Source: Veillonella parvula (lineage in GTDB: Bacteria > Bacillota > Negativicutes > Veillonellales > Veillonellaceae). Taken from it: 64,000 bases of DNA. The translations under genes were made by a program, and so were the position numbers. The stretch lies in contig NZ_CP138632.1 of the NCBI RefSeq assembly GCF_036456085.1, positions 1,965,001 through 2,029,000 of the forward strand, read 5' to 3'. Of this stretch, positions 1-64,000 are shown in pieces. Below the pieces are notes generated by a model. That model ran no database searches and was not told the DNA's origin. It saw nothing but the letters and a program-made list of their open reading frames with translations. Numbering within the stretch: the first letter of the stretch is position 1; each line of letters opens with the position of its first letter.

Positions 1-235
1 ATTGGTTAGTCATCACTCTTTTTATAACTGTATTTAACAAAGACTCTTGTATATAGATATTCTTTTTATTTTTGCAAAGTCAAGAGATACATATGCAGAA
101 TATTGATGAATAAGTCTTGTTTTATGAATATATGATGAAAGTTTAATTTGCGATTTATGAATTAATGATGAATTTTAAAGGGTTGTTGATAGACTACTAA
201 TAGTATTAATTTATTATTTGCTTGCAGGGGGACAT
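1..235. other. AT-rich leader region, no gene seen
   Basis: Very AT-rich sequence with no open frame of useful length and no recognisable RNA. It presumably carries the promoter of the gene that starts at 236. I see no convincing -35/-10 pair that I would stand behind. Confidence 0.4.
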
Positions 236-973
236 ATGTTTAATAGTGGATTAAAAAAAGAAGCACTTTCTAGTTTGAAAAAAGAAAAAAGTTTATATGA
301 TGAACAGTTAACAACCACAGTGAATACTCTCGAGGGTTTTCATAATAATAAACTTGAAATAAAAGACAAAGTTAAAATGTTTCATGATGAAATCGAAAGA
401 ATTGGTGGAAAACCAGATGATATTGAAATAGAGTTACAACAAATTGAAACTGAATTAAATAAATTTGATGGTGAATTAAAAAGACTAGAAAGTGAAGTTA
501 ATAACCAGAACTTTGGTACTGCCATCGCTACATTATCTAGTGTTGCAGTTACTAATGCCACATTGGCTTGGCTTGGTGGAGGAGCTATTGCTACTGGCGG
601 TAGTGGTATTGCGGGTGGTAGCGTATTGATAGCAACAACAGGGCCTGTTGGTTGGGCTGTTAGTGGAACCGCACTTGCTATTGGTGGCTTTATGGCTAAT
701 AGCAAAAATAAGGAGATTGCTAGAAAAGCAACTGAGCAAATTAAAAAATTAAAAGAAGAAAAAAATAAACTAAAAGAACTGACTACCAAAGTTGAATTAC
801 ATTGTAAAGAATTAAATAAACAAGATAGAGTTTTCTCTTACATTGTAGATAATTTCAGATTAAGTGCAAAAAGTCATTGGACTGAACTTACTGAGAGTGA
901 AATGAAAAATGTTGGAGCTGCGGCTAATATTGCAGCTGTAATGGCAAAAATATTGAATGAAAAAGTAGCCTAA
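236..973 (+). CDS. Coiled-coil protein with glycine-rich hydrophobic segment, unknown function
   Basis: The 245-residue product is not recognised. The N-terminal ~85 residues and C-terminal ~75 residues are charged, Lys/Glu-rich and heptad-like (predicted coiled coils). Between them lies a ~65-residue segment dominated by Gly, Ala, Thr and Val, with GGG and GGSG motifs, that could form a membrane-inserting hairpin or glycine zipper. I chose ATG 236 because AGGGGG lies just upstream; the frame also opens at TTG 218. The next gene follows after 64 bp in the same direction, so the two probably form a unit. Base composition is more AT-rich than in the bio genes downstream, consistent with an accessory origin. 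A pore-forming, membrane-tethering or defence role is possible but unsupported. Confidence 0.7.
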   Translation: MFNSGLKKEALSSLKKEKSLYDEQLTTTVNTLEGFHNNKLEIKDKVKMFHDEIERIGGKPDDIEIELQQIETELNKFDGELKRLESEVNNQNFGTAIATLSSVAVTNATLAWLGGGAIATGGSGIAGGSVLIATTGPVGWAVSGTALAIGGFMANSKNKEIARKATEQIKKLKEEKNKLKELTTKVELHCKELNKQDRVFSYIVDNFRLSAKSHWTELTESEMKNVGAAANIAAVMAKILNEKVA

Positions 974-1037
974 TATTTAAATAAAGAATGAAATTAATTG
1001 TTAAATTTATTTAGTGCAAATGGTGGTTTATTAAATT

Positions 1038-2405
1038 ATGAGTACATTAGCATTAACTAATGTAATAAATGAGTATCAATATGATGATATAGCCCAACAT
1101 GTTGAGGATATTTCCTTTGATCGTTATGATGCTATGTTTGCAGGTATGTCAGGCTTGATGGCTGGACTTATTGATGTATTTTTTGTCGGAGTACCTGATA
1201 CTGGTGCATTTACGAAAATGGCAGATAATGTAGTTGATGATCTAGTCAGGAAGGTTGCCAAGTTATCAGGATGGAATCCAAAATCTGGACAGGAAAACAA
1301 TATAGCATCTGCTATAGGTTATTTTGAACGTAATTTTAAGGTTAATTATGACCATAGAAGCTCAGTAGATGTTAATGGAGCATTTCAAATGGCTACAATT
1401 AATCACCATATTAAGTCGTTAGGGCATAGTCCAGATCCTGTAGGATTATTTTTTTCAATATTAGATCAGTTTACAAATACAGCAACTTATGTAGCTGATG
1501 GGACACTCATCAGAATAGACACTACTGATAGTGATTTCCGCCTGGAGGGCAGTAATTATATTGCAAAGTTATTTTCAGGCTTTGTTAATTGGCTAGGGCA
1601 TGTATTATCTGATATCGCAGGTTCATCAGGTAGTGGAGGTAATGGTGGGAGAGGTAGCGGATTACCAATTCCGTTTACGAATTTATTTCAATTTATTAAC
1701 GTAGGTCAATTCCAGGTTGGGAAACACTTAAATGATTTTGCTACTATAATGGTAAAAGTATTCCAAGAAGGATATGATTTTAGACATGGTCTTGCTATGG
1801 CTGTACCAGTACTATTTAATGAATTGATGATAAGAACTTTTTATGTGATTAGAAGGCATTTCCAGTATAAGATACCTTGGCGTGAATGTTTACCTAACAT
1901 GAAAGATAAAACTTTTCGATGGATGTTACTTATTAGTACGGGGACTATGTGTCTTGTTGACGGTGCTGATGCGGTTATTCGTGGTGGTGGTAATGCAGTT
2001 TTGATTTTTTTAAGAATGAATCTGATTGCATGGATTAGATTAATATATCTAGTTATTAAAGAGATTTGTATATTTGTAAAACCCATATTAAAAGCACTTT
2101 GGAAGCATGTTAAATCATGGATTAAGGATAAGGTTTTTACTGCTTTTGAAAAGAAGCAAATTGCTGCCTTTTACGATCGCATCAATAGTTATCAAGTAAA
2201 ACTTGATGAAGAATTTAAGTTGTTTTATGATGAGCTTTTAGAAGAACATAAGACGAATATGCTCTATATACAGGCCGTCAGTGATGCGCAGAACTCTACA
2301 GAGGCTATTAATAGATCAGTTCTTTTAGCAAGACATTATAAGGTTGATGAGAAATCTATAATGCACAATGCTGATGATGTGCGTAAAAAGCTTTTTGGAG
2401 GATAA
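1038..2405 (+). CDS. Predicted membrane-associated protein of unknown function, partner of the upstream gene
   Basis: The 455-residue product is not recognised. Visible features are a hydrophobic stretch near residues 33-50 (GMSGLMAGLIDVFFVGV), a histidine pair (INHHIKS) around residue 120, and a Ser/Gly-rich low-complexity linker near 195-208. Hydrophobic helices follow at about 295-310 and 320-350, and the C-terminus is a charged helical tail. ATG 1038 is preceded only by a weak GGTGG. It sits 64 bp after the coiled-coil gene and is followed by a terminator and a large palindromic element. Low GC and the lack of a metabolic link suggest an accessory two-gene module. No toxin, nuclease or ATPase motif is visible. 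Confidence 0.65.
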   Translation: MSTLALTNVINEYQYDDIAQHVEDISFDRYDAMFAGMSGLMAGLIDVFFVGVPDTGAFTKMADNVVDDLVRKVAKLSGWNPKSGQENNIASAIGYFERNFKVNYDHRSSVDVNGAFQMATINHHIKSLGHSPDPVGLFFSILDQFTNTATYVADGTLIRIDTTDSDFRLEGSNYIAKLFSGFVNWLGHVLSDIAGSSGSGGNGGRGSGLPIPFTNLFQFINVGQFQVGKHLNDFATIMVKVFQEGYDFRHGLAMAVPVLFNELMIRTFYVIRRHFQYKIPWRECLPNMKDKTFRWMLLISTGTMCLVDGADAVIRGGGNAVLIFLRMNLIAWIRLIYLVIKEICIFVKPILKALWKHVKSWIKDKVFTAFEKKQIAAFYDRINSYQVKLDEEFKLFYDELLEEHKTNMLYIQAVSDAQNSTEAINRSVLLARHYKVDEKSIMHNADDVRKKLFGG

Positions 2406-2440
2406 TAAACTAAAATAGACTATAAAGATAAGATATAGAT

Positions 2441-2482
2441 AGGATGCTTTGTACACTTAAGTATTAAGGCATCCTTTATTTT
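2441..2482 (+). terminator. Intrinsic terminator of the two-gene module
   Basis: Stem AGGATGC (2441-2447) pairs with GCATCCT (2469-2475), followed by a T-rich tail. The loop is long (about 21 nt). Confidence 0.55.
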
Positions 2483-2711
2483 ATATAGCCAACCTATTAT
2501 TATCGTATTCAAAGTAGCGGTCTGTGACTCTATGGGACTAATACTGCGATAATGTTATAAAAAGCTGTGTTCCTAAGCGAAGTGCGACTTAGTTTACTAT
2601 GGAGCGCGGAGGTTAGGGACACAGCTTTTTAGCTAAAATGTAGTGATGTATTCGGGCCCCATAGAGTCACAGCATCGTAAACTTGAACAGTAATAATAGG
2701 TTGACTATATA
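2482..2711. repeat. 230-bp element of nested inverted repeats (MITE-like)
   Basis: Three nested arm pairs are visible. The outer 21-bp arms are 2482-2502 and 2691-2711 (one mismatch, core CCTATTATTA). The middle arms are a perfect 15-bp pair, CTGTGACTCTATGGG at 2522-2536 and its complement at 2658-2672. The inner 18-bp arms, 2559-2576 and 2613-2630, start AAAAAGCTGTG and have one G/T wobble. The whole element could fold into one cruciform or RNA rod. It encodes no protein, fills most of the 400-bp gap before bioD, and no clear target duplication was found. The inner hairpin, ending in TTTTT, may also act as a terminator. Confidence 0.7.
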
Positions 2712-2738
2712 TTCCTTTTCGCTGTATATTGTAATTAG

Positions 2739-2773
2739 ATTGTAAACTTACTCATATAAATTAGTTAACCTAT
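2739..2773. promoter_or_regulatory. Candidate BirA-type operator upstream of bioD
   Basis: Half-sites ATTGTAAAC (2739-2747) and GTTAACCTAT (2764-2773) are separated by 16 bp. This resembles the split TTGTAAAC/GTTnACAA layout of bacterial BirA operators. The match is imperfect and rests on position ahead of a biotin gene. Confidence 0.3.
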
Positions 2774-2807
2774 GCGGCAGTAAGTATTCGCTTGAGAGGA
2801 GCTTTGT

Positions 2808-3560
2808 ATGAAGCAGTTAGGTATTTCTATAATTGGTACAGATACAGATGTAGGTAAGACGTTTGTGACCGGGTTATTGGGGGCGATGGCTGTAGACGAT
2901 GGCTTTGCTGTTGGGATGGTGAAACCTGTGTCTTCTAGTGCAGTGCCTTTCCCTGAATGTGTGACGATGGATGAGGATAATTATAATATCGGTCTTGAGA
3001 GTAAAGATGCGACACATTTGATGCGCTCGGCAGGTATTCCTGAATCTCGTCGTCATGAAGTGAATCCTTATGCTATTGCCGGTGATTTTTCTCCTCGCCT
3101 TGCAGCGGAATTGGCTGGTATCGAGATTGACTATGATGGTCTTGTAGAACATACATTAGATGTAGTGAGTCGCTATGACATAACCTTTGTAGAAGGTGCT
3201 GGCGGTATCACGACCCCTCTCTATGGAGATAAAACTTTCACGGATTTTATGAAAGATATCAAATTACCAGCTATTATTGTAGCAGATGGTCGGCTTGGAT
3301 CTATTAATCGTGCCGTTTTGACTTGCGAATATGCTAAATTGCATGGTATCGAGGTGAAAGCTATTATCGTAAATGATACGACAGCTGTAGACCTGTTTTT
3401 ATTGAAAACAAATGTGGCAGATATGGAGCGTTACACAGGTGTTCCTGTAGTAGCTGTAGTACCGCCATACCAAGGCCCGGATATTCACAAGGTTCAACTT
3501 GGTTGGGCTCGCTCTTTTATTGATTCTAAGGAATTATGGAACACCGTTTTAGGGCTATAA
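2808..3560 (+). CDS. bioD: Dethiobiotin synthetase BioD
   Basis: Cytosolic enzyme that closes the ureido ring of 7,8-diaminopelargonate with CO2 and ATP to give dethiobiotin. The 250-residue protein has the family P-loop GTDTDVGKT at residues 10-18, the substrate-binding VKPVSS around Lys39, and the VEGAGG motif at 128-133, all diagnostic for BioD. Length is slightly above the usual 220-240. The start is fixed by GAGAGGA about 8 bp upstream. bioA follows 182 bp downstream on the same strand. A split BirA-like site lies upstream. bioB and bioF are not in this window. Confidence 0.95.
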   Translation: MKQLGISIIGTDTDVGKTFVTGLLGAMAVDDGFAVGMVKPVSSSAVPFPECVTMDEDNYNIGLESKDATHLMRSAGIPESRRHEVNPYAIAGDFSPRLAAELAGIEIDYDGLVEHTLDVVSRYDITFVEGAGGITTPLYGDKTFTDFMKDIKLPAIIVADGRLGSINRAVLTCEYAKLHGIEVKAIIVNDTTAVDLFLLKTNVADMERYTGVPVVAVVPPYQGPDIHKVQLGWARSFIDSKELWNTVLGL

Positions 3561-3669
3561 AGCTTAGATCGGATAATTCGTTATTTATTAGTGGTAGAAA
3601 CTTAGCATAAATTATATACATCAATTTAGCGTAGTTAGATATGCATAGTTATATAACTTACTATATATA

Positions 3670-3683
3670 GTAAGTTAACTTAC
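3670..3683. promoter_or_regulatory. Perfect palindrome upstream of bioA
   Basis: GTAAGTTAACTTAC is a 14-bp perfect palindrome 60 bp before the bioA start, and its core GTTAAC matches the half-site upstream of bioD. With GTTGTAAAAC at 3711-3720 it could form a second BirA-type operator. This is inference from position. Confidence 0.3.
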
Positions 3684-3742
3684 ATTAATTATAGTCATAG
3701 AGAGTTATAGGTTGTAAAACTTAGTAAGTATGAGGTGACGAA

Positions 3743-5131
3743 ATGGCAGAAAAACAGCTTTCACAAGCAGCACAATGGGACCACGAGTTTGTATGGCATC
3801 CATTTACACAAATGCAAGATTGGCTAGCACAAGAGCCAGTGGTAATTGAACGCGGTGAGGGGGTATATCTCATCGATGAGAACGGTAAAAAGTATTACGA
3901 TGGCGTATCTTCGTTGTGGGTTAATATTCATGGTCACAACCATCCTGTATTGAACCAAGCATTGAAGGATCAAATCGATAAAATTGCACATAGCACATTA
4001 TTAGGTCTCGTAAGTCCTCCGTCTGCACAATTGTGTAAAGAACTTGTAGAGCTTGCTCCAAAAGGCCTCGATAAAGTATTCTTGTCCGATGATGGCAGTA
4101 CAGCTATCGAAGTGGCTATTAAAATGGCATATCAATATCGTCAGCAAGTGGGCCAAACTAAGAAAACTAAGTTTATCGCCCTCAATGCAGGCTATCATGG
4201 GGATACATTAGGCACGGTATCAGTAGGTGGTATTCAATTATTTCACCAAGTATTCCATAATCTATTATTTAAACCATTAACATTGCCAAGCCCTGGTGTG
4301 TATAGAGATTTGGCAGATCGAGATAAAGCCTTTGAAGAGTCGTTGGCTGAATTGGAACGCATCCTTAACGAAGAAGGCGATGAAATCACGGCTCTCGTTA
4401 TGGAACCATTGGTGCAAGCAGCAGCAGGCATGCTCGTAATGCCTCACGGCTATTTGAAACGTGTTCGTGAGTTAACAGAACAACACGATGTATTCCTCAT
4501 CGTCGACGAAGTGGCTACAGGCTTTGGTCGGACTGGTAAATTCTTTGCCTGCGAGCATGAAGGCGTATCTCCAGATTTTATGACCTTATCCAAAGGCATC
4601 ACTGGTGGGTACCTTCCATTAGCAGCAACATTGACTACAAAACGTGTATTCGATGCATTCCTCGGCACTTTTGAAGAAAAGAAAACCTTCTATCATGGTC
4701 ATTCCTATACCGGTAATGCCTTGGCTTGTGCCGTTGCATTGGCTTCTTTGAAAGTATTTCGTGATGAAAAGGTAATTGAACAATTGCCTGCTAAAGTAGA
4801 AGCTTTCACAAAGGCTTTAGAACCTATTAAGTCATTGAAGCATGTTAAAGAGGTTCGTCAGCGAGGCCTCATCGTAGGTATTGAACTTGAAAAAAATGTG
4901 GCAACTCACGAAGCGTATCGCCCAAATGATGCGGTCGGTGCTAAGGTGGCAATCCTCGCCCGTGAGCAAGGACTTATCTGTCGTCCTATCGGTGACGTGG
5001 TTATTCTCATGCCTCCATTGGCATCCACTGTGGAACAATTAGAGGATATGGTTCGTATTGTGGGTGAAAGTATCCAACGTGCAACTGAGGAAGAGGGGAT
5101 ACTTGAAGATATGCGCCCAATTATTTTATAA
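3743..5131 (+). CDS. bioA: Adenosylmethionine-8-amino-7-oxononanoate aminotransferase BioA
   Basis: PLP-dependent class III aminotransferase that transfers the amino group of S-adenosylmethionine to 7-keto-8-aminopelargonate, giving the BioD substrate. The 462 residues are full length. Visible are the BioA N-terminus FVWHPFTQMQDW (16-27), SSLWVNIHGHNHP (56-68), the cofactor motif VDEVATGFGRTG (254-265, Asp255) and the PLP lysine Lys284 in LSKGITGGYLPL. GAGGTGA precedes ATG 3743. It follows bioD in the same direction, so these genes carry consecutive steps of biotin synthesis in reverse order. Confidence 0.95.
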   Translation: MAEKQLSQAAQWDHEFVWHPFTQMQDWLAQEPVVIERGEGVYLIDENGKKYYDGVSSLWVNIHGHNHPVLNQALKDQIDKIAHSTLLGLVSPPSAQLCKELVELAPKGLDKVFLSDDGSTAIEVAIKMAYQYRQQVGQTKKTKFIALNAGYHGDTLGTVSVGGIQLFHQVFHNLLFKPLTLPSPGVYRDLADRDKAFEESLAELERILNEEGDEITALVMEPLVQAAAGMLVMPHGYLKRVRELTEQHDVFLIVDEVATGFGRTGKFFACEHEGVSPDFMTLSKGITGGYLPLAATLTTKRVFDAFLGTFEEKKTFYHGHSYTGNALACAVALASLKVFRDEKVIEQLPAKVEAFTKALEPIKSLKHVKEVRQRGLIVGIELEKNVATHEAYRPNDAVGAKVAILAREQGLICRPIGDVVILMPPLASTVEQLEDMVRIVGESIQRATEEEGILEDMRPIIL

Positions 5132-5149
5132 TACTAAATTAATTATTGG

Positions 5150-5206
5150 AAAGCTACACCTATTGTCTTTTGTTAGTAGTTTAAGGCAATGGAGTGTAGT
5201 TTTTTT
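5150..5206 (+). terminator. Terminator after bioA
   Basis: CTACAC (5154-5159) with ATTG pairs with CAAT and GTGTAG (5194-5199), followed by seven T residues. The loop is long and the stem imperfect. Confidence 0.5.
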
Positions 5207-5318
5207 GTATAGCATATCGAAATTTCGTCATATTTTAAACTATAGACTATACATTCCCAAAATTCGATGATTATTTAGCATATCTATGATACTATATATG
5301 TATAAAGGAGGTCATCGT

Positions 5319-6659
5319 ATGGACATTTATGTAATTATGCAAGTTCTTATTTTATTTGGTGCCATCTTCCTCGGCGTTCGCCTAGGTGGTATGGGTATCG
5401 GTTACGCTGGCGGCCTTGGGGTTGTGTTGTTAAGCCTTGGTATGGGGATGTTCCCGGGACAAATTCCGTGGGATGTAATTCTGATTATCATGTCTGCTAT
5501 CGCAGCCATCTGTGCCTTACAGTTAGCCGGTGGGCTTGATTATTTGGTGCGCATTGCTGAAAATATTTTGCGTAAAAATCCAAAGCACATCAACTACTTA
5601 GCACCAACTGTTACGTATTTCTTAACTATTTTAGCAGGTACTGGTCATACAGCATTCTCTATGATTCCAGTAATTGTAGAGGTGGCGAAAAGTGAAAACA
5701 TTAAGCCATCTGTACCATTATCTATTGCCGTTGTAGCGAGCCAAATTGGTATCACAGCGAGTCCTGTATCGGCAGCAGTAGTTGCTATGAGTGGATTCCT
5801 TGAGCCATATGGTGTTAACTATCCTACATTGCTCGCGATTTGTATTTCCACAACATTCGTAGGGGTTATGATTACGGCATTTATCATGTCTACCTTTGCG
5901 AATAATGATTTATCTTCTGATCCAGTATATCAAGAACGTTTGGCAGCAGGTCACGTGGCGCCACCTCGTGAAAAAAACACGGATTTCCACTTAAAACCTG
6001 GTGCAAAAGCTTCTGTATTGATTTTCTTGATTGGTATCATTTGTATCGTATTCTATGCAACCGCAATTTCCAAAAATATTGGTATTATTAAACCAGTTAT
6101 CTTTGGTCGAAACGATGCTATCATCGGATTTATGATGATTATTGCGGCTGCTATAACATTCTTCTGTAAGCTTGATACAGCAGAACTTGTTAATACAAGT
6201 ACATTCAAATCCGGCTTATCTGCTTGTGTTTGCGTACTAGGTGTAGCATGGTTGGGCGATACCTTTGTAAAAGGTCATATTCCTGAAATTAAAGCTCTCG
6301 CTTCTAGTATGGTAACAGCATATCCGTTCTTGTTAGCGGTAGCATTCTTCTTTGCAAGTACATTGTTGTATAGCCAAGCGGCAACTACACAAGCTTTGGT
6401 ACCAGCTGTAATTCTAGCTCTCGGTATTACACCAGAGAACACAGGATCGGTTTATATTATTATCGCATCCTTCGCAGCTGTATCTGCACTCTTCGTATTG
6501 CCTACATATCCAACACTTTTGGGGGCTGTACAAATGGACGATACGGGCTCTACGCGAATCGGTAAGCTTGTATTTAACCATCCGTTCTTCATTCCAGGCG
6601 TACTTGCCATCGCCATTTCTGTAGCACTCGGTTTCGTAGTGGCTCCGTTGATGCTGTAA
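5319..6659 (+). CDS. Anaerobic C4-dicarboxylate transporter, Dcu family
   Basis: Inner-membrane carrier of the DcuA/DcuB type, which exchanges fumarate, malate or aspartate for succinate during anaerobic growth. The 446-residue product is hydrophobic throughout with about 10-12 membrane segments and contains the family hallmark TILAGTGHTAFSMIPVIVEVA, near residue 110, and ASQIGITASPVSAAV. I chose ATG 5319 because AAAGGAGG lies 9 bp upstream; the frame also opens at 5286. The gene is alone between two terminators. Substrate direction cannot be read from sequence. It fits an anaerobe with a succinate-linked metabolism. Confidence 0.88.
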   Translation: MDIYVIMQVLILFGAIFLGVRLGGMGIGYAGGLGVVLLSLGMGMFPGQIPWDVILIIMSAIAAICALQLAGGLDYLVRIAENILRKNPKHINYLAPTVTYFLTILAGTGHTAFSMIPVIVEVAKSENIKPSVPLSIAVVASQIGITASPVSAAVVAMSGFLEPYGVNYPTLLAICISTTFVGVMITAFIMSTFANNDLSSDPVYQERLAAGHVAPPREKNTDFHLKPGAKASVLIFLIGIICIVFYATAISKNIGIIKPVIFGRNDAIIGFMMIIAAAITFFCKLDTAELVNTSTFKSGLSACVCVLGVAWLGDTFVKGHIPEIKALASSMVTAYPFLLAVAFFFASTLLYSQAATTQALVPAVILALGITPENTGSVYIIIASFAAVSALFVLPTYPTLLGAVQMDDTGSTRIGKLVFNHPFFIPGVLAIAISVALGFVVAPLML

Positions 6660-6704
6660 TTGGTGAAAGCTAAATAAGGTTAATACAAAATATATTTTAA
6701 AACT

Positions 6705-6737
6705 AAAAAGGACGTAACTATCAGTTGCGTCCTTTTT
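6705..6737. terminator. Bidirectional terminator between dcu and zur-like gene
   Basis: AAAAAGGACGTAACT (6705-6719) pairs with AGTTGCGTCCTTTTT (6723-6737) with one G/T wobble. A and T runs on both sides let it serve both converging genes. Confidence 0.85.
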
Positions 6738-6764
6738 GTTATTTAAACATTAGTTGTCTATTTT

Positions 6765-7172
6765 CTACTTCTTGTTTTTGCACTTTTTACAAATCCCTGC
6801 GATCTCAAGGTGATGTTCTGTTACAGTAAATCCTGCATCGTTAAGTTCTTGTGGCATTTCTACGACGGGACAGGTATGGAGCGGTATCATGGCACCACAG
6901 CTCATACATACAGCATAGTGGCGATGTGTATGAGGGGTAATTTCATAATATGCCATCTCACTACCCATGAGCGTGGTACGTGTAACGATACCCTTAGTTT
7001 CTAATAGTTCAAGTGTACGGTAGATAGTAGACATCCAAGTAGTGCTACCGTCACCTAAGCGTTCTGCGATTTCAAGGGCTGTAATAGGTTTATCTGTAGT
7101 TGTTAATACAGACCAAATGGCTTCGCGCTGTTTGGTCTTTTTTATGCCTTCCGGCCAAGCTGTTGTATTCAT
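6765..7172 (-). CDS. zur: Fur-family transcriptional regulator, probably the zinc regulator Zur
   Basis: Metal-sensing repressor of 135 residues. An N-terminal winged helix (KTKQREAIWSVL, ALEIAERLGD, STIYRTLELLETKGIV) is followed by a dimerisation domain. That domain has the HTHRHY metal ligands, a CMSC pair, and a C-terminal CKKC pair for structural zinc. Fur, Zur and PerR cannot be separated by sequence alone. The next genes are a zinc ABC importer, which makes Zur the best guess. AAAGAGAG precedes the ATG. It converges on the dcu gene with a shared terminator. Confidence 0.75.
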   Translation of the reverse strand: MNTTAWPEGIKKTKQREAIWSVLTTTDKPITALEIAERLGDGSTTWMSTIYRTLELLETKGIVTRTTLMGSEMAYYEITPHTHRHYAVCMSCGAMIPLHTCPVVEMPQELNDAGFTVTEHHLEIAGICKKCKNKK

Positions 7173-7381
7173 AACTCTCTTTCGATTCTGTTTTAATACT
7201 AAAACTGTTATACACTTGTATAGTTAGATGATTTATATGGCTAACAATATATCAAATATACTATCGGATTTAGTTAGCTGTATTTTTTAATTTAACTAAT
7301 TATATTATTCAACTCTAACTAGCTATATTACTCTAATTAGCTATGTTGTTTATATCTAAACATATTAATGATTGTTTTAGT

Positions 7382-8192
7382 TTATTTGCTAAATTGCACG
7401 CGTCGTATGATAGCTCGAATATTCTTAATGATTAATACTACTAGTAAAATACCTACCGATGTTAGAGACACGAAGCCACCAGGAGCTACGTTAAGGAAGT
7501 AGGATCCAAAGAGTCCAATGATCATAGCGAGTAAGCTAAATCCAATGGAACATAGTAAAGTCGTTCTAAATCCTTTTTCTAGTTGTAGTGCCGATGCCAC
7601 AGGCAAGGCAATCATGGCACTTAGTACAAGAACGCCGACAATTTTAATGGAAATAGACACGGCGGCAGCCATTAAGATGGCAAAGATATAGTTAATAAAA
7701 TCTACCTTAACACCTGCTACACGAGCGGCCTCTTCATCATAGGCGATGTAAAGAAGTGAGTTGTATAGGAAATATAAGGTGAGTACAGATAAGATTGTAA
7801 GCACAGCAATACTAATCATATCAGTTGCGTTTACCGTTAGGATGCTACCAAAAAAGAATACATTTGCGTTAGCCTTTAGTTTGCCTGAGCTAATAAGCGT
7901 AATAGCTGTACCAATACTGAGGGATAAGATTATAGTAAGAATCAAATCGAGATGATGAGAGAAGTATTTTCGCAAGAACTCGATGAGGGCACCGCAGATG
8001 GCGGTAAAGATAAATGCTCCTAGAATAGGATTTGTATTTGTTAATAGACCTAATGTAATCCCTGCAAGGGACGCATGGCTCATGGTATCGCCAATCATAC
8101 TAGAGCGACGCAATACCATGAAAATACCGATACATGGGCACAATAGGGATATGCAGATAGCTACGAAGAAGGCATTTTGCATAAAATCATAA

Positions 8193-8200
<8 letters not shown>
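7382..8200 (-). CDS. znuB: Metal ABC transporter permease ZnuB
   Basis: Integral membrane subunit of a zinc (or manganese) ABC-3 family importer, 272 residues with about eight to nine hydrophobic helices. CIGIFMVLRRSSMIGDTMSHASLAGI near the N-terminus and the VSISIKIVGVLVLSAMIALPVASA region are typical of the family. ATG 8200 is chosen because AGGAGGTGCACC lies directly upstream; it overlaps the end of znuC by 8 bp, implying translational coupling. Transcribed with znuC, divergently from znuA. Zinc rather than manganese is inferred from the regulator next door. Confidence 0.85.
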
Positions 8201-8996
<796 letters not shown>

Positions 8997-9060
8997 ATGA
9001 AAACCACATTTCTGATTGACAAAATTCTAAGTAAGTTTATACTATAACTATATTACAAAT

Positions 9061-9083
9061 GCAACTGAGTCGCAACTGCAACT
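9061..9083. promoter_or_regulatory. Candidate zinc-regulator operator, GCAACT direct repeats
   Basis: GCAACTG occurs at 9061 and 9072 (11 bp apart, about one helical turn), with a third GCAACT at 9078. It lies midway in the 147-bp divergent region between znuCB and znuA, where a shared repressor site is expected. The sequence does not match the classic Zur palindrome, so the assignment is positional. Confidence 0.35.
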
Positions 9084-9143
9084 AAAGAATGGAGTGTATT
9101 CTATATAGGCATAGCGATCAGGATTTTACAAAGGAGGACTACG

Positions 9144-10058
9144 ATGATCAAGAAACTGATTTTGTTAGTTGTAGGTATTATGATGGCTGCTTTATTTGCA
9201 GGTTGTGGCAACGATACACCGAATGCACAGAAGGAGCAAGCAGGTAAAAAAATCCAAGTGGTAACAAGCTTTAATGCAATGGCTGAGTTTACAAAGGCTA
9301 TTGGTGGTGACAAGGTAGAGGTATCTACTATTATACCAGATGGCGTGGAACCACATGATTTCGAGTTGAAGCCTGAAAATATGAAACAATTGGCGACAGC
9401 TCAAGTATTTGTATATAACGGTTTTGGTATGGAGCCTTGGGCAAAACAAGCTATCGAAGCAGCTAAAAATGATAAACTCGTATCTGTTGTAGCTACTGAA
9501 GGTGTTGAAGCTATTAAAAATACTGACCCAGAAGAAATTAAAGAACATGGTGCAGAAGATCCTCATGCATGGTTATCTTTGAAAAATGCTAAAATTGAAG
9601 TGAAAAATATCAAGGATGCCCTTGTAAAAGTTGATCCAGCAAACAAGGATTATTATGAAAAGAATTATACTGAATACATTGCTAAATTAGATGCAATGAT
9701 TAAAAAATATGAAGAACAATTCGCTAAAGCTCCTCATAAAAACTTTGTTACAGGCCATGCAGCGTTTGCGTACCTATGCCGTGACTTTGGTTTAGAACAA
9801 AATAGTGTGGAAGATGTATTTGCTGAAGGCGAACCTAATGCAGCACAATTGGCTAAACTCATCGAATACGCTAAAGAAAACCATATTACTACTATCTTTG
9901 CAGAAGAAATGGCTAGTCCAGAAGTATCCAAAACTTTGGCACAAGAAGTAGGCGCTAAGGTAGAAACTATTTACACTATCGAAAGTAACGAAGATAATAA
10001 AACATACTTAGAACGTATGGATGAAAACCTTACAAAAATTGCAGCATCTTTGCAATAA
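9144..10058 (+). CDS. znuA: Zinc ABC transporter substrate-binding lipoprotein ZnuA
   Basis: Cluster A-I solute-binding protein of 304 residues that captures zinc outside the inner membrane. A lipoprotein signal ends in LFAGC with Cys21 as the lipidation site. Metal ligands are visible in VEPHDFELKP, DPHAWLS, TGHAAFAYLCRDFGL and the FAEEMASPEVSKTLA region. There is no His-rich loop, which many ZnuA proteins have, so manganese cannot be excluded. AAAGGAGGA precedes ATG 9144. It is transcribed away from znuCB and has its own strong terminator. Confidence 0.88.
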   Translation: MIKKLILLVVGIMMAALFAGCGNDTPNAQKEQAGKKIQVVTSFNAMAEFTKAIGGDKVEVSTIIPDGVEPHDFELKPENMKQLATAQVFVYNGFGMEPWAKQAIEAAKNDKLVSVVATEGVEAIKNTDPEEIKEHGAEDPHAWLSLKNAKIEVKNIKDALVKVDPANKDYYEKNYTEYIAKLDAMIKKYEEQFAKAPHKNFVTGHAAFAYLCRDFGLEQNSVEDVFAEGEPNAAQLAKLIEYAKENHITTIFAEEMASPEVSKTLAQEVGAKVETIYTIESNEDNKTYLERMDENLTKIAASLQ

Positions 10059-10070
10059 GATAAATAAAAG

Positions 10071-10096
10071 AGCAGCCCCTAGTGGGCTGCTTTTTT
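10071..10096 (+). terminator. Terminator after znuA
   Basis: AGCAGCCC, a five-base loop, GGGCTGCT, then six T residues. Confidence 0.9.
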
Positions 10097-10181
10097 GCGT
10101 TATAATAGGCTAAAATAATATCTTAAAAGTTAGATTATATAGTATAATATATTATCAGATTAAATAAAAAGGAGACTTGAT

Positions 10182-10226
10182 ATGGTTATCATTAATAAAT
10201 TAGAGGTTGCTGATGAAAGGTCTTGA
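10182..10226 (+). CDS. 14-codon open frame with good ribosome site, leader peptide or gene remnant
   Basis: AAAAAGGAGA precedes an ATG with normal spacing, but the frame closes after 14 codons (MVIINKLEVADERS). It may be the start of a decayed gene or a short leader peptide ahead of the membrane protein at 10344. No attenuator hairpin is obvious between them. Confidence 0.25.
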   Translation: MVIINKLEVADERS

Positions 10227-10343
10227 CCATAATTATTATTTTGAAGGGAATCAATTAATTAAAAGTGAAAAGTTATAAGGTATAGTATTATAAATGGTTT
10301 GTTTGTGTTACGATTAGAAAAATATAGGTGTTTTGGAGGTTTT

Positions 10344-11015
10344 ATGGAAACAAAATGGTATTCAGATATTTGGCAGCTTATGGTAGCTCCCTTTAAACGT
10401 GGTATTCCACAGATCGTAGAACATGGATCTTGTCGAAAAGGGTTCTATGCCACAGCAGCTTTGGCATTAATGTCATTCGTATTTTCAAATATTCTACCTG
10501 CTCTTGTGGGTATGATATTTGTAGATAAACTTAATGTTGCACTTACTGGTGCGACTGCTCTTTCTGGGATCGGCCTATTAGGCCTAGCGGTTGGCTTGCT
10601 ATTTGCTTTTATTGGTATTGCTATTTATTCTGCTATTTTTTCTTGGGTCGCCAATAAATTTGATGCCAATACTACATATGAGTCTGTGTTAAAGATCATG
10701 TGGTATGAACAAGCTTATAATCAGATTATGGGCCTAGTATATTTCATTGGCTTTCTATTACTATCATTGCCATTTTTGTTGCTACTAGGATCTAATCCTG
10801 ATTCTACAGTAGGTAGTATCGTATGGATAATTATTATTATATTCGCAACGATAGCTTTTGCAGTCTATACATTCTGGGTATGTTTAACATTGTTAAGTCG
10901 CCAAATTAATAAATCCCATTTAGCAACTTTTGGCATTTCTATTATTACGAGTTTAATTCCCATAATCGTTTTAGGTATCTTGATTGGAATGATAGCACTT
11001 GCTACTTCCAGATAA
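10344..11015 (+). CDS. YIP1-like multi-spanning membrane protein (1 of 3)
   Basis: A 223-residue protein with a short N-terminal amphipathic part (WYSDIWQLMVAPFKRGIPQI) followed by about five membrane helices. The layout and the K/R-G-x-P N-terminal motif resemble bacterial YIP1-family proteins, whose function is not established. ATG 10344 is chosen for the GGAGG 4 bp before it; the frame could start at TTG 10299. The gene at 12010 shares its N-terminal pattern (W-Y-x-D-I, then a conserved H/Y-G-S motif before the first helix). The three genes here are separated by terminators, so they are probably transcribed individually. Confidence 0.7.
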   Translation: METKWYSDIWQLMVAPFKRGIPQIVEHGSCRKGFYATAALALMSFVFSNILPALVGMIFVDKLNVALTGATALSGIGLLGLAVGLLFAFIGIAIYSAIFSWVANKFDANTTYESVLKIMWYEQAYNQIMGLVYFIGFLLLSLPFLLLLGSNPDSTVGSIVWIIIIIFATIAFAVYTFWVCLTLLSRQINKSHLATFGISIITSLIPIIVLGILIGMIALATSR

Positions 11016-11037
11016 TTACATAACATGAAAAATATGA

Positions 11038-11068
11038 AAGGGGGCTGTAACAAAACAGCTCCTTTTTT
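11038..11068 (+). terminator. Terminator after the first YIP1-like gene
   Basis: GGGGCTGT (11041-11048) pairs with ACAGCTCC (11055-11062) with one wobble; six T residues follow. Confidence 0.85.
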
Positions 11069-11132
11069 ATATTTTAAAGGAATCGCAATTAGAATATGGT
11101 AAAACCACATTCTTTTATAGGCTCTTTTGTGC

Positions 11133-11138
11133 TATAAT
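11133..11138 (+). promoter_or_regulatory. Candidate promoter -10 box for the 11254 gene
   Basis: A consensus TATAAT lies 17 bp after a weak TTCTTT -35. A perfect hairpin follows at 11154-11182, so the leader may be attenuated. Positional inference only. Confidence 0.3.
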
Positions 11139-11153
11139 GATGAACGGAAAATG

Positions 11154-11182
11154 AAAAGGAACTATTTTTTATAGTTCCTTTT
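11154..11182 (+). terminator. Perfect hairpin, terminator or leader attenuator
   Basis: AAAAGGAACTAT and ATAGTTCCTTTT are perfectly complementary around a five-T loop. It lies just downstream of a TATAAT box and upstream of the 11254 gene, so it could stop early transcription there as well as act in the reverse direction. Confidence 0.5.
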
Positions 11183-11253
11183 GGTGTGTTGTATGTTATA
11201 GTATTTAAACTTGAATGTTATGTATGTATATTGTGTAAAAGGTGGTGATACTT

Positions 11254-11937
11254 ATGATGGTAGGTTTAATGCAGTTTATCTATCGTTTATTAAACCCTAT
11301 TGAAGAGAATAATCCTCGTATGTATCACTTTGATATTGCCTATGGGCAACTCATAGGAATGTTGCTATTAACACTTATATGCTATCAATTTACTATTGTA
11401 GGTGAAGGCGTATATTTAGATGCTATACGTGCGTTTATACGTAATTCTTCGTTATTGGTAAGGTGGGAATCACTATCTCTTCCAGTAGGTCAACATGAAA
11501 TACAACTTTTTTTGGAACAGATGGGTAGTCCTAGAGAATTTTGGAATGTAGGTCGCTTTGCATGGGTAATCGGAAAAGTCATTCTCATGGCATGTATCAT
11601 TATAGTCTATGCGGTTGCTCAACAGCGTAAATTCTATGTTCGAACTGTTACAACCGGTATTTTGCATATCATGTCATTTGCTCAACTTGTTGTGGCACTG
11701 ATTACTTTTACAGCAGGGATTATGCTGATTCTAACTTCGGTACCATTAATACTGCAAGCTATCATTGGCTTCTGTATGATTGTGCTATGTGTTTTAAGTA
11801 CCGTATTATTGTTACAAACTATGGGACGTATTGTGGGAGCATGTATTAATGGGACCCCTTATGAAGGTTTGATTCTAATGTTGATTGCTCTTTTGGTAGT
11901 ACACGTGTTTGAATGGATTTATATGTTGACTCGATAA
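11254..11937 (+). CDS. Multi-spanning membrane protein, unknown function (2 of 3)
   Basis: A 227-residue hydrophobic protein with about five to six membrane helices and no enzymatic motif. Its N-terminus (FIYRLLNPIEENNPRMYHFDIAYGQLIGM) differs from its two neighbours, but size, topology and position suggest the same kind of protein. The start is set at ATG 11254, six bases after AGGTGGTGA; in-frame GTG codons lie within the ribosome site itself. A terminator follows at 11956. I do not recognise a function. Confidence 0.65.
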   Translation: MMVGLMQFIYRLLNPIEENNPRMYHFDIAYGQLIGMLLLTLICYQFTIVGEGVYLDAIRAFIRNSSLLVRWESLSLPVGQHEIQLFLEQMGSPREFWNVGRFAWVIGKVILMACIIIVYAVAQQRKFYVRTVTTGILHIMSFAQLVVALITFTAGIMLILTSVPLILQAIIGFCMIVLCVLSTVLLLQTMGRIVGACINGTPYEGLILMLIALLVVHVFEWIYMLTR

Positions 11938-11955
11938 AATACATATGATATATCT

Positions 11956-11982
11956 AGGACGAGAGTTGGCTCGTCCTTTTTT
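11956..11982 (+). terminator. Terminator after the second membrane gene
   Basis: AGGACGAG pairs with CTCGTCCT around a six-base loop, then six T residues. Confidence 0.9.
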
Positions 11983-12009
11983 ATTAGCTTTAAACTAAAA
12001 GGAGCATTT

Positions 12010-12639
12010 ATGACATGGTATAAGGATATATTGCATTTATTTACCAAACTTAGCGAACAATCTTTTCAAAATATTATTAATTATGGATCTCATACAAGAG
12101 CCATTCTGAATCTAGTCGTATCTACTATTGTATTATATATAATGACCTATAGCTTACCGTTTATGGTGAAAGTTATATCTCCATTGCTTGGGATTAAACG
12201 GATTACTGGGTTAACTCACTTTGATTTAGTTAGCACTCTAGCAAGTTCTACATTCTTGATTTTTCAAATTATCATCGGTTCATTTGTCATATGGCGCTTA
12301 CTTATTTTATTAGGGGGTCGTGGTACTTATAGCGGCGTGCTGCGCAATTATATATATGGCATAGCTTATACAAATGCGCTTCGCACGGTTGTATTACTAT
12401 TAGTCCATATAATAGGGATTATTTTCTTCTCTCTATCCCTTCAAAAGTATGTAGGGGATATGGCATATCTTATTACGATGTTTAGCCAATATTATGCTGT
12501 CTTTATTATAGCTCAATTAATGCGACGTTATGTTGGACTAGGCATCGTTAAGACTTATATTGTTATGTTTATTGTGGCATTATTATCTATATCAGCATTG
12601 CCTCAATGGATTCGCTTTGTCCATACATTATTCAAATAA
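12010..12639 (+). CDS. YIP1-like multi-spanning membrane protein (3 of 3)
   Basis: A 209-residue protein with about five membrane helices. The start TWYKDILHLFTKLSEQSFQNI followed by NYGSHTRAIL parallels WYSDIWQL and EHGSCRKGF in the 10344 gene, so the two are diverged paralogues. AAAAGGAG precedes ATG 12010. A bidirectional terminator separates it from the converging gene at 12695. Function unknown; a membrane-organisation role is only family-level speculation. Confidence 0.65.
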   Translation: MTWYKDILHLFTKLSEQSFQNIINYGSHTRAILNLVVSTIVLYIMTYSLPFMVKVISPLLGIKRITGLTHFDLVSTLASSTFLIFQIIIGSFVIWRLLILLGGRGTYSGVLRNYIYGIAYTNALRTVVLLLVHIIGIIFFSLSLQKYVGDMAYLITMFSQYYAVFIIAQLMRRYVGLGIVKTYIVMFIVALLSISALPQWIRFVHTLFK

Positions 12640-12661
12640 TATATTGTGATAAGAATTAAAA

Positions 12662-12688
12662 CCGCAAGATACATATCTTGCGGCTTTT
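12662..12688. terminator. Bidirectional terminator
   Basis: CCGCAAGAT (12662-12670) pairs perfectly with ATCTTGCGG (12675-12683), with a T run after and A residues before, between converging genes. Confidence 0.85.
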
Positions 12689-12694
12689 TGTTCA

Positions 12695-13600
12695 TTAACC
12701 TAGTTGAGCTTCGTAATGGTGTAATAAGAGCTCTACATTATCTTCGTCGTATTCGATTTGTTGTGACCATCTTGCAATTTGCTTTAAGGGCTGCCCCTCT
12801 AAGGCGCTAGCCATAAGTATATAGTCAGTACCATCCTTTGCATAATCTAAGATAGATTCCAAGGAATAGTCTGATAGCATATCAATTTGGCGATACAATA
12901 TATATTGGTACACTTTGTTAAATAGGCTCATATCCTCTTGCTGTATATAGGTTTGTACGGATGCGGTGAGTTGGTCTAGTTTACTAGATAATGTATTAAC
13001 CTGTGCAGTCCAATTTTCATCGATGGGTTCCGTTTTTTTATATAGGTCTAATAATTCTTTGAAAGACTGCTTTGTGGGATTTGGCGCATATTGGAATAAA
13101 TTAGGATCTAAATCAAAGGCCAATAATTCAAATACATTCTGAAGTGTTAATCGCTCCTCAGAAGTAAATTCGTTATCGTCATCCTCAATTGTAAAGAGGA
13201 GGGAGTCTATCGTTTTATTTTGAGCTAATAACTCAACAGAGGCTTCACAAGATAAACCGACTCCACATAGCTCTAAGTCTTCAATATATTTATAAAAGCG
13301 CGGATGCATATGGCAGGTGTCGCAAAGTCCTTCTTCGCCCAATTCGAGTACAACCTTACACAGTCCATTTTCATTGAGTAAGGGGCACATAGGTTGTGTT
13401 TTGGAAAATACGAAATGACTACCTTCGTCATCAACCGTGATGGCTTGTTGTAAACTTTCACCAAGAGTACCAGTCATAGCATGATAACGTTCAGCAGTAT
13501 GTTCATCTATATCGATGGTCCACAGCTGACAACATGTATTTTCGCATCGATTGGCCTTGCATTGGAATTCGTGATATATAGTGGGGTAAATTGAAATCAT
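12695..13600 (-). CDS. Cys-rich protein related to flagellin lysine-N-methylase (FliB-like)
   Basis: A 301-residue protein whose N-terminal half is rich in cysteines: Cys14, 19, 23 and 24, then MCPLL, GLCKVV and GLCDTCHMHPR. It matches the YkgJ/FliB pattern that probably binds an Fe-S cluster or zinc. FliB methylates flagellin lysines in Salmonella. No flagellar gene is in this window, and Veillonella-type cocci are non-motile, so the substrate is likely something else. The C-terminal half is helical and acidic. The start has a weak ribosome site. It is divergent from the PepSY gene at 13761. Confidence 0.7.
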   Translation of the reverse strand: MISIYPTIYHEFQCKANRCENTCCQLWTIDIDEHTAERYHAMTGTLGESLQQAITVDDEGSHFVFSKTQPMCPLLNENGLCKVVLELGEEGLCDTCHMHPRFYKYIEDLELCGVGLSCEASVELLAQNKTIDSLLFTIEDDDNEFTSEERLTLQNVFELLAFDLDPNLFQYAPNPTKQSFKELLDLYKKTEPIDENWTAQVNTLSSKLDQLTASVQTYIQQEDMSLFNKVYQYILYRQIDMLSDYSLESILDYAKDGTDYILMASALEGQPLKQIARWSQQIEYDEDNVELLLHHYEAQLG

Positions 13601-13760
13601 AGTTAGCTCACATGTAGTTACAAAAATGAATCTATGTGCATTGTATCATAGGGTGCAGGTACATGCACTAATTATATAAATAAAGATTATAAACCGTGTT
13701 GATTTAGTGTATAATTGTATATATATTGTTATGATAACTGTTTGAGATATGGAGGAACCA

Positions 13761-14324
13761 ATGAGATCATTTTTTGTAAAAGGTAGCCTTGTATTGGCCT
13801 TGGCAGCGGCATTTGGCATGCCAAATGCAAGTGCAGCCCCTTTAGTAGCTGTAGAGCCAACTGTGGCAGTTGTTGATGGCAACCATGCGGCAATTGTAGG
13901 AGCTAATGGTTTATTAAATGCCTTTATCCAAAATCATCCCAATGCTGGAATTACGGAAATCGCCTTTGATGCGGATGGAGGTCAAATTAAGTATGATGTA
14001 GAAGGTTTTGATGAAACTGGTAAATATGAGTTAACGTATATCTATGCTACTAATCAAATCTTTGAAAAACGCGAAGGGGACTTCCATAAATCGTTAAAGA
14101 AAAAATCTTTTGATCCACGAGAAATTTTACCTCCTGCAGCAGTGGTGAACTTTGCTTATGCCCAAACAAAAGGCAAAGCTGTGAGCCTCAACGAATGGGC
14201 TGTGCGCTATGATAAAGGTAAAATCGTGTACAAAGTTAGCTTTGGTACAGAAGATAATAAAGAGGTACATGTACGTATGGATGCAATGAACGGTAAATTG
14301 CTATCTGTTAAATTTGATGACTAA
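13761..14324 (+). CDS. Secreted protein with two PepSY-type repeats
   Basis: A 187-residue exported protein. Its signal peptide (FVKGSLVLALAAAFGMPNASA) ends near residue 27. Two PepSY-like halves follow, each ending in a hydrophobic-strand plus asp/asn-Gly-turn pattern (DADGGQIKYDVEGF and DAMNGKLLSVKFDD). ATG 13761 is preceded by GGAGGA; an upstream in-frame ATG lies within the ribosome site. It shares IVGAN-x-L and PP-x-x-V-N-A/F-x-x-x-Q motifs with the frameshifted gene at 14841, so they are paralogues. PepSY domains are thought to inhibit proteases or act in the envelope; the target here is unknown. Confidence 0.75.
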   Translation: MRSFFVKGSLVLALAAAFGMPNASAAPLVAVEPTVAVVDGNHAAIVGANGLLNAFIQNHPNAGITEIAFDADGGQIKYDVEGFDETGKYELTYIYATNQIFEKREGDFHKSLKKKSFDPREILPPAAVVNFAYAQTKGKAVSLNEWAVRYDKGKIVYKVSFGTEDNKEVHVRMDAMNGKLLSVKFDD

Positions 14325-14494
14325 TATATGATTGACTAGTTATTATATCTTAATAGTGCTTAGTTATTTTATTCTGAATATAATAATTAAATACATTAAT
14401 ACTGTTTTTCTTAAAAAATAACTAGTATTGAAGTGTTTTTTTGTGAAAGTTTGCTCATGAATGTAAATTTTTAGATATCAATACGTGTATTTTG

Positions 14495-14533
14495 AAAGCC
14501 GTTTATCCCTTATATATGGGGTAAACGGCTTTT
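14495..14533 (+). terminator. Terminator after the first PepSY gene
   Basis: AAAGCCGTTTATCCC pairs with GGGGTAAACGGCTTT with one wobble; T run at the end. It lies 170 bp after the stop codon. Confidence 0.75.
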
Positions 14534-14682
14534 GACATGTTATTCATGGAATTTTTAAGTATAAAGTAAATCCCATAGGATTTTATAGGAATTATATATA
14601 AATTCATTCTAAACTCACTATAAAATAAGCATTTAATGGTTCTTCTACATTTTGACTTCATAGACTATCGATAGTATGTGTA

Positions 14683-14790
14683 CCAGTCGAAAGACAAACT
14701 CAAGTATATCTGAAATTTCCAAACTATATATCTACAAGTCCATGCTAGATATATGTTTTGGAACTTACATGATGATATTGAGTTGACTGG
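14683..14790. repeat. Nested imperfect palindrome in the leader of the 14841 gene
   Basis: Arm pairs in order: CCAGTC (14683) with GACTGG (14785), AACTCAA (14697) with TTGAGTT (14778), TTTCCAAAC (14716) with GTTTTGGAA (14755), and ATATATCTA (14726) with TAGATATAT (14746). Together they form a 108-bp cruciform or RNA rod. It may be a small mobile repeat or a structured 5' leader. Confidence 0.65.
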
Positions 14791-14792
14791 AA

Positions 14793-14820
14793 ATATACAT
14801 GCGTAAAGTTGCATGTATAT
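14793..14820 (+). promoter_or_regulatory. Perfect hairpin or operator before the frameshifted PepSY gene
   Basis: ATATACATGC and GCATGTATAT form a perfect 10-bp arm pair around 8 bp, ending about 8 bp before the AAGGAGGA ribosome site. It could be a repressor site or a stem that limits ribosome access. Confidence 0.5.
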
Positions 14821-14840
14821 GAATTAATAAGGAGGACAAT

Positions 14841-15461
14841 ATGAAAAAATCTATTTTAAAAAGTAGTATTGCTTTAGCAGTGGCTGGCGTATTTGGTGCC
14901 ACTGTAGCTGTAACAGCAGCTGAACCAGTAACTCCAATGCCTGTTACGCAAGAAACAGCGAGTACAGCGACTCCAGCACAACCAGTTACTGATCCAGTAG
15001 TTCCTACTGTAGCGGTGGCTCCAGATGTGGCTACTACTGCAGTTGCACCTAAAACTCCGGTAGCTCCTGTAGCAGAAGCTAATCAAGTAGGTACAGCAGT
15101 TCGTAATACTACACCAGTTCCAACAGCTACACAAGATGTTAAAACACCAGTAGCTCAAGAAACTGTAGTACCTAGTACAGAAAATCCTGCAGCAGCGGTC
15201 CCTTCTATTGAAACTGCATCTGTAGCTAAAGCTCCTAGTGAACCAAGAGTAGTACGCAGTGGTGATAAAAAATCTGAATCTGTAGCGAAGCATGGTAAAG
15301 AAGTTAAAAATACTAAAAAAGCTGCAGTAGATAAAGCGCCTAAAGTAAAAGTTGTGAAAGACGAAAAAAAAGCTGATAAAGAAGAGCCTACTAAAGAGGA
15401 AAAAAAAACTCTAAAAGTAGAAAATCACAACCTAGCACAACCAACCAGCAAGAAGGCGTAG
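14841..15461 (+). CDS. Secreted Pro/Val/Thr/Ala-rich protein, N-terminal part of a frameshifted PepSY gene
   Basis: Starts at ATG 14841 behind AAGGAGGA. A signal peptide (about residues 1-27, ending VTAAEP) is followed by about 120 residues of Pro/Val/Thr/Ala-rich low-complexity linker typical of envelope proteins, then a Lys/Glu-rich stretch to residue 206. The frame closes at 15461. Reading on in the -1 frame from the nine-A run at 15400-15408 gives an uninterrupted sequence into the PepSY domain that ends at 15898. The intact protein would have about 352 residues. Whether the shift is real variation, programmed slippage or an assembly error cannot be decided here. Confidence 0.7.
   Translation: MKKSILKSSIALAVAGVFGATVAVTAAEPVTPMPVTQETASTATPAQPVTDPVVPTVAVAPDVATTAVAPKTPVAPVAEANQVGTAVRNTTPVPTATQDVKTPVAQETVVPSTENPAAAVPSIETASVAKAPSEPRVVRSGDKKSESVAKHGKEVKNTKKAAVDKAPKVKVVKDEKKADKEEPTKEEKKTLKVENHNLAQPTSKKA
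15400..15408 (+). other. Nine-A homopolymer at the frameshift point
   Basis: GAGG followed by nine A residues. The upstream frame reads GAA AAA AAA ACT; the downstream PepSY frame reads AAA AAA AAC. One extra A would join the frames. The tract contains the A-AAA-AAA slippery heptamer, and such tracts also cause phase variation and polymerase slippage. Confidence 0.7.
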
Positions 15462-15619
15462 TAGACCAAAATAGTATTTTCGTAGTTGGTGCTAATTATT
15501 TAATTGACCAATTCGAAAGCAAATTTGGAAACTCCAAAATTACAAATGTATCTTTCAAAACTCAAGGTAAAACTGCCATCTATGAAGTAGCTGGTTTTAA
15601 TACTAGTGGTGCTCATTCT

Positions 15620-15898
15620 ATGACTCTAGATGTGGCTACTGGTAATGTAACTGATGGTACTCCTAAAGCATATGATGCATCTATGGAAGCTAGTGCTATT
15701 GATGCCGGAACAGTAATACCTCCACATGTGGCAATTAATGCAGCTTTCGTACAGTCTGGCAAGGTAGCGACTGGTATTAATGCGTGGTCTCTTGCTAATC
15801 AAAATGGAAAATCACTATATACCATAGAGTTCCATGATGCACAAAATAAACCGATATCCGTTGTATTGGATGCTAAAACAGGGACGGTAGCAAAATAA
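15620..15898 (+). CDS. PepSY-type C-terminal part of the frameshifted gene
   Basis: The first ATG in this frame is 15620, but the frame is open from before 15422 and clearly coding there (NQQEGVVDQNSIFVVGANYL), so this is not an independent gene. It has no ribosome site at 15620. The sequence pairs IFVVGANYLIDQF with IVGANGLLNAF, and TVIPPHVAINAAF with EILPPAAVVNFAY, of the 13761 protein, identifying a two-half PepSY domain. It ends at 15898 and is followed by a CA-rich tract. Confidence 0.6.
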   Translation: MTLDVATGNVTDGTPKAYDASMEASAIDAGTVIPPHVAINAAFVQSGKVATGINAWSLANQNGKSLYTIEFHDAQNKPISVVLDAKTGTVAK

Positions 15899-15959
15899 GT
15901 TGATCTCCTATTCTATAGCGCTGTAAAGTAAACCCTTTCAAAAACGAACACTAAGCACT

Positions 15960-16073
15960 CAAAACTATACACACATAACATAAGTACACTTACACACACA
16001 TACACAACACATAAAACACACAAAAACACACACAATAAACAACACACACACAATAAACAATTACACACAGCCC
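15960..16073 (+). repeat. CA-rich tract downstream of the frameshifted PepSY gene
   Basis: About 110 bases made almost entirely of A and C with scattered T, and many ACACA runs, on the sense strand of the gene that ends at 15898. Almost no G, so the RNA would be single-stranded. It sits between the stop codon and the candidate structured RNA. A similar ACACA-rich 3' region follows the PepSY gene at 42098. Confidence 0.8.
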
Positions 16074-16096
16074 TCTGGATTGGATAGATAAACATT

Positions 16097-16296
16097 GACT
16101 CTCTCCTATGCCGTCTATCGTTCAGAGGGCCCCTTATGAATTGTGGTTCCCTCCGAATCATAAGATTATATACTTGGTATATATACTCTCTCTCACAATA
16201 AGAACGTAACTGCTTTACAGCACGCTGGGTATAGGAGAGCAAGAAAGCCCGTATCACATGTAGACTTCTACATGTGATACGGGCTTTCTTTATTTT
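16097..16296 (+). ncRNA. Candidate structured RNA (6S-like rod) with strong terminator
   Basis: A 12-bp closing stem joins CTCTCCTATGCC (16101-16112) to GGGTATAGGAGAG (16227-16239). Inside, CGTT can pair with AACG, ATTGTG with CACAAT, and CTTATGA with TCATAAG, giving an interrupted rod of about 140 nt followed by a 24-bp terminator hairpin. A weak promoter (TTACAC at 16061, 18 bp, TAGATA at 16085) would start RNA close to the stem. This shape resembles 6S RNA, but no conserved sequence was recognised, and it could instead be the 3' UTR of the PepSY gene. An alternative stem CCCTCTG/CAGAGGG (16071/16123) would compete. Confidence 0.4.
16241..16296. terminator. 24-bp perfect palindromic terminator before alr
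   Basis: AAGAAAGCCCGTATCACATG plus TAGA (16241-16264) is perfectly complementary to 16267-16290 with a 2-nt centre; TATTTTA follows on the + strand. It separates the + strand transcript from the converging alr. Confidence 0.85.
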
Positions 16297-16303
16297 ACAT
16301 AGG

Positions 16304-17416
16304 TTAAATATATTGTCGTGGTACGCGCTCTGAGAATCCACAAAAGATTTCATAAGGAATTGTAGAAGCAAGGGCTGCAATTTCTAGAGCAGAAATGCTT
16401 TCATGACCTTGAGACCCTAGAAGTACCACCTTATCGCCAGGCTTTACCGTGATTGTATCTGGAACAGAAACCATGAATTGATCCATACAAATACGACCTA
16501 CTACGGGACAACGAGTGCCATGAATCAGTACGGTGCCCCGATTGGATAAACTACGAGGATAGCCATCCGCATAGCCTACAGGGATAGTAGCAATTGTCAT
16601 TGGCTCAGTTGTGATATAGGTAGATCCATATCCAATGCCTTCGCCAGCAGGGATATGTTGTACATGAACAACTTCACTATGGAAAGATAAAACGGGTTTT
16701 AAGCCCAATCGATTTGGCACATCAAGGGATGGCATGATACCGTATTGAATAATACCAGGACGAGCATCTGTGAATAGACTATCTTTGACAGATAAGAGCC
16801 CTGCACTATTGGCGAGGGAGAAACGGTAATCTGCTTCTGGACGGAATGCTCGTATTTCATCTACCATGCGATGAAATTTTTGCGTTTGGCTATGGGCGTG
16901 TGATTGATCCGCCGCATCAGCATTGCTCATGTGGGAGAAGAATCCGTCTATTTCCAAATTTTCGTAGGACTCAATGCGTTTGATAAACTCAATGGCATCC
17001 TCAGGCTTGATACCGATGCGATGCATGCCTGTATCAACGGCAACAGCAACGCGAATAATCATGTCGTGATTATCGGCTACTTTATTGAGTGATTCCAAGT
17101 CGGTAGATTCACAAACGGCAGGAATCGAATTAGTGTCTGCCACAAGTTCAAAGGATTGTGGCCTTGTGAGTCCTAATAGATAAATAGGTACCATAATACC
17201 TGCATTGCGAAGTGGTACGGATTCTTCTGGAATAGCAACGGCTAAGGATTCGTAACCTTCCTCCACGGCAATACGACCCATCATAACACTGCCGTGGCCG
17301 TAGCCATTGGCCTTGATGACAGCTGTAGACGTACTCCATTCAGGTAAACTATCTTTAATTTTACGCAAATTCTCGCGAACGAGACTTGTATTTATGGTCA
17401 AATAGGTAGGTCTCAT
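16304..17416 (-). CDS. alr: Alanine racemase
   Basis: PLP enzyme that interconverts L- and D-alanine for peptidoglycan, cytosolic. The 370 residues show the cofactor lysine in AVIKANGYGHG (Lys35), the RVAVAVDTGMHRIG motif, DGFFSHMSNAD, and the C-terminal-domain segment GIGYGSTYIT with the catalytic tyrosine. PVGYADGYPR and GRICMDQFMV are also present. ATG 17416 is chosen because GAGGAA lies just upstream; TTG 17428 would sit inside that site. Single gene, divergent from the dehydrogenase at 17716. Confidence 0.95.
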   Translation of the reverse strand: MRPTYLTINTSLVRENLRKIKDSLPEWSTSTAVIKANGYGHGSVMMGRIAVEEGYESLAVAIPEESVPLRNAGIMVPIYLLGLTRPQSFELVADTNSIPAVCESTDLESLNKVADNHDMIIRVAVAVDTGMHRIGIKPEDAIEFIKRIESYENLEIDGFFSHMSNADAADQSHAHSQTQKFHRMVDEIRAFRPEADYRFSLANSAGLLSVKDSLFTDARPGIIQYGIMPSLDVPNRLGLKPVLSFHSEVVHVQHIPAGEGIGYGSTYITTEPMTIATIPVGYADGYPRSLSNRGTVLIHGTRCPVVGRICMDQFMVSVPDTITVKPGDKVVLLGSQGHESISALEIAALASTIPYEIFCGFSERVPRQYI

Positions 17417-17556
17417 TGTATTCCTCAATTCTATATAACATTACTTTTATTTTATAACTTTTGGGGAATTACACAATACTTTTGTGAAAGTTATATACAG
17501 AAAAATGAGTTTTACTTTGAATTTTATAGGATTTATACATATATTATATACAATAA

Positions 17557-17619
17557 TTGTGAAAGTATACTAATTAGTTGTGAAAGTATATTAATTGGTA
17601 TAGGTAGTTGATATATAAT
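17557..17619 (+). promoter_or_regulatory. Tandem 19-bp repeats and promoter of the 2-hydroxyacid dehydrogenase
   Basis: TTGTGAAAGTATACTAATT (17557-17575) is repeated as TTGTGAAAGTATATTAATT (17578-17596), 21 bp apart. The second copy overlaps a TTAATT -35, 17 bp before TATAAT (17614-17619). Another TGTGAAAGT lies at 17483. The spacing of two helical turns suggests an activator site. Confidence 0.45.
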
Positions 17620-17715
17620 AGAAGTTATTTTAGTATAAATTTATATAAATAATAGTATAATTTATATAGAAGTAGTATTACATATATTTAAAGCTATTCA
17701 ATTTAGGAGGTTCTC

Positions 17716-18666
17716 ATGAGCGAACGTGTAGTAGTGGTAAATGCAGGCAAAATGAATTATGACCATGCATTGGATTTCTCCATATTATCTAATGATGTGC
17801 AGGTCTACGAAGATAGTACGAATGCTGAGCTTATTGAACGGATTCAAGGTGCTCGTGTTGTGGTTACAAAAGAATTGCCTGTAAGTGCCGATCTGCTTTC
17901 ACAATTTCCTGATACTGTAGAGCTTATCGTAGAAGCAGGTACTGGCTATAATAATATTGACCTTGACGCAGCAAAGAAAAAGGGCATTACTGTGTGCAAT
18001 ATTCCTGCGTATAGCACAGAGCGTGTAGCACATACGGTGATCATGATGATTCTCAATTTTGCATCCACCATGCAGCAACAAATTGGTATGCTTGTTAAAG
18101 GTGATCGCAGTAATTTCACGAAATACCTTCAAGTGAGCCATACAGAAGTGAATGGTAAAACCTTAGGTGTTGTCGGAGCTGGTCACATCGGTATGGAAGT
18201 TATCAAAGTTGCAAAAGCGCTAGGCATGAACATCTTAGTGCATACACGTACACCAAAGGCTGATGGTGATGGCATTCGTTATGTGAGCCTTGATGAACTG
18301 CTAGAAAATAGTGACTATATTTCCTTACATTGCCCACTAAATGACCAAACTAAACATCTTATTAATAAAGAAACAATCAGTAAGATGAAGTCTAATGCAG
18401 TCATTGTGAATACTGGTCGTGGACCTCTCATTAATGAAGCAGACCTTTGTGAAGCATTAGCAGCTAAACGTATCGCTGGAGCAGGTCTCGATGTACAAGA
18501 GGTAGAACCACCAGCTGAGGATAGTCCTCTCTATTCACTGGATAATGTTATCATTACTCCGCACATGGGTTGGAAAGGCCTTGAAACACGTCAACGCTTG
18601 GTAGGCATTATTCGAGATAATGTACAAGCCTTCTTTAAGGGGGAACCAATCAATGTTGTATCTTGA
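17716..18666 (+). CDS. D-isomer-specific 2-hydroxyacid dehydrogenase
   Basis: NAD(P)-dependent cytosolic oxidoreductase of 316 residues, the size of glycerate or phosphoglycerate dehydrogenase catalytic units. It has the VEAGTGYNNIDLDAAKKKGI substrate segment, the Rossmann motif VVGAGHIGMEV, the TGRGPLINEADL segment, the catalytic acid in VEPPAEDSPL, and the histidine in ITPHMGWKG. There is no ACT domain, so it is not a regulated SerA. The substrate (hydroxypyruvate, glyoxylate or 2-ketoacid) cannot be told. TTTAGGAGG precedes ATG 17716. An unusual repeat array lies in its promoter. Confidence 0.85.
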   Translation: MSERVVVVNAGKMNYDHALDFSILSNDVQVYEDSTNAELIERIQGARVVVTKELPVSADLLSQFPDTVELIVEAGTGYNNIDLDAAKKKGITVCNIPAYSTERVAHTVIMMILNFASTMQQQIGMLVKGDRSNFTKYLQVSHTEVNGKTLGVVGAGHIGMEVIKVAKALGMNILVHTRTPKADGDGIRYVSLDELLENSDYISLHCPLNDQTKHLINKETISKMKSNAVIVNTGRGPLINEADLCEALAAKRIAGAGLDVQEVEPPAEDSPLYSLDNVIITPHMGWKGLETRQRLVGIIRDNVQAFFKGEPINVVS

Positions 18667-18680
18667 TAAATTTTAAATAA

Positions 18681-19244
18681 TTATATAATAGGTTCTATAA
18701 CGGCATGGAAGTAATTGTCTAATTCTGTAGGCGATTCTTTCATGCCGTTTTTTGCCCACCATAACACCATTTCCACAAAGCTACCTGAAATATGATTAAT
18801 AATAAAGTCATCCGGTAGATTTGTATTTGCTTTACGGTCTTGGTTGATAAAATATCCTTGTACCAACTCATTTAGATGATCCCTGAAATAGCGCAAAAAG
18901 ATTTCGTTATTATCACTAGCTAGTAGCTCCAGGATTTTATTTTCATTTTGCTGTAAATGTTGTAATAAATGACCAAATACTGAGACTGGATAAATACTTT
19001 GTTGATACAGCCCATGAGCATGAGGTAAATGATTAATACTATCTTTTATATGTAAAAATAAGTCTTCGCAGAGTGCTTCTAGTAATGCTTCTTTTGTGTC
19101 GAAATGAGCATAAAAGGTTGTGCGGCCAATGTCTGCGGCACTAATGATTTCCTGAACGGTGATTTTGTCATACGCCTTATTAGATAATAATTTGTTAAAA
19201 GCTATAAATATGGCTTTACGAGTTTTTTTCTGCCTACGATCCAT
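18681..19244 (-). CDS. TetR/AcrR-family regulator of the adjacent metal ATPase
   Basis: A 187-residue one-component repressor. The N-terminal helix-turn-helix (ITVQEIISAADIGRTTFYAHFDTKEALLEALC, residues about 34-65) is classic TetR; the C-terminal ligand domain is unassigned. ATG 19244 follows AGGAGTT with proper spacing. It is divergent from the P-type ATPase at 19445, and two GAACA/TGTTC palindromes lie between them, so it probably controls both. The ligand may be a metal or another cue. Confidence 0.85.
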   Translation of the reverse strand: MDRRQKKTRKAIFIAFNKLLSNKAYDKITVQEIISAADIGRTTFYAHFDTKEALLEALCEDLFLHIKDSINHLPHAHGLYQQSIYPVSVFGHLLQHLQQNENKILELLASDNNEIFLRYFRDHLNELVQGYFINQDRKANTNLPDDFIINHISGSFVEMVLWWAKNGMKESPTELDNYFHAVIEPII

Positions 19245-19280
19245 ATTAACTCCTGTCATTCTTTTAGTACAGAATAGCGT

Positions 19281-19302
19281 ATATGTTCCGTAATGAACAT
19301 AT
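19281..19302. promoter_or_regulatory. TetR operator palindrome
   Basis: ATATGTTC and GAACATAT are perfect arms around CGTAAT, lying 37 bp upstream of the tetR start. This is the best operator candidate in the divergent region. Confidence 0.65.
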
Positions 19303-19317
19303 GAGATGTTTTATATA

Positions 19318-19364
19318 TTGTATTAAAACCATAGGTTGATACAATTAAAGTGAACAAGGTGTTC
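19318..19364 (+). promoter_or_regulatory. Candidate ATPase promoter with second half-operator
   Basis: TTGTAT (19318-19323) and TACAAT (19340-19345) are 16 bp apart. GAACA...TGTTC (19352-19364) sits just downstream where a bound repressor would block RNA polymerase. Confidence 0.4.
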
Positions 19365-19444
19365 GCTATCGTAATTATTGTACTGTAAGTGTAGTCATAA
19401 TTCAATTCATATTGGTAGTGAAAGTGTGATAAGGGGATTGTTGT

Positions 19445-21340
19445 ATGGTACATCGAATACATGATATATTATCTGGTTTATATATGACGATTTTAGCGGG
19501 GCTATTTTTACTGCTTGATGGGATTCCGCATTTGATAGAAGAGTTTTGTGGACAGAGACCATTTCAAAATATATTCCCTTTTGAACCTTCCTGGATTACC
19601 GTTATTATTTGTGGTTTTCCTCTTGTATATTTGTCTATACGAAGGATTGTATATAATAAGGGGATTAGTAAAATCTCGTCAGCTTTATTGATTTCTATGG
19701 CTATGTTTGCGGCCATTGCTATTGGAGATATATTTGCGGCTGGTGAGGTTGCCTTTATTATGGCTTTAGGCGCTCTCCTTGAAGAAGCAACTACGGAGCG
19801 AGCAAAAAAGGGATTAAAAAAGTTAATTTCATTAGCACCTGTTAAGGGTCGTAAAATACAAGATAACAAAGAAATGATGGTTTCTGTAGAGTCTATACAA
19901 AGTGGTGATTATTTACGAATCCTTCCGGGCGAAACAATCCCTGTAGATGGACGCATTATTAATGGTGAAACAACGGTAGATCAATCCATTATGACAGGAG
20001 AGTCTATACCTGTTGATAAAACAATTGATGATGATGTATTTAGCGGAACGATTAACTGTTTTGGTGCCATAGATATTATAGCTACTAAAGTGGGCGAAGA
20101 TAGTTCTATTCAAAAAATGATTCAACTTATTAAAAATGCGGAACAGAAACAGGCTCCGATTCAGCGTATAGCTGATATTGTTGCTAGTCGATTGGTTCCC
20201 ATTGCATTGTTGATTGCTTGCATAGGCTATCTAGTAACTGGAAATATCATCGTCGGTGTTACTGTGTTGGTAGTGTTTTGTCCTTGTGCATTGGTGCTTG
20301 CTACACCTACTGCGGTTATGGCCGCTATTGGTCAAGCTACTAAACATGGCGTTATTATTAAATCTGGTGAAATTCTTGAAACTATGGGAAAAGTAGATAC
20401 TATGGCATTTGATAAAACCGGTACTTTAACACGTGGCCAGTTAGCAGTTCAATCTATTTTAGCCGTTGATACAGATTATAGTGAGACCGATATTCTTCAA
20501 TTAGCTGCATCTGCAGAGGCTAAGAGCGAGCATCCTATTGGCAAGGCTATCGTTTCTCATGCCATAGGGCAAGATTTAGAAATACTTGATACTACTTCAT
20601 TTACGATGTCTGTAGGTAAAGGGATTATAGCCGTAATAAAAGGTCGGGAATTATATTGTGGAAATGAACGATTTCTTGAAGAGCATAATATTATTGTATG
20701 TGATTCTATTCAAAAAGCCATTAATGTATATCGAAGTGAAGGAAAGGTATCTGTCATTATTGCAGATAAAGAGCATATTATAGGTATCATTACATTATCT
20801 GATACAATGCGAAATGATGCGATAAATATGATATCTGCTATCTCAAGCTTAGATATGACAACAGTATTACTTACTGGTGATAGTAAAGCAGCCGCTACAT
20901 ATATTGGAAAGAAATCTGGTGTTTCCGAAATACATGCGGAGCTTTTACCAGGAGAAAAAGTAAGTATTATTGAAGCATTGCAAGGGAAACATCACAAGGT
21001 TTGTATGGTTGGCGATGGAATTAACGATGCTCCGGCTATGAAGACTGCTGATGTGAGTATTGCAATGGGGACTATTGGTAGTGATATTGCCATAGAAACA
21101 GCAGACATTGCTTTGATGAGTGATGACCTTAGTAAAATTCCTTATATTAAACGATTATCAGATGCTACGATTAAAACTATAAAATTTAGTATTGCTTTAT
21201 CAATGGTCATTAATTGTATCGCTATTATTCTCTCATTGCTTGAGGTTTTGACGCCTACTACAGGTGCATTAGTGCATAATGTGGGATCTTGTTTAGTGGT
21301 CCTCATCGCTGCCCGTTTGTATGATAGAAAGTTTATTTAA
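19445..21340 (+). CDS. Heavy-metal P1B-type ATPase without N-terminal metal-binding domain
   Basis: Inner-membrane metal-efflux ATPase of 631 residues. Actuator motif TGES (184-187), transmembrane metal site CPC (279-281) in VVFCPCALVLATPT, phosphorylated aspartate in DKTGT (Asp323), SEHPIGKAI, and GDGINDAPA are all present. It begins directly with hydrophobic helices, with no HMA domain or His-rich leader. CPC is shared by Cu, Ag, Zn and Cd pumps, so the metal is uncertain. AAGGGG precedes ATG 19445. Divergent TetR gene and palindromes indicate repression. Confidence 0.9.
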   Translation: MVHRIHDILSGLYMTILAGLFLLLDGIPHLIEEFCGQRPFQNIFPFEPSWITVIICGFPLVYLSIRRIVYNKGISKISSALLISMAMFAAIAIGDIFAAGEVAFIMALGALLEEATTERAKKGLKKLISLAPVKGRKIQDNKEMMVSVESIQSGDYLRILPGETIPVDGRIINGETTVDQSIMTGESIPVDKTIDDDVFSGTINCFGAIDIIATKVGEDSSIQKMIQLIKNAEQKQAPIQRIADIVASRLVPIALLIACIGYLVTGNIIVGVTVLVVFCPCALVLATPTAVMAAIGQATKHGVIIKSGEILETMGKVDTMAFDKTGTLTRGQLAVQSILAVDTDYSETDILQLAASAEAKSEHPIGKAIVSHAIGQDLEILDTTSFTMSVGKGIIAVIKGRELYCGNERFLEEHNIIVCDSIQKAINVYRSEGKVSVIIADKEHIIGIITLSDTMRNDAINMISAISSLDMTTVLLTGDSKAAATYIGKKSGVSEIHAELLPGEKVSIIEALQGKHHKVCMVGDGINDAPAMKTADVSIAMGTIGSDIAIETADIALMSDDLSKIPYIKRLSDATIKTIKFSIALSMVINCIAIILSLLEVLTPTTGALVHNVGSCLVVLIAARLYDRKFI

Positions 21341-21348
21341 ATGCAATA

Positions 21349-21380
21349 AGAGCCGTCCCCGGTTGTATGGGGGCGGCTCT
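21349..21380. terminator. Hairpin between the ATPase gene and pflA
   Basis: AGAGCCG plus TCCCC pairs with GGGGGCGGCTCT. The stem is strong but the T run is poor on both strands; it probably separates the converging transcripts. Confidence 0.55.
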
Positions 21381-21459
21381 ATTGATTAGGGCTATCATAG
21401 ATCAAGTCTTGGTATATATATTTATATATATCAAGGGAGGTAGTTATCCTCAAACTTGA

Positions 21460-22236
21460 TTATGATTGATGTTGTGTTTTGATGGGACTCCACCAATGGC
21501 GTCTATAGGCCTTGATGCCTTCCACCACGGTTCTTGTCGCTTTAGCTGCAATATCTTTCGTTGCAGCCGGGATGCCCTCTAGGCGATAGGGAATACCTAA
21601 CTCCTTATATTTAGCAATACCCATAACGTGATAAGGTAAGCAATCAACGGCTTGTAAATTTTTCAGAGATCCTAGAAAAAAGCCTAGACGATAGTGACGA
21701 TCGGCATTATCTGTAATCGTAGGGACTACTACGTGACGAACCCAAATCGGAACTTCCACGTCTGCCGTCAATCGAGCAAACCCGAGAATGGGCTCTAACG
21801 GTTTACCCGTTAACCATAAATGCTTGGCTGGATCGATTTCCTTAATGTCTAGGATGACGAGACTAGTTACACTGAGTAATTTACGGTATGCCACCTCTTG
21901 GTGGGGGTCAAAACAAATTCCACTTGTATCTAAACAGGTATGGACGTTTCTTTCACGGAAATATGTGAAAAGCTCAATAACAAAGTCGATTTGCATAAGA
22001 GCTTCCCCACCTGTGACGGTGATACCACCATTAGTATAAAATTGGCGGTTACGTTCGTACTGGTCCCATAATTCCTTTACGGTCATGAATTTAGCATTAT
22101 CGCTAGTTTCATCCCATGTATCAGGATTATGGCAATAAGCACAGCGCATGGGGCATCCTTGAAGAAATACCACCATGCGCATGCCTGGACCATCAACCGT
22201 ACCCATCGTTTCAACCGAATGAATACGTCCAGTCAT
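21460..22236 (-). CDS. pflA: Pyruvate formate-lyase activating enzyme
   Basis: Radical-SAM enzyme that abstracts a hydrogen from the glycine of pyruvate formate-lyase. The 258 residues carry the cluster motif CPMRCAYC (Cys28, 32, 35), DGPGMRMVVFLQGC before it, and TVTGGEALMQ in the SAM-binding region. It is last in the operon pflB, glycyl-radical subunit, pflA, 12 bp after the small gene. GAGGTTTCCT precedes its start. In this operon it must act on a radical domain that is a separate polypeptide. Confidence 0.95.
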   Translation of the reverse strand: MTGRIHSVETMGTVDGPGMRMVVFLQGCPMRCAYCHNPDTWDETSDNAKFMTVKELWDQYERNRQFYTNGGITVTGGEALMQIDFVIELFTYFRERNVHTCLDTSGICFDPHQEVAYRKLLSVTSLVILDIKEIDPAKHLWLTGKPLEPILGFARLTADVEVPIWVRHVVVPTITDNADRHYRLGFFLGSLKNLQAVDCLPYHVMGIAKYKELGIPYRLEGIPAATKDIAAKATRTVVEGIKAYRRHWWSPIKTQHQS

Positions 22237-22248
22237 AGGAAACCTCGA

Positions 22249-22485
22249 TTAGATACGTTGATGGAATGTACGGGAAATAACTTCATCCTGTTGTTGTTTT
22301 GTCAATTTGTTGAAGTGCACCGCATAACCGGATACACGAATCGTCAATTGAGGGTACAATTCAGGATGTTTTTGAGCGTCTAACAATGTTTCACGAGTAA
22401 ACACGTTAACGTTCAAATGATGGCCGCCTTTTTGGGAATAACCATCCAATAACTCTACCAAGTTATCAACTTGTTGGTTGCTCAT
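22249..22485 (-). CDS. Stand-alone glycyl-radical domain of pyruvate formate-lyase (GrcA/YfiD-like)
   Basis: A 78-residue protein equal to the C-terminal end of a normal PFL. It has [31 protein letters not shown], then [12 protein letters not shown] with the radical glycine Gly53 and the closing helix [15 protein letters not shown]. The first ~14 residues match the lead-in that E. coli PFL has before this domain. A strong AAAGGAGG precedes its own ATG, so it is a designed cistron. The large PFL gene upstream lacks this domain, so this protein is probably an obligate second subunit and not a GrcA spare part. Confidence 0.9.
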
Positions 22486-22519
22486 GGGTATAACCTCCTT
22501 TCAACCAAGACTAACACTC

Positions 22520-22549
22520 GTATCGGTGCCGGTGAAAGCAATCCGATAC
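22520..22549 (-). promoter_or_regulatory. Hairpin between pflB and the radical-domain gene
   Basis: GTATCGG (22520-22526) and CCGATAC (22543-22549) are perfectly complementary in the 75-bp spacer. It could set the stability or ratio of the two cistrons. Confidence 0.45.
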
Positions 22550-22560
22550 TGTGGAAGATT

Positions 22561-24678
22561 TTATTTATCTTCCTCTATAGTAACATTTGGTTCACTGCAT
22601 GCGAAGTTTGTATTGCTGTTAGGCAATTGAGAAGGGTCTAACTCAATATCAAAATCGCTGACGGAAACAAATGTTTCACCAGATTTACCTAATGCGTCCG
22701 GAATGATAGAGAAGGTATTAGAAATACCATCGGAGCAATCACGCCATGGCATTTTAGCTACAGATGCCAACGAGGATACAGCACCGTGAGAATCACGACC
22801 GTGCATTGGGTTCGCGCCAGGAGCGAAAGCTTCGCCAGCTTTACGGCCGTCTGGAGTAGAACCTGTAGCAGTACCATATACTACGTTGGAAGTAATTGTT
22901 AACAAGCTCATAGTAGGAACGGATTGACGATATGTAGGATGTTTACGAATCTTGTTCATAAATGTGGAAACAACCTTTGCTGCCAAGCTATCTACACGGT
23001 CATCATCGTTACCATATTTAGGGAAGTCACCTTCGATTTCGAAATCAACAGCGATGCCATTTTCGTCACGGATAGGTTTTACCTTAGCATATTTAATAGC
23101 GGATAAGGAGTCTGCTACTACGGATAAACCAGCGATACCAGTTGCAAACCAACGAGTTACCTTGCGGTCATGCAATGCCATTTCTAGTTTTTCATAAGCA
23201 TATTTATCGTGCATGTAGTGAATGATGTTCAATGCATTTACATATACGCCTGCCAACCATTCCATCATGTCGTCGAATTTTTCCCATACTTCGTCAAATT
23301 CTAAGTATTCGGAAGTGATAGGGCGGTACTTAGGACCAATTTGTTTCTTCAACTTTTCGTCAACGCCACCGTTGATAGCGTAAAGCAAGCATTTAGCCAA
23401 GTTGGAACGAGCACCAAAGAATTGCATTTCTTTACCGATACGCATTGGGGATACGCAACATGCGATGGCGTAGTCATCACCAGAGTTAGGACGCATTAAT
23501 TCGTCATTTTCGTATTGAATGGAAGATGTTTCAATGGATAATTTCGCACAGAAACGGCGGAAGCCGATCGGCATGCGAGGGGACCACAATACAGTGAGGT
23601 TTGGTTCTGGAGCAGGACCAAGGTTGGTCAATGTATGTAGGTAACGGAAGGACATCTTGGAAACCAATGTACGGCCGTCAGTACCCATACCACCGATGGA
23701 TTCAGTGGTCCAAACAGGGTCACCTGTGAACAAATTGTTGTATTCATGGATACGTGCGAAGCGAACCATGCGCAATTTCATAATGAAATGGTCTACGAAT
23801 TCTTGGATTTGTTCCTCTGTGTATGTGCCATTGCGAAGGTCTCGTTCCGCATAGATATCGAGGAATGTGGAGTTACGACCAATGGACATAGCAGCACCGT
23901 TTTGCTCTTTAATAGCACCAAGATAGCCGAAGTAAATCCATTGCATAGCTTCACGAACATCCTTAGCTGGTTTGGAAATATCATAGCCATAGGACGCTGC
24001 CATCTCTTTCAATTCTTTCAAAGAGCGGATTTGATCTTGTATTTCCTCACGGTCGCGAATGACATCTTCTAGCATGTCACCCATTGTAATGCTAAATTGT
24101 TCTTTTTTATCTTCAATGAGATAATCAACACCGTAAAGCGCGATACGACGATAGTCACCGATAATACGACCACGGCTATACGCATCTGGTAAACCAGTTA
24201 CAATGTGAGCTGTACGTGCAGCTCGCATTTCTGGAGTATATACATCAAATACTCCGTCATTGTGAGTTTTGCGATGTTTCTTGAAGAAGTCCTCTGTTTG
24301 CGGATCCATTTTGAAGCCGTATTCTTCAATAGCGGATTTTGCTGTACGCAAGCCACCATATGGGAACATAGCGCGTTTTAAAGGTTTGTCAGTTTGCAAA
24401 CCAACGATTGTTTCAAGTTCTTTGTCGATATATCCTGGCGCATGGGCAGTAATGTGTGTGGCCACGGAAGTATCAGCATCGAGCATGCCGCCTTTTTCAC
24501 GTTCTTCTTCATAAAGCTTCATTACTTGTTCCCACAATTTTGTTGTTCGTTCTGTAGGACCAGCAAGGAAGGAATCGTCCCCTTCATAGGGGATATAGTT
24601 TCTTTGAATAAAGTCGCGTACATCAACGGCTTTATCCCACACACCTGTGTTAAAATCTTTCCATGCAGTATGTTGCAT
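22561..24678 (-). CDS. pflB: Pyruvate formate-lyase catalytic subunit lacking the glycyl-radical domain
   Basis: Converts pyruvate and CoA to acetyl-CoA and formate. The 705 residues (from ATG 24678, after GGAGGTGCAAA) include the active-site pair Cys407-Cys408 in [31 protein letters not shown], and [23 protein letters not shown] full PFL has about 750-760 residues and ends in RVSGYAV. Here the protein stops after [15 protein letters not shown] with an acidic tail ending EEDK, and the radical domain is the next gene. The other landmarks named are intact, so this looks like a split enzyme and not a dead one. The ORF could extend upstream, but without a ribosome site. Confidence 0.9.
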
Positions 24679-24744
24679 TTTGCACCTCCATAAAAGGATA
24701 TAACTATAGATTTCTATGCCTATAGTGTACAATGTTTGTAGCAA

Positions 24745-25074
24745 TTCTACAATGAATAGATGATATAGATTTTCAATACATACTATGCGATTTTGTGAAG
24801 TATCTCATAAATTTCCATAAGCTAAATTGTTTAAATACACCAGTATATATAGGCTTATATGGGATTTTGCTTTTTGCAATTTCATTTAATGTATATATAA
24901 TAATATGAAATTGCATATCAATATTAATAAAGGAAATAAAAATTTTATTAAAGAGGATGAAGGCGGATTATTCAATAGTATGATTGGATAGTTTATATTT
25001 GTGTACTGTTCGGAGGTCGTTTATATCTTGTACAGAATCAGCCTGTAAGTCTTTATAAATGCACGCATATTGGA
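24745..25074. other. 330-bp intergenic region with inverted repeat and short remnant ORF
   Basis: TGCAATTTCAT (24875-24885) and ATGAAATTGCA (24904-24914) form a perfect 11-bp inverted repeat. An open frame of 28 codons starts in the right arm (ATG 24904) and ends at 24990; it has no recognisable product. The region looks like a scar from loss of the 5' end of the following regulator gene. Confidence 0.4.
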
Positions 25075-25827
25075 ATGCCGGATATTTCAAATTTAAAGGC
25101 CCTTTCAGCTGTATTCAATGTCTCTGTGGATGAATTGCTTTCAGAAGAAGCGGTTAAACCTCGATATCCTTATGAAAGTATCGTAGAATACGATATCGAT
25201 GAGATAAAACATTTCGACATTAAACTGGGTTCTGTTAATCACGTAAAAATGAGAGCTGGAGAGGGTGAGAAGATAAAGGTTCAACTGGTCAGTGATACTA
25301 TTGAAAATTTGACGGAACTGGTGAAAGTAAAAATCGATGATATCAAAAGGCGTATCGATGTGGATGTAAATCGTTCCAAATCCTTATCTGAAAAGCTTGT
25401 AAAAGAACATTTGTCGATTTTTATAAATTTGCCTGAAAAATATATGGGAGATACGGAGCTAGCGACCCATTGTGAAAAACTGGAGCTATTTGATATTGAT
25501 AGTGAAAAGTTTGAGCTAGACGGAGCGGCTAAAGAAATTTATATTGCCGGCGGTAACAGTCATATAGAGCTGGATAACAACTCTCCAATGGAGATATATG
25601 TAACGGATTATACGGGGCGAATTGATGTGAATCAGATATCGGCGAAATCTCGTCTGTATGTCTCTCACGAGTATGCTTTCAAAGCGGTGAAAAAAGGTAT
25701 TCGCACTAAATTGCTCTTTGAAGAAGGTGGACATCTTGTAGACGATTTTTCTGTGTCTGAATCAGAAAATCAAATTGAAATTAATGGAATCAATAGTGAA
25801 CTTACAATAGTCAAGTTAAGTGAATAG
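25075..25827 (+). pseudogene. 5'-truncated XRE regulator fused to a DUF4097-like adhesin domain
   Basis: The frame begins with MPDISNLKALSAVFNVSVDELLSEE, which is the second half of a typical XRE helix-turn-helix domain. The first half (recognition helix, SRQAVSKWE-type motif) is missing, and upstream codons in this frame do not encode it. The remaining ~215 residues form repetitive beta-strand sequence rich in Asp, Glu and Ile, like DUF4097-type beta-helix domains. There is no ribosome site before 25075. Lost DNA-binding function is likely; expression is doubtful. A decayed pflB piece lies immediately downstream. Confidence 0.6.
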
Positions 25828-25857
25828 TTGTATTAACTACATAGACATATCTGCTAC

Positions 25858-25955
25858 ATAGTTTTCATAAAGCGTTATTACTTTTTCTAACGACTTTGTT
25901 ACACATTTTGCAGGACCAATAAGGAAGAAATCGTTTCCTTCATAGGAGTAAAAAG
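25858..25955 (-). pseudogene. Decayed fragment of pflB
   Basis: The + strand text CATAAAGCGTTATTACTT and then GCAGGACCAATAAGGAAG align with 24508-24600 of pflB (CATAAAGCTTCATTACTT and GTAGGACCAGCAAGGAAG), followed by similar CCTTCATAGG. About 95 bp matches with many substitutions and no open frame is kept. It represents an old partial duplication or a remnant of a second PFL locus. Confidence 0.65.
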
Positions 25956-26146
25956 TATGATTTAATTTATTGTAGTGTTAGGGGTATATTATGGTACTAT
26001 TAGGTAGTGTTATTAAGCTATAATACATGTAGATAACATGATCTTGGTAGAATGAATCAAGATAAAAAATAATCTGGATAGAATATACGTTAATCAACGT
26101 GGATTATGAGATTGTATAGGCGAATATTGTTGAAAGGTGGATGTTA

Positions 26147-27013
26147 ATGACAAATCGAAAGAAAGCACTTTTAGGTGCTTCTGCTACTATTGCGGTGTGG
26201 GCTACTGCATTTCCTTTCAGTAAAATAGCATTACAGTCAGTAGATTCGTTGACATTGTCTGTGGCAAGGGTCATGGGTGGCGCTTTACTTATGCTGGTAA
26301 TCGGTGTTGTAAAAGGGCTACATATACCGACAACATGGCGTGAGTGGGGACTATATATTCTGTTAGGTGCTACAGGGAATTTTCTTTACCAAGTTGTTTT
26401 TAATGAAGGGTTGCGCACAATTCCAGCGGCCACATCCAGTATTATTATGGCCTTGACTCCGATGACGACGGCACTGATGGCCATGATTGTTTATAAAGAT
26501 ACAATACGGCCCATAGGATGGTTATTTACCATAACTGCATTTATAGGTGTAGCCATAATCATTCCTTGGAATTCAGCCCTTACAATTCCTACAGGTGCAT
26601 TATGGACCTTGCTAGGAATGACACTCTTTGCGGTTTACAATATCCTTAATCGTGGACTTAGTTTAAAAGGCTATAAGCCTATCACTATCGCCATGTGGTC
26701 TATGTTTACAGGTGCCATTATGGCATTGCCATTTGCGGAACATGCTATTAAGATGATTGTGGTGGCACCGATTAGTGCAAAATTTGCCATGGCCTATTTA
26801 GCATTCCTATCTAGTGCGTTAGGCTTTGTATTCTGGAGCTTTGCTTTGGAACATGCTGAAAAGGTTTCTGATGTAACTAATTTTATGTATATCTCTCCCA
26901 TAGTGGCAGCTATTGTAGCAGCCTTCTTATTGGGAGAAATACCTAATATGGGACTCTATATAGGGGCGCCTATTATACTAGGATCTTTATACCTTTTTAA
27001 TCAATATAGATAA
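26147..27013 (+). CDS. EamA/DMT-family transporter
   Basis: A 288-residue inner-membrane protein with ten predicted helices in two EamA halves (drug/metabolite transporter superfamily). The N-terminal half has AVWATAFPFSKIAL and AATSSIIMALTPMTTALMA; the second half has LSSALGFVFWSFALEHAEKV and ending YISPIVAAIVAAFLLGE. ATG 26147 is chosen because AAAGGTGG lies 6 bp upstream; ATG 26141 would touch it. Substrate unknown; amino-acid or metabolite efflux is typical. It stands alone, with a terminator at 27112. Confidence 0.85.
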   Translation: MTNRKKALLGASATIAVWATAFPFSKIALQSVDSLTLSVARVMGGALLMLVIGVVKGLHIPTTWREWGLYILLGATGNFLYQVVFNEGLRTIPAATSSIIMALTPMTTALMAMIVYKDTIRPIGWLFTITAFIGVAIIIPWNSALTIPTGALWTLLGMTLFAVYNILNRGLSLKGYKPITIAMWSMFTGAIMALPFAEHAIKMIVVAPISAKFAMAYLAFLSSALGFVFWSFALEHAEKVSDVTNFMYISPIVAAIVAAFLLGEIPNMGLYIGAPIILGSLYLFNQYR

Positions 27014-27111
27014 TTTATTTTTGTTAGTGTCTGAATTGGTTCAGCTTGATGTAAAAAAATAAAATTAGATAAATAGGGATGTGAACCCTTATAAGATAAG
27101 AGCTATATAAT

Positions 27112-27150
27112 AAAAGAACCTCAACCTTTTAACTGGTGAGGTTCTTTTTT
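27112..27150 (+). terminator. Terminator between the EamA gene and metN
   Basis: AAAAGAACCTCA pairs with TGAGGTTCTTTT, then extra T residues. Confidence 0.85.
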
Positions 27151-27233
27151 GGTTTGACAGTCCTTATAAATTGTAGTAATCTAAGTACATAATTAAATCA
27201 TACCTTATAGATATGTTTTAAATTTAAAATTAA

Positions 27234-27253
27234 TTCCTACTGAATTGTAGGAA
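27234..27253. promoter_or_regulatory. Palindrome in the metN leader
   Basis: TTCCTAC and GTAGGAA are perfect 7-bp arms around six bases, directly before the ribosome site of metN. Possible operator or translational stem; no SAM riboswitch or T-box is visible. Confidence 0.35.
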
Positions 27254-27266
27254 AAGAGGTGGTACA

Positions 27267-28289
27267 GTGATTGCTATACGAAATGTAACGAAAGAGTTTG
27301 ATGTTAATAAGCAAAAGGTTACTGCATTATCTGATGTAAACTTTACCATAGAAAAAGGCGACATATTTGGCATTATTGGCTTTAGTGGAGCCGGTAAATC
27401 TACACTGTTACGCATGATTAATGCTTTAGAGGTACCTACCTCTGGTCATGTTGAAATAGATGGTGTGAATATCAATGGCTTAAGTTTTAACGAGCTCAGA
27501 AAGGTTCGTAAGCGCATCGGCATGGTGTTTCAACAGTTCAATTTATTGAATGCTAAATCTGTTTATGATAATGTGGCGATTCCATTAATTCTAAATAAAG
27601 TTTCTAAATCAGAGATTGATAACAAGGTTAAAACCTTGTTAGACTTTGTTGATTTAGGTGATAAAGCAAATGCCTATCCAGGAGAATTATCTGGTGGTCA
27701 AAAGCAGCGCGTTGGTATTGCTCGTGCGTTGGCTACAGATCCATCAATTCTGCTTTGCGATGAAGCAACAAGTGCTCTTGATCCAGATACGACAGAGTCT
27801 ATTCTTCAATTATTAGAACGCGTTAATCGTGAACTAGGGGTAACAGTCGTTATCGTAACTCATGAGATAGATGTAATCCAAAAGATATGTAATCGCGTTG
27901 TAGTTATGGAACATGGGAAGCTTATCGAGAGAGGTTCTGTACTTGAGGTGTTTAGTAAACCTAAGCATGAAACAACAAAACGATTTGTTAGGACTGTTAT
28001 TCCTGATGAAATCCCATCTACAGTTAAACATACCTTGGCTTGTGATAAAAGGCCTTACACAATACTTAAAATGCACTTCTTAGGAAATAATACAACTGAT
28101 AATGTGCTATATCATATTAATAAAACCTTTGATTTAGAAACGAGTGTGTTGTTTGCTACGGTAACAGAGTTAGAGCATACGGTACTTGGTATTTTCATTG
28201 TTCAGTTTATTGGTGATGATTTGGAAGTGGGCAAGGTAAAAGAGTATCTTGTGACACAAGGCATCGAATGGCAGGAGGTGACACTATAA
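27267..28289 (+). CDS. metN: Methionine ABC transporter ATPase MetN
   Basis: ATPase of the MUT-family methionine importer, 340 residues. It has Walker A GFSGAGKSTLLR, MVFQQFNLL, signature LSGGQKQRVGIARAL, Walker B LLCDEATSALD and EIDVI switch region. The C-terminal ~90 residues (from about 250) form the NIL domain that senses methionine in MetN proteins, including a pattern ending in GIEWQEV. GTG 27267 is the start, behind AGAGGTGG. It overlaps metI by one base. Confidence 0.93.
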   Translation: MIAIRNVTKEFDVNKQKVTALSDVNFTIEKGDIFGIIGFSGAGKSTLLRMINALEVPTSGHVEIDGVNINGLSFNELRKVRKRIGMVFQQFNLLNAKSVYDNVAIPLILNKVSKSEIDNKVKTLLDFVDLGDKANAYPGELSGGQKQRVGIARALATDPSILLCDEATSALDPDTTESILQLLERVNRELGVTVVIVTHEIDVIQKICNRVVVMEHGKLIERGSVLEVFSKPKHETTKRFVRTVIPDEIPSTVKHTLACDKRPYTILKMHFLGNNTTDNVLYHINKTFDLETSVLFATVTELEHTVLGIFIVQFIGDDLEVGKVKEYLVTQGIEWQEVTL

Positions 28290-28960
28290 TGGACTTCTTT
28301 ATGCAAGAACTTGGAGTTCCGGGTTCGCAGTTAGTACTAGCTGCAGAACAGACATTATATATGGTGTTCCTGTCTTTATTCATTGGTACAATACTAGGGT
28401 TAATTATTGCAGTTACACTGGTGGTAACAAATCCTAATGGGATTGTTAAAAATAGTGTTGTTTATACCATTACAAATACAATTGTTAATATCGTGCGTTC
28501 CGTACCATTTATCATCTTGATGGTGTTTATCTTACCGTTGACTAAGATGATTGTTGGTACTCGGGTTGGTACAACGGCGGCTATCGTACCGCTTGTTATA
28601 TTCATTGCGCCGTATCTGGCTCGACTCTTTGAAAACTCTATTTTAGAGGTTAATAAAGGCATTATCGAGGCTGCGCAATCGATGGGGGCTTCTCATTTTG
28701 AAGTGATTTGGCATTTCCTTTTACCAGAGGCAAAGGGCTCACTTATTCTATCTATTACGACCGGTACCATAGGTCTGATCGGTGCTACTGCTATGGCTGG
28801 TGCTATTGGTGCAGGTGGTGTAGGCGATTTGGCTCTCACCTATGGTTATGAGCGGTTGAACTTCCCATTGATGTTATTTACCGTTGTTATTTTAATTATT
28901 TTTGTTCAAATTATTCAAACAATAGGTAACTACTTTGCACGTCGTGCACGTCGTTCCTAA
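28289..28960 (+). CDS. metI: Methionine ABC transporter permease MetI
   Basis: Inner-membrane permease, 223 residues with five to six helices. It has the ABC coupling motif EAAQSMGASHFEVIWHFLLPEAKGSL and NIVRSVPFIILMVFILPLTK, both characteristic of MetI. The TAATG junction with metN (28287-28291) and AGGAGGTGA at 28273 fix the start at 28289. metQ follows 54 bp later, completing the importer. Confidence 0.93.
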   Translation: MDFFMQELGVPGSQLVLAAEQTLYMVFLSLFIGTILGLIIAVTLVVTNPNGIVKNSVVYTITNTIVNIVRSVPFIILMVFILPLTKMIVGTRVGTTAAIVPLVIFIAPYLARLFENSILEVNKGIIEAAQSMGASHFEVIWHFLLPEAKGSLILSITTGTIGLIGATAMAGAIGAGGVGDLALTYGYERLNFPLMLFTVVILIIFVQIIQTIGNYFARRARRS

Positions 28961-29014
28961 TTTGATGAAATAGATTTTGGTTATATTGATTGTGAAAGTA
29001 TAGGAGAATGTACT

Positions 29015-29839
29015 ATGAAATTTAAAAAACTTCTTGCCCTTGGCGCGGCATTAGTATTTAGCGTAGCTTTTATCGCAGGCTGCGGTTCCAATAATAGCGA
29101 TAATGGTGCTAAAAAGGAATTATCCTATAGTAAGTCTCAAGGCCCTTACTCTGAACTATTTGAAAAAGGTGTAAAACCAATTTTGGAAAAACAAGGCTAT
29201 ACCTTTAAAGGTGTAGATATGTCTGATTTGGTACAAGCGGACCAAGTGTTGAGCGATGGTGAAGTAGATTTCAACGTTGAACAACATACAGCATACATGA
29301 AAAACTTCAACGAAAAACAAAATGGTCATCTTGTAGCGTTGACTCCAATTCCAACGGTGCCAGCAGGTATCTTTAGCGGTTCTAAAACCTCTTTAGACCA
29401 AGTGGCAGATGGTGATACTATTGCAGTACCAAATGATGCATCTAACATGGCTCGTGCCTATGCATTGTTGCAAAAAATCGGTTGGATTAAACTTGATCCT
29501 AACAAAGATTTAGCAACAGTAACACAAGCTGATATCATTGAAAATCCTAAACATCTTAAATTTACTGAAATGAAATCTCTTACAATTCCTTCTGTACGTA
29601 CTGATTTCGACTATATTGTTATTACCGGTGCTATCATTTATAATGCAAAAATTGATCCAAAATCAGCGTTGGCTAACGAAGATGTATTGCCACAATGGTT
29701 GTTACAACTCGTAGTTAATGAGAAAAACAAAGATGCACAATGGGCAAAAGACCTTGTAGCCGCATACCACTCTCAAGAATTCAAAGACTACATGGAAAAA
29801 AATAATAACGGTTTATGGTTTGTACCAAAAGGTGAATAA
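29015..29839 (+). CDS. metQ: Methionine-binding lipoprotein MetQ
   Basis: NlpA-family solute-binding lipoprotein, 274 residues. The signal ends in FIAGC (Cys23 lipidated). The mature domain shows the family pattern: GPYSELFEKGVKPILEKQGY, DFNVEQHTAYMKNF, DTIAVPNDASNMARALL-like segment and the C-terminal SQEFKDYMEK. TAGGAGAA precedes ATG 29015; a TGTGAAAGT motif sits just upstream at 28991. Last gene of the metNIQ operon, closed by a strong terminator. Confidence 0.93.
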   Translation: MKFKKLLALGAALVFSVAFIAGCGSNNSDNGAKKELSYSKSQGPYSELFEKGVKPILEKQGYTFKGVDMSDLVQADQVLSDGEVDFNVEQHTAYMKNFNEKQNGHLVALTPIPTVPAGIFSGSKTSLDQVADGDTIAVPNDASNMARAYALLQKIGWIKLDPNKDLATVTQADIIENPKHLKFTEMKSLTIPSVRTDFDYIVITGAIIYNAKIDPKSALANEDVLPQWLLQLVVNEKNKDAQWAKDLVAAYHSQEFKDYMEKNNNGLWFVPKGE

Positions 29840-29875
29840 TTGATAGAAAAACGTACTATACATGTGCACAAATAA

Positions 29876-29915
29876 AATAACCGCTGATAAGTTACTACTT
29901 GTCAGCGGTTATTTT
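29876..29915. terminator. Terminator after metQ
   Basis: AATAACCGCTGA (29876-29887) pairs with TCAGCGGTTATT (29902-29913), and AAGT with ACTT inside. Works for both converging transcripts. Confidence 0.85.
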
Positions 29916-29973
29916 GCCGTTTACAGAATAATCTCAGGAGATTTCCATGTGTAAGATTGATAAAATTATTATT

Positions 29974-31797
29974 CTATACTGTCATTCCTACAGCATAGTT
30001 TTCATATAGTTTCTTATAGTATCCGTTAAGTGTCATGAGTTCATCATGTGTCCCTTGTTCTACAATGGTGCCGTTTTCTACCACTAGTAGGAAGTCCGCA
30101 TTTTTTATTGTAGACAAGCGATGGGCGATTACGATACTGGTTCGACCTTTGAGAAGTGTGTTCATCGCTTTTTGAACCTCTACTTCGGTACGGGTATCTA
30201 CGTTAGCCGTTGCTTCGTCAAGGATGAGAATGCTAGGATCAGCTAAGAAGGCCCGAGCGATGGTAATTAATTGGCGTTGACCTTGGGAGAGATCATCACC
30301 ACCTCGGTTGAGCATCGTATCATATCCATTGGGTAATGTACGGATAAAGTGATCTGCCATGGCAAGCCTTGCGACATACTCGATTTCTTCACGTGTAGCA
30401 TTTGGCTTGCCGTAGCCAATGTTATCGGCGATAGTACCCGTGAAAATCCAAGCGTCTTGCAATACCATTCCTACCGTATTATGTAAGCTTTCACGAGATA
30501 AATCCCGAATATCCACACCGTCAATGGTGATGCGACCATTTTTAATGTCATAGAAGCGCATGATGAGATTCACTAATGTGGATTTGCCAGCTCCGGTAGG
30601 CCCTACGATGGCTACCATAGAGCCAGCTGGAATGTGAATATTAATATCCTTCATAAACACATTGGACGGTGTATAACCAAAATCAACATGCTCAAAATCA
30701 ATTGTCCCCGTATGAGCTTGATTACTTGGTTGATTGGCCGTCATAGATGTGTTAGTACTAATAGCGTCTCTATCAGTTTTTGATGAGCTGTTGGATAATG
30801 TCAATTTTCCATCATCAATTTCAGATGGGGCATCAATTACCTCGTAAATACGGCCTAAGGCGGCAGCGGTTTCTTGGAATTTTGTCATAATATAGGAACT
30901 ACGAGATAGGGGATCGGATACCTGACCTACATAGAGGAAGAATGCCTGAATATCCCCAATGGAAATGGACCCACGTAATACCATGAGACCGCCTTGAATA
31001 GCGACGAGGCAATAGGTAAATTGATTTAAAAATTTTACGAGAGGCTCTACAAGCTGACTGGTGAAAGCAGCACTTCGCATACTTTTAAATAGATTGTCAT
31101 TCAGTATATTTACTTGGCGAGTTGTAGTCTCTTCTAGACCAAAGGTTTGAATAATTGGCTTGCCTACAACGATTTCTTCTATGCCACTGTTGAAAGCTCC
31201 TAATGCATTCTGATTTCTAAGATACACGAGGCGGGCTCGTTTAGATAGCCACGTTAAGCATACGATACCAATCAGTATGATGACGATGATGGATGTTCCC
31301 AAAATTGGACTGATCCAGAGCATCATTGCAGTGGCGCCGATGATTCCGATAATGGCGGACACGAGACCGGGCACACCTTCACCTATCGTTTCAGCAACGG
31401 CATCCAAATCAGAGGTTAGACGGCTTAGAAGATCACCACGTTGGTGATCGTGAAAGTATTCGATAGGCAATGAGTATAAGTGAGTACTCATGCGTGTACG
31501 CAAGGCGAGCACTGTTTTTGATCCAATGGAGGCCATCATGTATTCGCCGAAGTATGTGAATAAAGCATGACCTCCATAGATGGCAATAAGCCAGAGGATG
31601 ATTGTATCAATAGAGGCGAATATGGTATTAATGTCTTGGTTTGTTTGTAATCCACTGATAATAGCATCTACGACCTTGCCAAGTAATACTGGAGCTGATA
31701 CCTCAAACATAGCTGCTGTGATAAGGGCTAAGATGAGTAGTGCTAGCCAACCCCATTGGCTTTTAGAATCGATCAGGAAACGACGTAATGGGCTCAT
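29974..31797 (-). CDS. ABC exporter half-transporter with intact ATP site residues
   Basis: A 607-residue fusion of six membrane helices and an ABC ATPase. Walker A GPTGAGKST (399-407), Walker B LILDEATANVD with catalytic Glu528, and switch His559 are intact, but the signature is LSQGQ (503-507). It overlaps the upstream gene by 4 bp (ATGA), so the two make a heterodimer of the BmrCD/TM287-288 type. A Ser/Thr/Asn-rich linker (about 335-362) precedes the ATPase. Substrate is probably a drug or lipid; unknown. Confidence 0.88.
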   Translation of the reverse strand: MSPLRRFLIDSKSQWGWLALLILALITAAMFEVSAPVLLGKVVDAIISGLQTNQDINTIFASIDTIILWLIAIYGGHALFTYFGEYMMASIGSKTVLALRTRMSTHLYSLPIEYFHDHQRGDLLSRLTSDLDAVAETIGEGVPGLVSAIIGIIGATAMMLWISPILGTSIIVIILIGIVCLTWLSKRARLVYLRNQNALGAFNSGIEEIVVGKPIIQTFGLEETTTRQVNILNDNLFKSMRSAAFTSQLVEPLVKFLNQFTYCLVAIQGGLMVLRGSISIGDIQAFFLYVGQVSDPLSRSSYIMTKFQETAAALGRIYEVIDAPSEIDDGKLTLSNSSSKTDRDAISTNTSMTANQPSNQAHTGTIDFEHVDFGYTPSNVFMKDINIHIPAGSMVAIVGPTGAGKSTLVNLIMRFYDIKNGRITIDGVDIRDLSRESLHNTVGMVLQDAWIFTGTIADNIGYGKPNATREEIEYVARLAMADHFIRTLPNGYDTMLNRGGDDLSQGQRQLITIARAFLADPSILILDEATANVDTRTEVEVQKAMNTLLKGRTSIVIAHRLSTIKNADFLLVVENGTIVEQGTHDELMTLNGYYKKLYENYAVGMTV

Positions 31798-33611
31798 GCT
31801 GTCAACTCCTGAGATGCTAAAATTTGTTTATATACGGTAGAGTTTTCAGCTAACTCATCATGAGTGCCATACCCTGCCACTTGACCTCTGTTGATGATTA
31901 AGATGTGGTCTGCCTTTTTGGCAGCACTTACTTTTTGCTCTACAGAGATGAGAGCGGGGCGATTGTCCTTTTGCAATTCCTCATGTAATACGGTGCGAAC
32001 GGCACGCTCTGTGGTGCCGTCGAGAGCAGAGAAACTATCATCGAATATAAATAAATCAGGTTTGCGCACGAGCGCTCTAGCCATGGCAAGACGTTGGCGT
32101 TGACCTCCAGATAGATTAGTACCACCTTGGGAGACGATATATTGGTAACCACCTTCAAGGCGACTAATAAATTCATCCGCCTTAGATAATTGGCATGCAT
32201 TTTCTATATCTTGAACTGAAATATCTTGGCTTGGTGCAGCACCGTAACGGATGTTCATTTCTACAGTCCCTGTAAATAAGTAGGCTTTTTGTGGGACATA
32301 ACCGATGCGTGAGCGTAAGTCATCTACATTCCATTCATAGATGGATTTGCCTTTGAAGAGAATGTCTCCAGACTCAATGGAGAATAGGCGAGGGATTAGG
32401 TTTGTAATCGTACTTTTACCAGAACCAATGTCACCCATAATAGCCAATGTTTCACCGTGATGAACGGTAAAGGAAATATTTTCTAAAGCCGGCGATTCTG
32501 CATTATCGTAACGGAACGTAACATTGCGAAATTCCAGAAGTGGAGTATCATCGTTTGCCGATGCCGATGCCGATGCCAAATCTATAAAATTTTTACTATC
32601 TTTTTGGTTAACTATATAATAGGTGTCTAAATTTGTATTTTTATTATATGGTTCAGGGAATGTATCAGAGTTTTCGTGTTCCAATAATTCTCGAATACGG
32701 GTGTAACATACGATAGCTTCGGGTATATCTATGATGACGAAAATAGCCATGAGCATGCTTAAGAGAATAAGATTAGCGTACTCAATAACAGCCATAATGT
32801 CACCTATTTGTAGGGAGCCTATGCTTACGTTATAGCCTCCGAGCCAAAGGATAGCAACGGTACTCATGTTAAAGAGAATTAATATAGTCGGTAAACCAAT
32901 AGCAAAGGTTTGGCGTAATCTTTTATTAAGTTGAGCTGTTTCTGTAAAAATTTCTATTTCTTTAGTATTTTCGTAATGTCTTCTATTGAAAGCTCGTATA
33001 ACAGGCATGCCCACAATATGATCACGTACCATATCGGTAATAGTATCTAGTTTTAGTTGTAATGCTTTAATAATAGGTAAGGCGCGACTTTCAATAAAGA
33101 TTATGGTTAGTATCATGAACGCCATAACAGCGAGGATGACGAGACCTAGTTGCCAGCTCTTATAGAAGGTTAGTCCTAGACCAATACATATCATGAGAGG
33201 CATAGGGAGAATCATATTTAAACCTTCTCCTAGAACTGATTGAATTTTCTCAACGTCTCGGCTGGTCCGCATGAGTATGGTGCCTGTACCAAAGTGTGTA
33301 AAGTCGCGTAGTGAAAAGGCTTGTATAGCTTTCACTAAATTGTCGCGCAATATTTTGCCTATAGAGGCTGAAATATGAGCGCTCATAGCAACACCTAGGA
33401 TGGCAGACGATACTGTTAATAATGCAACGATAAGCATCGTTGCACTAGAGTTAGTAATCATCTCTAAATCACCATGGAGGACACCGTCATTGATGATGGT
33501 AGCCGTTAAGGTTGGTATATATAAAGTGCCTGCTACATTGAGTAACGAAAGAAGTGACACTATGATAATAGAAAACCATAAAGGTTTTATATAATTAGAA
33601 ATTAGCTTCAT
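31794..33611 (-). CDS. ABC exporter half-transporter with degenerate catalytic residues
   Basis: A 605-residue partner of the downstream gene. Walker A GDIGSGKST (393-401) and signature LSGGQ (500-504) are good. The catalytic Glu after Walker B is Asp525 (FIFDDSFSALD), and the switch His is replaced by Gln559 (SVEQK). That makes this the degenerate-site subunit of an asymmetric heterodimer. A short Ala-Ser repeat (residues about 345-352) from GCATCG hexamers lies in the linker before the ATPase. AAAGGATTG precedes its ATG. Confidence 0.88.
   Translation of the reverse strand: MKLISNYIKPLWFSIIIVSLLSLLNVAGTLYIPTLTATIINDGVLHGDLEMITNSSATMLIVALLTVSSAILGVAMSAHISASIGKILRDNLVKAIQAFSLRDFTHFGTGTILMRTSRDVEKIQSVLGEGLNMILPMPLMICIGLGLTFYKSWQLGLVILAVMAFMILTIIFIESRALPIIKALQLKLDTITDMVRDHIVGMPVIRAFNRRHYENTKEIEIFTETAQLNKRLRQTFAIGLPTILILFNMSTVAILWLGGYNVSIGSLQIGDIMAVIEYANLILLSMLMAIFVIIDIPEAIVCYTRIRELLEHENSDTFPEPYNKNTNLDTYYIVNQKDSKNFIDLASASASANDDTPLLEFRNVTFRYDNAESPALENISFTVHHGETLAIMGDIGSGKSTITNLIPRLFSIESGDILFKGKSIYEWNVDDLRSRIGYVPQKAYLFTGTVEMNIRYGAAPSQDISVQDIENACQLSKADEFISRLEGGYQYIVSQGGTNLSGGQRQRLAMARALVRKPDLFIFDDSFSALDGTTERAVRTVLHEELQKDNRPALISVEQKVSAAKKADHILIINRGQVAGYGTHDELAENSTVYKQILASQELTA
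32557..32577. repeat. Short hexanucleotide repeat in the ABC exporter linker
   Basis: Three and a half copies of GCCGAT (+ strand), read as Ala-Ser dipeptides on the - strand. Parallel to the Gln-Ala repeat in znuC. Confidence 0.75.
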
Positions 33612-33702
33612 TTCAATCCTTTCGACATATCTTTCGATATATTAGTAATTTTCGATGTTTATATTATATTGTATAAAACCAAAAATATCTAGTAAAAACT
33701 AT

Positions 33703-33718
33703 TACTAAAAGTTTAGTA
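33703..33718. promoter_or_regulatory. Palindrome upstream of the DASS transporter
   Basis: TACTAAA and TTTAGTA flank AG, about 100 bp before the start and 50 bp before a TATACT -10-like box. Candidate operator. Confidence 0.3.
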
Positions 33719-33821
33719 TCAATCAATAAGTATTATGACGAATATTATATTTTCACTAAAAATATTCTGCTATACTGTATTTGCAATTTTGTAGTTTTAT
33801 TTTTAGTAAGGAGTGTTCCTA

Positions 33822-35288
33822 ATGAAGTTGAATTGGAAATTATTCGCACCGCTTGTAGTAGCTATTCTTGTATGGCTCATCGGTGCGCCTGAAGGCCTTA
33901 GTCCAAATTCTTGGATTTATGTAAGTATTTTTGCAGGCCTCGTGGTGGGGTTGATTTTAGAACCAATGCCACCAGCTTTTATCGGTATCATTGCTGTTAC
34001 CGTATCTATGTTATTTAAGGTTGGTCCAGCACCTATTGTGGATAAAGCAACTGGTGTAGCAAAGGCTATTACGGATGCTCAAGCTATCAGCTGGGGGCTT
34101 AGCGGTTTCTCTAATGCCATCGTGTGGTTGATATTCGCAGCATTTATGATCGGTATCGGTTATGAAAATTCTGGCCTTGGCCGACGTATTGCATTGTTCC
34201 TCGTAGCCAAGCTTGGAAAGTCCTCTTTAGGCCTTGGTTATGCCATTGCTATTACTGACCTTGTGTTGGCTCCATTTATTCCAAGTAATGCGGCTCGTTC
34301 TGGTGGTACGATTTATCCAATCGTATCCAGTATTTGTCCGATGTTCGATTCTTATCCAGATAAGAATCCTCGTAAAATTGGTTCTTATTTAAATTGGGTA
34401 GCATTGGCAACAACTTGTGTATCTAGTTCTATTTTCTTGACTGGTGCGGCGCCAAATCCATTGGCTCTTGAATTGTCTGCTAAGTCGGGTATCGTAGCTG
34501 CCAACTGGGGTACATGGTTCTTAGCATTCTTGCCAGTAGGTATTATTCTATTTATCATTACACCATTGTTGACGTATGTATTCTGCAAACCGGAGGTAAA
34601 AGGTTCCCCTGAAATTGCAGCATGGGCAAAGGATGAATATAAGAAATTAGGCTCCATGACACGCAGTGAAATCTTCATGGCCTTGATTTCTGTATTGGCT
34701 CTCGTATTGTGGATTGGTGCTTCTACATTTAAAATCAACCCAACTACAACGGCTTTAATTGTTATTATCTTGATGATTTTTACTAAGATTATGACTTGGC
34801 AAGATTTCCTTGCTAACAAACCAGCATGGAATGTTTTGACTTGGTTTGCCACACTTGTGCCGATGGCTTCTGGGCTTAAGAATGTAGGCTTCTTGGAATG
34901 GCTTGCTAAATCTGCAGGTGGTTCTTTAGTTTCTTTAGATCCAACAATGGCTGTTCTTGGCTTGTTATTAGCATTTTGCTTACTTCGTTACTTCTTTGCT
35001 TCTGGCACCGCTTATGTAACAGCTATGGTAGGTTTGTTTGCTACTTTAATTCTTCAGATTCCTGGTGTTGATCCAGCTCAAGTTATGTTGATTCTTTTAG
35101 TACCAATGGGAATTATGGGGATTCTTACCCCTTATGGTACTGGTCATAGCCCAATTTGGTTTGCTAGTGGCTATAATAAAGGCCCTGAATTTTGGAAACT
35201 AGGTGCTATCTTTGGGATTATCTACCTTGCTATATTCATTGTGGTGGGTATTCCATGGATTCAGTTCGTAATGCCACTTTTAGGATAG
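33822..35288 (+). CDS. Anion:sodium symporter of the DASS family (CitT-like)
   Basis: A 488-residue inner-membrane carrier with about 12 helices. Family features are LAPFIPSNAARSGGTIYPIV near residue 155, FLTGAAPNPLALEL, and late MGILTPYGTGHSPIWFASGY. The group transports di- and tricarboxylates such as malate, citrate, tartrate or 2-oxoglutarate. ATG 33822 is taken because TAAGGAG lies just upstream; GTG 33813 overlaps it. Together with the dcu gene at 5319 it shows that organic-acid exchange matters for this organism. Confidence 0.85.
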   Translation: MKLNWKLFAPLVVAILVWLIGAPEGLSPNSWIYVSIFAGLVVGLILEPMPPAFIGIIAVTVSMLFKVGPAPIVDKATGVAKAITDAQAISWGLSGFSNAIVWLIFAAFMIGIGYENSGLGRRIALFLVAKLGKSSLGLGYAIAITDLVLAPFIPSNAARSGGTIYPIVSSICPMFDSYPDKNPRKIGSYLNWVALATTCVSSSIFLTGAAPNPLALELSAKSGIVAANWGTWFLAFLPVGIILFIITPLLTYVFCKPEVKGSPEIAAWAKDEYKKLGSMTRSEIFMALISVLALVLWIGASTFKINPTTTALIVIILMIFTKIMTWQDFLANKPAWNVLTWFATLVPMASGLKNVGFLEWLAKSAGGSLVSLDPTMAVLGLLLAFCLLRYFFASGTAYVTAMVGLFATLILQIPGVDPAQVMLILLVPMGIMGILTPYGTGHSPIWFASGYNKGPEFWKLGAIFGIIYLAIFIVVGIPWIQFVMPLLG

Positions 35289-35605
35289 CTTTCCGCCGCC
35301 ATATGTCTCTCTGCGCTCCATTCGCTGCAAGTCGCTGGACAGACATATGGCGGCTTTTTTATCCTGAAATGGCAATACTCACTTTGGGAAAAGCAAGTCG
35401 AGCTTACAGAACACTACGAGGGGCTTTCTTTATATCCGAAAATGGCATAACTCACTTCGAGGGGCAAGTCGCTTAGTAGATACAACGCGGCTTTTTTATT
35501 TTAAAATGGCAATATTCGACAAATCTAAGAAAATAAATATAATATAATATTGATATGATAGTAAATATCTTTTTTTGGGTTTTCTGATGGAGGTGGTTTA
35601 TTATT
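35289..35605. repeat. Terminator followed by tandem degenerate 65-73 bp repeats
   Basis: No gene. GCAAGTCG recurs at 35327, 35393 and 35464, ATGGCA(A)T at 35369, 35442 and 35506, and G-GGCTTT(C/T)TTTAT between each pair. The three copies decay from left to right, each resembling a terminator 3' arm followed by the same spacer. Confidence 0.65.
35295..35360 (+). terminator. Strong terminator after the DASS transporter
   Basis: GCCGCCATATGTCT (35295-35308) pairs perfectly with AGACATATGGCGGC (35341-35354), then six T residues. Confidence 0.85.
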
Positions 35606-36010
35606 ATGTCTGCTACAGAGCGTGTTGTACAGTCGATTTTATATGAGCTAGGCTGTGTTTTGATTGGCTGTTTGGTGATGCAGTTTGTTCCGCATGAGGG
35701 GCAGCCTTTGGTCTTGATGGTTATTTTTTCCTTACTGGCTATGGTTTGGAATTTTGTGTTTAACTGGATATTTGATAAACTAGTACCAGGTGACCGATTA
35801 GCGCGAGGGCCTGTAATCCGCACAATTCATGCAGTGTTGTTTGAAGGTTTGTTTATGCTTGCCACAGTGCCTATTATTATGTACATGATGCATATGAGCT
35901 TTTGGATGGCCTTTGCTACAGATATAACGATGACATTAGTCATATTAGGTTATACTTATATTTATAATTGGGTATATGATCGAGCACGTCTATATTTTGT
36001 AGAGGCTTAA
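35606..36010 (+). CDS. PACE-family efflux protein (AceI-like)
   Basis: A 134-residue protein with four membrane helices and two tandem BTP repeats. The N-terminal RVVQSILYELG and second-half RTIHAVLFEGL share the R-x-x-H/Q-x-x-x-x-E pattern. VWNFVFNWIFDKL and TYIYNWVYDRAR end each repeat, as in the chlorhexidine exporter AceI. Probably exports a small cationic compound; substrate unknown here. TGGAGGTGG lies before ATG 35606. Single gene between repeats and the S-component-like gene. Confidence 0.85.
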   Translation: MSATERVVQSILYELGCVLIGCLVMQFVPHEGQPLVLMVIFSLLAMVWNFVFNWIFDKLVPGDRLARGPVIRTIHAVLFEGLFMLATVPIIMYMMHMSFWMAFATDITMTLVILGYTYIYNWVYDRARLYFVEA

Positions 36011-36020
36011 TTTTAAATGT

Positions 36021-36034
36021 GAGGTAGGTACCTC
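36021..36034. promoter_or_regulatory. Small perfect palindrome
   Basis: GAGGTAGGTACCTC: 6-bp arms with 2-bp centre in the 58-bp gap between 36010 and 36069. Possible operator or weak hairpin; nothing else supports it. Confidence 0.2.
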
Positions 36035-36068
36035 TTGTAAAATCTATATCGTATAGTAGGAGGTTCTT

Positions 36069-36572
36069 ATGTCTACAAAATCTATTACGGGCACAGGTCT
36101 CTTGTTGGCCGTTGCCTTATTGGCGCAAAGCTTGCGCCTTATGTTTCCATTTATTCCAAACCAAGTGAGCATGTTCCTCATTGGTTCCATTACGTCCGCA
36201 ACCTTTGTACTTGCCACATGGCGCTATGGATGGAAGAATGGTCTCGTTATCGCTTGGATTGCTCCGGTAGTAGCGCATTTACAAGGCATGTTGCCGTTGC
36301 CGCCGTTCATTTTGATTACGGCCCTAGGAACGACAGCGTATGTATTCGTAGCCCACTGGTTAGAACATAAACCAAAGGCATTGCTTATCATTGTGGCTGC
36401 TTTGGTAAAAGCCGGCGTACTCTTTGGAGGGTATTCCTTGTTCTTCTCCTTGTTCCAATTTCCACCAAAGATTGTAAATACCATGCTTTTCGTATCTAGT
36501 TGGCCGCAATTGGTAACTTCGTCATTAGGTATAATTTTGGCATTACTTATTACTAAACGCACTAAAAATTAG
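36069..36572 (+). CDS. Polytopic membrane protein resembling an ECF transporter S-component
   Basis: A 167-residue protein with five to six hydrophobic helices. The start (TGLLLAVALLAQSLRLMFPFIPNQVSMFLIGS) resembles the first helices of ECF S-components and ends in a Lys/Arg tail. The size fits that family, but no substrate motif or adjacent EcfA/EcfT genes are visible, so the call is tentative. AGTAGGAGG precedes ATG 36069. It may cooperate with a genome-encoded energising module, or be a plain membrane protein. Confidence 0.55.
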   Translation: MSTKSITGTGLLLAVALLAQSLRLMFPFIPNQVSMFLIGSITSATFVLATWRYGWKNGLVIAWIAPVVAHLQGMLPLPPFILITALGTTAYVFVAHWLEHKPKALLIIVAALVKAGVLFGGYSLFFSLFQFPPKIVNTMLFVSSWPQLVTSSLGIILALLITKRTKN

Positions 36573-36626
36573 GTCAACTTAACTTAGAGTTATGACAACC
36601 CATTCAAAATATATATGACCTTTTAA

Positions 36627-36657
36627 GGGCACTCAAGACCTATGAGTGCCCATTTTT
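36627..36657 (+). terminator. Terminator before the methionine block
   Basis: GGGCACTCA pairs with TGAGTGCCC, followed by ATTTTTG. Confidence 0.85.
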
Positions 36658-36724
36658 GTTGACCGTAATCATTGTCTACTTTTATAATTAATATATTGTA
36701 TACAAATATGAGGAGTTGATAGGA

Positions 36725-37858
36725 ATGAAATTTAATACAAAATGTGTTCACGGCAGTGGCAAACCAGATAGCACTGGTGCAATTTCCCCTGCAATCTATA
36801 TGTCTAGTACATTTTCCCATCCAAAGTTGGGGGATACAACAGGTTATCAATATTCGCGCGAGTCTAATCCAACGCGTGACCGATTGGAACAATTGATAGC
36901 TGGCCTTGAAGAAGGCACAGATGCATTGGCATTTTCCTCCGGTATGGCAGCTGTGGACGCAGTATTCCATCTATTCTCCTCTGGGGATCATATCATCTTG
37001 GGTGATGACTTGTACGGTGGCTCTATCCGCATGTTCACGAATATTTACGAGCAAAATGGTATCGAGTTTACGTATGTAGGCACTTCTGATCTTGACGCGG
37101 TGAAAGCGGCTTTTAAACCGAATACAAAGGCTGTATATATTGAAACACCGACAAATCCTATGATGGAGATAACCGATATTCGTGCACTTTGTGCATTGAC
37201 TCACGAACGCAATGCGCTAGTAATCATCGACAATACCTTCTTGAGCCCATACTTCCAAAAACCATTGACCTTGGGTGCCGATATTGTTGTTCATAGTGGT
37301 ACAAAATTCATCGGTGGTCATCACGATGTAATTTCTGGTTTTACTATTGTAAAAGACGAAGAAATCGCTGCAAAATTGCGTTTAACATATAAAACCGTAG
37401 GTGCATGTTTATCTGCTATGGATAGCTGGCTCGTTATTCGCGGTGTAAAAACATTGGCTCTACGCATGGAGCAACATCAAAAGAATGCCATTGCTCTTGC
37501 TGAATGGCTAAAAAAACAACCAAAAGTAACTAAAGTTTTGTTCCCAGGCCTTCCAGAACATCCTGGTTATGAAATCAATAAAGCCCAAACAACAGGCTTT
37601 GGAGGCATGCTATCCTTTGAAGTAGACAGCGAAGAAACGGCTAAACAAGTATTAGAAGGTATTAAGCTTATTCAATTCGCTGAAAGTCTTGGTGGTACAG
37701 AATCCTTGTTGACATACCCTGTAACGCAAACACATCCAGATTTAAAACCGGAAGATGCAGAACGTAAAGGTATTACACGTCGTTTGTTGCGTTTATCTGT
37801 AGGGATTGAAGATACAGAAGACTTGATTGCAGACTTGGAACAAGCTTTTAATAAATAA
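36725..37858 (+). CDS. Cystathionine gamma-lyase/gamma-synthase family PLP enzyme
   Basis: A 377-residue Cys/Met-metabolism PLP enzyme. It has SSTFSHP near residue 27, YSRESNPTRDRLE, the PLP-phosphate region SSGMAAVDA, Asp169 in VIIDNTF, and cofactor Lys194 in HSGTKFIGGHHD. MetB, MetC and MccB activities cannot be separated by eye. The next gene is malY-like, 10 bp away, suggesting transsulfuration or sulfide release from cysteine. ATG 36725 follows GAGGAG with 9-bp spacing. Confidence 0.85.
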   Translation: MKFNTKCVHGSGKPDSTGAISPAIYMSSTFSHPKLGDTTGYQYSRESNPTRDRLEQLIAGLEEGTDALAFSSGMAAVDAVFHLFSSGDHIILGDDLYGGSIRMFTNIYEQNGIEFTYVGTSDLDAVKAAFKPNTKAVYIETPTNPMMEITDIRALCALTHERNALVIIDNTFLSPYFQKPLTLGADIVVHSGTKFIGGHHDVISGFTIVKDEEIAAKLRLTYKTVGACLSAMDSWLVIRGVKTLALRMEQHQKNAIALAEWLKKQPKVTKVLFPGLPEHPGYEINKAQTTGFGGMLSFEVDSEETAKQVLEGIKLIQFAESLGGTESLLTYPVTQTHPDLKPEDAERKGITRRLLRLSVGIEDTEDLIADLEQAFNK

Positions 37859-37868
37859 AGGAGTTCCT

Positions 37869-39053
37869 ATGGGACAATATAACTTTGATCAAATTTTAGA
37901 TAGAACGCACACGAAATCTTTAAAATATGATTTTGCTGTAAAACGAGGCAAACCTGCGGATGTGTTGCCATTCTGGGTAGCGGATATGGATTTTGAAATT
38001 CCCCCTGAATTGAAGCAAATTTTATTAGACCGCGTAAACCATGGTGTGTTCGGATATACCGAGTCCGACGACGAATACTTTGATGTGTTACAAAATTGGT
38101 TTAGCACTCGTTTTAACTGGATTCCAGAACAAAAATGGCTTGTTAAAACGCCTGGGATTGTATTTGCTTTGGCGATGGCGGTGCGAGCTTTCACCAAGGA
38201 GGGTGAAGGTGTGCTCATCAACCAACCAGTGTACTACCCATTTAGCATGGTTATTGATGACAACAATCGGCATCTTATCAATGTGCCGCTCATCAAAGGC
38301 GAAGAGAGATATACTATCGACTTTGAAGGCATTGAGCGAGCTATCGTTGAGGAAAATGTTACATTATTCCTCTTGTGTAACCCCCATAATCCGGTAGGAC
38401 GCGTGTGGACTGAGGACGAGTTGAAACGCCTCGGCGATATTTGTATTAAACATAATGTGCTCATTGTGAGCGATGAAATCCATGCAGATTTTGTATGGAA
38501 AGGGCATACGCATAAGGTCTTTGCCGCTCTTGGTGAAAGCTATGCAGAACACTGTATTGTATGTACAGCACCTAGTAAGACCTTCAACATTGCAGGCTTA
38601 CAAGTAAGTAATATTTTCATTCCTAATGATTCCTTACGCCGCCGTTTTATCAAAGAAATCGATCGTGCTGGTTATAGCCAATTGAACACGATGGGGATTG
38701 TGGGCTGTGAAGGGGCCTACAAAGTAGGGGCTCCTTGGCTTGATGAATTGAAAGAATATATTCAAGACAATATTCAATTTACCATCGACTATATAGCAAA
38801 ATATATGCCAAAAATCCATGTGTATCGGCCTGAAGGGACATATCTCATGTGGCTAGATTGTTCTCAATTGCCGCTGAGCCCTAAAGAGCGAGATGAATGG
38901 ATCGTTAATGATGCCAAGTTATGGCTCGATACGGGTTCTATGTTTGGCATCGATGGGGAGGACTTTGAACGCATTAATGTTGCTTGTCCTCGTAAAATAT
39001 TAGAAGAAGGGCTCGAATCTTGGCGCCGTGCCTATGAGGCTAAGGGCTTTTAA
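37869..39053 (+). CDS. MalY/PatB-type cystathionine beta-lyase (C-S lyase)
   Basis: PLP enzyme of aminotransferase fold, 394 residues. It has VLPFWVADMDFEIPPEL at residues 32-48, NPHNPVGRVW (171-180), SDEIHADFVW (201-210) and cofactor Lys237 in APSKTFNIAGLQ. These proteins cleave cystathionine or cysteine, giving homocysteine or H2S plus pyruvate. ATG 37869 follows AAAGGAG. It lies 10 bp after the metB/metC-like gene, and metA follows 43 bp later, so all three may be one transcript. Confidence 0.85.
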   Translation: MGQYNFDQILDRTHTKSLKYDFAVKRGKPADVLPFWVADMDFEIPPELKQILLDRVNHGVFGYTESDDEYFDVLQNWFSTRFNWIPEQKWLVKTPGIVFALAMAVRAFTKEGEGVLINQPVYYPFSMVIDDNNRHLINVPLIKGEERYTIDFEGIERAIVEENVTLFLLCNPHNPVGRVWTEDELKRLGDICIKHNVLIVSDEIHADFVWKGHTHKVFAALGESYAEHCIVCTAPSKTFNIAGLQVSNIFIPNDSLRRRFIKEIDRAGYSQLNTMGIVGCEGAYKVGAPWLDELKEYIQDNIQFTIDYIAKYMPKIHVYRPEGTYLMWLDCSQLPLSPKERDEWIVNDAKLWLDTGSMFGIDGEDFERINVACPRKILEEGLESWRRAYEAKGF

Positions 39054-39096
39054 TTAGATTAGGTTATCAAATTGTAGAATATGTAGAGGTGACATT

Positions 39097-40056
39097 ATGC
39101 CTATTAAAGTAATAAAAAATTTACCGGCCATAACGAAATTAGCTCAAGAGAATATTTTCGTTATGGATACTGAGCGGGCGGAAAATCAACAGATCCGACC
39201 TTTGCAAATTTTGCTAGTCAATTTGATGCCTACTAAAGAAGTGACGGAGACGCAAATTTTGCGTGCTCTCAGTAATAGCCCATTGCAAGTTAATTTAACA
39301 TTGTTGCATACCGCATCTCGTAAGGCTAAAAATACAGATGAACAATATTTAGAAACTTTCTATCGTACTTTTGATGAGGTAAAAGACCAGTTCTTTGACG
39401 GTATGATTATTACCGGTGCTCCTGTTGAGTTAATGCCTTTTGAAGAGGTAGACTATTGGTCTGAACTCGTAGAAATCATGAACTGGGGCGAAGAACATGT
39501 ATATTCGACCTTCTATATCTGTTGGGGGGCTCAAGCTGGTTTATATCATCACTTTGGTATTAACAAATCTATTATGGATGAGAAATTATTCGGTGTTTAT
39601 GAACACGATATTTATAATGATCGACCAGTGCTCATGCGTGGATTTGATGAAAAGTTTTGGATGCCACATTCTCGTCACACTACAGTTTCTTTGCAACAAA
39701 TTAAGGAAAATCGTGACTTGGAACTTTTGGCTGGGTCTGAACCAACAGGTGCTGCTATCGTTCGTAGTTTAGATAATAAGCATATCTTTGTATTTGGTCA
39801 TGCCGAATACGATTGGGACACACTTAACCGTGAGTACGTGCGGGATATCAAAAAAGGTATGGATATTGCAGTTCCTGAAAACTACTTCCCGGATAATGAT
39901 CCAAAACAACGTCCCATCGTGCGCTGGCGCTCTGTAAGTACACTATTATTTACAAACTGGTTGAACTACTATGTATACCAAGAAACACCGTACATCATTG
40001 AACAAATCCAAAAAATGAAATTTGAACGGGATAAAAATTTAGGCGCTTACATCTAA
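39097..40056 (+). CDS. metAA: Homoserine O-acetyltransferase MetA (MetAA type)
   Basis: A 319-residue acyltransferase with catalytic Cys142 in YICWGAQ and the His235/Glu237 pair in FGHAEYDW. Residue 111 in ITGAPVE is glutamate. In this family Glu111 goes with acetyl-CoA and Gly111 with succinyl-CoA, so O-acetylhomoserine is the expected product even though many annotations would say succinyltransferase. It supplies MetY at 40348. GTAGAGGTG precedes ATG 39097. A long hairpin terminator follows. Confidence 0.92.
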   Translation: MPIKVIKNLPAITKLAQENIFVMDTERAENQQIRPLQILLVNLMPTKEVTETQILRALSNSPLQVNLTLLHTASRKAKNTDEQYLETFYRTFDEVKDQFFDGMIITGAPVELMPFEEVDYWSELVEIMNWGEEHVYSTFYICWGAQAGLYHHFGINKSIMDEKLFGVYEHDIYNDRPVLMRGFDEKFWMPHSRHTTVSLQQIKENRDLELLAGSEPTGAAIVRSLDNKHIFVFGHAEYDWDTLNREYVRDIKKGMDIAVPENYFPDNDPKQRPIVRWRSVSTLLFTNWLNYYVYQETPYIIEQIQKMKFERDKNLGAYI

Positions 40057-40096
40057 ATGTAAGTACTTATTTCTAATCTATTGATAGTAATATGTA

Positions 40097-40163
40097 CCCC
40101 TAATTACTTCTAACATTTCTCAAGGGAACTAGTTCTTTGGAAGTAATTAGGGGATTTTTATTT
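40097..40163 (+). terminator. Long-stem terminator after metA
   Basis: CCCCTAATTACTTC (40097-40110) pairs perfectly with GAAGTAATTAGGGG (40140-40153), then ATTTTTATTTTT. Confidence 0.85.
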
Positions 40164-40347
40164 TTCATAAAATGATTTAGTTCGCATTAGAGTCTTTGGT
40201 AAAAGTTTTTATCGTCCTTTGCTTACCATAGTTTAAAGTTATGGAGAAGACCATATAAAAAATAGTAGACATATTTTTTAAAACATAGTACTATACTAGG
40301 CATAAAGAATGAACTCAATTCACAGTTAATATAAAGGAGTTGTTATA

Positions 40348-41619
40348 ATGAGCAAACAATACAGATTTGAAACATTACAATTACATGCTGGTCATACCGT
40401 TGATCCAACAGGTTCTCGTGCAGTACCTATTTACCAAACTACATCTTTCGTATTTAAAGATGCAGAAGAAGCAGCAGGCCGTTTTGCATTGACTAATCCT
40501 GGTGGTATTTACTCTCGCCTTGGCAATCCTACTACAGATGTATTGGATGCTCGTGTGGCAGAACTTGAAGGCGGTGCAGCTGGTATCGCAGTAGCATCTG
40601 GTTCTGCAGCGGTTACGTACTCTATTTTAAATGTAGCAGATGCTGGTGATAATATTGTTGCTGCATCCACATTGTATGGTGGTACTTATAATTTGTTTAC
40701 TGCTACATTGCCTCGTTTGGGGATTCAAACTAAATTCGTAAATCCGGATCATTTGGAAGAATTTGAAGCAGCTATCGATGAAAAGACTAAAGCCGTTTAT
40801 ATCGAATCTATTGGTAACCCTGGTATTAATCTTATCGATGTACAAGCCATAGCTGATATTGCACATAAACACAATATCATCTTGATTGTAGACAATACAT
40901 TTGCATCTCCATACTTATTCCGTCCATTAGAACATGGTGCTGACGTAGTTGTACACTCTGCTACTAAATACCTTGGTGGTCACGGTACAACATTGGCTGG
41001 CGTAGTTGTAGAATCTGGTAAATTCGACTATAAAGGTTCTGGTAAATACCCTGGCTTCTCCGAAGGTGACGAACACTACAATGGATTAGTATTTGGTAAT
41101 TTGCCAATCCCATTCACTGTAAAAATTCGTGCTCAATTACTTCGTGATACTGGTGCATGCATTACTCCACTTGCAGCATGGCAAATCTTGCAAGGTATTG
41201 AAACATTGTCCTTGCGCGTAGAACGTCACGTAGAAAATGCTCGTAAAGTAGTAGATTTCTTGAGCAAACATCCTAAAGTAGCATGGGTAAGCTATCCAGA
41301 ATTAGAAGACAGCAAATACAAAGCATTAGCTGATAAATACTTCCCTAAAGGTGTTGGTGCAGTATTCACATTTGGCGTAAAAGGTGGTAAAGAAGCAGGT
41401 ATTAAACTTGTTGACTCCTTGGAAATCTTCTCCAACCTTGCCAATGTAGCAGATGCTAAATCTCTTGTTATCCATCCTGCATCCACAACACATGCACAAC
41501 TTAACGAAGAACAACAAAAATCTGCTGGCGTAACACCAGATATGATCCGTGTATCTATCGGTCTTGAAAATATAGATGATATCATCGAAGACTTAGCACA
41601 AGCTTTAGATAAAGCATAG
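40348..41619 (+). CDS. O-acetylhomoserine sulfhydrylase MetY
   Basis: PLP enzyme, 423 residues, converting O-acetylhomoserine and sulfide to homocysteine. It has [23 protein letters not shown] at residues 12-34, [27 protein letters not shown], Asp182 region VDNTFASP, cofactor Lys207 in [12 protein letters not shown], and the ~45-residue insertion after it typical of MetY. AAAGGAG precedes ATG 40348. Codon use is highly biased (few codons), suggesting high expression. With MetA next door it gives direct sulfhydrylation. Confidence 0.92.
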
Positions 41620-41744
41620 TTTTCGTACCTCTTGTTTGGAAAACTATAGATCAAACCTTCAAAACTTACAAATGACATCCTTAAGCTGAACTTTGCTTAA
41701 GAAATAGAACACATAACTATCAAACCTATAAAACTTATACAAAA

Positions 41745-41768
41745 GGCCTCCCGCTGGGAGGCTTTTTT
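41745..41768 (+). terminator. Terminator after metY
   Basis: GCCTCCC, GCT loop, GGGAGGC, then six T residues; 120 bp after the stop. Confidence 0.9.
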
Positions 41769-41841
41769 GTTATTAGTGTGTGTTGTCTTTATAAGAATGA
41801 AATGTTGTGTAGGTGTAATACAACCTTGATAGAATGGGCAT

Positions 41842-41870
41842 AAAAAGACCTTGGATTTAATGATCCAAGG
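41842..41870 (-). terminator. Terminator of the 42098 PepSY transcript
   Basis: On the - strand CCTTGGAT pairs with ATCCAAGG, followed by TCTTTTT (41848-41842). This implies a 3' untranslated region of about 230 nt after the stop codon. Confidence 0.75.
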
Positions 41871-41875
41871 CCTTT

Positions 41876-42050
41876 AAGGGAGTATAGTGTGTGTAACGTT
41901 TGGTCTGTGGTGTGTGAGCACAGACCGTTTTCCTATTGTGTGAGATAGGATTTAGGGAGTCCGTGGTTAGTGTTACGGACTCTCTGAGAGTGTGTTAGAG
42001 AGTGTATCTAAAGGATACAGTGTGTATAGTATGTGTGTTATATGTGTAGT
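41876..42050 (-). ncRNA. Hairpin array with ACACA loops in the 3' UTR of the PepSY gene
   Basis: Read on the - strand, perfect stems of 5-8 bp follow one another: 42018/42004 (GTATC), 42003/41979 (ACTCTCT), 41982/41957 (GAGTCCG), 41950/41931 (TCCTAT) and 41926/41902 (GGTCTGTG). Three loops are UCACACAC-, CUCACACA- and AACACAC-like, and the linkers are AC-rich (42019-42050). Two of the stems overlap by a few bases and are alternatives. No open reading frame explains the pattern. It may be a protein-binding 3' UTR or a processed small RNA. Confidence 0.55.
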
Positions 42051-42097
42051 GTGTCATCTAAGTGGGTTAGGATAGGGTTTCACTTGATGATAAAATC

Positions 42098-42685
42098 TTA
42101 GTATTTTGTGTTTTTAACTTTAGCGCTAATAACTTTGCCGGATGTAGCGTCTACTTTTACTTCCGCATTTTTACCGCCGCCAGTTGTCATATCAAATTCA
42201 TATACAACTCTGCCGTTTTCACGTTCAACAGTCCAATCCATAGTTTGGAAATCAGAACCAACTTTTTCCATAGCTTTTGTTTCAGCTACTTCAGGAATGA
42301 TGATGTTTTGAACGTTAATTGTTTTAGAAGCTTTGGAGTAACCTTTTACTTCTTTGCCAACGATTTGACCAGATGCTTCGTCTACTTTAATTTCTACTTC
42401 GCGGTTGCCATAATAACCTTCTACTTCATAGTAAGGATTGTGTTTTGCATCATAGGAAATAGATTTTACAGTAGCGCCAGGGAATTGTTGTTGGAATACT
42501 GTAACAGCGCCCATGTAATCAACAGAATAGTTTGCTTGTGCGGATGGAGCAACGCTACCAACACCGTTCCAGTTGCTATGGTTGTTGTAACCATGGTTGC
42601 TAGCTGCACCAACTACACCTGCTAATAATACTGTACTAACGCCAAATGCACATAGTACTTTGGATACTTTCTTAACATTTTTCAT
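42098..42685 (-). CDS. Secreted protein with two PepSY-type repeats
   Basis: A 195-residue exported protein. Signal peptide about 1-30 (KVLCAFGVSTVLLAGVVGAAS), an Asn/His/Ser-rich spacer, then two PepSY repeats: VFQQQFPGATVKSISYDAKHNPYYEVEGY...VDEASGQIVGKEV, and a second ending VDATSGKVISAKV. ATG 42685 follows AGGAGGC. It is the third PepSY gene in the window (13761, 14841), with a canonical VDxxSGxV hallmark. Its long 3' UTR carries a striking hairpin array. Confidence 0.82.
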   Translation of the reverse strand: MKNVKKVSKVLCAFGVSTVLLAGVVGAASNHGYNNHSNWNGVGSVAPSAQANYSVDYMGAVTVFQQQFPGATVKSISYDAKHNPYYEVEGYYGNREVEIKVDEASGQIVGKEVKGYSKASKTINVQNIIIPEVAETKAMEKVGSDFQTMDWTVERENGRVVYEFDMTTGGGKNAEVKVDATSGKVISAKVKNTKY

Positions 42686-42740
42686 AAGCAATGCCTCCTG
42701 ATAGCAAATTATAATTTTCGTTTAGTTACGATTTTGTGAA

Positions 42741-42762
42741 AGTAGATTTTACTCAATCTACT
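42741..42762. promoter_or_regulatory. Inverted repeat near the PepSY promoter
   Basis: AGTAGATT and AATCTACT, perfect 8-bp arms around six bases, 56 bp upstream of the PepSY start. Confidence 0.4.
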
Positions 42763-42938
42763 TATATATAATTTAATCTTGTTATATGAAAATAAGGTGA
42801 AATTAGATGATTTTTGTATGAAGATGAGTATATCTTTTAGTTATTATGAACTATTGATAATAACTATTAGCTATAGTCAAAATTAAAAAGTACTAAAAAC
42901 ATAGTATATATAGTATTAGACTATATAGTAAACTAAAA

Positions 42939-42957
42939 GTCAACTATTATAGTTGAC
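42939..42957. promoter_or_regulatory. 19-bp palindrome upstream of bioY
   Basis: GTCAACTAT and ATAGTTGAC with one central base. It resembles an operator; BirA is a guess because bioY follows. Confidence 0.4.
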
Positions 42958-43079
42958 AATTAAAAATACAAGTGCTTTAATTTAGATAGTTAGTAGTTTG
43001 TTTCCGTGTTATCTTGGACTTTTATTCTCCATTGATAGCACAAATTCCTGCTTAGGTCTGTTATGAATGGAGGTATACC

Positions 43080-43646
43080 ATGAGCTCTACTGTATCAAAA
43101 CAAACTCGCATTACCACCCGTCAGTTAACGATGACAGCACTCTTTGTGGCGCTAATCGCGGTTGGTGCTTTCATACGGGTCCCATTACCGAATTGTCCGT
43201 TTACATTGCAAATCTTATTTACTACATTAGCGGGCATTGTTTTAGGTAGTCGTTTAGGTGCCGCTAGTGTTGGCATTTATATTGTACTAGGCCTTGTTGG
43301 GGTTCCTATTTTTACATCTGGTGGTGGTCCTAGTTATATTTTGCAACCTACCTTTGGTTATTTAATTGGCTTTATGGTTGGTGCGTATGCAGTAGGACGC
43401 ATTGCAGAGACAATGGATACACTATCGTTTAAACGTTTGCTAGCCGGATCTATATTAAATCTATTTATTGTATATGGTCTTGGCATGGTGTACCTATACT
43501 TTATTATGAATCTGTATTTAGGTAAGCCGATTGGTGTGGAAGCTGTCATTATTACATGCTTCCTAATCCCAGTTGGCCCAGATATTTTCTTGTGCGCTGT
43601 AGCAGCATCTCTTGGCAAGAGAATTATTAAAGAATTACAGCACTAA
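43080..43646 (+). CDS. bioY: Biotin transporter BioY
   Basis: Inner-membrane S-component of the ECF biotin importer, 188 residues and about six helices. The family signature is clear: RVPLPNCPFTLQILFTTLAG, GVPIFTSGGGPSYILQPTFGYLIGF, and a late Asp in VGPDIFLCAVAASLG. AATGGAGG precedes the ATG. No EcfA/EcfT genes are adjacent, so it may work alone or with a shared energising module. Complements bioD/bioA at the start of the window. Confidence 0.93.
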   Translation: MSSTVSKQTRITTRQLTMTALFVALIAVGAFIRVPLPNCPFTLQILFTTLAGIVLGSRLGAASVGIYIVLGLVGVPIFTSGGGPSYILQPTFGYLIGFMVGAYAVGRIAETMDTLSFKRLLAGSILNLFIVYGLGMVYLYFIMNLYLGKPIGVEAVIITCFLIPVGPDIFLCAVAASLGKRIIKELQH

Positions 43647-43829
43647 TAGAATGTTTTAATAACTATTTTTTAATAACTATTATAATTAGAATAACTAGAA
43701 AAAAAATATAATAAATATAATAACTATAATAACTATTATAACTATTATAAGGAATTAATCTGTTGTAGATTCATATAGATATTGAATTATGAAATATACG
43801 TTATTTTATTCAACAGAATCATTCCTATT

Positions 43830-43857
43830 AAAAACGAGGCGTTAAGCCTCGTTTTTT
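43830..43857. terminator. Bidirectional terminator between bioY and the TIGR03943 gene
   Basis: AAAAACGAGGC, GTTAA loop, GCCTCGTTTTTT. Confidence 0.9.
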
Positions 43858-43866
43858 ATGTAATTC

Positions 43867-44631
43867 TTAAGGGTATACATAGCCTAATATAGGTTCTGCA
43901 GATTTGATTTTTGTAATCTCTACATATGGTTGTTTACGACCGTGGAAGTCTCGCGTAGAAACCTTTCCTTCAATCGATACCCATTGTTCATTTTGTAAGC
44001 TATCACCATCTGTTTTATAGGCTGTCATGCCAATAGGGGCAACGTCAGCAATACAACAAGCCATAGCCATACGAGAAATAGTAAATTCGTTAGATTTTAA
44101 TGTATTATCTTCGCGGTTCACATAGCCTGTCATATAAACTGTGTAGTCTTTATATTGATCCGCATTAGATCCAACTTTTACAATGGTTTGATAGAAATTG
44201 TCTGAGTTCAAAACGATTTCTTTTTTGTCCTTGGAAATTCCTGGCTCTTTACTTTCACTGTTAACGGTGACAACCTCTCCAATAGCATCGTTTGTAAAGT
44301 CAAAATTGTTAGTATCATCGTTTACACGAGCGGCACCATGAACGCCTGTTGATGGTACAAGAACAGGAGGAACGATGAGCAACATAATAGGAATAATAAT
44401 TGGAACGATAGATTTCCAGTTATGTTTGTAGTATTTTGACGGAGCCCAAATAATCGTCGCTAAACCGCCTAAAATAAGGGCAACGCCACTAATACCTAGT
44501 AAAAGTTCATAACGAGGTGCAATATAGTTCAAATAACGACCTGTCACAATGAGGTAAATACAACAGATACCTAAGATGAGATACAATAGACCTTTCACGA
44601 TAGAAAAGCGATCTTTCAGTCCTAATGTCAT
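43867..44631 (-). CDS. TIGR03943/DUF1980 family putative permease partner (YcgQ-like)
   Basis: A 254-residue protein: two N-terminal helix pairs (about 12-28, 44-62 and 75-90), then a soluble domain. That domain contains DYTVYMTGYVNREDN, RMAMACCIADVAPIG and a C-terminal WVSIEGKVSTRDF OB-like fold. The CC-IADVAP segment is the family hallmark. These proteins occur next to DUF318 permeases, and the next gene upstream is such a permease, so they likely form one complex. Substrate unknown; the CobW-type GTPase in the operon suggests metal trafficking. Confidence 0.75.
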   Translation of the reverse strand: MTLGLKDRFSIVKGLLYLILGICCIYLIVTGRYLNYIAPRYELLLGISGVALILGGLATIIWAPSKYYKHNWKSIVPIIIPIMLLIVPPVLVPSTGVHGAARVNDDTNNFDFTNDAIGEVVTVNSESKEPGISKDKKEIVLNSDNFYQTIVKVGSNADQYKDYTVYMTGYVNREDNTLKSNEFTISRMAMACCIADVAPIGMTAYKTDGDSLQNEQWVSIEGKVSTRDFHGRKQPYVEITKIKSAEPILGYVYP

Positions 44632-44689
44632 GAAATCATCTCCTTTTAATTAATTAAGAACTGAGATAATGATTATAAAAATTTGTAAA

Positions 44690-46225
44690 TTAGCTAAGAA
44701 AGAATTTGAATACTAATGCTGCTATATAGGACATAACGGCAATCGTTATACTTAATCGTATGATAAATGAGGTAGGCATATATTGTTTTAATATATATAC
44801 GTTTTTGATATCTAACATCGGACCTAAGATGAGAAAGCCCATTACGGAACTAATAGGAAATAAGGTGCTCAAGGATTTACCGATGATGGCATCTGATGTA
44901 GAGCAGATTGAAAAGAAGAATGCTAACATCAGCAAAATTGGAATGGCTGTAAATTCTGGCAAGGTTAATCCTGCGTTGAGAAGCCAAGGCTTGCCATACA
45001 CTTGAACTATAGATAGTACAGTTGCCGCCATGGAAAAATAGAATAAGAGTTGAGAAAACTCTCGTTCCATATGGACTAACAATCTTTTTTTATCGATATG
45101 TTTAGTTTTAGTTGTTTCTAAAACGATTTCTTCGTAGCTAAGATTCTGTGGTGTTCTTGCTTTCAAAATAGATGTGGCTGGAGGCCAAAATCGGAACGAT
45201 AGGGCTACTAACAAGGCAACACCTAGTCCTAAAACGATACGCCATACGGAGAGCATGGGATTGTCAGGAAACGCATACCATGTAGAAAGAATGGTGATAG
45301 GGTTGATAATCGGGCTAGCGAGCATAAATAAAAGAGCTACTGATAAAGGGATGCCTCGATCTATTAGCGCCTTGAATAAGGGGATGATGGCACAGTCACA
45401 AATTGGCAAGGCAAAGCCACTGACCATAGCAGCCCCATAGCTTTTCAAAGAATGGTCACCTAACAGTTTTAGTAATACTCGTTGTGGTACGAAATAGCGA
45501 ATAATCGTTGAGCCTACCGTGCCTAATAAAAGGAATGGAATGGCCTCGATGATGAGGCCCGTGATTATGGCGAAGCATTGGTGAATGGAATAGGGGATGT
45601 CATGGCGAAAAGCTGTGACCAACAGTATATAGGTTGTAATACCAATAACTAATAGATTAGGAATGAGTCCCCATGTGGAATTCCGGCACAGTTGTTCTAC
45701 TTTTTCTGGTGTAGGAGCTGTTATAATTTTAGCCTCTCCGTTGTAGGTACGTAGTAAAGCGTGATGTGTATTGGATTCTGTGATAATACAATCTGCACTA
45801 TACAATTGACTCATTACATCATTACCTAAACCAGGGAGTATGGTTGAGACAAATTGATCGGTACAAATATACAATACCTTTTCTACTTGTAATAGGTGGC
45901 TTAATATATCGCTATATAGTAAGGCTTCTAGTTGATGAAAGCTTACCATGCCATTCCACTCAATCCATAGCTCTTTTGGCTGTAGTCGTTTTAAATAATC
46001 CCCGATTTTACAGGCTATCAATTCGTAAGACTTGATATCGCTAGGAACAATGGCACTGAGTTCATCCGCATTGAGTTGTAAGGGCTCTTTGATGAGAGGT
46101 TCACTGCCTTCTTCGGCGCTGATTATTGCGGTACCGCCTAGCTTTTTACGGTATTGTAATTGTTCGTTTATGAACGTGCTTTTACCGGATCCAATAAACC
46201 CTGTAACGATATAAACTGGTATCAT
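44690..46225 (-). CDS. P-loop (COG0523-like) domain fused to a DUF318 permease
   Basis: A 511-residue two-part protein. Residues about 1-185 start MIPVYIVTGFIGSGKSTFINE, a Walker A like that of CobW/COG0523 GTPases, with LWIEWNG where those have YIEPSG. The CxCC metal motif is absent. From about 190 follow roughly nine to ten helices with DUF318 motifs FALPICDCAIIPLF, LLFMLASPIINPITIL and FFSICSTSDAII. ATG 46225 overlaps the upstream CobW stop (ATGA). Stand-alone DUF318 permeases lack a P-loop, so this fusion is unusual and suggests nucleotide-driven or chaperone-coupled transport. Confidence 0.8.
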   Translation of the reverse strand: MIPVYIVTGFIGSGKSTFINEQLQYRKKLGGTAIISAEEGSEPLIKEPLQLNADELSAIVPSDIKSYELIACKIGDYLKRLQPKELWIEWNGMVSFHQLEALLYSDILSHLLQVEKVLYICTDQFVSTILPGLGNDVMSQLYSADCIITESNTHHALLRTYNGEAKIITAPTPEKVEQLCRNSTWGLIPNLLVIGITTYILLVTAFRHDIPYSIHQCFAIITGLIIEAIPFLLLGTVGSTIIRYFVPQRVLLKLLGDHSLKSYGAAMVSGFALPICDCAIIPLFKALIDRGIPLSVALLFMLASPIINPITILSTWYAFPDNPMLSVWRIVLGLGVALLVALSFRFWPPATSILKARTPQNLSYEEIVLETTKTKHIDKKRLLVHMEREFSQLLFYFSMAATVLSIVQVYGKPWLLNAGLTLPEFTAIPILLMLAFFFSICSTSDAIIGKSLSTLFPISSVMGFLILGPMLDIKNVYILKQYMPTSFIIRLSITIAVMSYIAALVFKFFLS

Positions 46226-47091
46226 GATTGACACACTTCGTTATGTATCATTGGTACATTAAAATCTGTGCCGATAACGACTAAACTATAGTCATTAGTT
46301 TCACTAGGTGAAAGCGAACAGTAATGAGTGCCGTATTGGAGTTCGTGAGGACCTTCCGTGGTTGGTACAATCCCTTTGGCACGAAGCACCGTATCAGGCA
46401 TGCCTTCTAAAATGGTTTTCCATTGTGCAAGACTAAGGGTGCGCAAATCCTTAAAGGTATGACTCATAAATAAATGTTCATCGTGTAAGCAGTGATCATC
46501 ATGACAATGATACAGGCGCTTGATGTAATCACGCAAACCAATGGTATCCCATGCTTCTTCATGAATTGGTGTATGTGGCGCGAGGTCGCGAATCATACGT
46601 TTTGTAATGCTTGTCTGTTGAATATCTTCTGTATGGCTCAAAAAAATTGCATCACTATGAGTGATTTGATCCTTGAAGAAAAGACCAAAATTTTTGATAA
46701 ACATTGGTGCTTGCATAGCATCGACAGTCGTTATTGATGCGTGAATGTAAGCAGATTTTGCAATGTCCTCGTCGTTACAAGTATGGATGATTTCACTGAG
46801 TTTGCTGACACCTGATGGCTCGATGTAGATCATATCGATTTTGTAATTTTGCAGAATATCAAGTAGTGCTTGTTGGAAATTTCCTTGTAAGCTACAGCAA
46901 ATACAGCCAGATGTTACTTCACGGACCGTGGCCCCTGTTTTTGCAAGATTAGCAGCATCGAGGCTAGTTTCACCAAAATCGTTTTCTATAATAAGAATTT
47001 TATCTTTCGATGTATGTTCTTTTAGTATATGTTGTAAGAATGTTGTTTTTCCAGAACCTAGAAATCCGGATATGATAACTATTGGAATCAT
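46222..47091 (-). CDS. CobW/COG0523-family metal-chaperone GTPase
   Basis: A 289-residue G3E GTPase. Walker A GFLGSGKTT (9-17), the metal-binding CICC motif in TSGCICCSLQGNF near residue 63, and IYIEPSGVSKL are all present. A His-rich segment (HCHDDHCLHDEHLF, near 194-207) may bind metal. It lies at the head of the operon behind GGAGGTATAT and overlaps the permease fusion. COG0523 proteins deliver Zn, Co, Ni or Fe; zinc is plausible here but not proven. Confidence 0.85.
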   Translation of the reverse strand: MIPIVIISGFLGSGKTTFLQHILKEHTSKDKILIIENDFGETSLDAANLAKTGATVREVTSGCICCSLQGNFQQALLDILQNYKIDMIYIEPSGVSKLSEIIHTCNDEDIAKSAYIHASITTVDAMQAPMFIKNFGLFFKDQITHSDAIFLSHTEDIQQTSITKRMIRDLAPHTPIHEEAWDTIGLRDYIKRLYHCHDDHCLHDEHLFMSHTFKDLRTLSLAQWKTILEGMPDTVLRAKGIVPTTEGPHELQYGTHYCSLSPSETNDYSLVVIGTDFNVPMIHNEVCQS

Positions 47092-47515
47092 ATATACCTC
47101 CTGCGTAATGTAAACACAGTATACACCTATAGGATAACACAGAAAATACTCTATGGGGTATATGGAGACTAGTGAATGAGTCAGAGTTTAACAGCTTTTT
47201 TTGAAATTTATAGATTATATACTATATATGAGTATACTGGCACATGTAGTTGATATTCATAATTATTTATAAATAAAACGATGCATTCCATGTTGTTCAT
47301 ATATGAAAGAATACTCCTGTATGAATAAATATTTATTTATGTAGTTGAAAAATTTTTATGAAAAAAATCCCTCCTACAAGATAATTCAGTTGGAGAGATG
47401 GCTGAATTACTTATAGGAGGGTTGGAGAGTCAATATTACATGGGTCTCGTAACTTGATGTGTTATTTGCTTATAGTATAACAAATTATACATCAAAAATA
47501 TAGTAATTATTTATT
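47092..47515. other. 424-bp intergenic region upstream of the metal operon and downstream of pepD
   Basis: No gene. It contains the promoter region of the CobW operon near 47100-47220 (no operator recognised) and the pepD terminator at 47361-47421. The rest is AT-rich with short palindromic T/A stretches. Confidence 0.4.
47361..47421 (-). terminator. Terminator of pepD
   Basis: On the - strand CCCTCCTA (47421-47414) pairs with TAGGAGGG (47376-47369), with the AATTCAG/CTGAATT inner pair, followed by ATTTTTTT. Confidence 0.8.
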
Positions 47516-48964
47516 TTATTGTAATTTTGCTAATAATGCTTTGAGGTACACATATACATTTTCAACAGAAGGTAAATGAACGCGTTCTGATGGTGTATGA
47601 GGACTTACGATAGTAGGCCCAAAGCTAATCATTTGTGTATTTGGCAATACGCCTTTTAACAAACCACATTCGAGACCTGCGTGAATAGCATTTACATTAG
47701 CTGGTGTATCGAACATTTCGTTATGCAAGGAAATCGCTTGTTCTTCCAATTTTGAGCCTTTGTCGTATTCCCATGCTGGATATCCACCTGTACGCTCTGC
47801 AGCTACGCCAAGTGCTTTTGCAAGAAGCATCATTTTTTTCGTTAAGAATTCAAGACTATTGCTATTGGAACTACGAATAGAAATGAGTATTTCAATGGTA
47901 TGTTGATTTTCACGTACGATAGCAATATTATTAGATGTTTCTACAAGGTTTGGGATAGACTTACTTACAGAATGAACCCCATCTTGTGCAAGATAGATAT
48001 ATGTAATAAGTGCTTCTGTTGTGTCTTCTGCATATACTATTTCAGGAGTAGGAACATCTTCAACTACAAATGTAAGGCCTGGATCCTGTACGCTATATTC
48101 GTGTTGGTATTGTTTTTCTTGGTATGCGAGCAATGTTTTAATGGCTGCCACATCTTCAGAGCGTACGGATAGTACAGCTACTGCCTTAGACGGGATTGCA
48201 TTATGTTTTACGCCACCTTCGAAAGACGCTAAGCTAATAGGATATTGTTGTTGAATATCATAGAGTACACGGGTTAGTACTTGGTTTGCATTAGCTCGTT
48301 GCTCGTTGATTTCGATGCCGGAGTGCCCCCCTTTGAGGCCGGTTACTGTAATGGATAAGCCCGCATCATAGCCTGGTAAATTGTTTTCGCGTAACAATGG
48401 AATTTTTACATGTACGTGGCAGCCGCCAGCACAGCTAACGGTGAAGTCATGTTCTACTTCTGTATCTAGGTTGAGTAAGTAGTCACCAGTTACTTGACCT
48501 TCTTTAATGGCAAAGGCACCATCCATACCAGTTTCTTCGTTGGTAGTGAATAATAATTGCATTGGTCCATGTTGTTGGCTTTCATCTTCAAGGAGAGCAA
48601 GCATCATAGCAGCACCCATGCCATTATCGGCACCTAATGTTGTATGGTCTGCGTGCATCCATTCGCCTTCGATGATATTGGCGATTGGATCTTTAGAGAA
48701 GTCGTGGTTAGAGTCATGGTCTTTAACACAAACCATATCAATATGACCTTGTAAAATGATGGATGGACGGTTTTCATAACCTGGAGATGCAGCTTTTTTG
48801 ATAACTACATTAAAGATTTCGTCTTGATGAACTTCAAGACCTAAATTTTTAGCAAAGTTCACGATGTAATCGCTGATGCCTTTTTCATTGCCGGACTCAC
48901 GAGGGATTTGGCTCATTTCTTTAAAAATTTCTAATACGCGTTTTGCTTGAACGATTGTTTCCAT
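47516..48964 (-). CDS. pepD: Aminoacyl-histidine dipeptidase PepD (M20C)
   Basis: Zinc dipeptidase, 482 residues, hydrolysing Xaa-His and similar dipeptides in the cytosol. Metal and catalytic residues lie in QGHIDMVC, TLGADNGMGAA, TNEETGMDGA, LNLDTE and HAGLECG, in M20 order. The first 15 residues of the frame before ATG 48964 lack a ribosome site, whereas AAAGGT precedes 48964. Single gene with its own terminator; provides amino acids from peptides. Confidence 0.93.
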   Translation of the reverse strand: METIVQAKRVLEIFKEMSQIPRESGNEKGISDYIVNFAKNLGLEVHQDEIFNVVIKKAASPGYENRPSIILQGHIDMVCVKDHDSNHDFSKDPIANIIEGEWMHADHTTLGADNGMGAAMMLALLEDESQQHGPMQLLFTTNEETGMDGAFAIKEGQVTGDYLLNLDTEVEHDFTVSCAGGCHVHVKIPLLRENNLPGYDAGLSITVTGLKGGHSGIEINEQRANANQVLTRVLYDIQQQYPISLASFEGGVKHNAIPSKAVAVLSVRSEDVAAIKTLLAYQEKQYQHEYSVQDPGLTFVVEDVPTPEIVYAEDTTEALITYIYLAQDGVHSVSKSIPNLVETSNNIAIVRENQHTIEILISIRSSNSNSLEFLTKKMMLLAKALGVAAERTGGYPAWEYDKGSKLEEQAISLHNEMFDTPANVNAIHAGLECGLLKGVLPNTQMISFGPTIVSPHTPSERVHLPSVENVYVYLKALLAKLQ

Positions 48965-49265
48965 AATGGTACCTTTCATTCTCATGTAAAATAGATATGT
49001 ATGTATTATTGAAAGCTTTTAAAACAATACAAAATAAAATATTATAGCGTAATGGTCGCTTGTTTTACAGTCTAGACTATGTTCTTTCATACATACGAAC
49101 TATATAAATTATTGTTGTATATATATAGTTATATCACAATAAAGATTATTAGGATAGATTATGCTAAGTGCTAGCTATATAGGAATAATATTGTATAATG
49201 AGGGTATACGAATAACGAATAACAATTAACTAAATTTCTATAGATCTTAGAAGGTTGGTGAACTA

Positions 49266-50717
49266 ATGCAACATGAAAGCCGCAATATTAGCATGCTTAT
49301 GGATTTTTATGAGATGACTATGGCACATGGCTACTTTACAAAATTAAAAAATGTGGATCGCGTCGCATTTGACGTTTTTTTTAGACGTAATCCAGACAAG
49401 GGCGGTTTTGCTATTTTTGGTGGTCTCGAACAAATCGTTGAGTACATTTTAAATTTACACTTTGATGAAAGTGATATCTCTTATTTACGGAGTCAGGGTA
49501 TTTTTAGTGAAGATTTTTTAGCTTATTTAAAAGATTTCTCTTTCACTGGTGATGTATATGCCTTCCCAGAAGGTTCTATCATCTATCCTAATGAACCTGT
49601 AATTACAATTGTGGCTCCTCTCATAGATGCACAAATTATAGAAACTGCAGTGCTTACTATGATGAACCATCAATCCCTTATCGCCACAAAAGCTAATCGC
49701 ATTGTTCGCGCTGCGGATGGGCGTATTGTGGCTGACTTTGGTGCTCGTCGTGCACATAATGTAGACGCTGCTGTATATGGTGCAAGAGCCGCTTATATTG
49801 GTGGTGTTCAGTCCACTGCAACCGTTTTAGCAGGGCAACAATTTGGCATTCCTGTTAGTGGGACCATGGCACATAGCTGGGTTATGTACTATGGTTCTGA
49901 ATACGATGCTTTCAAAGCCTATGCCGAAGTGTATCCAGATAATGCAGTATTCCTCGTTGATACTTATGATGTGTTAAACTCTGGCGTGCCCAATGCTATT
50001 AAGGTAGCAAAGGATGTATTGGAGCCAATGGGGAAACGCTTAAAAGGAATTCGCCTAGATTCTGGTGACCTTGCGTATTTGGCTAAAAAAGCGCGGCGCA
50101 TGCTAGATGATGCAGGCTTAGAAGATTGTAAAATCATGGCATCTAATAGTCTAGATGAGTATACAATCACATCTTTGCTCATACAAGGTGGGCCTATTGA
50201 TATCTTTGGTGTAGGGGAGCGTCTCATTACCTCTAAGAGTGACCCCGTATTTGGTGCGGTATATAAGATTGCTAGCATCGAGAAAGATGGTATGTGGGAA
50301 CCGCGTATCAAGATTTCTGAAAGTGTAGAAAAAATTACTAATCCAGGTCTTAAAAAGGTATATCGTGTTTATAATGATAAAGGACGTGCGATTGCAGATC
50401 TATTAACATTGTTGAGAGAGGTACCTGATACAGAGGAACCATATCGTTATATCGATCCTGAGCAACCTTGGCGTGAATTATATTTTGAAAATTGTACTTT
50501 TAAAGAGATGAAGCAGCTTATTATCAAGGATGGTAAATTAGTTGTGGACTTACCAACCCTAGAGGAAATTCGAGCATATGTGCAAGATCAATTAGCTAAT
50601 GAAATTTGGCCTGAAGAGCAACGCTTTGAAAATCCACATCGTCACTACCTTGATATGAGTCCTAGCTACTATCAATTGAAGATGGATTTATTGAACCGTA
50701 TTTATCGGAAAAAGTAG
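49266..50717 (+). CDS. pncB: Nicotinate phosphoribosyltransferase
   Basis: Converts nicotinate and PRPP to nicotinate mononucleotide, the entry step of NAD salvage. The 483 residues show MLMDFYEMTMAHGY at the start, the FRRNPDKGGFAIFGGLEQ motif, DFGARRAHNVDAA, SGTMAHSWVM with the catalytic histidine, VDTYDV and IRLDSGDLAYLA. AGAAGGTTGG precedes ATG 49266. nadE follows after 8 bp, so this is an NAD-salvage operon. Confidence 0.95.
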   Translation: MQHESRNISMLMDFYEMTMAHGYFTKLKNVDRVAFDVFFRRNPDKGGFAIFGGLEQIVEYILNLHFDESDISYLRSQGIFSEDFLAYLKDFSFTGDVYAFPEGSIIYPNEPVITIVAPLIDAQIIETAVLTMMNHQSLIATKANRIVRAADGRIVADFGARRAHNVDAAVYGARAAYIGGVQSTATVLAGQQFGIPVSGTMAHSWVMYYGSEYDAFKAYAEVYPDNAVFLVDTYDVLNSGVPNAIKVAKDVLEPMGKRLKGIRLDSGDLAYLAKKARRMLDDAGLEDCKIMASNSLDEYTITSLLIQGGPIDIFGVGERLITSKSDPVFGAVYKIASIEKDGMWEPRIKISESVEKITNPGLKKVYRVYNDKGRAIADLLTLLREVPDTEEPYRYIDPEQPWRELYFENCTFKEMKQLIIKDGKLVVDLPTLEEIRAYVQDQLANEIWPEEQRFENPHRHYLDMSPSYYQLKMDLLNRIYRKK

Positions 50718-50725
50718 GAGGGCCT

Positions 50726-51493
50726 ATGTTAGAAAATCCACAAGCTACAAAGGATGCCCTCATTCAATGGATTCGAGATTATTTTGGTAAAAATGGTCCT
50801 AACTGTAGTGCTGTAGTTGGTATTTCAGGTGGTAAGGACTCGACTATCGTGGCAGCTCTTTGCAAAGAAGCTCTCGGTGCAGATCGCGTAGTTGGTGTTC
50901 TTATGCCAAATGGAGTGCAATCGGATATTGATGATGCTCAGGCAGTGGTGAATCATTTAGGAATTCCTCACATGACGGTCAATATTGGCGCTGCCTATGA
51001 GGCGCTAACTCATGCTATCGTTCAGGCTAAGGGGTATGATGTTGTAACGGGGAGAACCGATTTATCTAAAGATGCTGCCATCAATACGCCGCCTCGTCTC
51101 CGAATGGCAACTCTCTATGCAGTAGGGCAAAATTTACCAAATGGTGCTCGTGTAGCAAATACTTGTAATGGTTCTGAAGACTACGTAGGATACTCTACAA
51201 AATACGGAGATAGTGCAGGAGATTTTAGCCCTCTCGCACAACTCGTAGTAGAAGAAGTTCGTCAAATAGGAAAACTTCTTGATATTCCATTGCATCTAGT
51301 TGATAAGGTGCCAAGTGATGGTCTCAGCGGTCAGTCTGATGAGGATAAATTAGGATTTACCTATGCTGTATTGGATCATTATATTAGAACTGGGGAAATT
51401 GAAGATCAAACAATAAAAGAGCGAATCGACCATCTGAATCTAATTAATAAGCATAAATTAGAGTTGATGCCGTCATTTGACCCAAACCTTTAA
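50726..51493 (+). CDS. nadE: Ammonia-dependent NAD synthetase
   Basis: Adenylates nicotinate adenine dinucleotide and amidates it to NAD. The 255 residues contain the N-type ATP pyrophosphatase P-loop GISGGKDST (32-40), NGSEDYVGYSTKYGDSAGDF and PSDGLSGQSDEDKLGF. There is no glutaminase (CN hydrolase) domain, so it must use free ammonia. An asparaginase gene lies immediately downstream and may supply that ammonia. TAGGAGGGCC precedes the ATG. Confidence 0.95.
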   Translation: MLENPQATKDALIQWIRDYFGKNGPNCSAVVGISGGKDSTIVAALCKEALGADRVVGVLMPNGVQSDIDDAQAVVNHLGIPHMTVNIGAAYEALTHAIVQAKGYDVVTGRTDLSKDAAINTPPRLRMATLYAVGQNLPNGARVANTCNGSEDYVGYSTKYGDSAGDFSPLAQLVVEEVRQIGKLLDIPLHLVDKVPSDGLSGQSDEDKLGFTYAVLDHYIRTGEIEDQTIKERIDHLNLINKHKLELMPSFDPNL

Positions 51494-51531
51494 TTGATAG
51501 GGTGAAAATCTTGATTTATAGTGGAGGTAAT

Positions 51532-52509
51532 ATGGAGACAAAAATCGCTTTGATTGGTACTGGTGGAACTATTGCTGGAAAAGGTACTTCAAATACGGAT
51601 TTAACGGGTTATACGGCAGGGGTATTAGGCCTTGACGAAATCTTAGCCTCTGTACCTGGCACAAAACCGTATGGTCCTTATACTTATACTCAGTTTAGTA
51701 ATATTGAAAGCTCCGATATTACCGTAAATCATTGGTTAGAACTTTCTAAGTTGGTGCAAAAATTGGTTAATCGAGATGATATCGGTGGTGTTGTCATTAC
51801 TCACGGTACAGATAGCATGGAGGAGACAGCATATTTTCTGAATCTGACAGTTCATACAGACAAGCCGATTGTTATTACTGGATCTATGAGACCTGCTGGT
51901 GCTATTAGTGCAGACGGGCCAATTAATTTATTGCAAGCAATCCAAGTAGCGAGAACACCATCATCTGTAGGTAAAGGTGTGGTAGTCGTATTAAATGGCT
52001 ACATTGATGGGGCAAGGGATGTATCTAAATGCAATACTACTAATGTAGCGACCTTTGATAGTCCATTAGTGGGGCATCTTGGTATTGTACAAGATGGTGT
52101 TGCCCACTATTATAAAACATCGACTCGCCGCCATACTCAAGACTCCGTATTTGATGTGAGTAAATTAGCTGAGTTGCCTCGTGTAGTTATAATGACTTGC
52201 TACGGTGGTATGGATGATATGGTGCCTATGAGTGTAGTTGCTACAAATCCTGACGGTTTGATCTTAACAGGGCTTGGTCATGGTACTATCCCACAAAATG
52301 TACGTCAAATCACACAGAATACAAAGTTTCCAACGGTACGTGCTTCTCGTACCGGTAGTGGCATGGTATCTGCAGTGCCACAAGATGCACTGGCAAACTA
52401 TCTCGTATGTGATACTTTAAGTCCACAAAAAGCTCGTATTTTACTGATGCTAGGGCTTACAAAAACTAAAAATCTTAAAAAGTTACAACAATTTTTCCAT
52501 GAATATTAA
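51532..52509 (+). CDS. L-asparaginase
   Basis: Hydrolyses asparagine to aspartate and ammonia. The 325 residues show ALIGTGGTIAG with the first catalytic Thr, ITHGTDSMEET with the second Thr-Asp pair, GSMRPAGAISADGP, and YGGMDDMVPM. No signal peptide, so it is cytosolic (type I-like). ATG 51532 follows TGGAGGTAA; the frame could open at 51502. Third gene of the pncB-nadE operon, probably an ammonia source for NadE. Confidence 0.88.
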   Translation: METKIALIGTGGTIAGKGTSNTDLTGYTAGVLGLDEILASVPGTKPYGPYTYTQFSNIESSDITVNHWLELSKLVQKLVNRDDIGGVVITHGTDSMEETAYFLNLTVHTDKPIVITGSMRPAGAISADGPINLLQAIQVARTPSSVGKGVVVVLNGYIDGARDVSKCNTTNVATFDSPLVGHLGIVQDGVAHYYKTSTRRHTQDSVFDVSKLAELPRVVIMTCYGGMDDMVPMSVVATNPDGLILTGLGHGTIPQNVRQITQNTKFPTVRASRTGSGMVSAVPQDALANYLVCDTLSPQKARILLMLGLTKTKNLKKLQQFFHEY

Positions 52510-52573
52510 AGGCACATAATACTCATGGAACATATGAAACATAATAATTCTTTGAATCTAATAATTAATTTGA

Positions 52574-52600
52574 AAAATTTGAGAAAATATCTCAAATTTT
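52574..52600. terminator. Hairpin after the asparaginase gene
   Basis: AAAATTTGAGA and TCTCAAATTTT are perfect arms around AAATA. The T run is part of the stem, so termination is likely but weak. Confidence 0.5.
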
Positions 52601-52654
52601 AATTTGATATTCATTTTCAAGAATTATATTATATGTAACAGTTTTATATGCAAT

Positions 52655-52692
52655 AAACCGCACATTCCGATCGCCTAGGATGTGCGGTTTTT
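52655..52692. terminator. Bidirectional terminator between the NAD operon and cbiZ
   Basis: AAACCGCACAT and ATGTGCGGTTT with TTTTT on the right. Confidence 0.85.
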
Positions 52693-52784
52693 CATTTGTA
52701 TTATATTTTTCATATATGAGTGGGGTATTGAATGATAATTTTTGGGGTATCATTCTAGATATTTTTGTATATTACAAAATAGGA

Positions 52785-53561
52785 TTATTCAGCGCCGATA
52801 GCATTTTCTAGTGCTCTTTGTACGCCTACATAGACAGCCTTGGCTAAGGTGTCTCCAAATAATGAGAAGGAACCAGCATCTGTTAAGATAGCTCCATTTG
52901 TATCGATGGTGAGAATGATACCATCTGTAGAGGTACCTGTGGCAGATGTTTTGCGTTCTTTTGTAATTGCGTCAGGAATGTCTTCATTAATAAACGGATG
53001 GAGTCGTACGCTTTCAACATTCCAATCTTGTAGGGCTGCGGTTTTTGCCTCGGTAATCGTCATAATAGCTTTTACCATAGCGCTATCTGTTAAAGCTTTA
53101 TTTGTAAATACGAGAATATTAATTGTGCCTGGCACTATGAAGTCTCCATCACGCTCTTCGTAACAATAGCCTGTACCTGCGCGATGTGCCGTTTTTTCAT
53201 AGCCTGCAGTCACGATAGTTTCCACAATAGTATCATGTTCTTCAACTTTGGAATAGGCGTGTAGATGCATTGTGGCAGACGTGAGAAGTGCTGTACTAAA
53301 ATGAACAGGAGTATCAATATGTTCAAATTCTTGAGCCAAATAATCGGCTACAGAGCCACCGGGTAAATCTTTTTCTGTTTCGATTTGATATGTTAGCTGT
53401 TGGTTGCGTACCGCTAGCGTATGGTGATAGCCACCATTTAATTGTCCGCTCGAAAGAGAATAGTGGATATCGTCAAAGTGTACCGTAACGGAGTGTAACT
53501 CTCTAGTTACATAGCCTCCAGTAGCAAGCTCTTGGGGTGCTTCGTATAGATTTTTGAACAT
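52785..53561 (-). CDS. cbiZ: Adenosylcobinamide amidohydrolase CbiZ
   Basis: Cleaves adenosylpseudocobalamin or adenosylcobinamide to adenosylcobyric acid, allowing salvage and remodelling of cobamides. The 258 residues carry family motifs TAGYEKTAHRAG (in place of the usual TAGLSNA), GTINILVFTNKALTDSAMVKAIMTITEAKTAAL and ATGTSTDGIILT. AGGGAGA precedes ATG 53561. A salvage gene fits an organism needing B12 for methionine or propionate metabolism. No cobalamin riboswitch in front. Confidence 0.88.
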   Translation of the reverse strand: MFKNLYEAPQELATGGYVTRELHSVTVHFDDIHYSLSSGQLNGGYHHTLAVRNQQLTYQIETEKDLPGGSVADYLAQEFEHIDTPVHFSTALLTSATMHLHAYSKVEEHDTIVETIVTAGYEKTAHRAGTGYCYEERDGDFIVPGTINILVFTNKALTDSAMVKAIMTITEAKTAALQDWNVESVRLHPFINEDIPDAITKERKTSATGTSTDGIILTIDTNGAILTDAGSFSLFGDTLAKAVYVGVQRALENAIGAE

Positions 53562-53736
53562 GTAAGTCTCCCTAGTTTTATGATTGTTATATATGGAATA
53601 TAACGATATAATATCTTTATTATCGTATTGCAAATGCATATGTAAAATTATAGCATATATATTTACCGTTATTATATTGCTATTATGTTGTGATAGATAT
53701 TTGTTATTGTATCGATTTATATTATGGATGGTTACT

Positions 53737-54666
53737 ATGGCTAATTTCTTAAGTGCTGTTTCTGAATTTCTTTTTAAAGACGCTAATATATTAATTCAAA
53801 TAAGGGACTGGTTTTTTGCACAAGCTGGAAATATCTTATTAGCATTAATTTTATTTTGGATTGGGCGATATGCTATTAAATGGGTAAAAGCATTTGCGGT
53901 CCGCATTATGACAAAAGCTTCCTATGACTCAGCAGCAATGAGCTTTATCACTCAAATTATTAATTATGCCTTGCTAGTAGGGTTAGTATTGATTTGCTTA
54001 AACCAAATCGGTATTCCTACAACATCCTTTATAGCTGCTTTTGGTGCGTTTGGTTTAGGTATTGGTCTCGCCTTACAGAATAACCTTTCTAACTTAGCAT
54101 CTGGTTTATTAATTCTTATCTTCAAACCTTTTAGAGCGGGTCACGTTATTCAGGTAGGTGATGTAGTTGGCAGTGTTAAATCAATTCAATTTATGTATAC
54201 AGTTATTACTACAAAAGATCAAAAGAATGTATACATACCTAATTCTCTTCTTACATCACAAGCTGTAACTAACATTGTTTATACTACAGAACGGGTTATC
54301 CCATTTACGTTTGACATTGGTTATAATAATGATCATCATGAGGCAATAAAAATCTTAAAAAATATTTTTGCAGCAGATAAACGTGTCCTTAATCCGAAGA
54401 ATATGGAAATAGGTATCTCTGAATTTGGAGATAATTCTGTACGAATCGCCGCTTATGCTCGTGTTAAGTCGAATGATTTTCTCGATGTTCAATATAGCAT
54501 TATGTCTGATGTAAAAGATGCATTCGACAAATATGGCATCGATATTCCATATCCTCAACGTGTAGTATATATTCAAAATGTAGATACATCGACAGGTGAA
54601 ATTAAAGGGACAAAGAAGAAAGCAACTGCTACAAATGTAGCACTAGATGATAGTCTTGAAAGTTAA
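53737..54666 (+). CDS. mscS: Small-conductance mechanosensitive channel MscS
   Basis: A 309-residue inner-membrane channel. Three helices are followed by the MscS pore helix, AAFGAFGLGIGLALQNNLSN, then GLLILIFKPFRAGHVIQVG and the beta and C-terminal domains. It protects cells from osmotic downshock. Start choice between 53728 and 53737 is open; GGATGG fits 53737 better. It overlaps nothing upstream; the D-Ala carboxypeptidase follows 25 bp later. Confidence 0.9.
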   Translation: MANFLSAVSEFLFKDANILIQIRDWFFAQAGNILLALILFWIGRYAIKWVKAFAVRIMTKASYDSAAMSFITQIINYALLVGLVLICLNQIGIPTTSFIAAFGAFGLGIGLALQNNLSNLASGLLILIFKPFRAGHVIQVGDVVGSVKSIQFMYTVITTKDQKNVYIPNSLLTSQAVTNIVYTTERVIPFTFDIGYNNDHHEAIKILKNIFAADKRVLNPKNMEIGISEFGDNSVRIAAYARVKSNDFLDVQYSIMSDVKDAFDKYGIDIPYPQRVVYIQNVDTSTGEIKGTKKKATATNVALDDSLES

Positions 54667-54691
54667 GATACTGGAAGGTAGAACGAGAGTG

Positions 54692-55549
54692 ATGACACTT
54701 TTAACGACGAATATTCATATGTTTTATAAGAAATTGGTATTGGCCATAACTTTTATAGGAATCATATTTATAGGTGCTAGTGTTGCTCAAGCTGCATACA
54801 TTTCACCTCCTTCTACTGTTGGTGAGGCCGTAGTCCTCATTGATGCAGATACAAAACAAATTTTATTTGCAAAGAACCCAGATAAGTGGATGCATCCAGC
54901 TAGTACTACAAAAATGGTCACCTTGTTAACTGCCTTAGAATTAAAGGGCACACAGTTTGATGAATTAGCTACTATAAGTAGCTATGCAACGAGCATGGAA
55001 GAATCAAACCTTGGGGTTCGCGTAGGCGATCAGATTACATTGGAAGGTGTTCTTGAAGGTATGATGGTTGCTAGTGGTAATGATGCGGCCGTTGTAGTAG
55101 CCGAAAATGTAAGTGGTTCTGTGGATAAATTTGCTAAAGATATGACTCGCATTGCTGCAAAAGCGGGGGCAAAGAATAGTGTGTTCTTGAATCCTCATGG
55201 ATTAACACAAAAGGGTCACCATTCTACGGCTCGTGATTTAGCGATGATTGCTGCGTATGGCATGAAATACCAAATGTTCCGTGACAAGGTTGCCAATGAT
55301 TACTATAAGGTGCCGTACCAAAACCGTGCACCAGAAACAATTCGTACTACAAACCACTTCATTCGCAACAAATATCCTGGTGCAAATGGCTTGAAAACAG
55401 GTTTTACAAATGCAGCAGGAGAATGTTTGATTGCGTCTGCCACACGTAAGGGCCATACTATGATTGTAGTCATGTTAAACGATGATAACCGTTGGGATGA
55501 AGCGGTGCAATTCCTTGATTATGGCTTTAAACTCCGTGGGGTAATTTAA
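54692..55549 (+). CDS. D-alanyl-D-alanine carboxypeptidase (DacF/PBP5 type)
   Basis: Low-molecular-weight penicillin-binding protein, 285 residues. Signal peptide about 11-34 (VAQAA cleavage). Catalytic SxxK Ser71-Thr-Thr-Lys74 in HPASTTKMV, SGN 128-130, KTG 235-237 in GLKTGFTNAAGE. It trims the terminal D-Ala of peptidoglycan. No C-terminal amphipathic anchor domain is seen, so it is shorter than PBP5. The start at 54692 is weak; ATG 54719 is an alternative. alr at 16304 makes its substrate precursor. Confidence 0.9.
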   Translation: MTLLTTNIHMFYKKLVLAITFIGIIFIGASVAQAAYISPPSTVGEAVVLIDADTKQILFAKNPDKWMHPASTTKMVTLLTALELKGTQFDELATISSYATSMEESNLGVRVGDQITLEGVLEGMMVASGNDAAVVVAENVSGSVDKFAKDMTRIAAKAGAKNSVFLNPHGLTQKGHHSTARDLAMIAAYGMKYQMFRDKVANDYYKVPYQNRAPETIRTTNHFIRNKYPGANGLKTGFTNAAGECLIASATRKGHTMIVVMLNDDNRWDEAVQFLDYGFKLRGVI

Positions 55550-55574
55550 GGTCCTATTGTGTAATGGGGGATAT

Positions 55575-56165
55575 ATGAGTTCATTTTTTGCATTTTTAAA
55601 ACGCATGCGCTTTATCAATCGATGGAGCCTCATGCGAAATACGGAAATAGAAAATATTCAAGAACATAGCCTTGAAGTGGCTATGGTAGCCCACAATTTG
55701 GGAGCTATAAAAAATGAATACTTCGGTGGAAATGTAGATATTAATAAGGTAGCTGTTATAGCTATGTATCATGAGGTAAGTGAAATCTTTACAGGAGATA
55801 TGCCGACACCAATCAAGTATTTTGATCCAAAGTTGCGTGAACTGTATGGTGAGGTCGAAACTTTGGCGCAAGAAAAAATGCTATCAACCTTGCCAGACCG
55901 GTTACAATCTGTTTATAAGCCTATACTTGTTGATGCAGAGGCTAGTCCAGAATGGTCTATTGTTAAGGCTGCCGATACAATTTCAGCCTATATGAAATGC
56001 GTCAAAGAGCTCAAGGCAGGAAATGATGAGTTTAAAGAGGCACATGACTCTATCTTAGCTAAGTTGAAAACTCTAAATATGCCTGAGGTAGATATGTTTA
56101 TTGAATTATATATCCCTGCTCTTGGTAAAAGCTTGGATGAGTTGAACTATTACGAAATTAAGTAA
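55575..56165 (+). CDS. yfbR: 5'-deoxynucleotidase, YfbR family
   Basis: HD-domain hydrolase of 196 residues that removes phosphate from deoxynucleoside monophosphates. The motifs RWSLMRNTEIENIQEHSLEVAMVAH, MYHEVSEIFTGDMPTPIKYF and the late KAADTISAYMKC are characteristic and supply metal and catalytic residues. GGGGGA precedes ATG 55575; GTG 55557 lies too far upstream. It follows the carboxypeptidase by 25 bp, and an elongated hairpin follows. Confidence 0.93.
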   Translation: MSSFFAFLKRMRFINRWSLMRNTEIENIQEHSLEVAMVAHNLGAIKNEYFGGNVDINKVAVIAMYHEVSEIFTGDMPTPIKYFDPKLRELYGEVETLAQEKMLSTLPDRLQSVYKPILVDAEASPEWSIVKAADTISAYMKCVKELKAGNDEFKEAHDSILAKLKTLNMPEVDMFIELYIPALGKSLDELNYYEIK

Positions 56166-56170
56166 CTATT

Positions 56171-56250
56171 AAAAGAGACGACTTCTTGAACTGTACCCCA
56201 AAATTTGCACACAATTTTGAAGGTGTAGTTCATTTGGGCTGTCTCTTTTT
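56171..56250 (+). terminator. Long imperfect terminator hairpin after yfbR
   Basis: AAAAGAGAC (56171-56179) pairs with GTCTCTTTT (56241-56249); GAACTGTACC with GGTGTAGTTC (mismatches) and AAAATTTG with CAATTTT lie inside. A T run ends it. The inner arms look like ends of an insertion sequence; no transposase is present. Confidence 0.6.
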
Positions 56251-56359
56251 GATTTTAAAGATTTGTAGATTATGTTGCTAATGCTTTATCAAATTTTGTT
56301 AGTTTGTTTAATAATAATTATTATAAGCGTATTTGTTAATTATTATGCCTTATTGAATA

Positions 56360-57244
56360 TTATAGTTTGCTTTTTCTATCTATAATCTCTTGATTTCTCA
56401 TTAGTATTTTTTTACCTCGCCACGAGAAGGCTCGATGACCGTATTTTGCTTTGAATTCTTTGTTCGTTAGTGTTTCTAGTTCGTCTATATTAATATACGG
56501 TTCTATCTGTTGGAATTCTGGGATGGGCGTAGTTGGAAAATCTTTGTTGTGAGGACACACCTCTTGGCACACATCACAACCAAATACGAGTGGTGTTTTA
56601 GCGAGAATCTGTTCCTCTTCATCGGTAAGTTCTTCTTTTTTCTGAGTTAAGTAGCTTTTACAGGTCGCGAATTTAAATTCGTCATGGCCCAAACATTGGC
56701 CTAAGCATGCTGTAATACAACGATTGCATCCTATACAGGACTGCTCAAGAGGGGTATTTGGTTTGAGTTCTAGTGTTGTTAAAATCGTACCAATAACGAC
56801 ATAAGAACCCCATTTAGGGCTGATAAAACAGTTGTTCTTTCCGTAAAAGCCGAGACCTGCTAAGTAGGCCATGTACCGATCTGCTAAAGGAGAGGTGTCG
56901 CAATGAATAGAGAACTGAGCCGAGTCATCAATTATTTGTAATCTTTCAATAAGACGTTCTAAATATTCATTAATGACCAGGTGATAATCTGTTGACCATG
57001 TATAGCGCGATAGATTGGCATGGCCTTTGTGTTGTACATGGTACGGGAATAGACAAACGATGGCACTTTTGGGCATAAACTGAGTAGTTCCTAGTAGTCT
57101 TGCTTCCACATCTGCCGTAGTAAAAGGGCATGGGTTGCTTTCAAATAAAATAGTTTTGGCCTGTTCAGGTAGTGGCCATGAGGCAATTCCAAATTCATAA
57201 ATATGTAATTCTTTGCAAATTTCCTGTAAATTTATATCTTTCAT
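56360..57244 (-). CDS. queG: Epoxyqueuosine reductase QueG-like protein
   Basis: Fe-S/cobalamin enzyme that converts epoxyqueuosine to queuosine in tRNA. The 294 residues are a little short for QueG (about 350-380), but SPLADRYMAYLAGLGFYGKNNCFI and GSYVVIGTILTT are diagnostic. Two 4Fe-4S motifs, CIGCNRCITAC and CDVCQEVCPHNKDF, are present. The missing C-terminal HEAT-like repeat may mean a variant. No ribosome site at the start is clear. It stands alone between yfbR and the hydroxylase cluster. Confidence 0.85.
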   Translation of the reverse strand: MKDINLQEICKELHIYEFGIASWPLPEQAKTILFESNPCPFTTADVEARLLGTTQFMPKSAIVCLFPYHVQHKGHANLSRYTWSTDYHLVINEYLERLIERLQIIDDSAQFSIHCDTSPLADRYMAYLAGLGFYGKNNCFISPKWGSYVVIGTILTTLELKPNTPLEQSCIGCNRCITACLGQCLGHDEFKFATCKSYLTQKKEELTDEEEQILAKTPLVFGCDVCQEVCPHNKDFPTTPIPEFQQIEPYINIDELETLTNKEFKAKYGHRAFSWRGKKILMRNQEIIDRKSKL

Positions 57245-57399
57245 CGTAGATTTAGTGGTAAATAATTGGTAAAATAAAAGTATAAAAAATGCACGAGATT
57301 CTATAGTTTTTTGTTAAGTTTGTAGTTTGGTGAGAACTGTATTTTTATAGTTAGCACCGTAATTCTGTTAGTATTAGTATACCATTGAGAGGACAGATT

Positions 57400-58182
57400 A
57401 TGTTAGCATTTATGAAAGTATTACAACCGAAGACGGTGGAAGAGGCTTACGAATTAGCCACAAAGAACAAAACTGCTCCTATGCTAGCAGGCGGCTGTTG
57501 GCTGCGTCTAGGACGACGTACTTGGCCATCAGTGATTGATATGGCGAGTCTTGATTTGCGTTATGTTCGTGAAGAAGATAAGGAGTTTGTAATTGGCGCT
57601 ATGGCGACACAAGGAGATGTGGAACGCTTTGAGCCTTTACAACAATTCTGCGGCGGTGCCGTAGTTAAAGGCGTTAAGGAGATTCTTGGCGTTCAATTTA
57701 GGAATACTGCTACCATGGGCGGCTCTGTAGCAAGTAAATTTGGCTTCTCTGATATCATCCCTGCGCTATTGGCAGTGCATGCAGACATCGTTACCTTTAA
57801 AGGTGGTCGTATGTCCATGCAAGACTATATGACATATAGAGAACGTGATATTCTCGTGGAAATTCGCATCCCTAAAGTAGATGTACCTGTAGCTGTTGAA
57901 GCTCTTCGCATCTCTCGTGGCGACTTCCCATTATTGACAGGTGCTCTTCGCCATGACGAAAAAGGCGTTGAATTATACATCGGCACAAGACCTGGTACAC
58001 CTCAATTAGCAGAAAAAGCAAGTGCTTTGCTTTCAGAAAGAGGATTATCTGCCGCAAAAGAGGCAGGTCAATTGGCATCCGAAGAACTAGTGTATCAATC
58101 TAACTCTCATGCGTCCAAAGAATATCGCATGGAAATGGTAAAAGCAATGGTTCAACGCTTAGCTAAGGAGGTGGCACAATAA
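57400..58182 (+). CDS. Molybdenum hydroxylase FAD-binding subunit
   Basis: FAD subunit of a xanthine-dehydrogenase-type enzyme, 260 residues. It has the flavin motifs MLAGGCWLRLG and AMATQGDVERF, and NTATMGGSVASKFGFSDIIPALLA. TTG 57385 lies upstream, but GAGAGGACAG fits ATG 57400. It overlaps the 2Fe-2S subunit gene by one base (TAATG), so the three subunits are co-translated. Electron flow: Mo to 2Fe-2S to FAD to NAD or another acceptor. Confidence 0.88.
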   Translation: MLAFMKVLQPKTVEEAYELATKNKTAPMLAGGCWLRLGRRTWPSVIDMASLDLRYVREEDKEFVIGAMATQGDVERFEPLQQFCGGAVVKGVKEILGVQFRNTATMGGSVASKFGFSDIIPALLAVHADIVTFKGGRMSMQDYMTYRERDILVEIRIPKVDVPVAVEALRISRGDFPLLTGALRHDEKGVELYIGTRPGTPQLAEKASALLSERGLSAAKEAGQLASEELVYQSNSHASKEYRMEMVKAMVQRLAKEVAQ

Positions 58183-58634
58183 TGGAACTCGTACTTAATA
58201 TTAATAACAAAAATGTAACTGTTAATGTGCCAACTGATGAGATGTTGCTAGACACATTGCGTAATCTTGGCTATTACAGTGTCCGCTGTGGCTGTGATAC
58301 TACAAACTGTGGCCTTTGCACTGTATGGGTGGATGACGAAATTATTTTGTCCTGTGCCTACCCTACATTTCGTGCGCCAGGACATAAAATTACTACATTA
58401 GAAGGTTTACAAGAGGAAGCTGAATTATTAGCGGCTTGTATCGCAAGTGAAGGCGCAGATCAGTGTGGTTTTTGTACAACTGGCATGATGATGAGTGCTA
58501 TTAATTTGAAACGCAAAAATCCAAAGGCTAGCGATGATGAGATTCGCGAATACCTCATAGGTAACTTGTGTCGCTGTACTGGTTATGAATCACAACTTCG
58601 AGGAGTTCGTAAATTCTTAGAAGGAGGCCTATAA
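58182..58634 (+). CDS. Molybdenum hydroxylase 2Fe-2S subunit
   Basis: A 150-residue ferredoxin-like subunit with two clusters. First: Cys36, Cys38, Cys43, Cys46 and Cys58. Second: Cys93, Cys96 (QCGFCTTGM) and Cys128, Cys130 (NLCRCTGY). The first motif reads CGCDTTNCGLC, slightly different from the usual CGxGxCGxC pattern. It overlaps the genes on both sides and links the FAD subunit to the Mo subunit. Confidence 0.93.
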   Translation: MELVLNINNKNVTVNVPTDEMLLDTLRNLGYYSVRCGCDTTNCGLCTVWVDDEIILSCAYPTFRAPGHKITTLEGLQEEAELLAACIASEGADQCGFCTTGMMMSAINLKRKNPKASDDEIREYLIGNLCRCTGYESQLRGVRKFLEGGL

Positions 58635-60931
58635 TGATGAACAAGCATATTGGTAAGTCCTATGACAAAGTTGACTCCAAAGGTATTTTGTCTGGTAAAC
58701 CGTCTTATACTGGTGATTTTGTTCCCAAAGATGCGCTCGTTATTAAGGCCCTTCGTAGTCCTCATGCTCAGGCGCGCATCAAATCTATTGATACATCTAA
58801 AGCCAAATTGATCCCTGGCGTAGAAGCTATTTTTACTTATGAAGATGTGCCTAATACGCGATTCACATTAGCAGGTCAAACATATCCAGAGCCATCCGCT
58901 TATGATGCGCTTATTTTGGACCCTGTAGTTCGCTATGTTGGAGACGAAGTAGCTCTCATCGTAGCAAAAGATGAGGCTACAGCGCTTAAAGCAATGCCGC
59001 TTATCAAGGTTGAATACGAAGTACAGAAACCTGTACTTGATATGCATACTGCTATCGATCATGAAACTATAGTACATCCTGAAGATGATATTCACAATAA
59101 TATCCCTGTAGGACAAGATTACAAACGCAATATTTGCGTATCCTATCACAAACGGGTAGGAGATGTGGAAGCAGAACTTGCTAAATGTGATTACGTGGCA
59201 GAAGGCACATACTTTGACCAGGCCACACGCCAAACAGCGATGGAACCATTCCAAAGCTTTGGATATATAGATGCGCTAGGTCGTGTAGTTATCGTATCCT
59301 CTACGCAAATCGTATTCCATGTACGCCGTCACATCGCTCGTGCACTCGGTATTCCGGCCACAAAAGTCCGTGTTATTAAACCTCGTATCGGCGGCGGTTT
59401 CGGCTCTAAACAAACGGCTTGTACAGAAATTATGACGGCCTTTGTAGCGTGGACATTGAAAAAACCTTGTTATCTCTTATACGATCGTACAGAAGCACAA
59501 ACTTGCTCTACTACACGTCATGCTCGTGAATGGAAAATCCGTGTAGGTGCTACAAAAGATGGCATTATTAAAGTTATTGATATGGACTCCATCACAGCCG
59601 CTGGTGCACATGCAACTCATTGCTTCACTACTACAACGGCTGGCGAACATAAATCTGTACCTTTATACAACAAAGCGACTGCTGTTCATTATGGTACAGA
59701 AGGTGTGTATACTAATCAAACTCCGGGTGGTGCTTTCCGTGGGTATGGTGCAACAGAAGCATTGTGGCCATTAGAATGTGCAGTAAACCAGTTAGCTGAT
59801 AAGATGGGGATTGATCCAGCTGAGTTACGTCAGAAGAACTTAATAGCAGAAGGTGAACAAAGCTTAGTATATGCTCCAGATGAATATCTTGATTCTGGTC
59901 TTTTCCAAGATACTGTAAATCGCGTAAAAGAAATGGCTCGTTGGGATGAACGCCCTCATTCTTGGGATATCGATGAGCGCTATCGTGGTGGACTTGGCAT
60001 GGCTTTAGCATTACAAGGCTCTGGTGTCGCAAATATCGATGTGGCATCTGTTGAAATTCGTCTTGGTGATGATGGTAATTATACACTGTATACTGGGTCT
60101 TCTGATATGGGCATGGGGTCTAATACCGTATTGACTCAAATGGCCTGTGAAGTAATAGGTTGTCCTATGGAATATATGACTGTTATAGAATCAGATACAG
60201 ATATCGTACCATTCGATCCAGGGTCTTACGCATCTAGTACAACTTATGTAACGGGTACTGCTGCTAAGATGGCTGCAGAAGAATTGCGCACTAAGATTAT
60301 TGCTAAATTTGCTCAATTCTTTGAAACCGACGTTGAAAACGTTGACTTTGACGGCGTTGTAGCTACCACAAAAGATGGTGCTAAAACAATGGATATCCAT
60401 CAATTGGCACCAAAATTATTAGTTGGTGTTAATGCGGAGCAGTTGTCTGGTTTTGCTACATGGGGTAGTTATACATCCCCACCTCCATTTATGGCATCTA
60501 TTGCTGAGGTGAAGGTAGATAAACAAACAGGTAAGGTTATTCCTCTTCATTTCTATTCTTGTGTTGATTGTGGTACTGTTATCAACCCTAAATTGGCTCG
60601 AGTTCAAGTTGAGGGTGGTGTGGTACAAGCTATCGGCATGGCTTTATATGAAGATGTACGCTATTCCAATAATGGTCGTTTGGAAACAAACAATCTTATG
60701 ACTTATAAAATCCCAACTCGTCAGGATATTGGTGAATTACATACAGACTTTGTAGAATCTTACGAGCCTACAGGTGGTTTCGGCGCTAAATCTATTGGTG
60801 AGGTTGTCATCAATACGGGGTGCCCTGCTATTCAACATGCCATTAAAAATGCAGTTGGTGCGGATATTCGTACATTACCTATGACACCTGAGAAGGTATT
60901 TATGGCTATGGACGAGAAATATAAAGTATAG
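58634..60931 (+). CDS. Molybdenum hydroxylase catalytic subunit (xanthine dehydrogenase family)
   Basis: A 765-residue molybdopterin-binding subunit: LRSPHAQARIKSID, IGGGFGSKQTACTE, FRGYGATEALW, and late GGFGAKSIGEVVIN with the catalytic Glu. The cofactor is molybdopterin cytosine dinucleotide in this family, possibly with a labile selenium. The yqeB/yqeC genes downstream point to a selenium-dependent enzyme. Substrate is probably a purine or N-heterocycle; xanthine is a guess. TAATG links it to the previous gene. Confidence 0.9.
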   Translation: MMNKHIGKSYDKVDSKGILSGKPSYTGDFVPKDALVIKALRSPHAQARIKSIDTSKAKLIPGVEAIFTYEDVPNTRFTLAGQTYPEPSAYDALILDPVVRYVGDEVALIVAKDEATALKAMPLIKVEYEVQKPVLDMHTAIDHETIVHPEDDIHNNIPVGQDYKRNICVSYHKRVGDVEAELAKCDYVAEGTYFDQATRQTAMEPFQSFGYIDALGRVVIVSSTQIVFHVRRHIARALGIPATKVRVIKPRIGGGFGSKQTACTEIMTAFVAWTLKKPCYLLYDRTEAQTCSTTRHAREWKIRVGATKDGIIKVIDMDSITAAGAHATHCFTTTTAGEHKSVPLYNKATAVHYGTEGVYTNQTPGGAFRGYGATEALWPLECAVNQLADKMGIDPAELRQKNLIAEGEQSLVYAPDEYLDSGLFQDTVNRVKEMARWDERPHSWDIDERYRGGLGMALALQGSGVANIDVASVEIRLGDDGNYTLYTGSSDMGMGSNTVLTQMACEVIGCPMEYMTVIESDTDIVPFDPGSYASSTTYVTGTAAKMAAEELRTKIIAKFAQFFETDVENVDFDGVVATTKDGAKTMDIHQLAPKLLVGVNAEQLSGFATWGSYTSPPPFMASIAEVKVDKQTGKVIPLHFYSCVDCGTVINPKLARVQVEGGVVQAIGMALYEDVRYSNNGRLETNNLMTYKIPTRQDIGELHTDFVESYEPTGGFGAKSIGEVVINTGCPAIQHAIKNAVGADIRTLPMTPEKVFMAMDEKYKV

Positions 60932-60972
60932 AGATTTCTAGTTCTTTTTACTTTCTAAGGAGGCCTGGTTCT

Positions 60973-61731
60973 ATGACATCACAAACATCCTATTGGAATC
61001 GATTGATTCAGCCGGGAATCGTTGCCCTTGTTGGGGCAGGCGGTAAAACGACTGTGCTTTCAAAACTAGTAGAATATGGACGGCTGAAAGGTCAGCCCAT
61101 CGTAGTTACGACTACGACTCGACTTTATGAGTCTCAGGTGGCTCATTATGAACCGATTTATACTCATAATATTAATGAAGCTGATGAGTATTGTACTGAC
61201 CGACTTTTACATGGCTATTGTGGTGCGTGGTTCGCTGGAATTACAGGAACAAAAGTAGACTCCTTAGATTGTGATCTTATCGATGGTTTATCCAAGTTAC
61301 ATCCCAATTGGCAAATTGTTGTAGAAGCAGATGGGGCGAAGGAAAAATGGCTCAAGGCACCTAAGACGACCGAACCTGTCATTCCATCTCTTACAAAGAC
61401 TACGATTGGCCTCGTGAATCTACAAATGCTAGGGGCCCCGTTAGATGATGAGCACGTACATAATATCGAGCTTGTTCAAGATATTGTAAAACGCGATATG
61501 GGGGCTATTGTAACTCCTCGTATGTTGGCTGATCTTGTTTTGCATAGGCAAGGTTTATTCCAATACAGTAAAGGTAAGAAAATACTATTCTGTACTGGTT
61601 ATGAAACAGTACAACATCGCATTATCGATGATTTTATTGATCATATTGTTGATAGTGATATTACGGCTATCATTTTGGCTGATGGATATAAAGCAAGTTG
61701 TGAAATCCGTCGCATTATTCAATGTCGGTAG
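60973..61731 (+). CDS. yqeC: YqeC-type protein of selenium-dependent molybdenum hydroxylases
   Basis: A 252-residue cytosolic protein with an N-terminal P-loop LVGAGGKTT (19-27), VVTTTTRLYE, IVVEADGAKEKWLKAP and a TRMLADLVLHRQ-like segment. This matches the TIGR03172 family, found next to selenium-dependent molybdenum hydroxylases and needed for their labile selenium or Mo maturation. Biochemical role is not established. AAGGAGGCCTGG precedes ATG 60973. Confidence 0.85.
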   Translation: MTSQTSYWNRLIQPGIVALVGAGGKTTVLSKLVEYGRLKGQPIVVTTTTRLYESQVAHYEPIYTHNINEADEYCTDRLLHGYCGAWFAGITGTKVDSLDCDLIDGLSKLHPNWQIVVEADGAKEKWLKAPKTTEPVIPSLTKTTIGLVNLQMLGAPLDDEHVHNIELVQDIVKRDMGAIVTPRMLADLVLHRQGLFQYSKGKKILFCTGYETVQHRIIDDFIDHIVDSDITAIILADGYKASCEIRRIIQCR

Positions 61732-61737
61732 GTACTC

Positions 61738-62460
61738 ATGACTATTATGAAGGCAAATTGTAACACCGCTTTTAGTCCCATGAGAGACCCCATAGACCGT
61801 CATCCTTTGCATATTGGCATTGTCCTCCTTGTGGGAGGACAATCCAAGCGTATGGGATGTAATAAGCAACTCTTGCCCTGGCGTGGTAAGACTGTTCTAG
61901 ATGCGGTCTGTGGGGCTCTTCAAGGTGGATGGGGTGGACAGGTGGCTTCTACTGTATCGTGTAGGCTACCTTTTGTGGCGGTTACTGGTGATGATCATGA
62001 GAAATTAGAACCAATTGTCACAAACTATGGTTTTGAAGCCATTCGAAATGACCATCCTGAACTAGGGCAAGGCGTATCCATAGCGATGGGAGTACGTCAT
62101 TTGATGAATACGTCATCCATACCGCTAGACGGTATTCTCTGTTCAGTAGGAGATCAACCACTTCTGACGAGTGCTGTTGTACACGAGGTCATTCGTGCGT
62201 TTAATGAAAACTTTCATCCGAAAACTATCGTCGTTCCACATTATGGGGCAAATTATCACTCGGGAAATCCCGTTCTCTTTGGTTCTCATTGGTTTGATTA
62301 TTTACAACAGATTCAAGGGGATCAAGGGGGTAAGACCATTATTCATGGTGATGGTAAAGCCCATGTCGTGAAATTATGGATTAGTGATGATATTGGCGAC
62401 GATATCGATACACCCGATGATTTTGAGCGTTTGAAACATCGTGAAAGTGAGGCATTATGA
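61738..62460 (+). CDS. MocA/MobA-like molybdopterin cytidylyltransferase
   Basis: A 240-residue NTP transferase with the MobA/MocA signature VLLVGGQSKRMGCNKQLLPW, CSVGDQPLL and later GNPVLFGSHWFDYLQ. It would attach CMP to molybdopterin for the hydroxylase. A 30-residue unstructured N-terminus precedes the domain. yqeC ends 6 bp upstream; it overlaps the next gene by 4 bp. Confidence 0.85.
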   Translation: MTIMKANCNTAFSPMRDPIDRHPLHIGIVLLVGGQSKRMGCNKQLLPWRGKTVLDAVCGALQGGWGGQVASTVSCRLPFVAVTGDDHEKLEPIVTNYGFEAIRNDHPELGQGVSIAMGVRHLMNTSSIPLDGILCSVGDQPLLTSAVVHEVIRAFNENFHPKTIVVPHYGANYHSGNPVLFGSHWFDYLQQIQGDQGGKTIIHGDGKAHVVKLWISDDIGDDIDTPDDFERLKHRESEAL

Positions 62461-63269
62461 AACCATTGGTACTCATGCGTGGAGGCGGAGACATTGCTTC
62501 CGGCGCTGTATATAGATTGAGACGGGCGGGCTATCCCGTTGTAATTAGTGAAATAGCGATTCCTACCATGATTCGCCGCGAAGTATGTTACGGTAATGCG
62601 GTTCATCGTGGAGAGATGATTTTGGAACGTTTTGTTGCTCGTCATGTGTCTCTTAGTGAAGTGAAGGATACATTGGCACAGGAAATCATCCCCGTTGTTA
62701 CTAGCTCATATGAGGAATTATTGGACACTTTAAAACCAGAGATTGTAGTCGATGCTATTTTGAGTAAAAAGAATCTTGGTACAAAACGGGATGATGCAGA
62801 TCTCGTTATCGGTGTGGGCCCTGGATTTATTGCTGGAGAAGATGTAGATGTAGTCATTGAAACGATGCGTGGTCATTCATTAGGTCGCTGTATCTATGAT
62901 GGACCAGCTCAACCTAATACAGGTATCCCTGGAAATGTAGGTGGCTACACTCATGAGCGCGTTATTCATTCTCCAAAGGCTGGACTATTTACAGCAAAAC
63001 GTCATATTGGGGATTCTGTACAAGCTAATGAAGTAATTGGTTATGTTGATGAAGAACCAGTAAGAGCGAAAATTACAGGTATTCTACGAGGCATTTTAAA
63101 AAGTGGGCTCATCGTATCAGATCATTTTAAGTTGGCTGATGTGGATGCTCGTTGTGAAGAGTCTCATTGCTATAGTATTTCAGATAAATCCCTTGCTGTC
63201 GGTGGAGGTGTATTAGAGGCTGTTACCGCTTGGGATTATGAAAGGAATCTAGATGGAAACAATTTATGA
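62457..63269 (+). CDS. yqeB: YqeB-type protein (selenium-dependent molybdenum hydroxylase system)
   Basis: A 270-residue protein with MKPLVLMRGGGDIASGAVYRLRRAGYPVVISE, PTMIRREVCYGNAV, and VGVGPGFIAGEDVDVVIETMRGH, characteristic of the EF2563/TIGR03309 family. Together with YqeC it is a marker of selenium-dependent molybdenum hydroxylases. Its reaction is unknown. It overlaps both neighbours (4 and 17 bp), a tight operon. Confidence 0.88.
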   Translation: MKPLVLMRGGGDIASGAVYRLRRAGYPVVISEIAIPTMIRREVCYGNAVHRGEMILERFVARHVSLSEVKDTLAQEIIPVVTSSYEELLDTLKPEIVVDAILSKKNLGTKRDDADLVIGVGPGFIAGEDVDVVIETMRGHSLGRCIYDGPAQPNTGIPGNVGGYTHERVIHSPKAGLFTAKRHIGDSVQANEVIGYVDEEPVRAKITGILRGILKSGLIVSDHFKLADVDARCEESHCYSISDKSLAVGGGVLEAVTAWDYERNLDGNNL

Positions 63270-63981
63270 TGTGATGAAAGATCGTCTACAGGTTACTGAA
63301 ACTACTGTGATGGTTACTGTTCTATCCGGTCCTCGTCAAGGGGATAAGACTATTTATGCTGAAGATGGAAGGGTTCTATACGGAACTCCTATTGAAGGGT
63401 TTACTGTAGATAAAGCAAAGCTAAATTCTCTATGCATGGTAGGCGAAATGGAGTGTTTCGTACAACCTGTAGAAAATGATCCGTCAGTTCTCGTATTAGG
63501 CGCAGGTCATGTTAGCCGAGCGATTACAGATTTGCTGCTGTTTATTGGATGTCGTGTTACAGTCGTAGATGACCGTCCAGAATATGTAGTTCCTGAATTC
63601 TTTGATGAACGTGTCATACGTAAATGCTTACCTTTAGAAAACTTCAAGAACGATTTACCTCTTGATGAATATACTGGTTTTATCATTGTGACACGTGCTC
63701 ATGAGTACGATAATATATGCTTAGAGCAATTACGAGGGTACTTGCCTACCTATATGGGCGTTATGGGCAGCCAAAAACGCATCCATCACGCTTTTGAAGT
63801 GTTGCGTGAGCAGGGATGGACTCAAGATGAGTTAGATATGGTATATGCGCCTATTGGTCTAGATTTAGGAGCTCAAACGCCTGAGGAAATTGCATTATCT
63901 ATCGTTAGTGAATATTTGGCAGTGGTGCGTGGAAAAAAAGGCGGCTCATTGCGGAAAGGTAGAGTGATCCATGAATCGTGA
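63253..63981 (+). CDS. xdhC: XdhC-family maturation protein
   Basis: A 242-residue accessory protein for molybdenum hydroxylases; XdhC binds the Mo cofactor and inserts the terminal sulfur or selenium. It has the C-terminal Rossmann motif VLVLGAGHVSRAIT, VVDDRPEYV and YMGVMGSQKRI. The N-terminal XdhC/CoxI segment is short. AAAGGAATC precedes ATG 63253. The following gene starts inside its end (ATG 63971). Confidence 0.88.
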   Translation: METIYDVMKDRLQVTETTVMVTVLSGPRQGDKTIYAEDGRVLYGTPIEGFTVDKAKLNSLCMVGEMECFVQPVENDPSVLVLGAGHVSRAITDLLLFIGCRVTVVDDRPEYVVPEFFDERVIRKCLPLENFKNDLPLDEYTGFIIVTRAHEYDNICLEQLRGYLPTYMGVMGSQKRIHHAFEVLREQGWTQDELDMVYAPIGLDLGAQTPEEIALSIVSEYLAVVRGKKGGSLRKGRVIHES

Positions 63982-64000
63982 GTTTATTGAATACCTTAGT
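63971..64000 (+). CDS. Partial gene at the window edge
   Basis: Only ten codons (MNREFIEYLS) are visible. ATG 63971 overlaps the XdhC stop at 63979-63981, as in the rest of this operon, so a further operon gene is likely. Nothing more can be said from this window. Confidence 0.45.
   Translation, partial: MNREFIEYLS

Follow-up and report, generated by a model that had tools for sequence, protein, structure and literature searches.

A conserved array of hairpins and AC-rich single strands in the 3' UTR of a Veillonella PepSY gene, a candidate regulatory RNA in a genome without a match to Hfq

The window analysed here comprises 64,000 nt of the complete, single-contig genome (2.21 Mb) of Veillonella parvula (NZ_CP138632.1, positions 1,965,001 to 2,029,000) and contains a minus-strand gene for a protein with a signal peptide and two PepSY domains (PF03413, E 1e-17). 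The 3' UTR of this gene (42097-41842) consists of five hairpins and an intrinsic terminator, and the loops and linkers of the array are AC-rich and almost without G. An earlier note on this DNA had described the region as the 3' UTR of a PepSY gene, and its coordinates (41842-42097) proved correct; the sense strand is minus. Following the stop codon, the order of elements is H1, a long AC linker, H2, H3, H4, H5, a second AC linker and the terminator. The features of the locus, together with a second structured RNA encoded elsewhere in the window, are as follows:

42740 to 42763, minus strand: palindrome AAGTAGATT-GAGTAA-AATCTACTT, some 50 nt 5' of the start codon of the PepSY gene
42691 to 42098, minus strand: PepSY parent open reading frame, beginning with TTG at 42691, stop-side end at 42098
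42054 to 42090, minus strand: hairpin H1, 10 bp with a 1-nt bulge, loop with the conserved CCTAACC at 42065-42071
42021 to 42043, minus strand: single-stranded linker ATATAACACACATACTATACACA, 23 nt, invariant (identical in nine species)
42003 to 42019, minus strand: hairpin H2, GTATCC/GGATAC, 6-7 bp
41954 to 41985, minus strand: hairpin H3, AGAGAGTCCGT/ACGGACTCCCT, loop AACACTAACC, 8-10 bp
41931 to 41950, minus strand: hairpin H4, TCCTAT and ATAGGA enclosing CTCACACA, 6 bp
41902 to 41926, minus strand: hairpin H5, GGTCTGTG and CACAGACC enclosing CTCACACAC, 8 bp, with the invariant loop CACACACC
41876 to 41890, minus strand: single-stranded ACACTATACTCCCTT directly 5' of the terminator, invariant (identical in nine species)
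41842 to 41875, minus strand: intrinsic terminator AAAGGCCTTGGAT-CATTAA-ATCCAAGGTCTTTTT, 12-13 bp, then a T run
15899 to 16291, plus strand: second structured RNA, behind another PepSY-type reading frame

The probable start of the PepSY gene is ATG 42685 (gene 42098-42685, minus strand) with the Shine-Dalgarno (SD) sequence AGGAGG, the GGAGG lying about 8-11 nt 5' of the start codon. Its apparent V. parvula ortholog, matched by the two-domain architecture and not by sequence accession, is Vpar_0270, the sole two-PepSY protein named in a study of the V. parvula outer membrane (PMC5491611). A contig search gave matches in Veillonella only, the nearest being V. parvula SKV38, in which the PepSY protein was 99% identical and the hairpin-array UTR was also present, and a plasmid search gave zero matches. 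The palindrome upstream of the gene was kept in all 12 Veillonella species with an ortholog (-8 to -10 kcal/mol) and could be either a hairpin at the 5' end of the mRNA or an operator. It is preceded by direct repeats of the type TTCAY-N5-TTCAT, spaced by about 11 bp, and by a conserved ATTAAATTAT.

The UTR sits on the gene strand between the stop codon and the intrinsic terminator, its conserved parts end at the terminator, which is strong, and the convergent gene has a terminator of its own (41741-41767). The antisense strand folds more stably than the sense strand; the element was assigned to the minus strand because of the orientation of gene and terminator. An antisense origin was considered and set aside; the seven G-U versus five A-C cells in four helices are too few to decide the strand. 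A scan of the UTR for internal promoters returned chance-level matches only.

The earlier note had regarded the regularity of the array as not expected by chance, and the fold was indeed far more stable than that of shuffled sequences. The minimum free energy was -63 kcal/mol compared to -31.5 +/- 3.8 kcal/mol in dinucleotide shuffles (z = -8.3), and without the terminator the z score was -7.2 in the host genome and -5.5 to -7.3 over nine species. The finer description in that note held in part: five hairpins do precede the terminator, but the stems are not all perfect, since H1 is bulged and the long H3 has an internal mismatch. CACACA-type loops were present in H4 (CTCACACA) and H5 (CTCACACAC), with AACACTAACC in H3, but absent from H1 and H2; most AC repeats sit in the linkers. 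In total 19 overlapping CACAC/ACACA words were counted, where composition shuffles gave 1.8 on average. Our genome-wide statements derive from searches and from a sample of about 464 kb of the host genome, in which the UTR ranked third for an AC-rich/G-poor score among 232 intergenic regions on both strands; a different region of the window came first and a simple tandem repeat second. Long AC-rich strands together with an array or fold were found in only two of these 232 regions, both of them in the window. A depletion of G specific to unpaired bases was rejected as a special feature, as it was accounted for once overall composition was fixed. A genome-wide class of AC hairpins was rejected as well: the UTR sequence had no second copy in the host genome, and most PepSY paralogs end in plain terminators. 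Among simple repeats we also noted ten perfect copies of the hexamer GCCTGA at window positions 8230-8289 and an intergenic tandem CAATCAT 7-mer repeat of about 80-100 nt (L055, 7989-8095).

The earlier note had suggested a covariation analysis and had named stems and loops that are not kept in related species as one finding that would speak against its reading; the element withstood this comparison. The ortholog search included 14 members of the genus, 12 of which had a PepSY ortholog with a homologous UTR, and the intrinsic terminator followed in all 12 species. The array was conserved in nine of them (L009-L017, protein identity 81-99%); the UTRs of the other three (L018-L020, 56-59%) were shorter, with one or two hairpins, an AC-rich linker and the terminator. 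In the alignment of nine sequences 93.0% of helix cells were paired, compared to 23-47% with slid partners, and 11 pairs showed compensatory double changes, versus 4.9 in shuffles and above all 500 of them, both figures omitting the poorly aligning H3. Alignment by hand from the loop outward showed whole stems (H1, H3, H4 and H5) rebuilt among species with pairing retained. The H1 stem reads TCATCAAGTG/CACTTGATGA (bulged A omitted), GTCTAGGGGAG/CTCTCCTGGAC or ATATATTATATAG/CTATATAATATAT, with four to six double changes between clades, and the loop motif CCTAACC was retained throughout, also in L018 and L019. The stem sequence of H3 was substituted in other species, H4 became GTCTAC/GTAGAC in L016 and L017, H5 differed from that of L016 by four compensatory pairs with 100% of cells paired, and H2 was cleanly deleted in L017. 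Most double changes separate L016/L017 from the other species, so that few independent events are represented, although many stem pairs were rebuilt. To judge from the indel pattern and the stem covariation, the region is probably not coding, as the earlier note had stated. Judged by comparative sequence analysis the PepSY 3' UTR is a real structured RNA, since related species retain both the folding and the AC-rich single strands. A functional 3' UTR or a processed RNA stays plausible because this structure is regular, non-random and conserved.

Constraint was distributed unevenly over this structure. Between L009 and L016, 33 of 58 stem positions differed (57%, with pairing retained), a divergence similar to the 39 of 75 (52%) at fourfold-degenerate sites of the gene, compared to 23 of 99 unpaired positions (23%) and only 7 of 55 positions of the two main linkers. 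Four unpaired runs of 7, 23, 8 and 15 nt were invariant in nine species, namely CCTAACC in the H1 loop, ATATAACACACATACTATACACA, CACACACC in the H5 loop (the last base of which lies in the stem) and ACACTATACTCCCTT; in L018 and L019 CUCCC was missing ahead of the terminator. In a sister genus, five of the six genomes (ortholog 54-57% identical) possessed a G-poor, AC-rich 3' UTR with a terminator and no array, which carried CTCCTTAAAACTCCCTTACTATAT and ACTCCCTT and the words CTCC(C)TT and ACTATAT, and the sixth had a short 3' UTR. The simplest reading of these sequences is that the exposed single strand represents the older, working part and the hairpins a replaceable scaffold. Because the unpaired positions diverged so much less than the stems and the fourfold sites, recognition appears to involve the single strands, with the stems as their scaffold. 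Stems that change freely around fixed single strands also show experimenters which bases to mutate.

We tentatively favour a conserved, Hfq-independent regulatory 3' UTR of the PepSY mRNA, the strands of which would be bound sequence-specifically by a partner; its transcription, processing, partner and regulatory outcome are inferred. The UTR would probably be attached to the PepSY mRNA and perhaps also be released as an RNA of about 150-270 nt. Its short, independently folding hairpins would form a scaffold holding open and protecting the G-free single strands, and the working strands, CCUAACC in the H1 loop, AUAUAACACACAUACUAUACACA, CACACACC in the H5 loop and ACACUAUACUCCCUU ahead of the terminator, would be recognised by sequence by either RNA or protein. 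The likeliest partner might be a G-rich, SD-like mRNA site reached by base-pairing, with a protein partner less likely, and such pairing would employ CUCCCUU and CCUAACC in the way the icaR 3' UTR employs UCCCC. Taken by itself, the fact that the single strands are conserved in sequence agrees as well with a protein ligand as with an RNA partner. The complementarity of the conserved strands to 419 ribosome-binding sites, about a fifth of those in the genome, did not exceed that of reversed-sequence controls, which lends no support to anti-SD targeting as a general activity at these sampled starts.

The main rival to the regulatory reading, and in our estimate a somewhat unlikely one, is a cis-acting stability element, whereby the hairpin chain would stop 3' exonucleases and the G-free linkers would resist endonucleases, resulting in a long-lived mRNA for which the 5' palindrome would serve as matching 5' stem-loop. 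The independent short hairpins, the unstructured linkers and their modular gain and loss speak for such an element, as do the palindrome itself, found in 12/12 species, and the detection of the Vpar_0270 protein in all three outer-membrane extractions (PMC5491611). However, while stabilization would account for the hairpins, it leaves both the conservation of the linker sequence (7/55 differences versus 52% at fourfold sites) and the loop motifs CCTAACC and CACACACC unexplained, the palindrome may be an operator instead, and most PepSY paralogs in the genus have a plain terminator. Pairing of the C-rich motif with the SD sequence of its own mRNA, as described for icaR, would also act in cis, and CUCCCUU is invariant in nine species with GGAGG located about 8-11 nt 5' of the start; yet this pairing amounts to four contiguous bp and -6.3 kcal/mol in all nine, and we regard it as very improbable.

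For the AC repeats the earlier note had proposed an Hfq sponge, i.e. a UTR that titrates Hfq. The idea was reasonable because the distal faces of Gram-positive Hfq proteins do bind (A-L)n repeats, as the note had stated and as the literature bears out (PMC10628458), and A-rich (A-L)n single strands were present in the UTR. However, the complete host genome contained no match to PF17209, nor to TIGR02383 even at E <= 10, whereas both searches gave matches in control genomes. In a sample of 120 genomes of the class, 95 had Hfq matches, but none was found in any sampled member of the family (seven Veillonella genomes, host included, and four others) or of one further family of the order (six genomes). 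As Hfq is missing from the host according to these profile searches, the job of the UTR must be something else, and titration of Hfq is extremely improbable. A ProQ-bound 3' UTR was dismissed since a profile search of the host genome did not find a ProQ/FinO-domain protein. The C-rich, G-poor composition of the UTR (C 32%, G 10%) could also recall a rut site within a region of Rho-dependent termination, to which we assign next to no probability: the Rho RNA-binding domain PF07497 was not found in the host genome by profile search, and the region is heavily structured and ends in an intrinsic terminator.

Several known systems share single aspects with the PepSY UTR. Sponge RNAs of the CsrB/RsmZ type titrate proteins by repeated GGA motifs in hairpin loops; they resemble the UTR in the row of short hairpins presenting a repeated short motif and differ in that motif, which here is of the CACACA type. 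CpxQ, the type case of small RNAs derived from 3' UTRs, an RNase E-cut and Hfq-dependent RNA of about 60 nt from cpxP (PMC9438474), likewise stems from a conserved 3' UTR with an intrinsic terminator behind a gene for an envelope protein, whereas the PepSY UTR is about 260 nt long, has five extra hairpins and resides in a host without Hfq; single strands that are more constrained than the silent sites of the gene are a further feature in common with CpxQ-type RNAs. With the icaR 3' UTR of Staphylococcus aureus, described as pairing with the SD through a UCCCC motif (PMC3868564), it shares the length and a C-rich motif that is exposed and could face SD sequences, but it lacks convincing pairing to its own SD and has a hairpin array and AC-repeat linkers that are not part of icaR as described there. 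Structured RNAs restricted to a genus or class have been found by comparison before, and the main text of the 26-genome study by Brewer et al. 2021 (PMC8632094) includes the Veillonella motifs ilvD, potE, gltD and ldh2, which, unlike the PepSY UTR, are situated 5' of genes; none of the motifs in that main text is associated with PepSY genes. In Rfam 15 no family exceeded the gathering threshold for the UTR (the only weak match being CRISPR-DR63, E 0.59, far below the cut-off), and the open literature that we searched contained neither a description of it nor work on Hfq in Negativicutes or on 3' UTRs. From its sequence, the PepSY UTR would thus be a structured regulatory 3' UTR or 3' UTR-derived RNA outside any named family. 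Veillonella is abundant in the mouth and gut and possesses an outer membrane, but its post-transcriptional control is apparently little studied. In a lineage from which Hfq was lost, a structured RNA that is conserved would offer a way into the RNA regulation of such bacteria.

The second structured RNA of the window contains an AC-repeat strand of about 150 nt, which differs in length among species and lies inside a long-range closing stem. Downstream come a 3' half that is highly conserved, with loops carrying UUCCCUCC and CUCUCUCUC, and a terminator hairpin of about 22 bp. The second RNA was found in 12/14 Veillonella genomes and in 0/14 other genomes of the family, and it belongs to no Rfam family, the weak matches lying mainly on the terminator hairpin. 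Both RNAs have the word ACTATACACACA (with one mismatch in the host copy of the PepSY UTR) but different folds. With its even longer AC strand, this RNA bears on a further alternative, in which some RNA-binding protein different from Hfq, for instance KhpA/KhpB, would use the UTR as a platform or be titrated by it as a sponge, with exposed copies of CACACA or ACUAUACACAC conferring avidity. A protein platform would account for the fixed linkers, the 19 overlapping CACAC/ACACA words and the word common to both RNAs are in keeping with it, and KhpA-like (82-aa frame) and KhpB-like (268-aa frame) genes are present in the host genome. We know of no established preference of KhpA/KhpB for AC repeats. 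Against it, ACTATACACACA was unenriched genome-wide, with 13 one-mismatch matches versus 18 for the reversed pattern, and we consider the platform unlikely. Less likely still is a small group of RNAs located downstream of PepSY genes, the AC strands of which, kept open by unrelated folds in the two RNAs, would bind an unrecognised RNA-binding system replacing Hfq in Veillonella, where no Hfq, ProQ or Rho gene is recognisable. As a regulon-wide motif ACTATACACACA was rejected, being unenriched with matches in mixed contexts. Downstream of a gene, and flanked by two terminator-like hairpins, we noted a third and perfect ACTATACACACA site (L063 1442-1550, near position 1352158 of the host contig), where it immediately precedes AATCGAA-TTTACACAG-TTCGATTATTTTTTT and might belong to a short RNA.

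Follow-up and report, generated by a model that had tools for sequence, protein, structure and literature searches.

The client proteins of most COG0523 GTPases are unknown. The substrate of the known ArsP_1/DUF318-TIGR03943 pairs, among them B. subtilis YcgR-YcgQ and S. pyogenes ScfA-ScfB, is itself unknown (PMC5584981), as is the mechanism of such pairs. Both G3E domains and ArsP_1 permeases have been described before, as have the gene neighbourhoods in which they occur. Here we describe a protein that links these two poorly understood families, encoded in a 64,000-nucleotide stretch of Veillonella parvula DNA (the window). The protein, P0001, shares its permease domain and an adjacent DUF1980 partner with YcgR-YcgQ and ScfA-ScfB and, unlike those pairs, begins with a G3E domain. 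It lies between two further genes of the same operon:

44690..46225, minus strand: P0001, CxCC-less G3E domain and ArsP_1/DUF318 permease, 511 aa (Pfam, alignment of relatives, profile match to YjiA)
45668..46225, minus strand: G3E/SIMIBI domain, P0001 residues 1-186 (profile match to YjiA; model aligns with HypB, UreG and YjiA at Z 12-13, rmsd 2.9-3.4)
45611..45667, minus strand: extra transmembrane helix, P0001 residues 187-205, between the G3E domain and the permease (hydropathy)
44702..45586, minus strand: ArsP_1 permease domain, P0001 residues 214-508 (PF03773, E=1.2e-47)
46222..47091, minus strand: P0002, COG0523 GTPase with CICC and CobW_C, proposed metal carrier (PF02492, E=1.8e-39; PF07683 above cut-off; YjiA match at 9.6e-24)
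43867..44631, minus strand: P0003, TIGR03943/DUF1980 partner with three predicted transmembrane helices and a C-terminal beta-barrel domain (TIGR03943, 129.1 bits against a cut-off of 88.8)

A G3E domain fused to a complete permease

The original prediction, made from this DNA alone, described a P-loop domain fused to a full DUF318 permease, and both halves hold up. P0001 is a 511-residue open frame (46225-44690, minus strand; translation might alternatively begin at a GTG in the same frame, 46234), and its permease half matches the ArsP_1 profile nearly end to end (profile positions 2-294 of 294; 162.9 bits against a Pfam cut-off of 32.3). A contig of Veillonella parvula SKV38 spans all 511 residues, with 100% identity in the best aligned segment; other Veillonella fusions are 65-86% identical to P0001, and more distant fusions 28-32%. 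The SKV38 copy and the distant fusions rule out chance and sequencing error as the cause of the fusion. An artefact of annotation or assembly that merged two genes found no support and is refuted by the recurrence of the same frame at similar length in many unrelated assemblies.

In Pfam, PF02492 matches P0001 at residues 3-40 only, barely over its cut-off (22.3 bits against 20.7), so that the N-terminal domain (N-domain) seemed partial. As a plain single-sequence query against the PDB, P0001 found no match. A family profile was required: built from 20 fused sequences, it matches E. coli YjiA across residues 3-176 (8e-15), which shows that the whole N-domain, beyond the P-loop alone, is COG0523-like. 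We also compared a structural model of P0001 (mean pLDDT 68.5, mostly 70-88 in the N-domain, and thus of moderate confidence only) with solved structures using VIA-align. Residues 1-184 of this moderately confident model align best with HypB (Z 13.3, 158 residues aligned, rmsd 3.0), UreG (Z 12.8) and YjiA (Z 12.1, 162 residues aligned, rmsd 2.9, 22% identity). As judged from profile and model, the N-domain is a full G3E/SIMIBI domain; the prediction would have failed had the model shown another fold, and it withstood this check.

Two nucleotide-site motifs are kept:

46178..46201, minus strand: Walker A motif GFIGSGKS, P0001 residues 9-16 (G9, F10, G14 and K15 invariant in 20 fused proteins)
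45950..45964, minus strand: G3E ExxG motif IEWNG, P0001 residues 88-92 (E89 and N91 invariant, G92 in at least 90% of 20 fused proteins)

The predicted CobW-type Walker A is there, with its P-loop GxxxxGK invariant, and E38 and G40 are likewise unchanged in all 20 fused proteins. What had been read as a partial Walker-B-like motif, WIEWNG, is instead a complete G3E ExxG in the form E-x-N-G; its E-x-N occurs in 28 of 28 relatives across three architectures. CxCC is missing from the N-domain, as predicted, and from all 28 relatives. The guanine-recognition motif NKxD is also missing, in P0001 and in most fused relatives, which makes GTP specificity doubtful for the fused form; some relatives fused to DUF1980_C carry NRCD. 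Pfam shows no CobW_C (PF07683) match in P0001.

We take E37, C66 and C67 as the zinc-site residues of YjiA, in line with the PDB titles of 4ixm and 4ixn. In the HMMER alignment to YjiA, a non-acidic position lies opposite E37, the invariant E38 of P0001 lies opposite YjiA E39, and neither C66 nor C67 has a cysteine counterpart in the fused family. By this alignment all three zinc ligands are replaced in the P0001 N-domain, and the proposal that it is chaperone-like does not survive in the metal-binding sense. The domain is nonetheless constrained and no decaying relic, given a dN/dS among Veillonella species of about 0.09-0.11 (permease, 0.04). A pseudo-GTPase scaffold, in which the N-domain binds no nucleotide and only aids assembly or stability of the permease, would suit the loss of CxCC and NKxD, the degenerate middle region and the low similarity; we consider it quite improbable, since a kept nucleotide site is indicated both by the dN/dS of about 0.1 and by the Walker A lysine, E38 and E-x-N, none of which varies even among very divergent homologues. 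With GxxxxGK, E38 and ExxG all invariant, the N-domain could plausibly act as a nucleotide switch.

The permease half carries its own invariant positions, which we regard as candidate metal ligands from the alignment of 20 fused proteins:

45392..45400, minus strand: C276-D277-C278, invariant
44891..44905, minus strand: C441-S-T-S-D445, with C441 and D445 invariant

The model of this half aligned with elevator-type carriers (Pho90, NaS1, INDY) and with CNT at Z of about 12-13, values that helical proteins can reach by chance, and gave no structural match to solved ArsP.

Three architectures and a near-constant neighbour

A survey for the same fusion, which the original prediction had proposed, found it in Veillonella and other anaerobes, namely relatives among the Negativicutes and several Clostridia. 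Within the class, 150 genomes were sampled: 10 of the 11 Veillonella carry it, as do three genomes from another genus of the same family (G452, G504, G512) and three from the same order (G496, G500, G532); the one Veillonella with no fused-family match, G520, may reflect either true absence or an assembly gap. An even phylum sample of 398 genomes yielded five cases (G000, G346, G367, G307, G393), and bearers beyond Veillonella include Faecalicatena contorta, Fusibacter paucivorans, Clostridium sp. HBUAS56010 and a Clostridiales MAG. Plasmid and phage collections held the permease half only, without the fusion.

By following tandem COG0523 genes into other genomes, we found the CxCC-less domain in two settings besides the permease fusion. 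At nine loci it is fused to DUF1980_C (PF21537) in proteins of 311-324 aa, with no transmembrane helices in the four checked; this form occurs in 8 of 396 genomes surveyed, and a CxCC COG0523 gene precedes it at 8 of the 9 loci. In two Clostridia it stands alone as a 208-214-aa protein encoded after an ArsP-DUF1980 pair, with one C-terminal transmembrane helix that corresponds in place to helix 187-205 of P0001. Two DUF1980_C fusions have neighbours of separate note: a CobQ/CobB-type gene (L123:4439-5974) and a gene for carbonic anhydrase, a zinc enzyme (L124:4400-4984).

Across all three architectures, a COG0523 gene adjoins the CxCC-less gene at 25 of 28 loci, which are not 28 independent events because some share ancestry (L012/L118 and L014/L016, for example, are near copies). 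The two genes mostly overlap or lie at most 31 bp apart, with wider gaps of 107 bp in L111 and 371 bp in L125; three loci (L015, L129, L139) have no adjoining COG0523 gene, and the partners in L110 and L131 are cut or split, leaving CxCC unseen in the counted frame. In the window this neighbour is P0002, upstream of P0001 and overlapping it by ATGA, and it is the normal COG0523 GTPase with CICC that had been predicted.

The pairing appears to be old. When 58 G domains were placed in one tree, the CxCC COG0523 partners all fell into a single clade (98/90), separate from every CxCC-less domain, which points to an old two-protein pairing. The DUF1980_C form likewise makes up one clade (98/92). 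Of the permease form, 15 members group in one clade (100/99), and two others, L109 and L110, are long-branch outliers of unsure position. In the permease tree the fused proteins cluster, with one unfused member inside (L119). These trees fit a single old lineage that lacks CxCC and underwent few fusions and one loss; the fusions in L109 and L110 may alternatively have arisen independently.

These distributions bear on the main rival to a partnership with P0002, which is the original idea minus its chaperone part: that the N-domain, as proposed for NFeoB, gates the permease to which it is fused by binding and perhaps hydrolysing NTP, while P0002 does not dock. In favour of such a gate are the physical fusion itself and the invariant P-loop and ExxG; FeoB, a metal permease, is known to have NTPase activity (PMC9164220). 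We nevertheless hold it to be rather unlikely. NKxD is lost, the COG0523 neighbour is near-constant, and the domain occurs without a permease: of the 11 genomes that carry the DUF1980_C fusion (in G493 presumed rather than profile-checked), 8 lack any PF03773 match and a ninth shows only one below cut-off. The COG0523 pairing therefore outlasts the permease, and a domain found without a permease and nearly always beside COG0523 argues for partnership with the CxCC GTPase over a self-contained switch.

The downstream gene (44631-43867) is TIGR03943, again as predicted. Its product P0003 shares one motif with the DUF1980_C fusions:

44044..44073, minus strand: R-x-x-M-x-C-C-x-x-D motif of DUF1980_C, P0003 residues 187-196 (invariant residues among 8 partners)

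The five fixed positions (R187, M190, C192, C193, D196) are invariant across 8 P0003-type partners, and the modeled C-terminal domain is a five-stranded barrel that aligns with OB-type domains at Z 8-9. Positive loops of the three predicted transmembrane helices place DUF1980_C of P0003 outside the cytoplasm. The DUF1980_C domain of the G3E fusions (L122-L128), having no transmembrane helix, should be cytosolic, which conflicts with the outside placement in TIGR03943 proteins. Around the operon, Rfam detected no RNA elements. By eye, an intrinsic-terminator-like sequence, CCCTCCTA...TAGGAGGG followed by a T run, lies at window positions 47370-47440 between an upstream peptidase-like gene and the operon, and a 188-aa membrane protein (43080-43646, plus strand) resembles a BioY-type biotin transporter subunit.

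Metal, direction and regulation

Zinc genes lie close to several relatives. A Fur-family gene stands immediately upstream of the operon in L107 and L108, preceded in L108 by an ABC-3 (ZnuB-type) permease gene; L119 reads, in order, ABC-3, Fur, unfused permease, DUF1980; in L110 the operon is followed by ZnuA and an ABC ATPase; and in L137 ZnuA precedes the locus. Three fused loci of the same order as Veillonella (L112-L114) have no zinc genes in view. The window itself holds a zinc ABC importer set spanning 7382..10058:

6765..7172, minus strand: probable zur, Fur-family regulator next to znuBC, in another operon of the window
7382-8227, minus strand: znuB, zinc ABC importer
8193-8996, minus strand: znuC, zinc ABC importer
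9144-10058, plus strand: znuA, zinc ABC importer

Two genes of Bacillus anthracis have Zur bound upstream, one encoding a COG0523 protein and the other an ArsP_1 permease; the latter was interpreted as positively regulated by Zur (PMC6336718). We favour zinc because of the Fur, ABC-3 and ZnuA neighbours, the zur-znuBC-znuA genes of the window and the B. anthracis Zur sites; zinc is the most likely metal of the module, and the permease probably has a role in zinc handling. As a separate observation, the operon in L109 has a CbiM gene for cobalt/nickel uptake upstream (L109:8489-9121), and the metal may vary among lineages.

The direction of transport is ambiguous, since the B. anthracis gene is read as Zur-activated and the nearest named families are efflux families. 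Like those PF03773 relatives, the module could export a soft metal or metalloid (Zn, Cu or an organo-arsenical), with the G3E domain as regulator. The best NCBIfam matches of the P0001 permease are the SO_0444 Cu/Zn efflux family (NF033936, E=5e-13) and SaoE (NF040736), and the invariant CDC and CxxxD motifs suit a soft metal; these matches lie far under the family cut-offs (48.9 of 300 and 47.1 of 325 bits), and the neighbouring Fur and ABC zinc-uptake genes in several relatives fit a shortage of zinc better than an excess. We consider export unlikely, and infer that the module would import its metal, presumably zinc, rather than export it.

The upstream region of the operon offers one regulatory lead:

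47146..47161, minus strand: ATACCCCATAGAGTAT, an inverted repeat that resembles an operator, upstream of the operon (conserved arms and variable spacer in Veillonella; a lead only)

The corresponding motif, ATACCC-N4-GWGTAT, is conserved upstream of the operon in Veillonella. As the signature of a regulon it was rejected, with 17 genome matches at one mismatch against 24 for a reversed control pattern. The palindrome ATACCCATAGGGGTAT occurs in perfect form close to a gene for a nickel/peptide-type ABC binding protein and close to a heavy-metal ATPase fragment (L152:3673, L153:3655). ATACCCCATAGAGTAT and ATACCCATAGGGGTAT are possible metal-regulator operators, with a genome-wide count no higher than the control. 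The ATPase fragment is a 140-aa frame (L153:553-972, minus strand) that matches only the C-terminal end of heavy-metal P-type ATPases, so the gene seems incomplete here; an MFS transporter gene adjoins it (L153:1333-2655, plus strand). A Zur-like operator shared with the znuA or zur upstream regions was not found above shuffled expectation in the source genome.

A proposed docking step and its known parallels

A metal-free domain on the permease beside a metal-binding sister GTPase suggests that the permease is the docking site of a metal carrier. SIMIBI proteins often pair around nucleotide. We therefore put forward, as a tentative but reasonable reading, a zinc-type metal-handling module with nucleotide-dependent handover, composed of P0002 as carrier, the P0001 docking domain and permease, and P0003. 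P0002, with its intact CxCC, would carry the metal. The P0001 N-domain, with no known metal ligand and its nucleotide-site motifs kept, would serve as a membrane-fixed docking partner, and the two would bind nucleotide and pair around it through their homologous G domains. The metal would then be handed over, in a nucleotide-dependent step, at the cytoplasmic mouth of the permease; with the receptor built into the permease in this window, handover would take place at the membrane. P0003 would add another subunit, and its CC-containing domain may relay the metal onward.

Common to the three architectures is a core with three elements: a G3E protein bearing CxCC, a G3E domain without it, and DUF1980_C. 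The permease-fused form includes a permease, and the stand-alone form has one beside it. A general two-GTPase relay, in which a CxCC COG0523 carrier pairs with a CxCC-less G3E receptor in a heterodimer that depends on nucleotide, with the receptor fused to permease, DUF1980_C or membrane anchor, is a doubtful possibility that, if true, would give zinc trafficking a docking step like that of SRP and the SRP receptor. The fusion, lacking its metal site, lying beside an intact COG0523 gene and recurring in three architectures, nominates a specific docking partner for such a GTPase.

In the open-access literature searched, a limited library, we found no description of the fusion or of a CxCC-less E-x-N-G subfamily in three architectures. 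Among known systems, the COG0523 G3E GTPases (YjiA, CobW, ZigA/ZagA) share fold, Walker A, switch-I acidic residue and ExxG with the P0001 N-domain, which differs in lacking CxCC, the E37-type ligand and NKxD, in having Asn rather than Ser/Thr as the third ExxG residue, and in having a permease in place of CobW_C. The SO_0444 and SaoE efflux transporters resemble P0001 weakly in the permease core. FeoB is the nearest parallel for a G domain covalently joined to a metal permease. Its G domain belongs to the TRAFAC class, unlike the SIMIBI/G3E domain of P0001, and no FeoB family matches P0001 at E<=1 in Pfam or NCBIfam; the shared layout would be convergent. Ffh and FtsY are two homologous SIMIBI GTPases, one cargo-carrying and one membrane-bound. 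We propose this pair, with a different cargo, as the parallel for P0002 and P0001, whose dimer we infer here.
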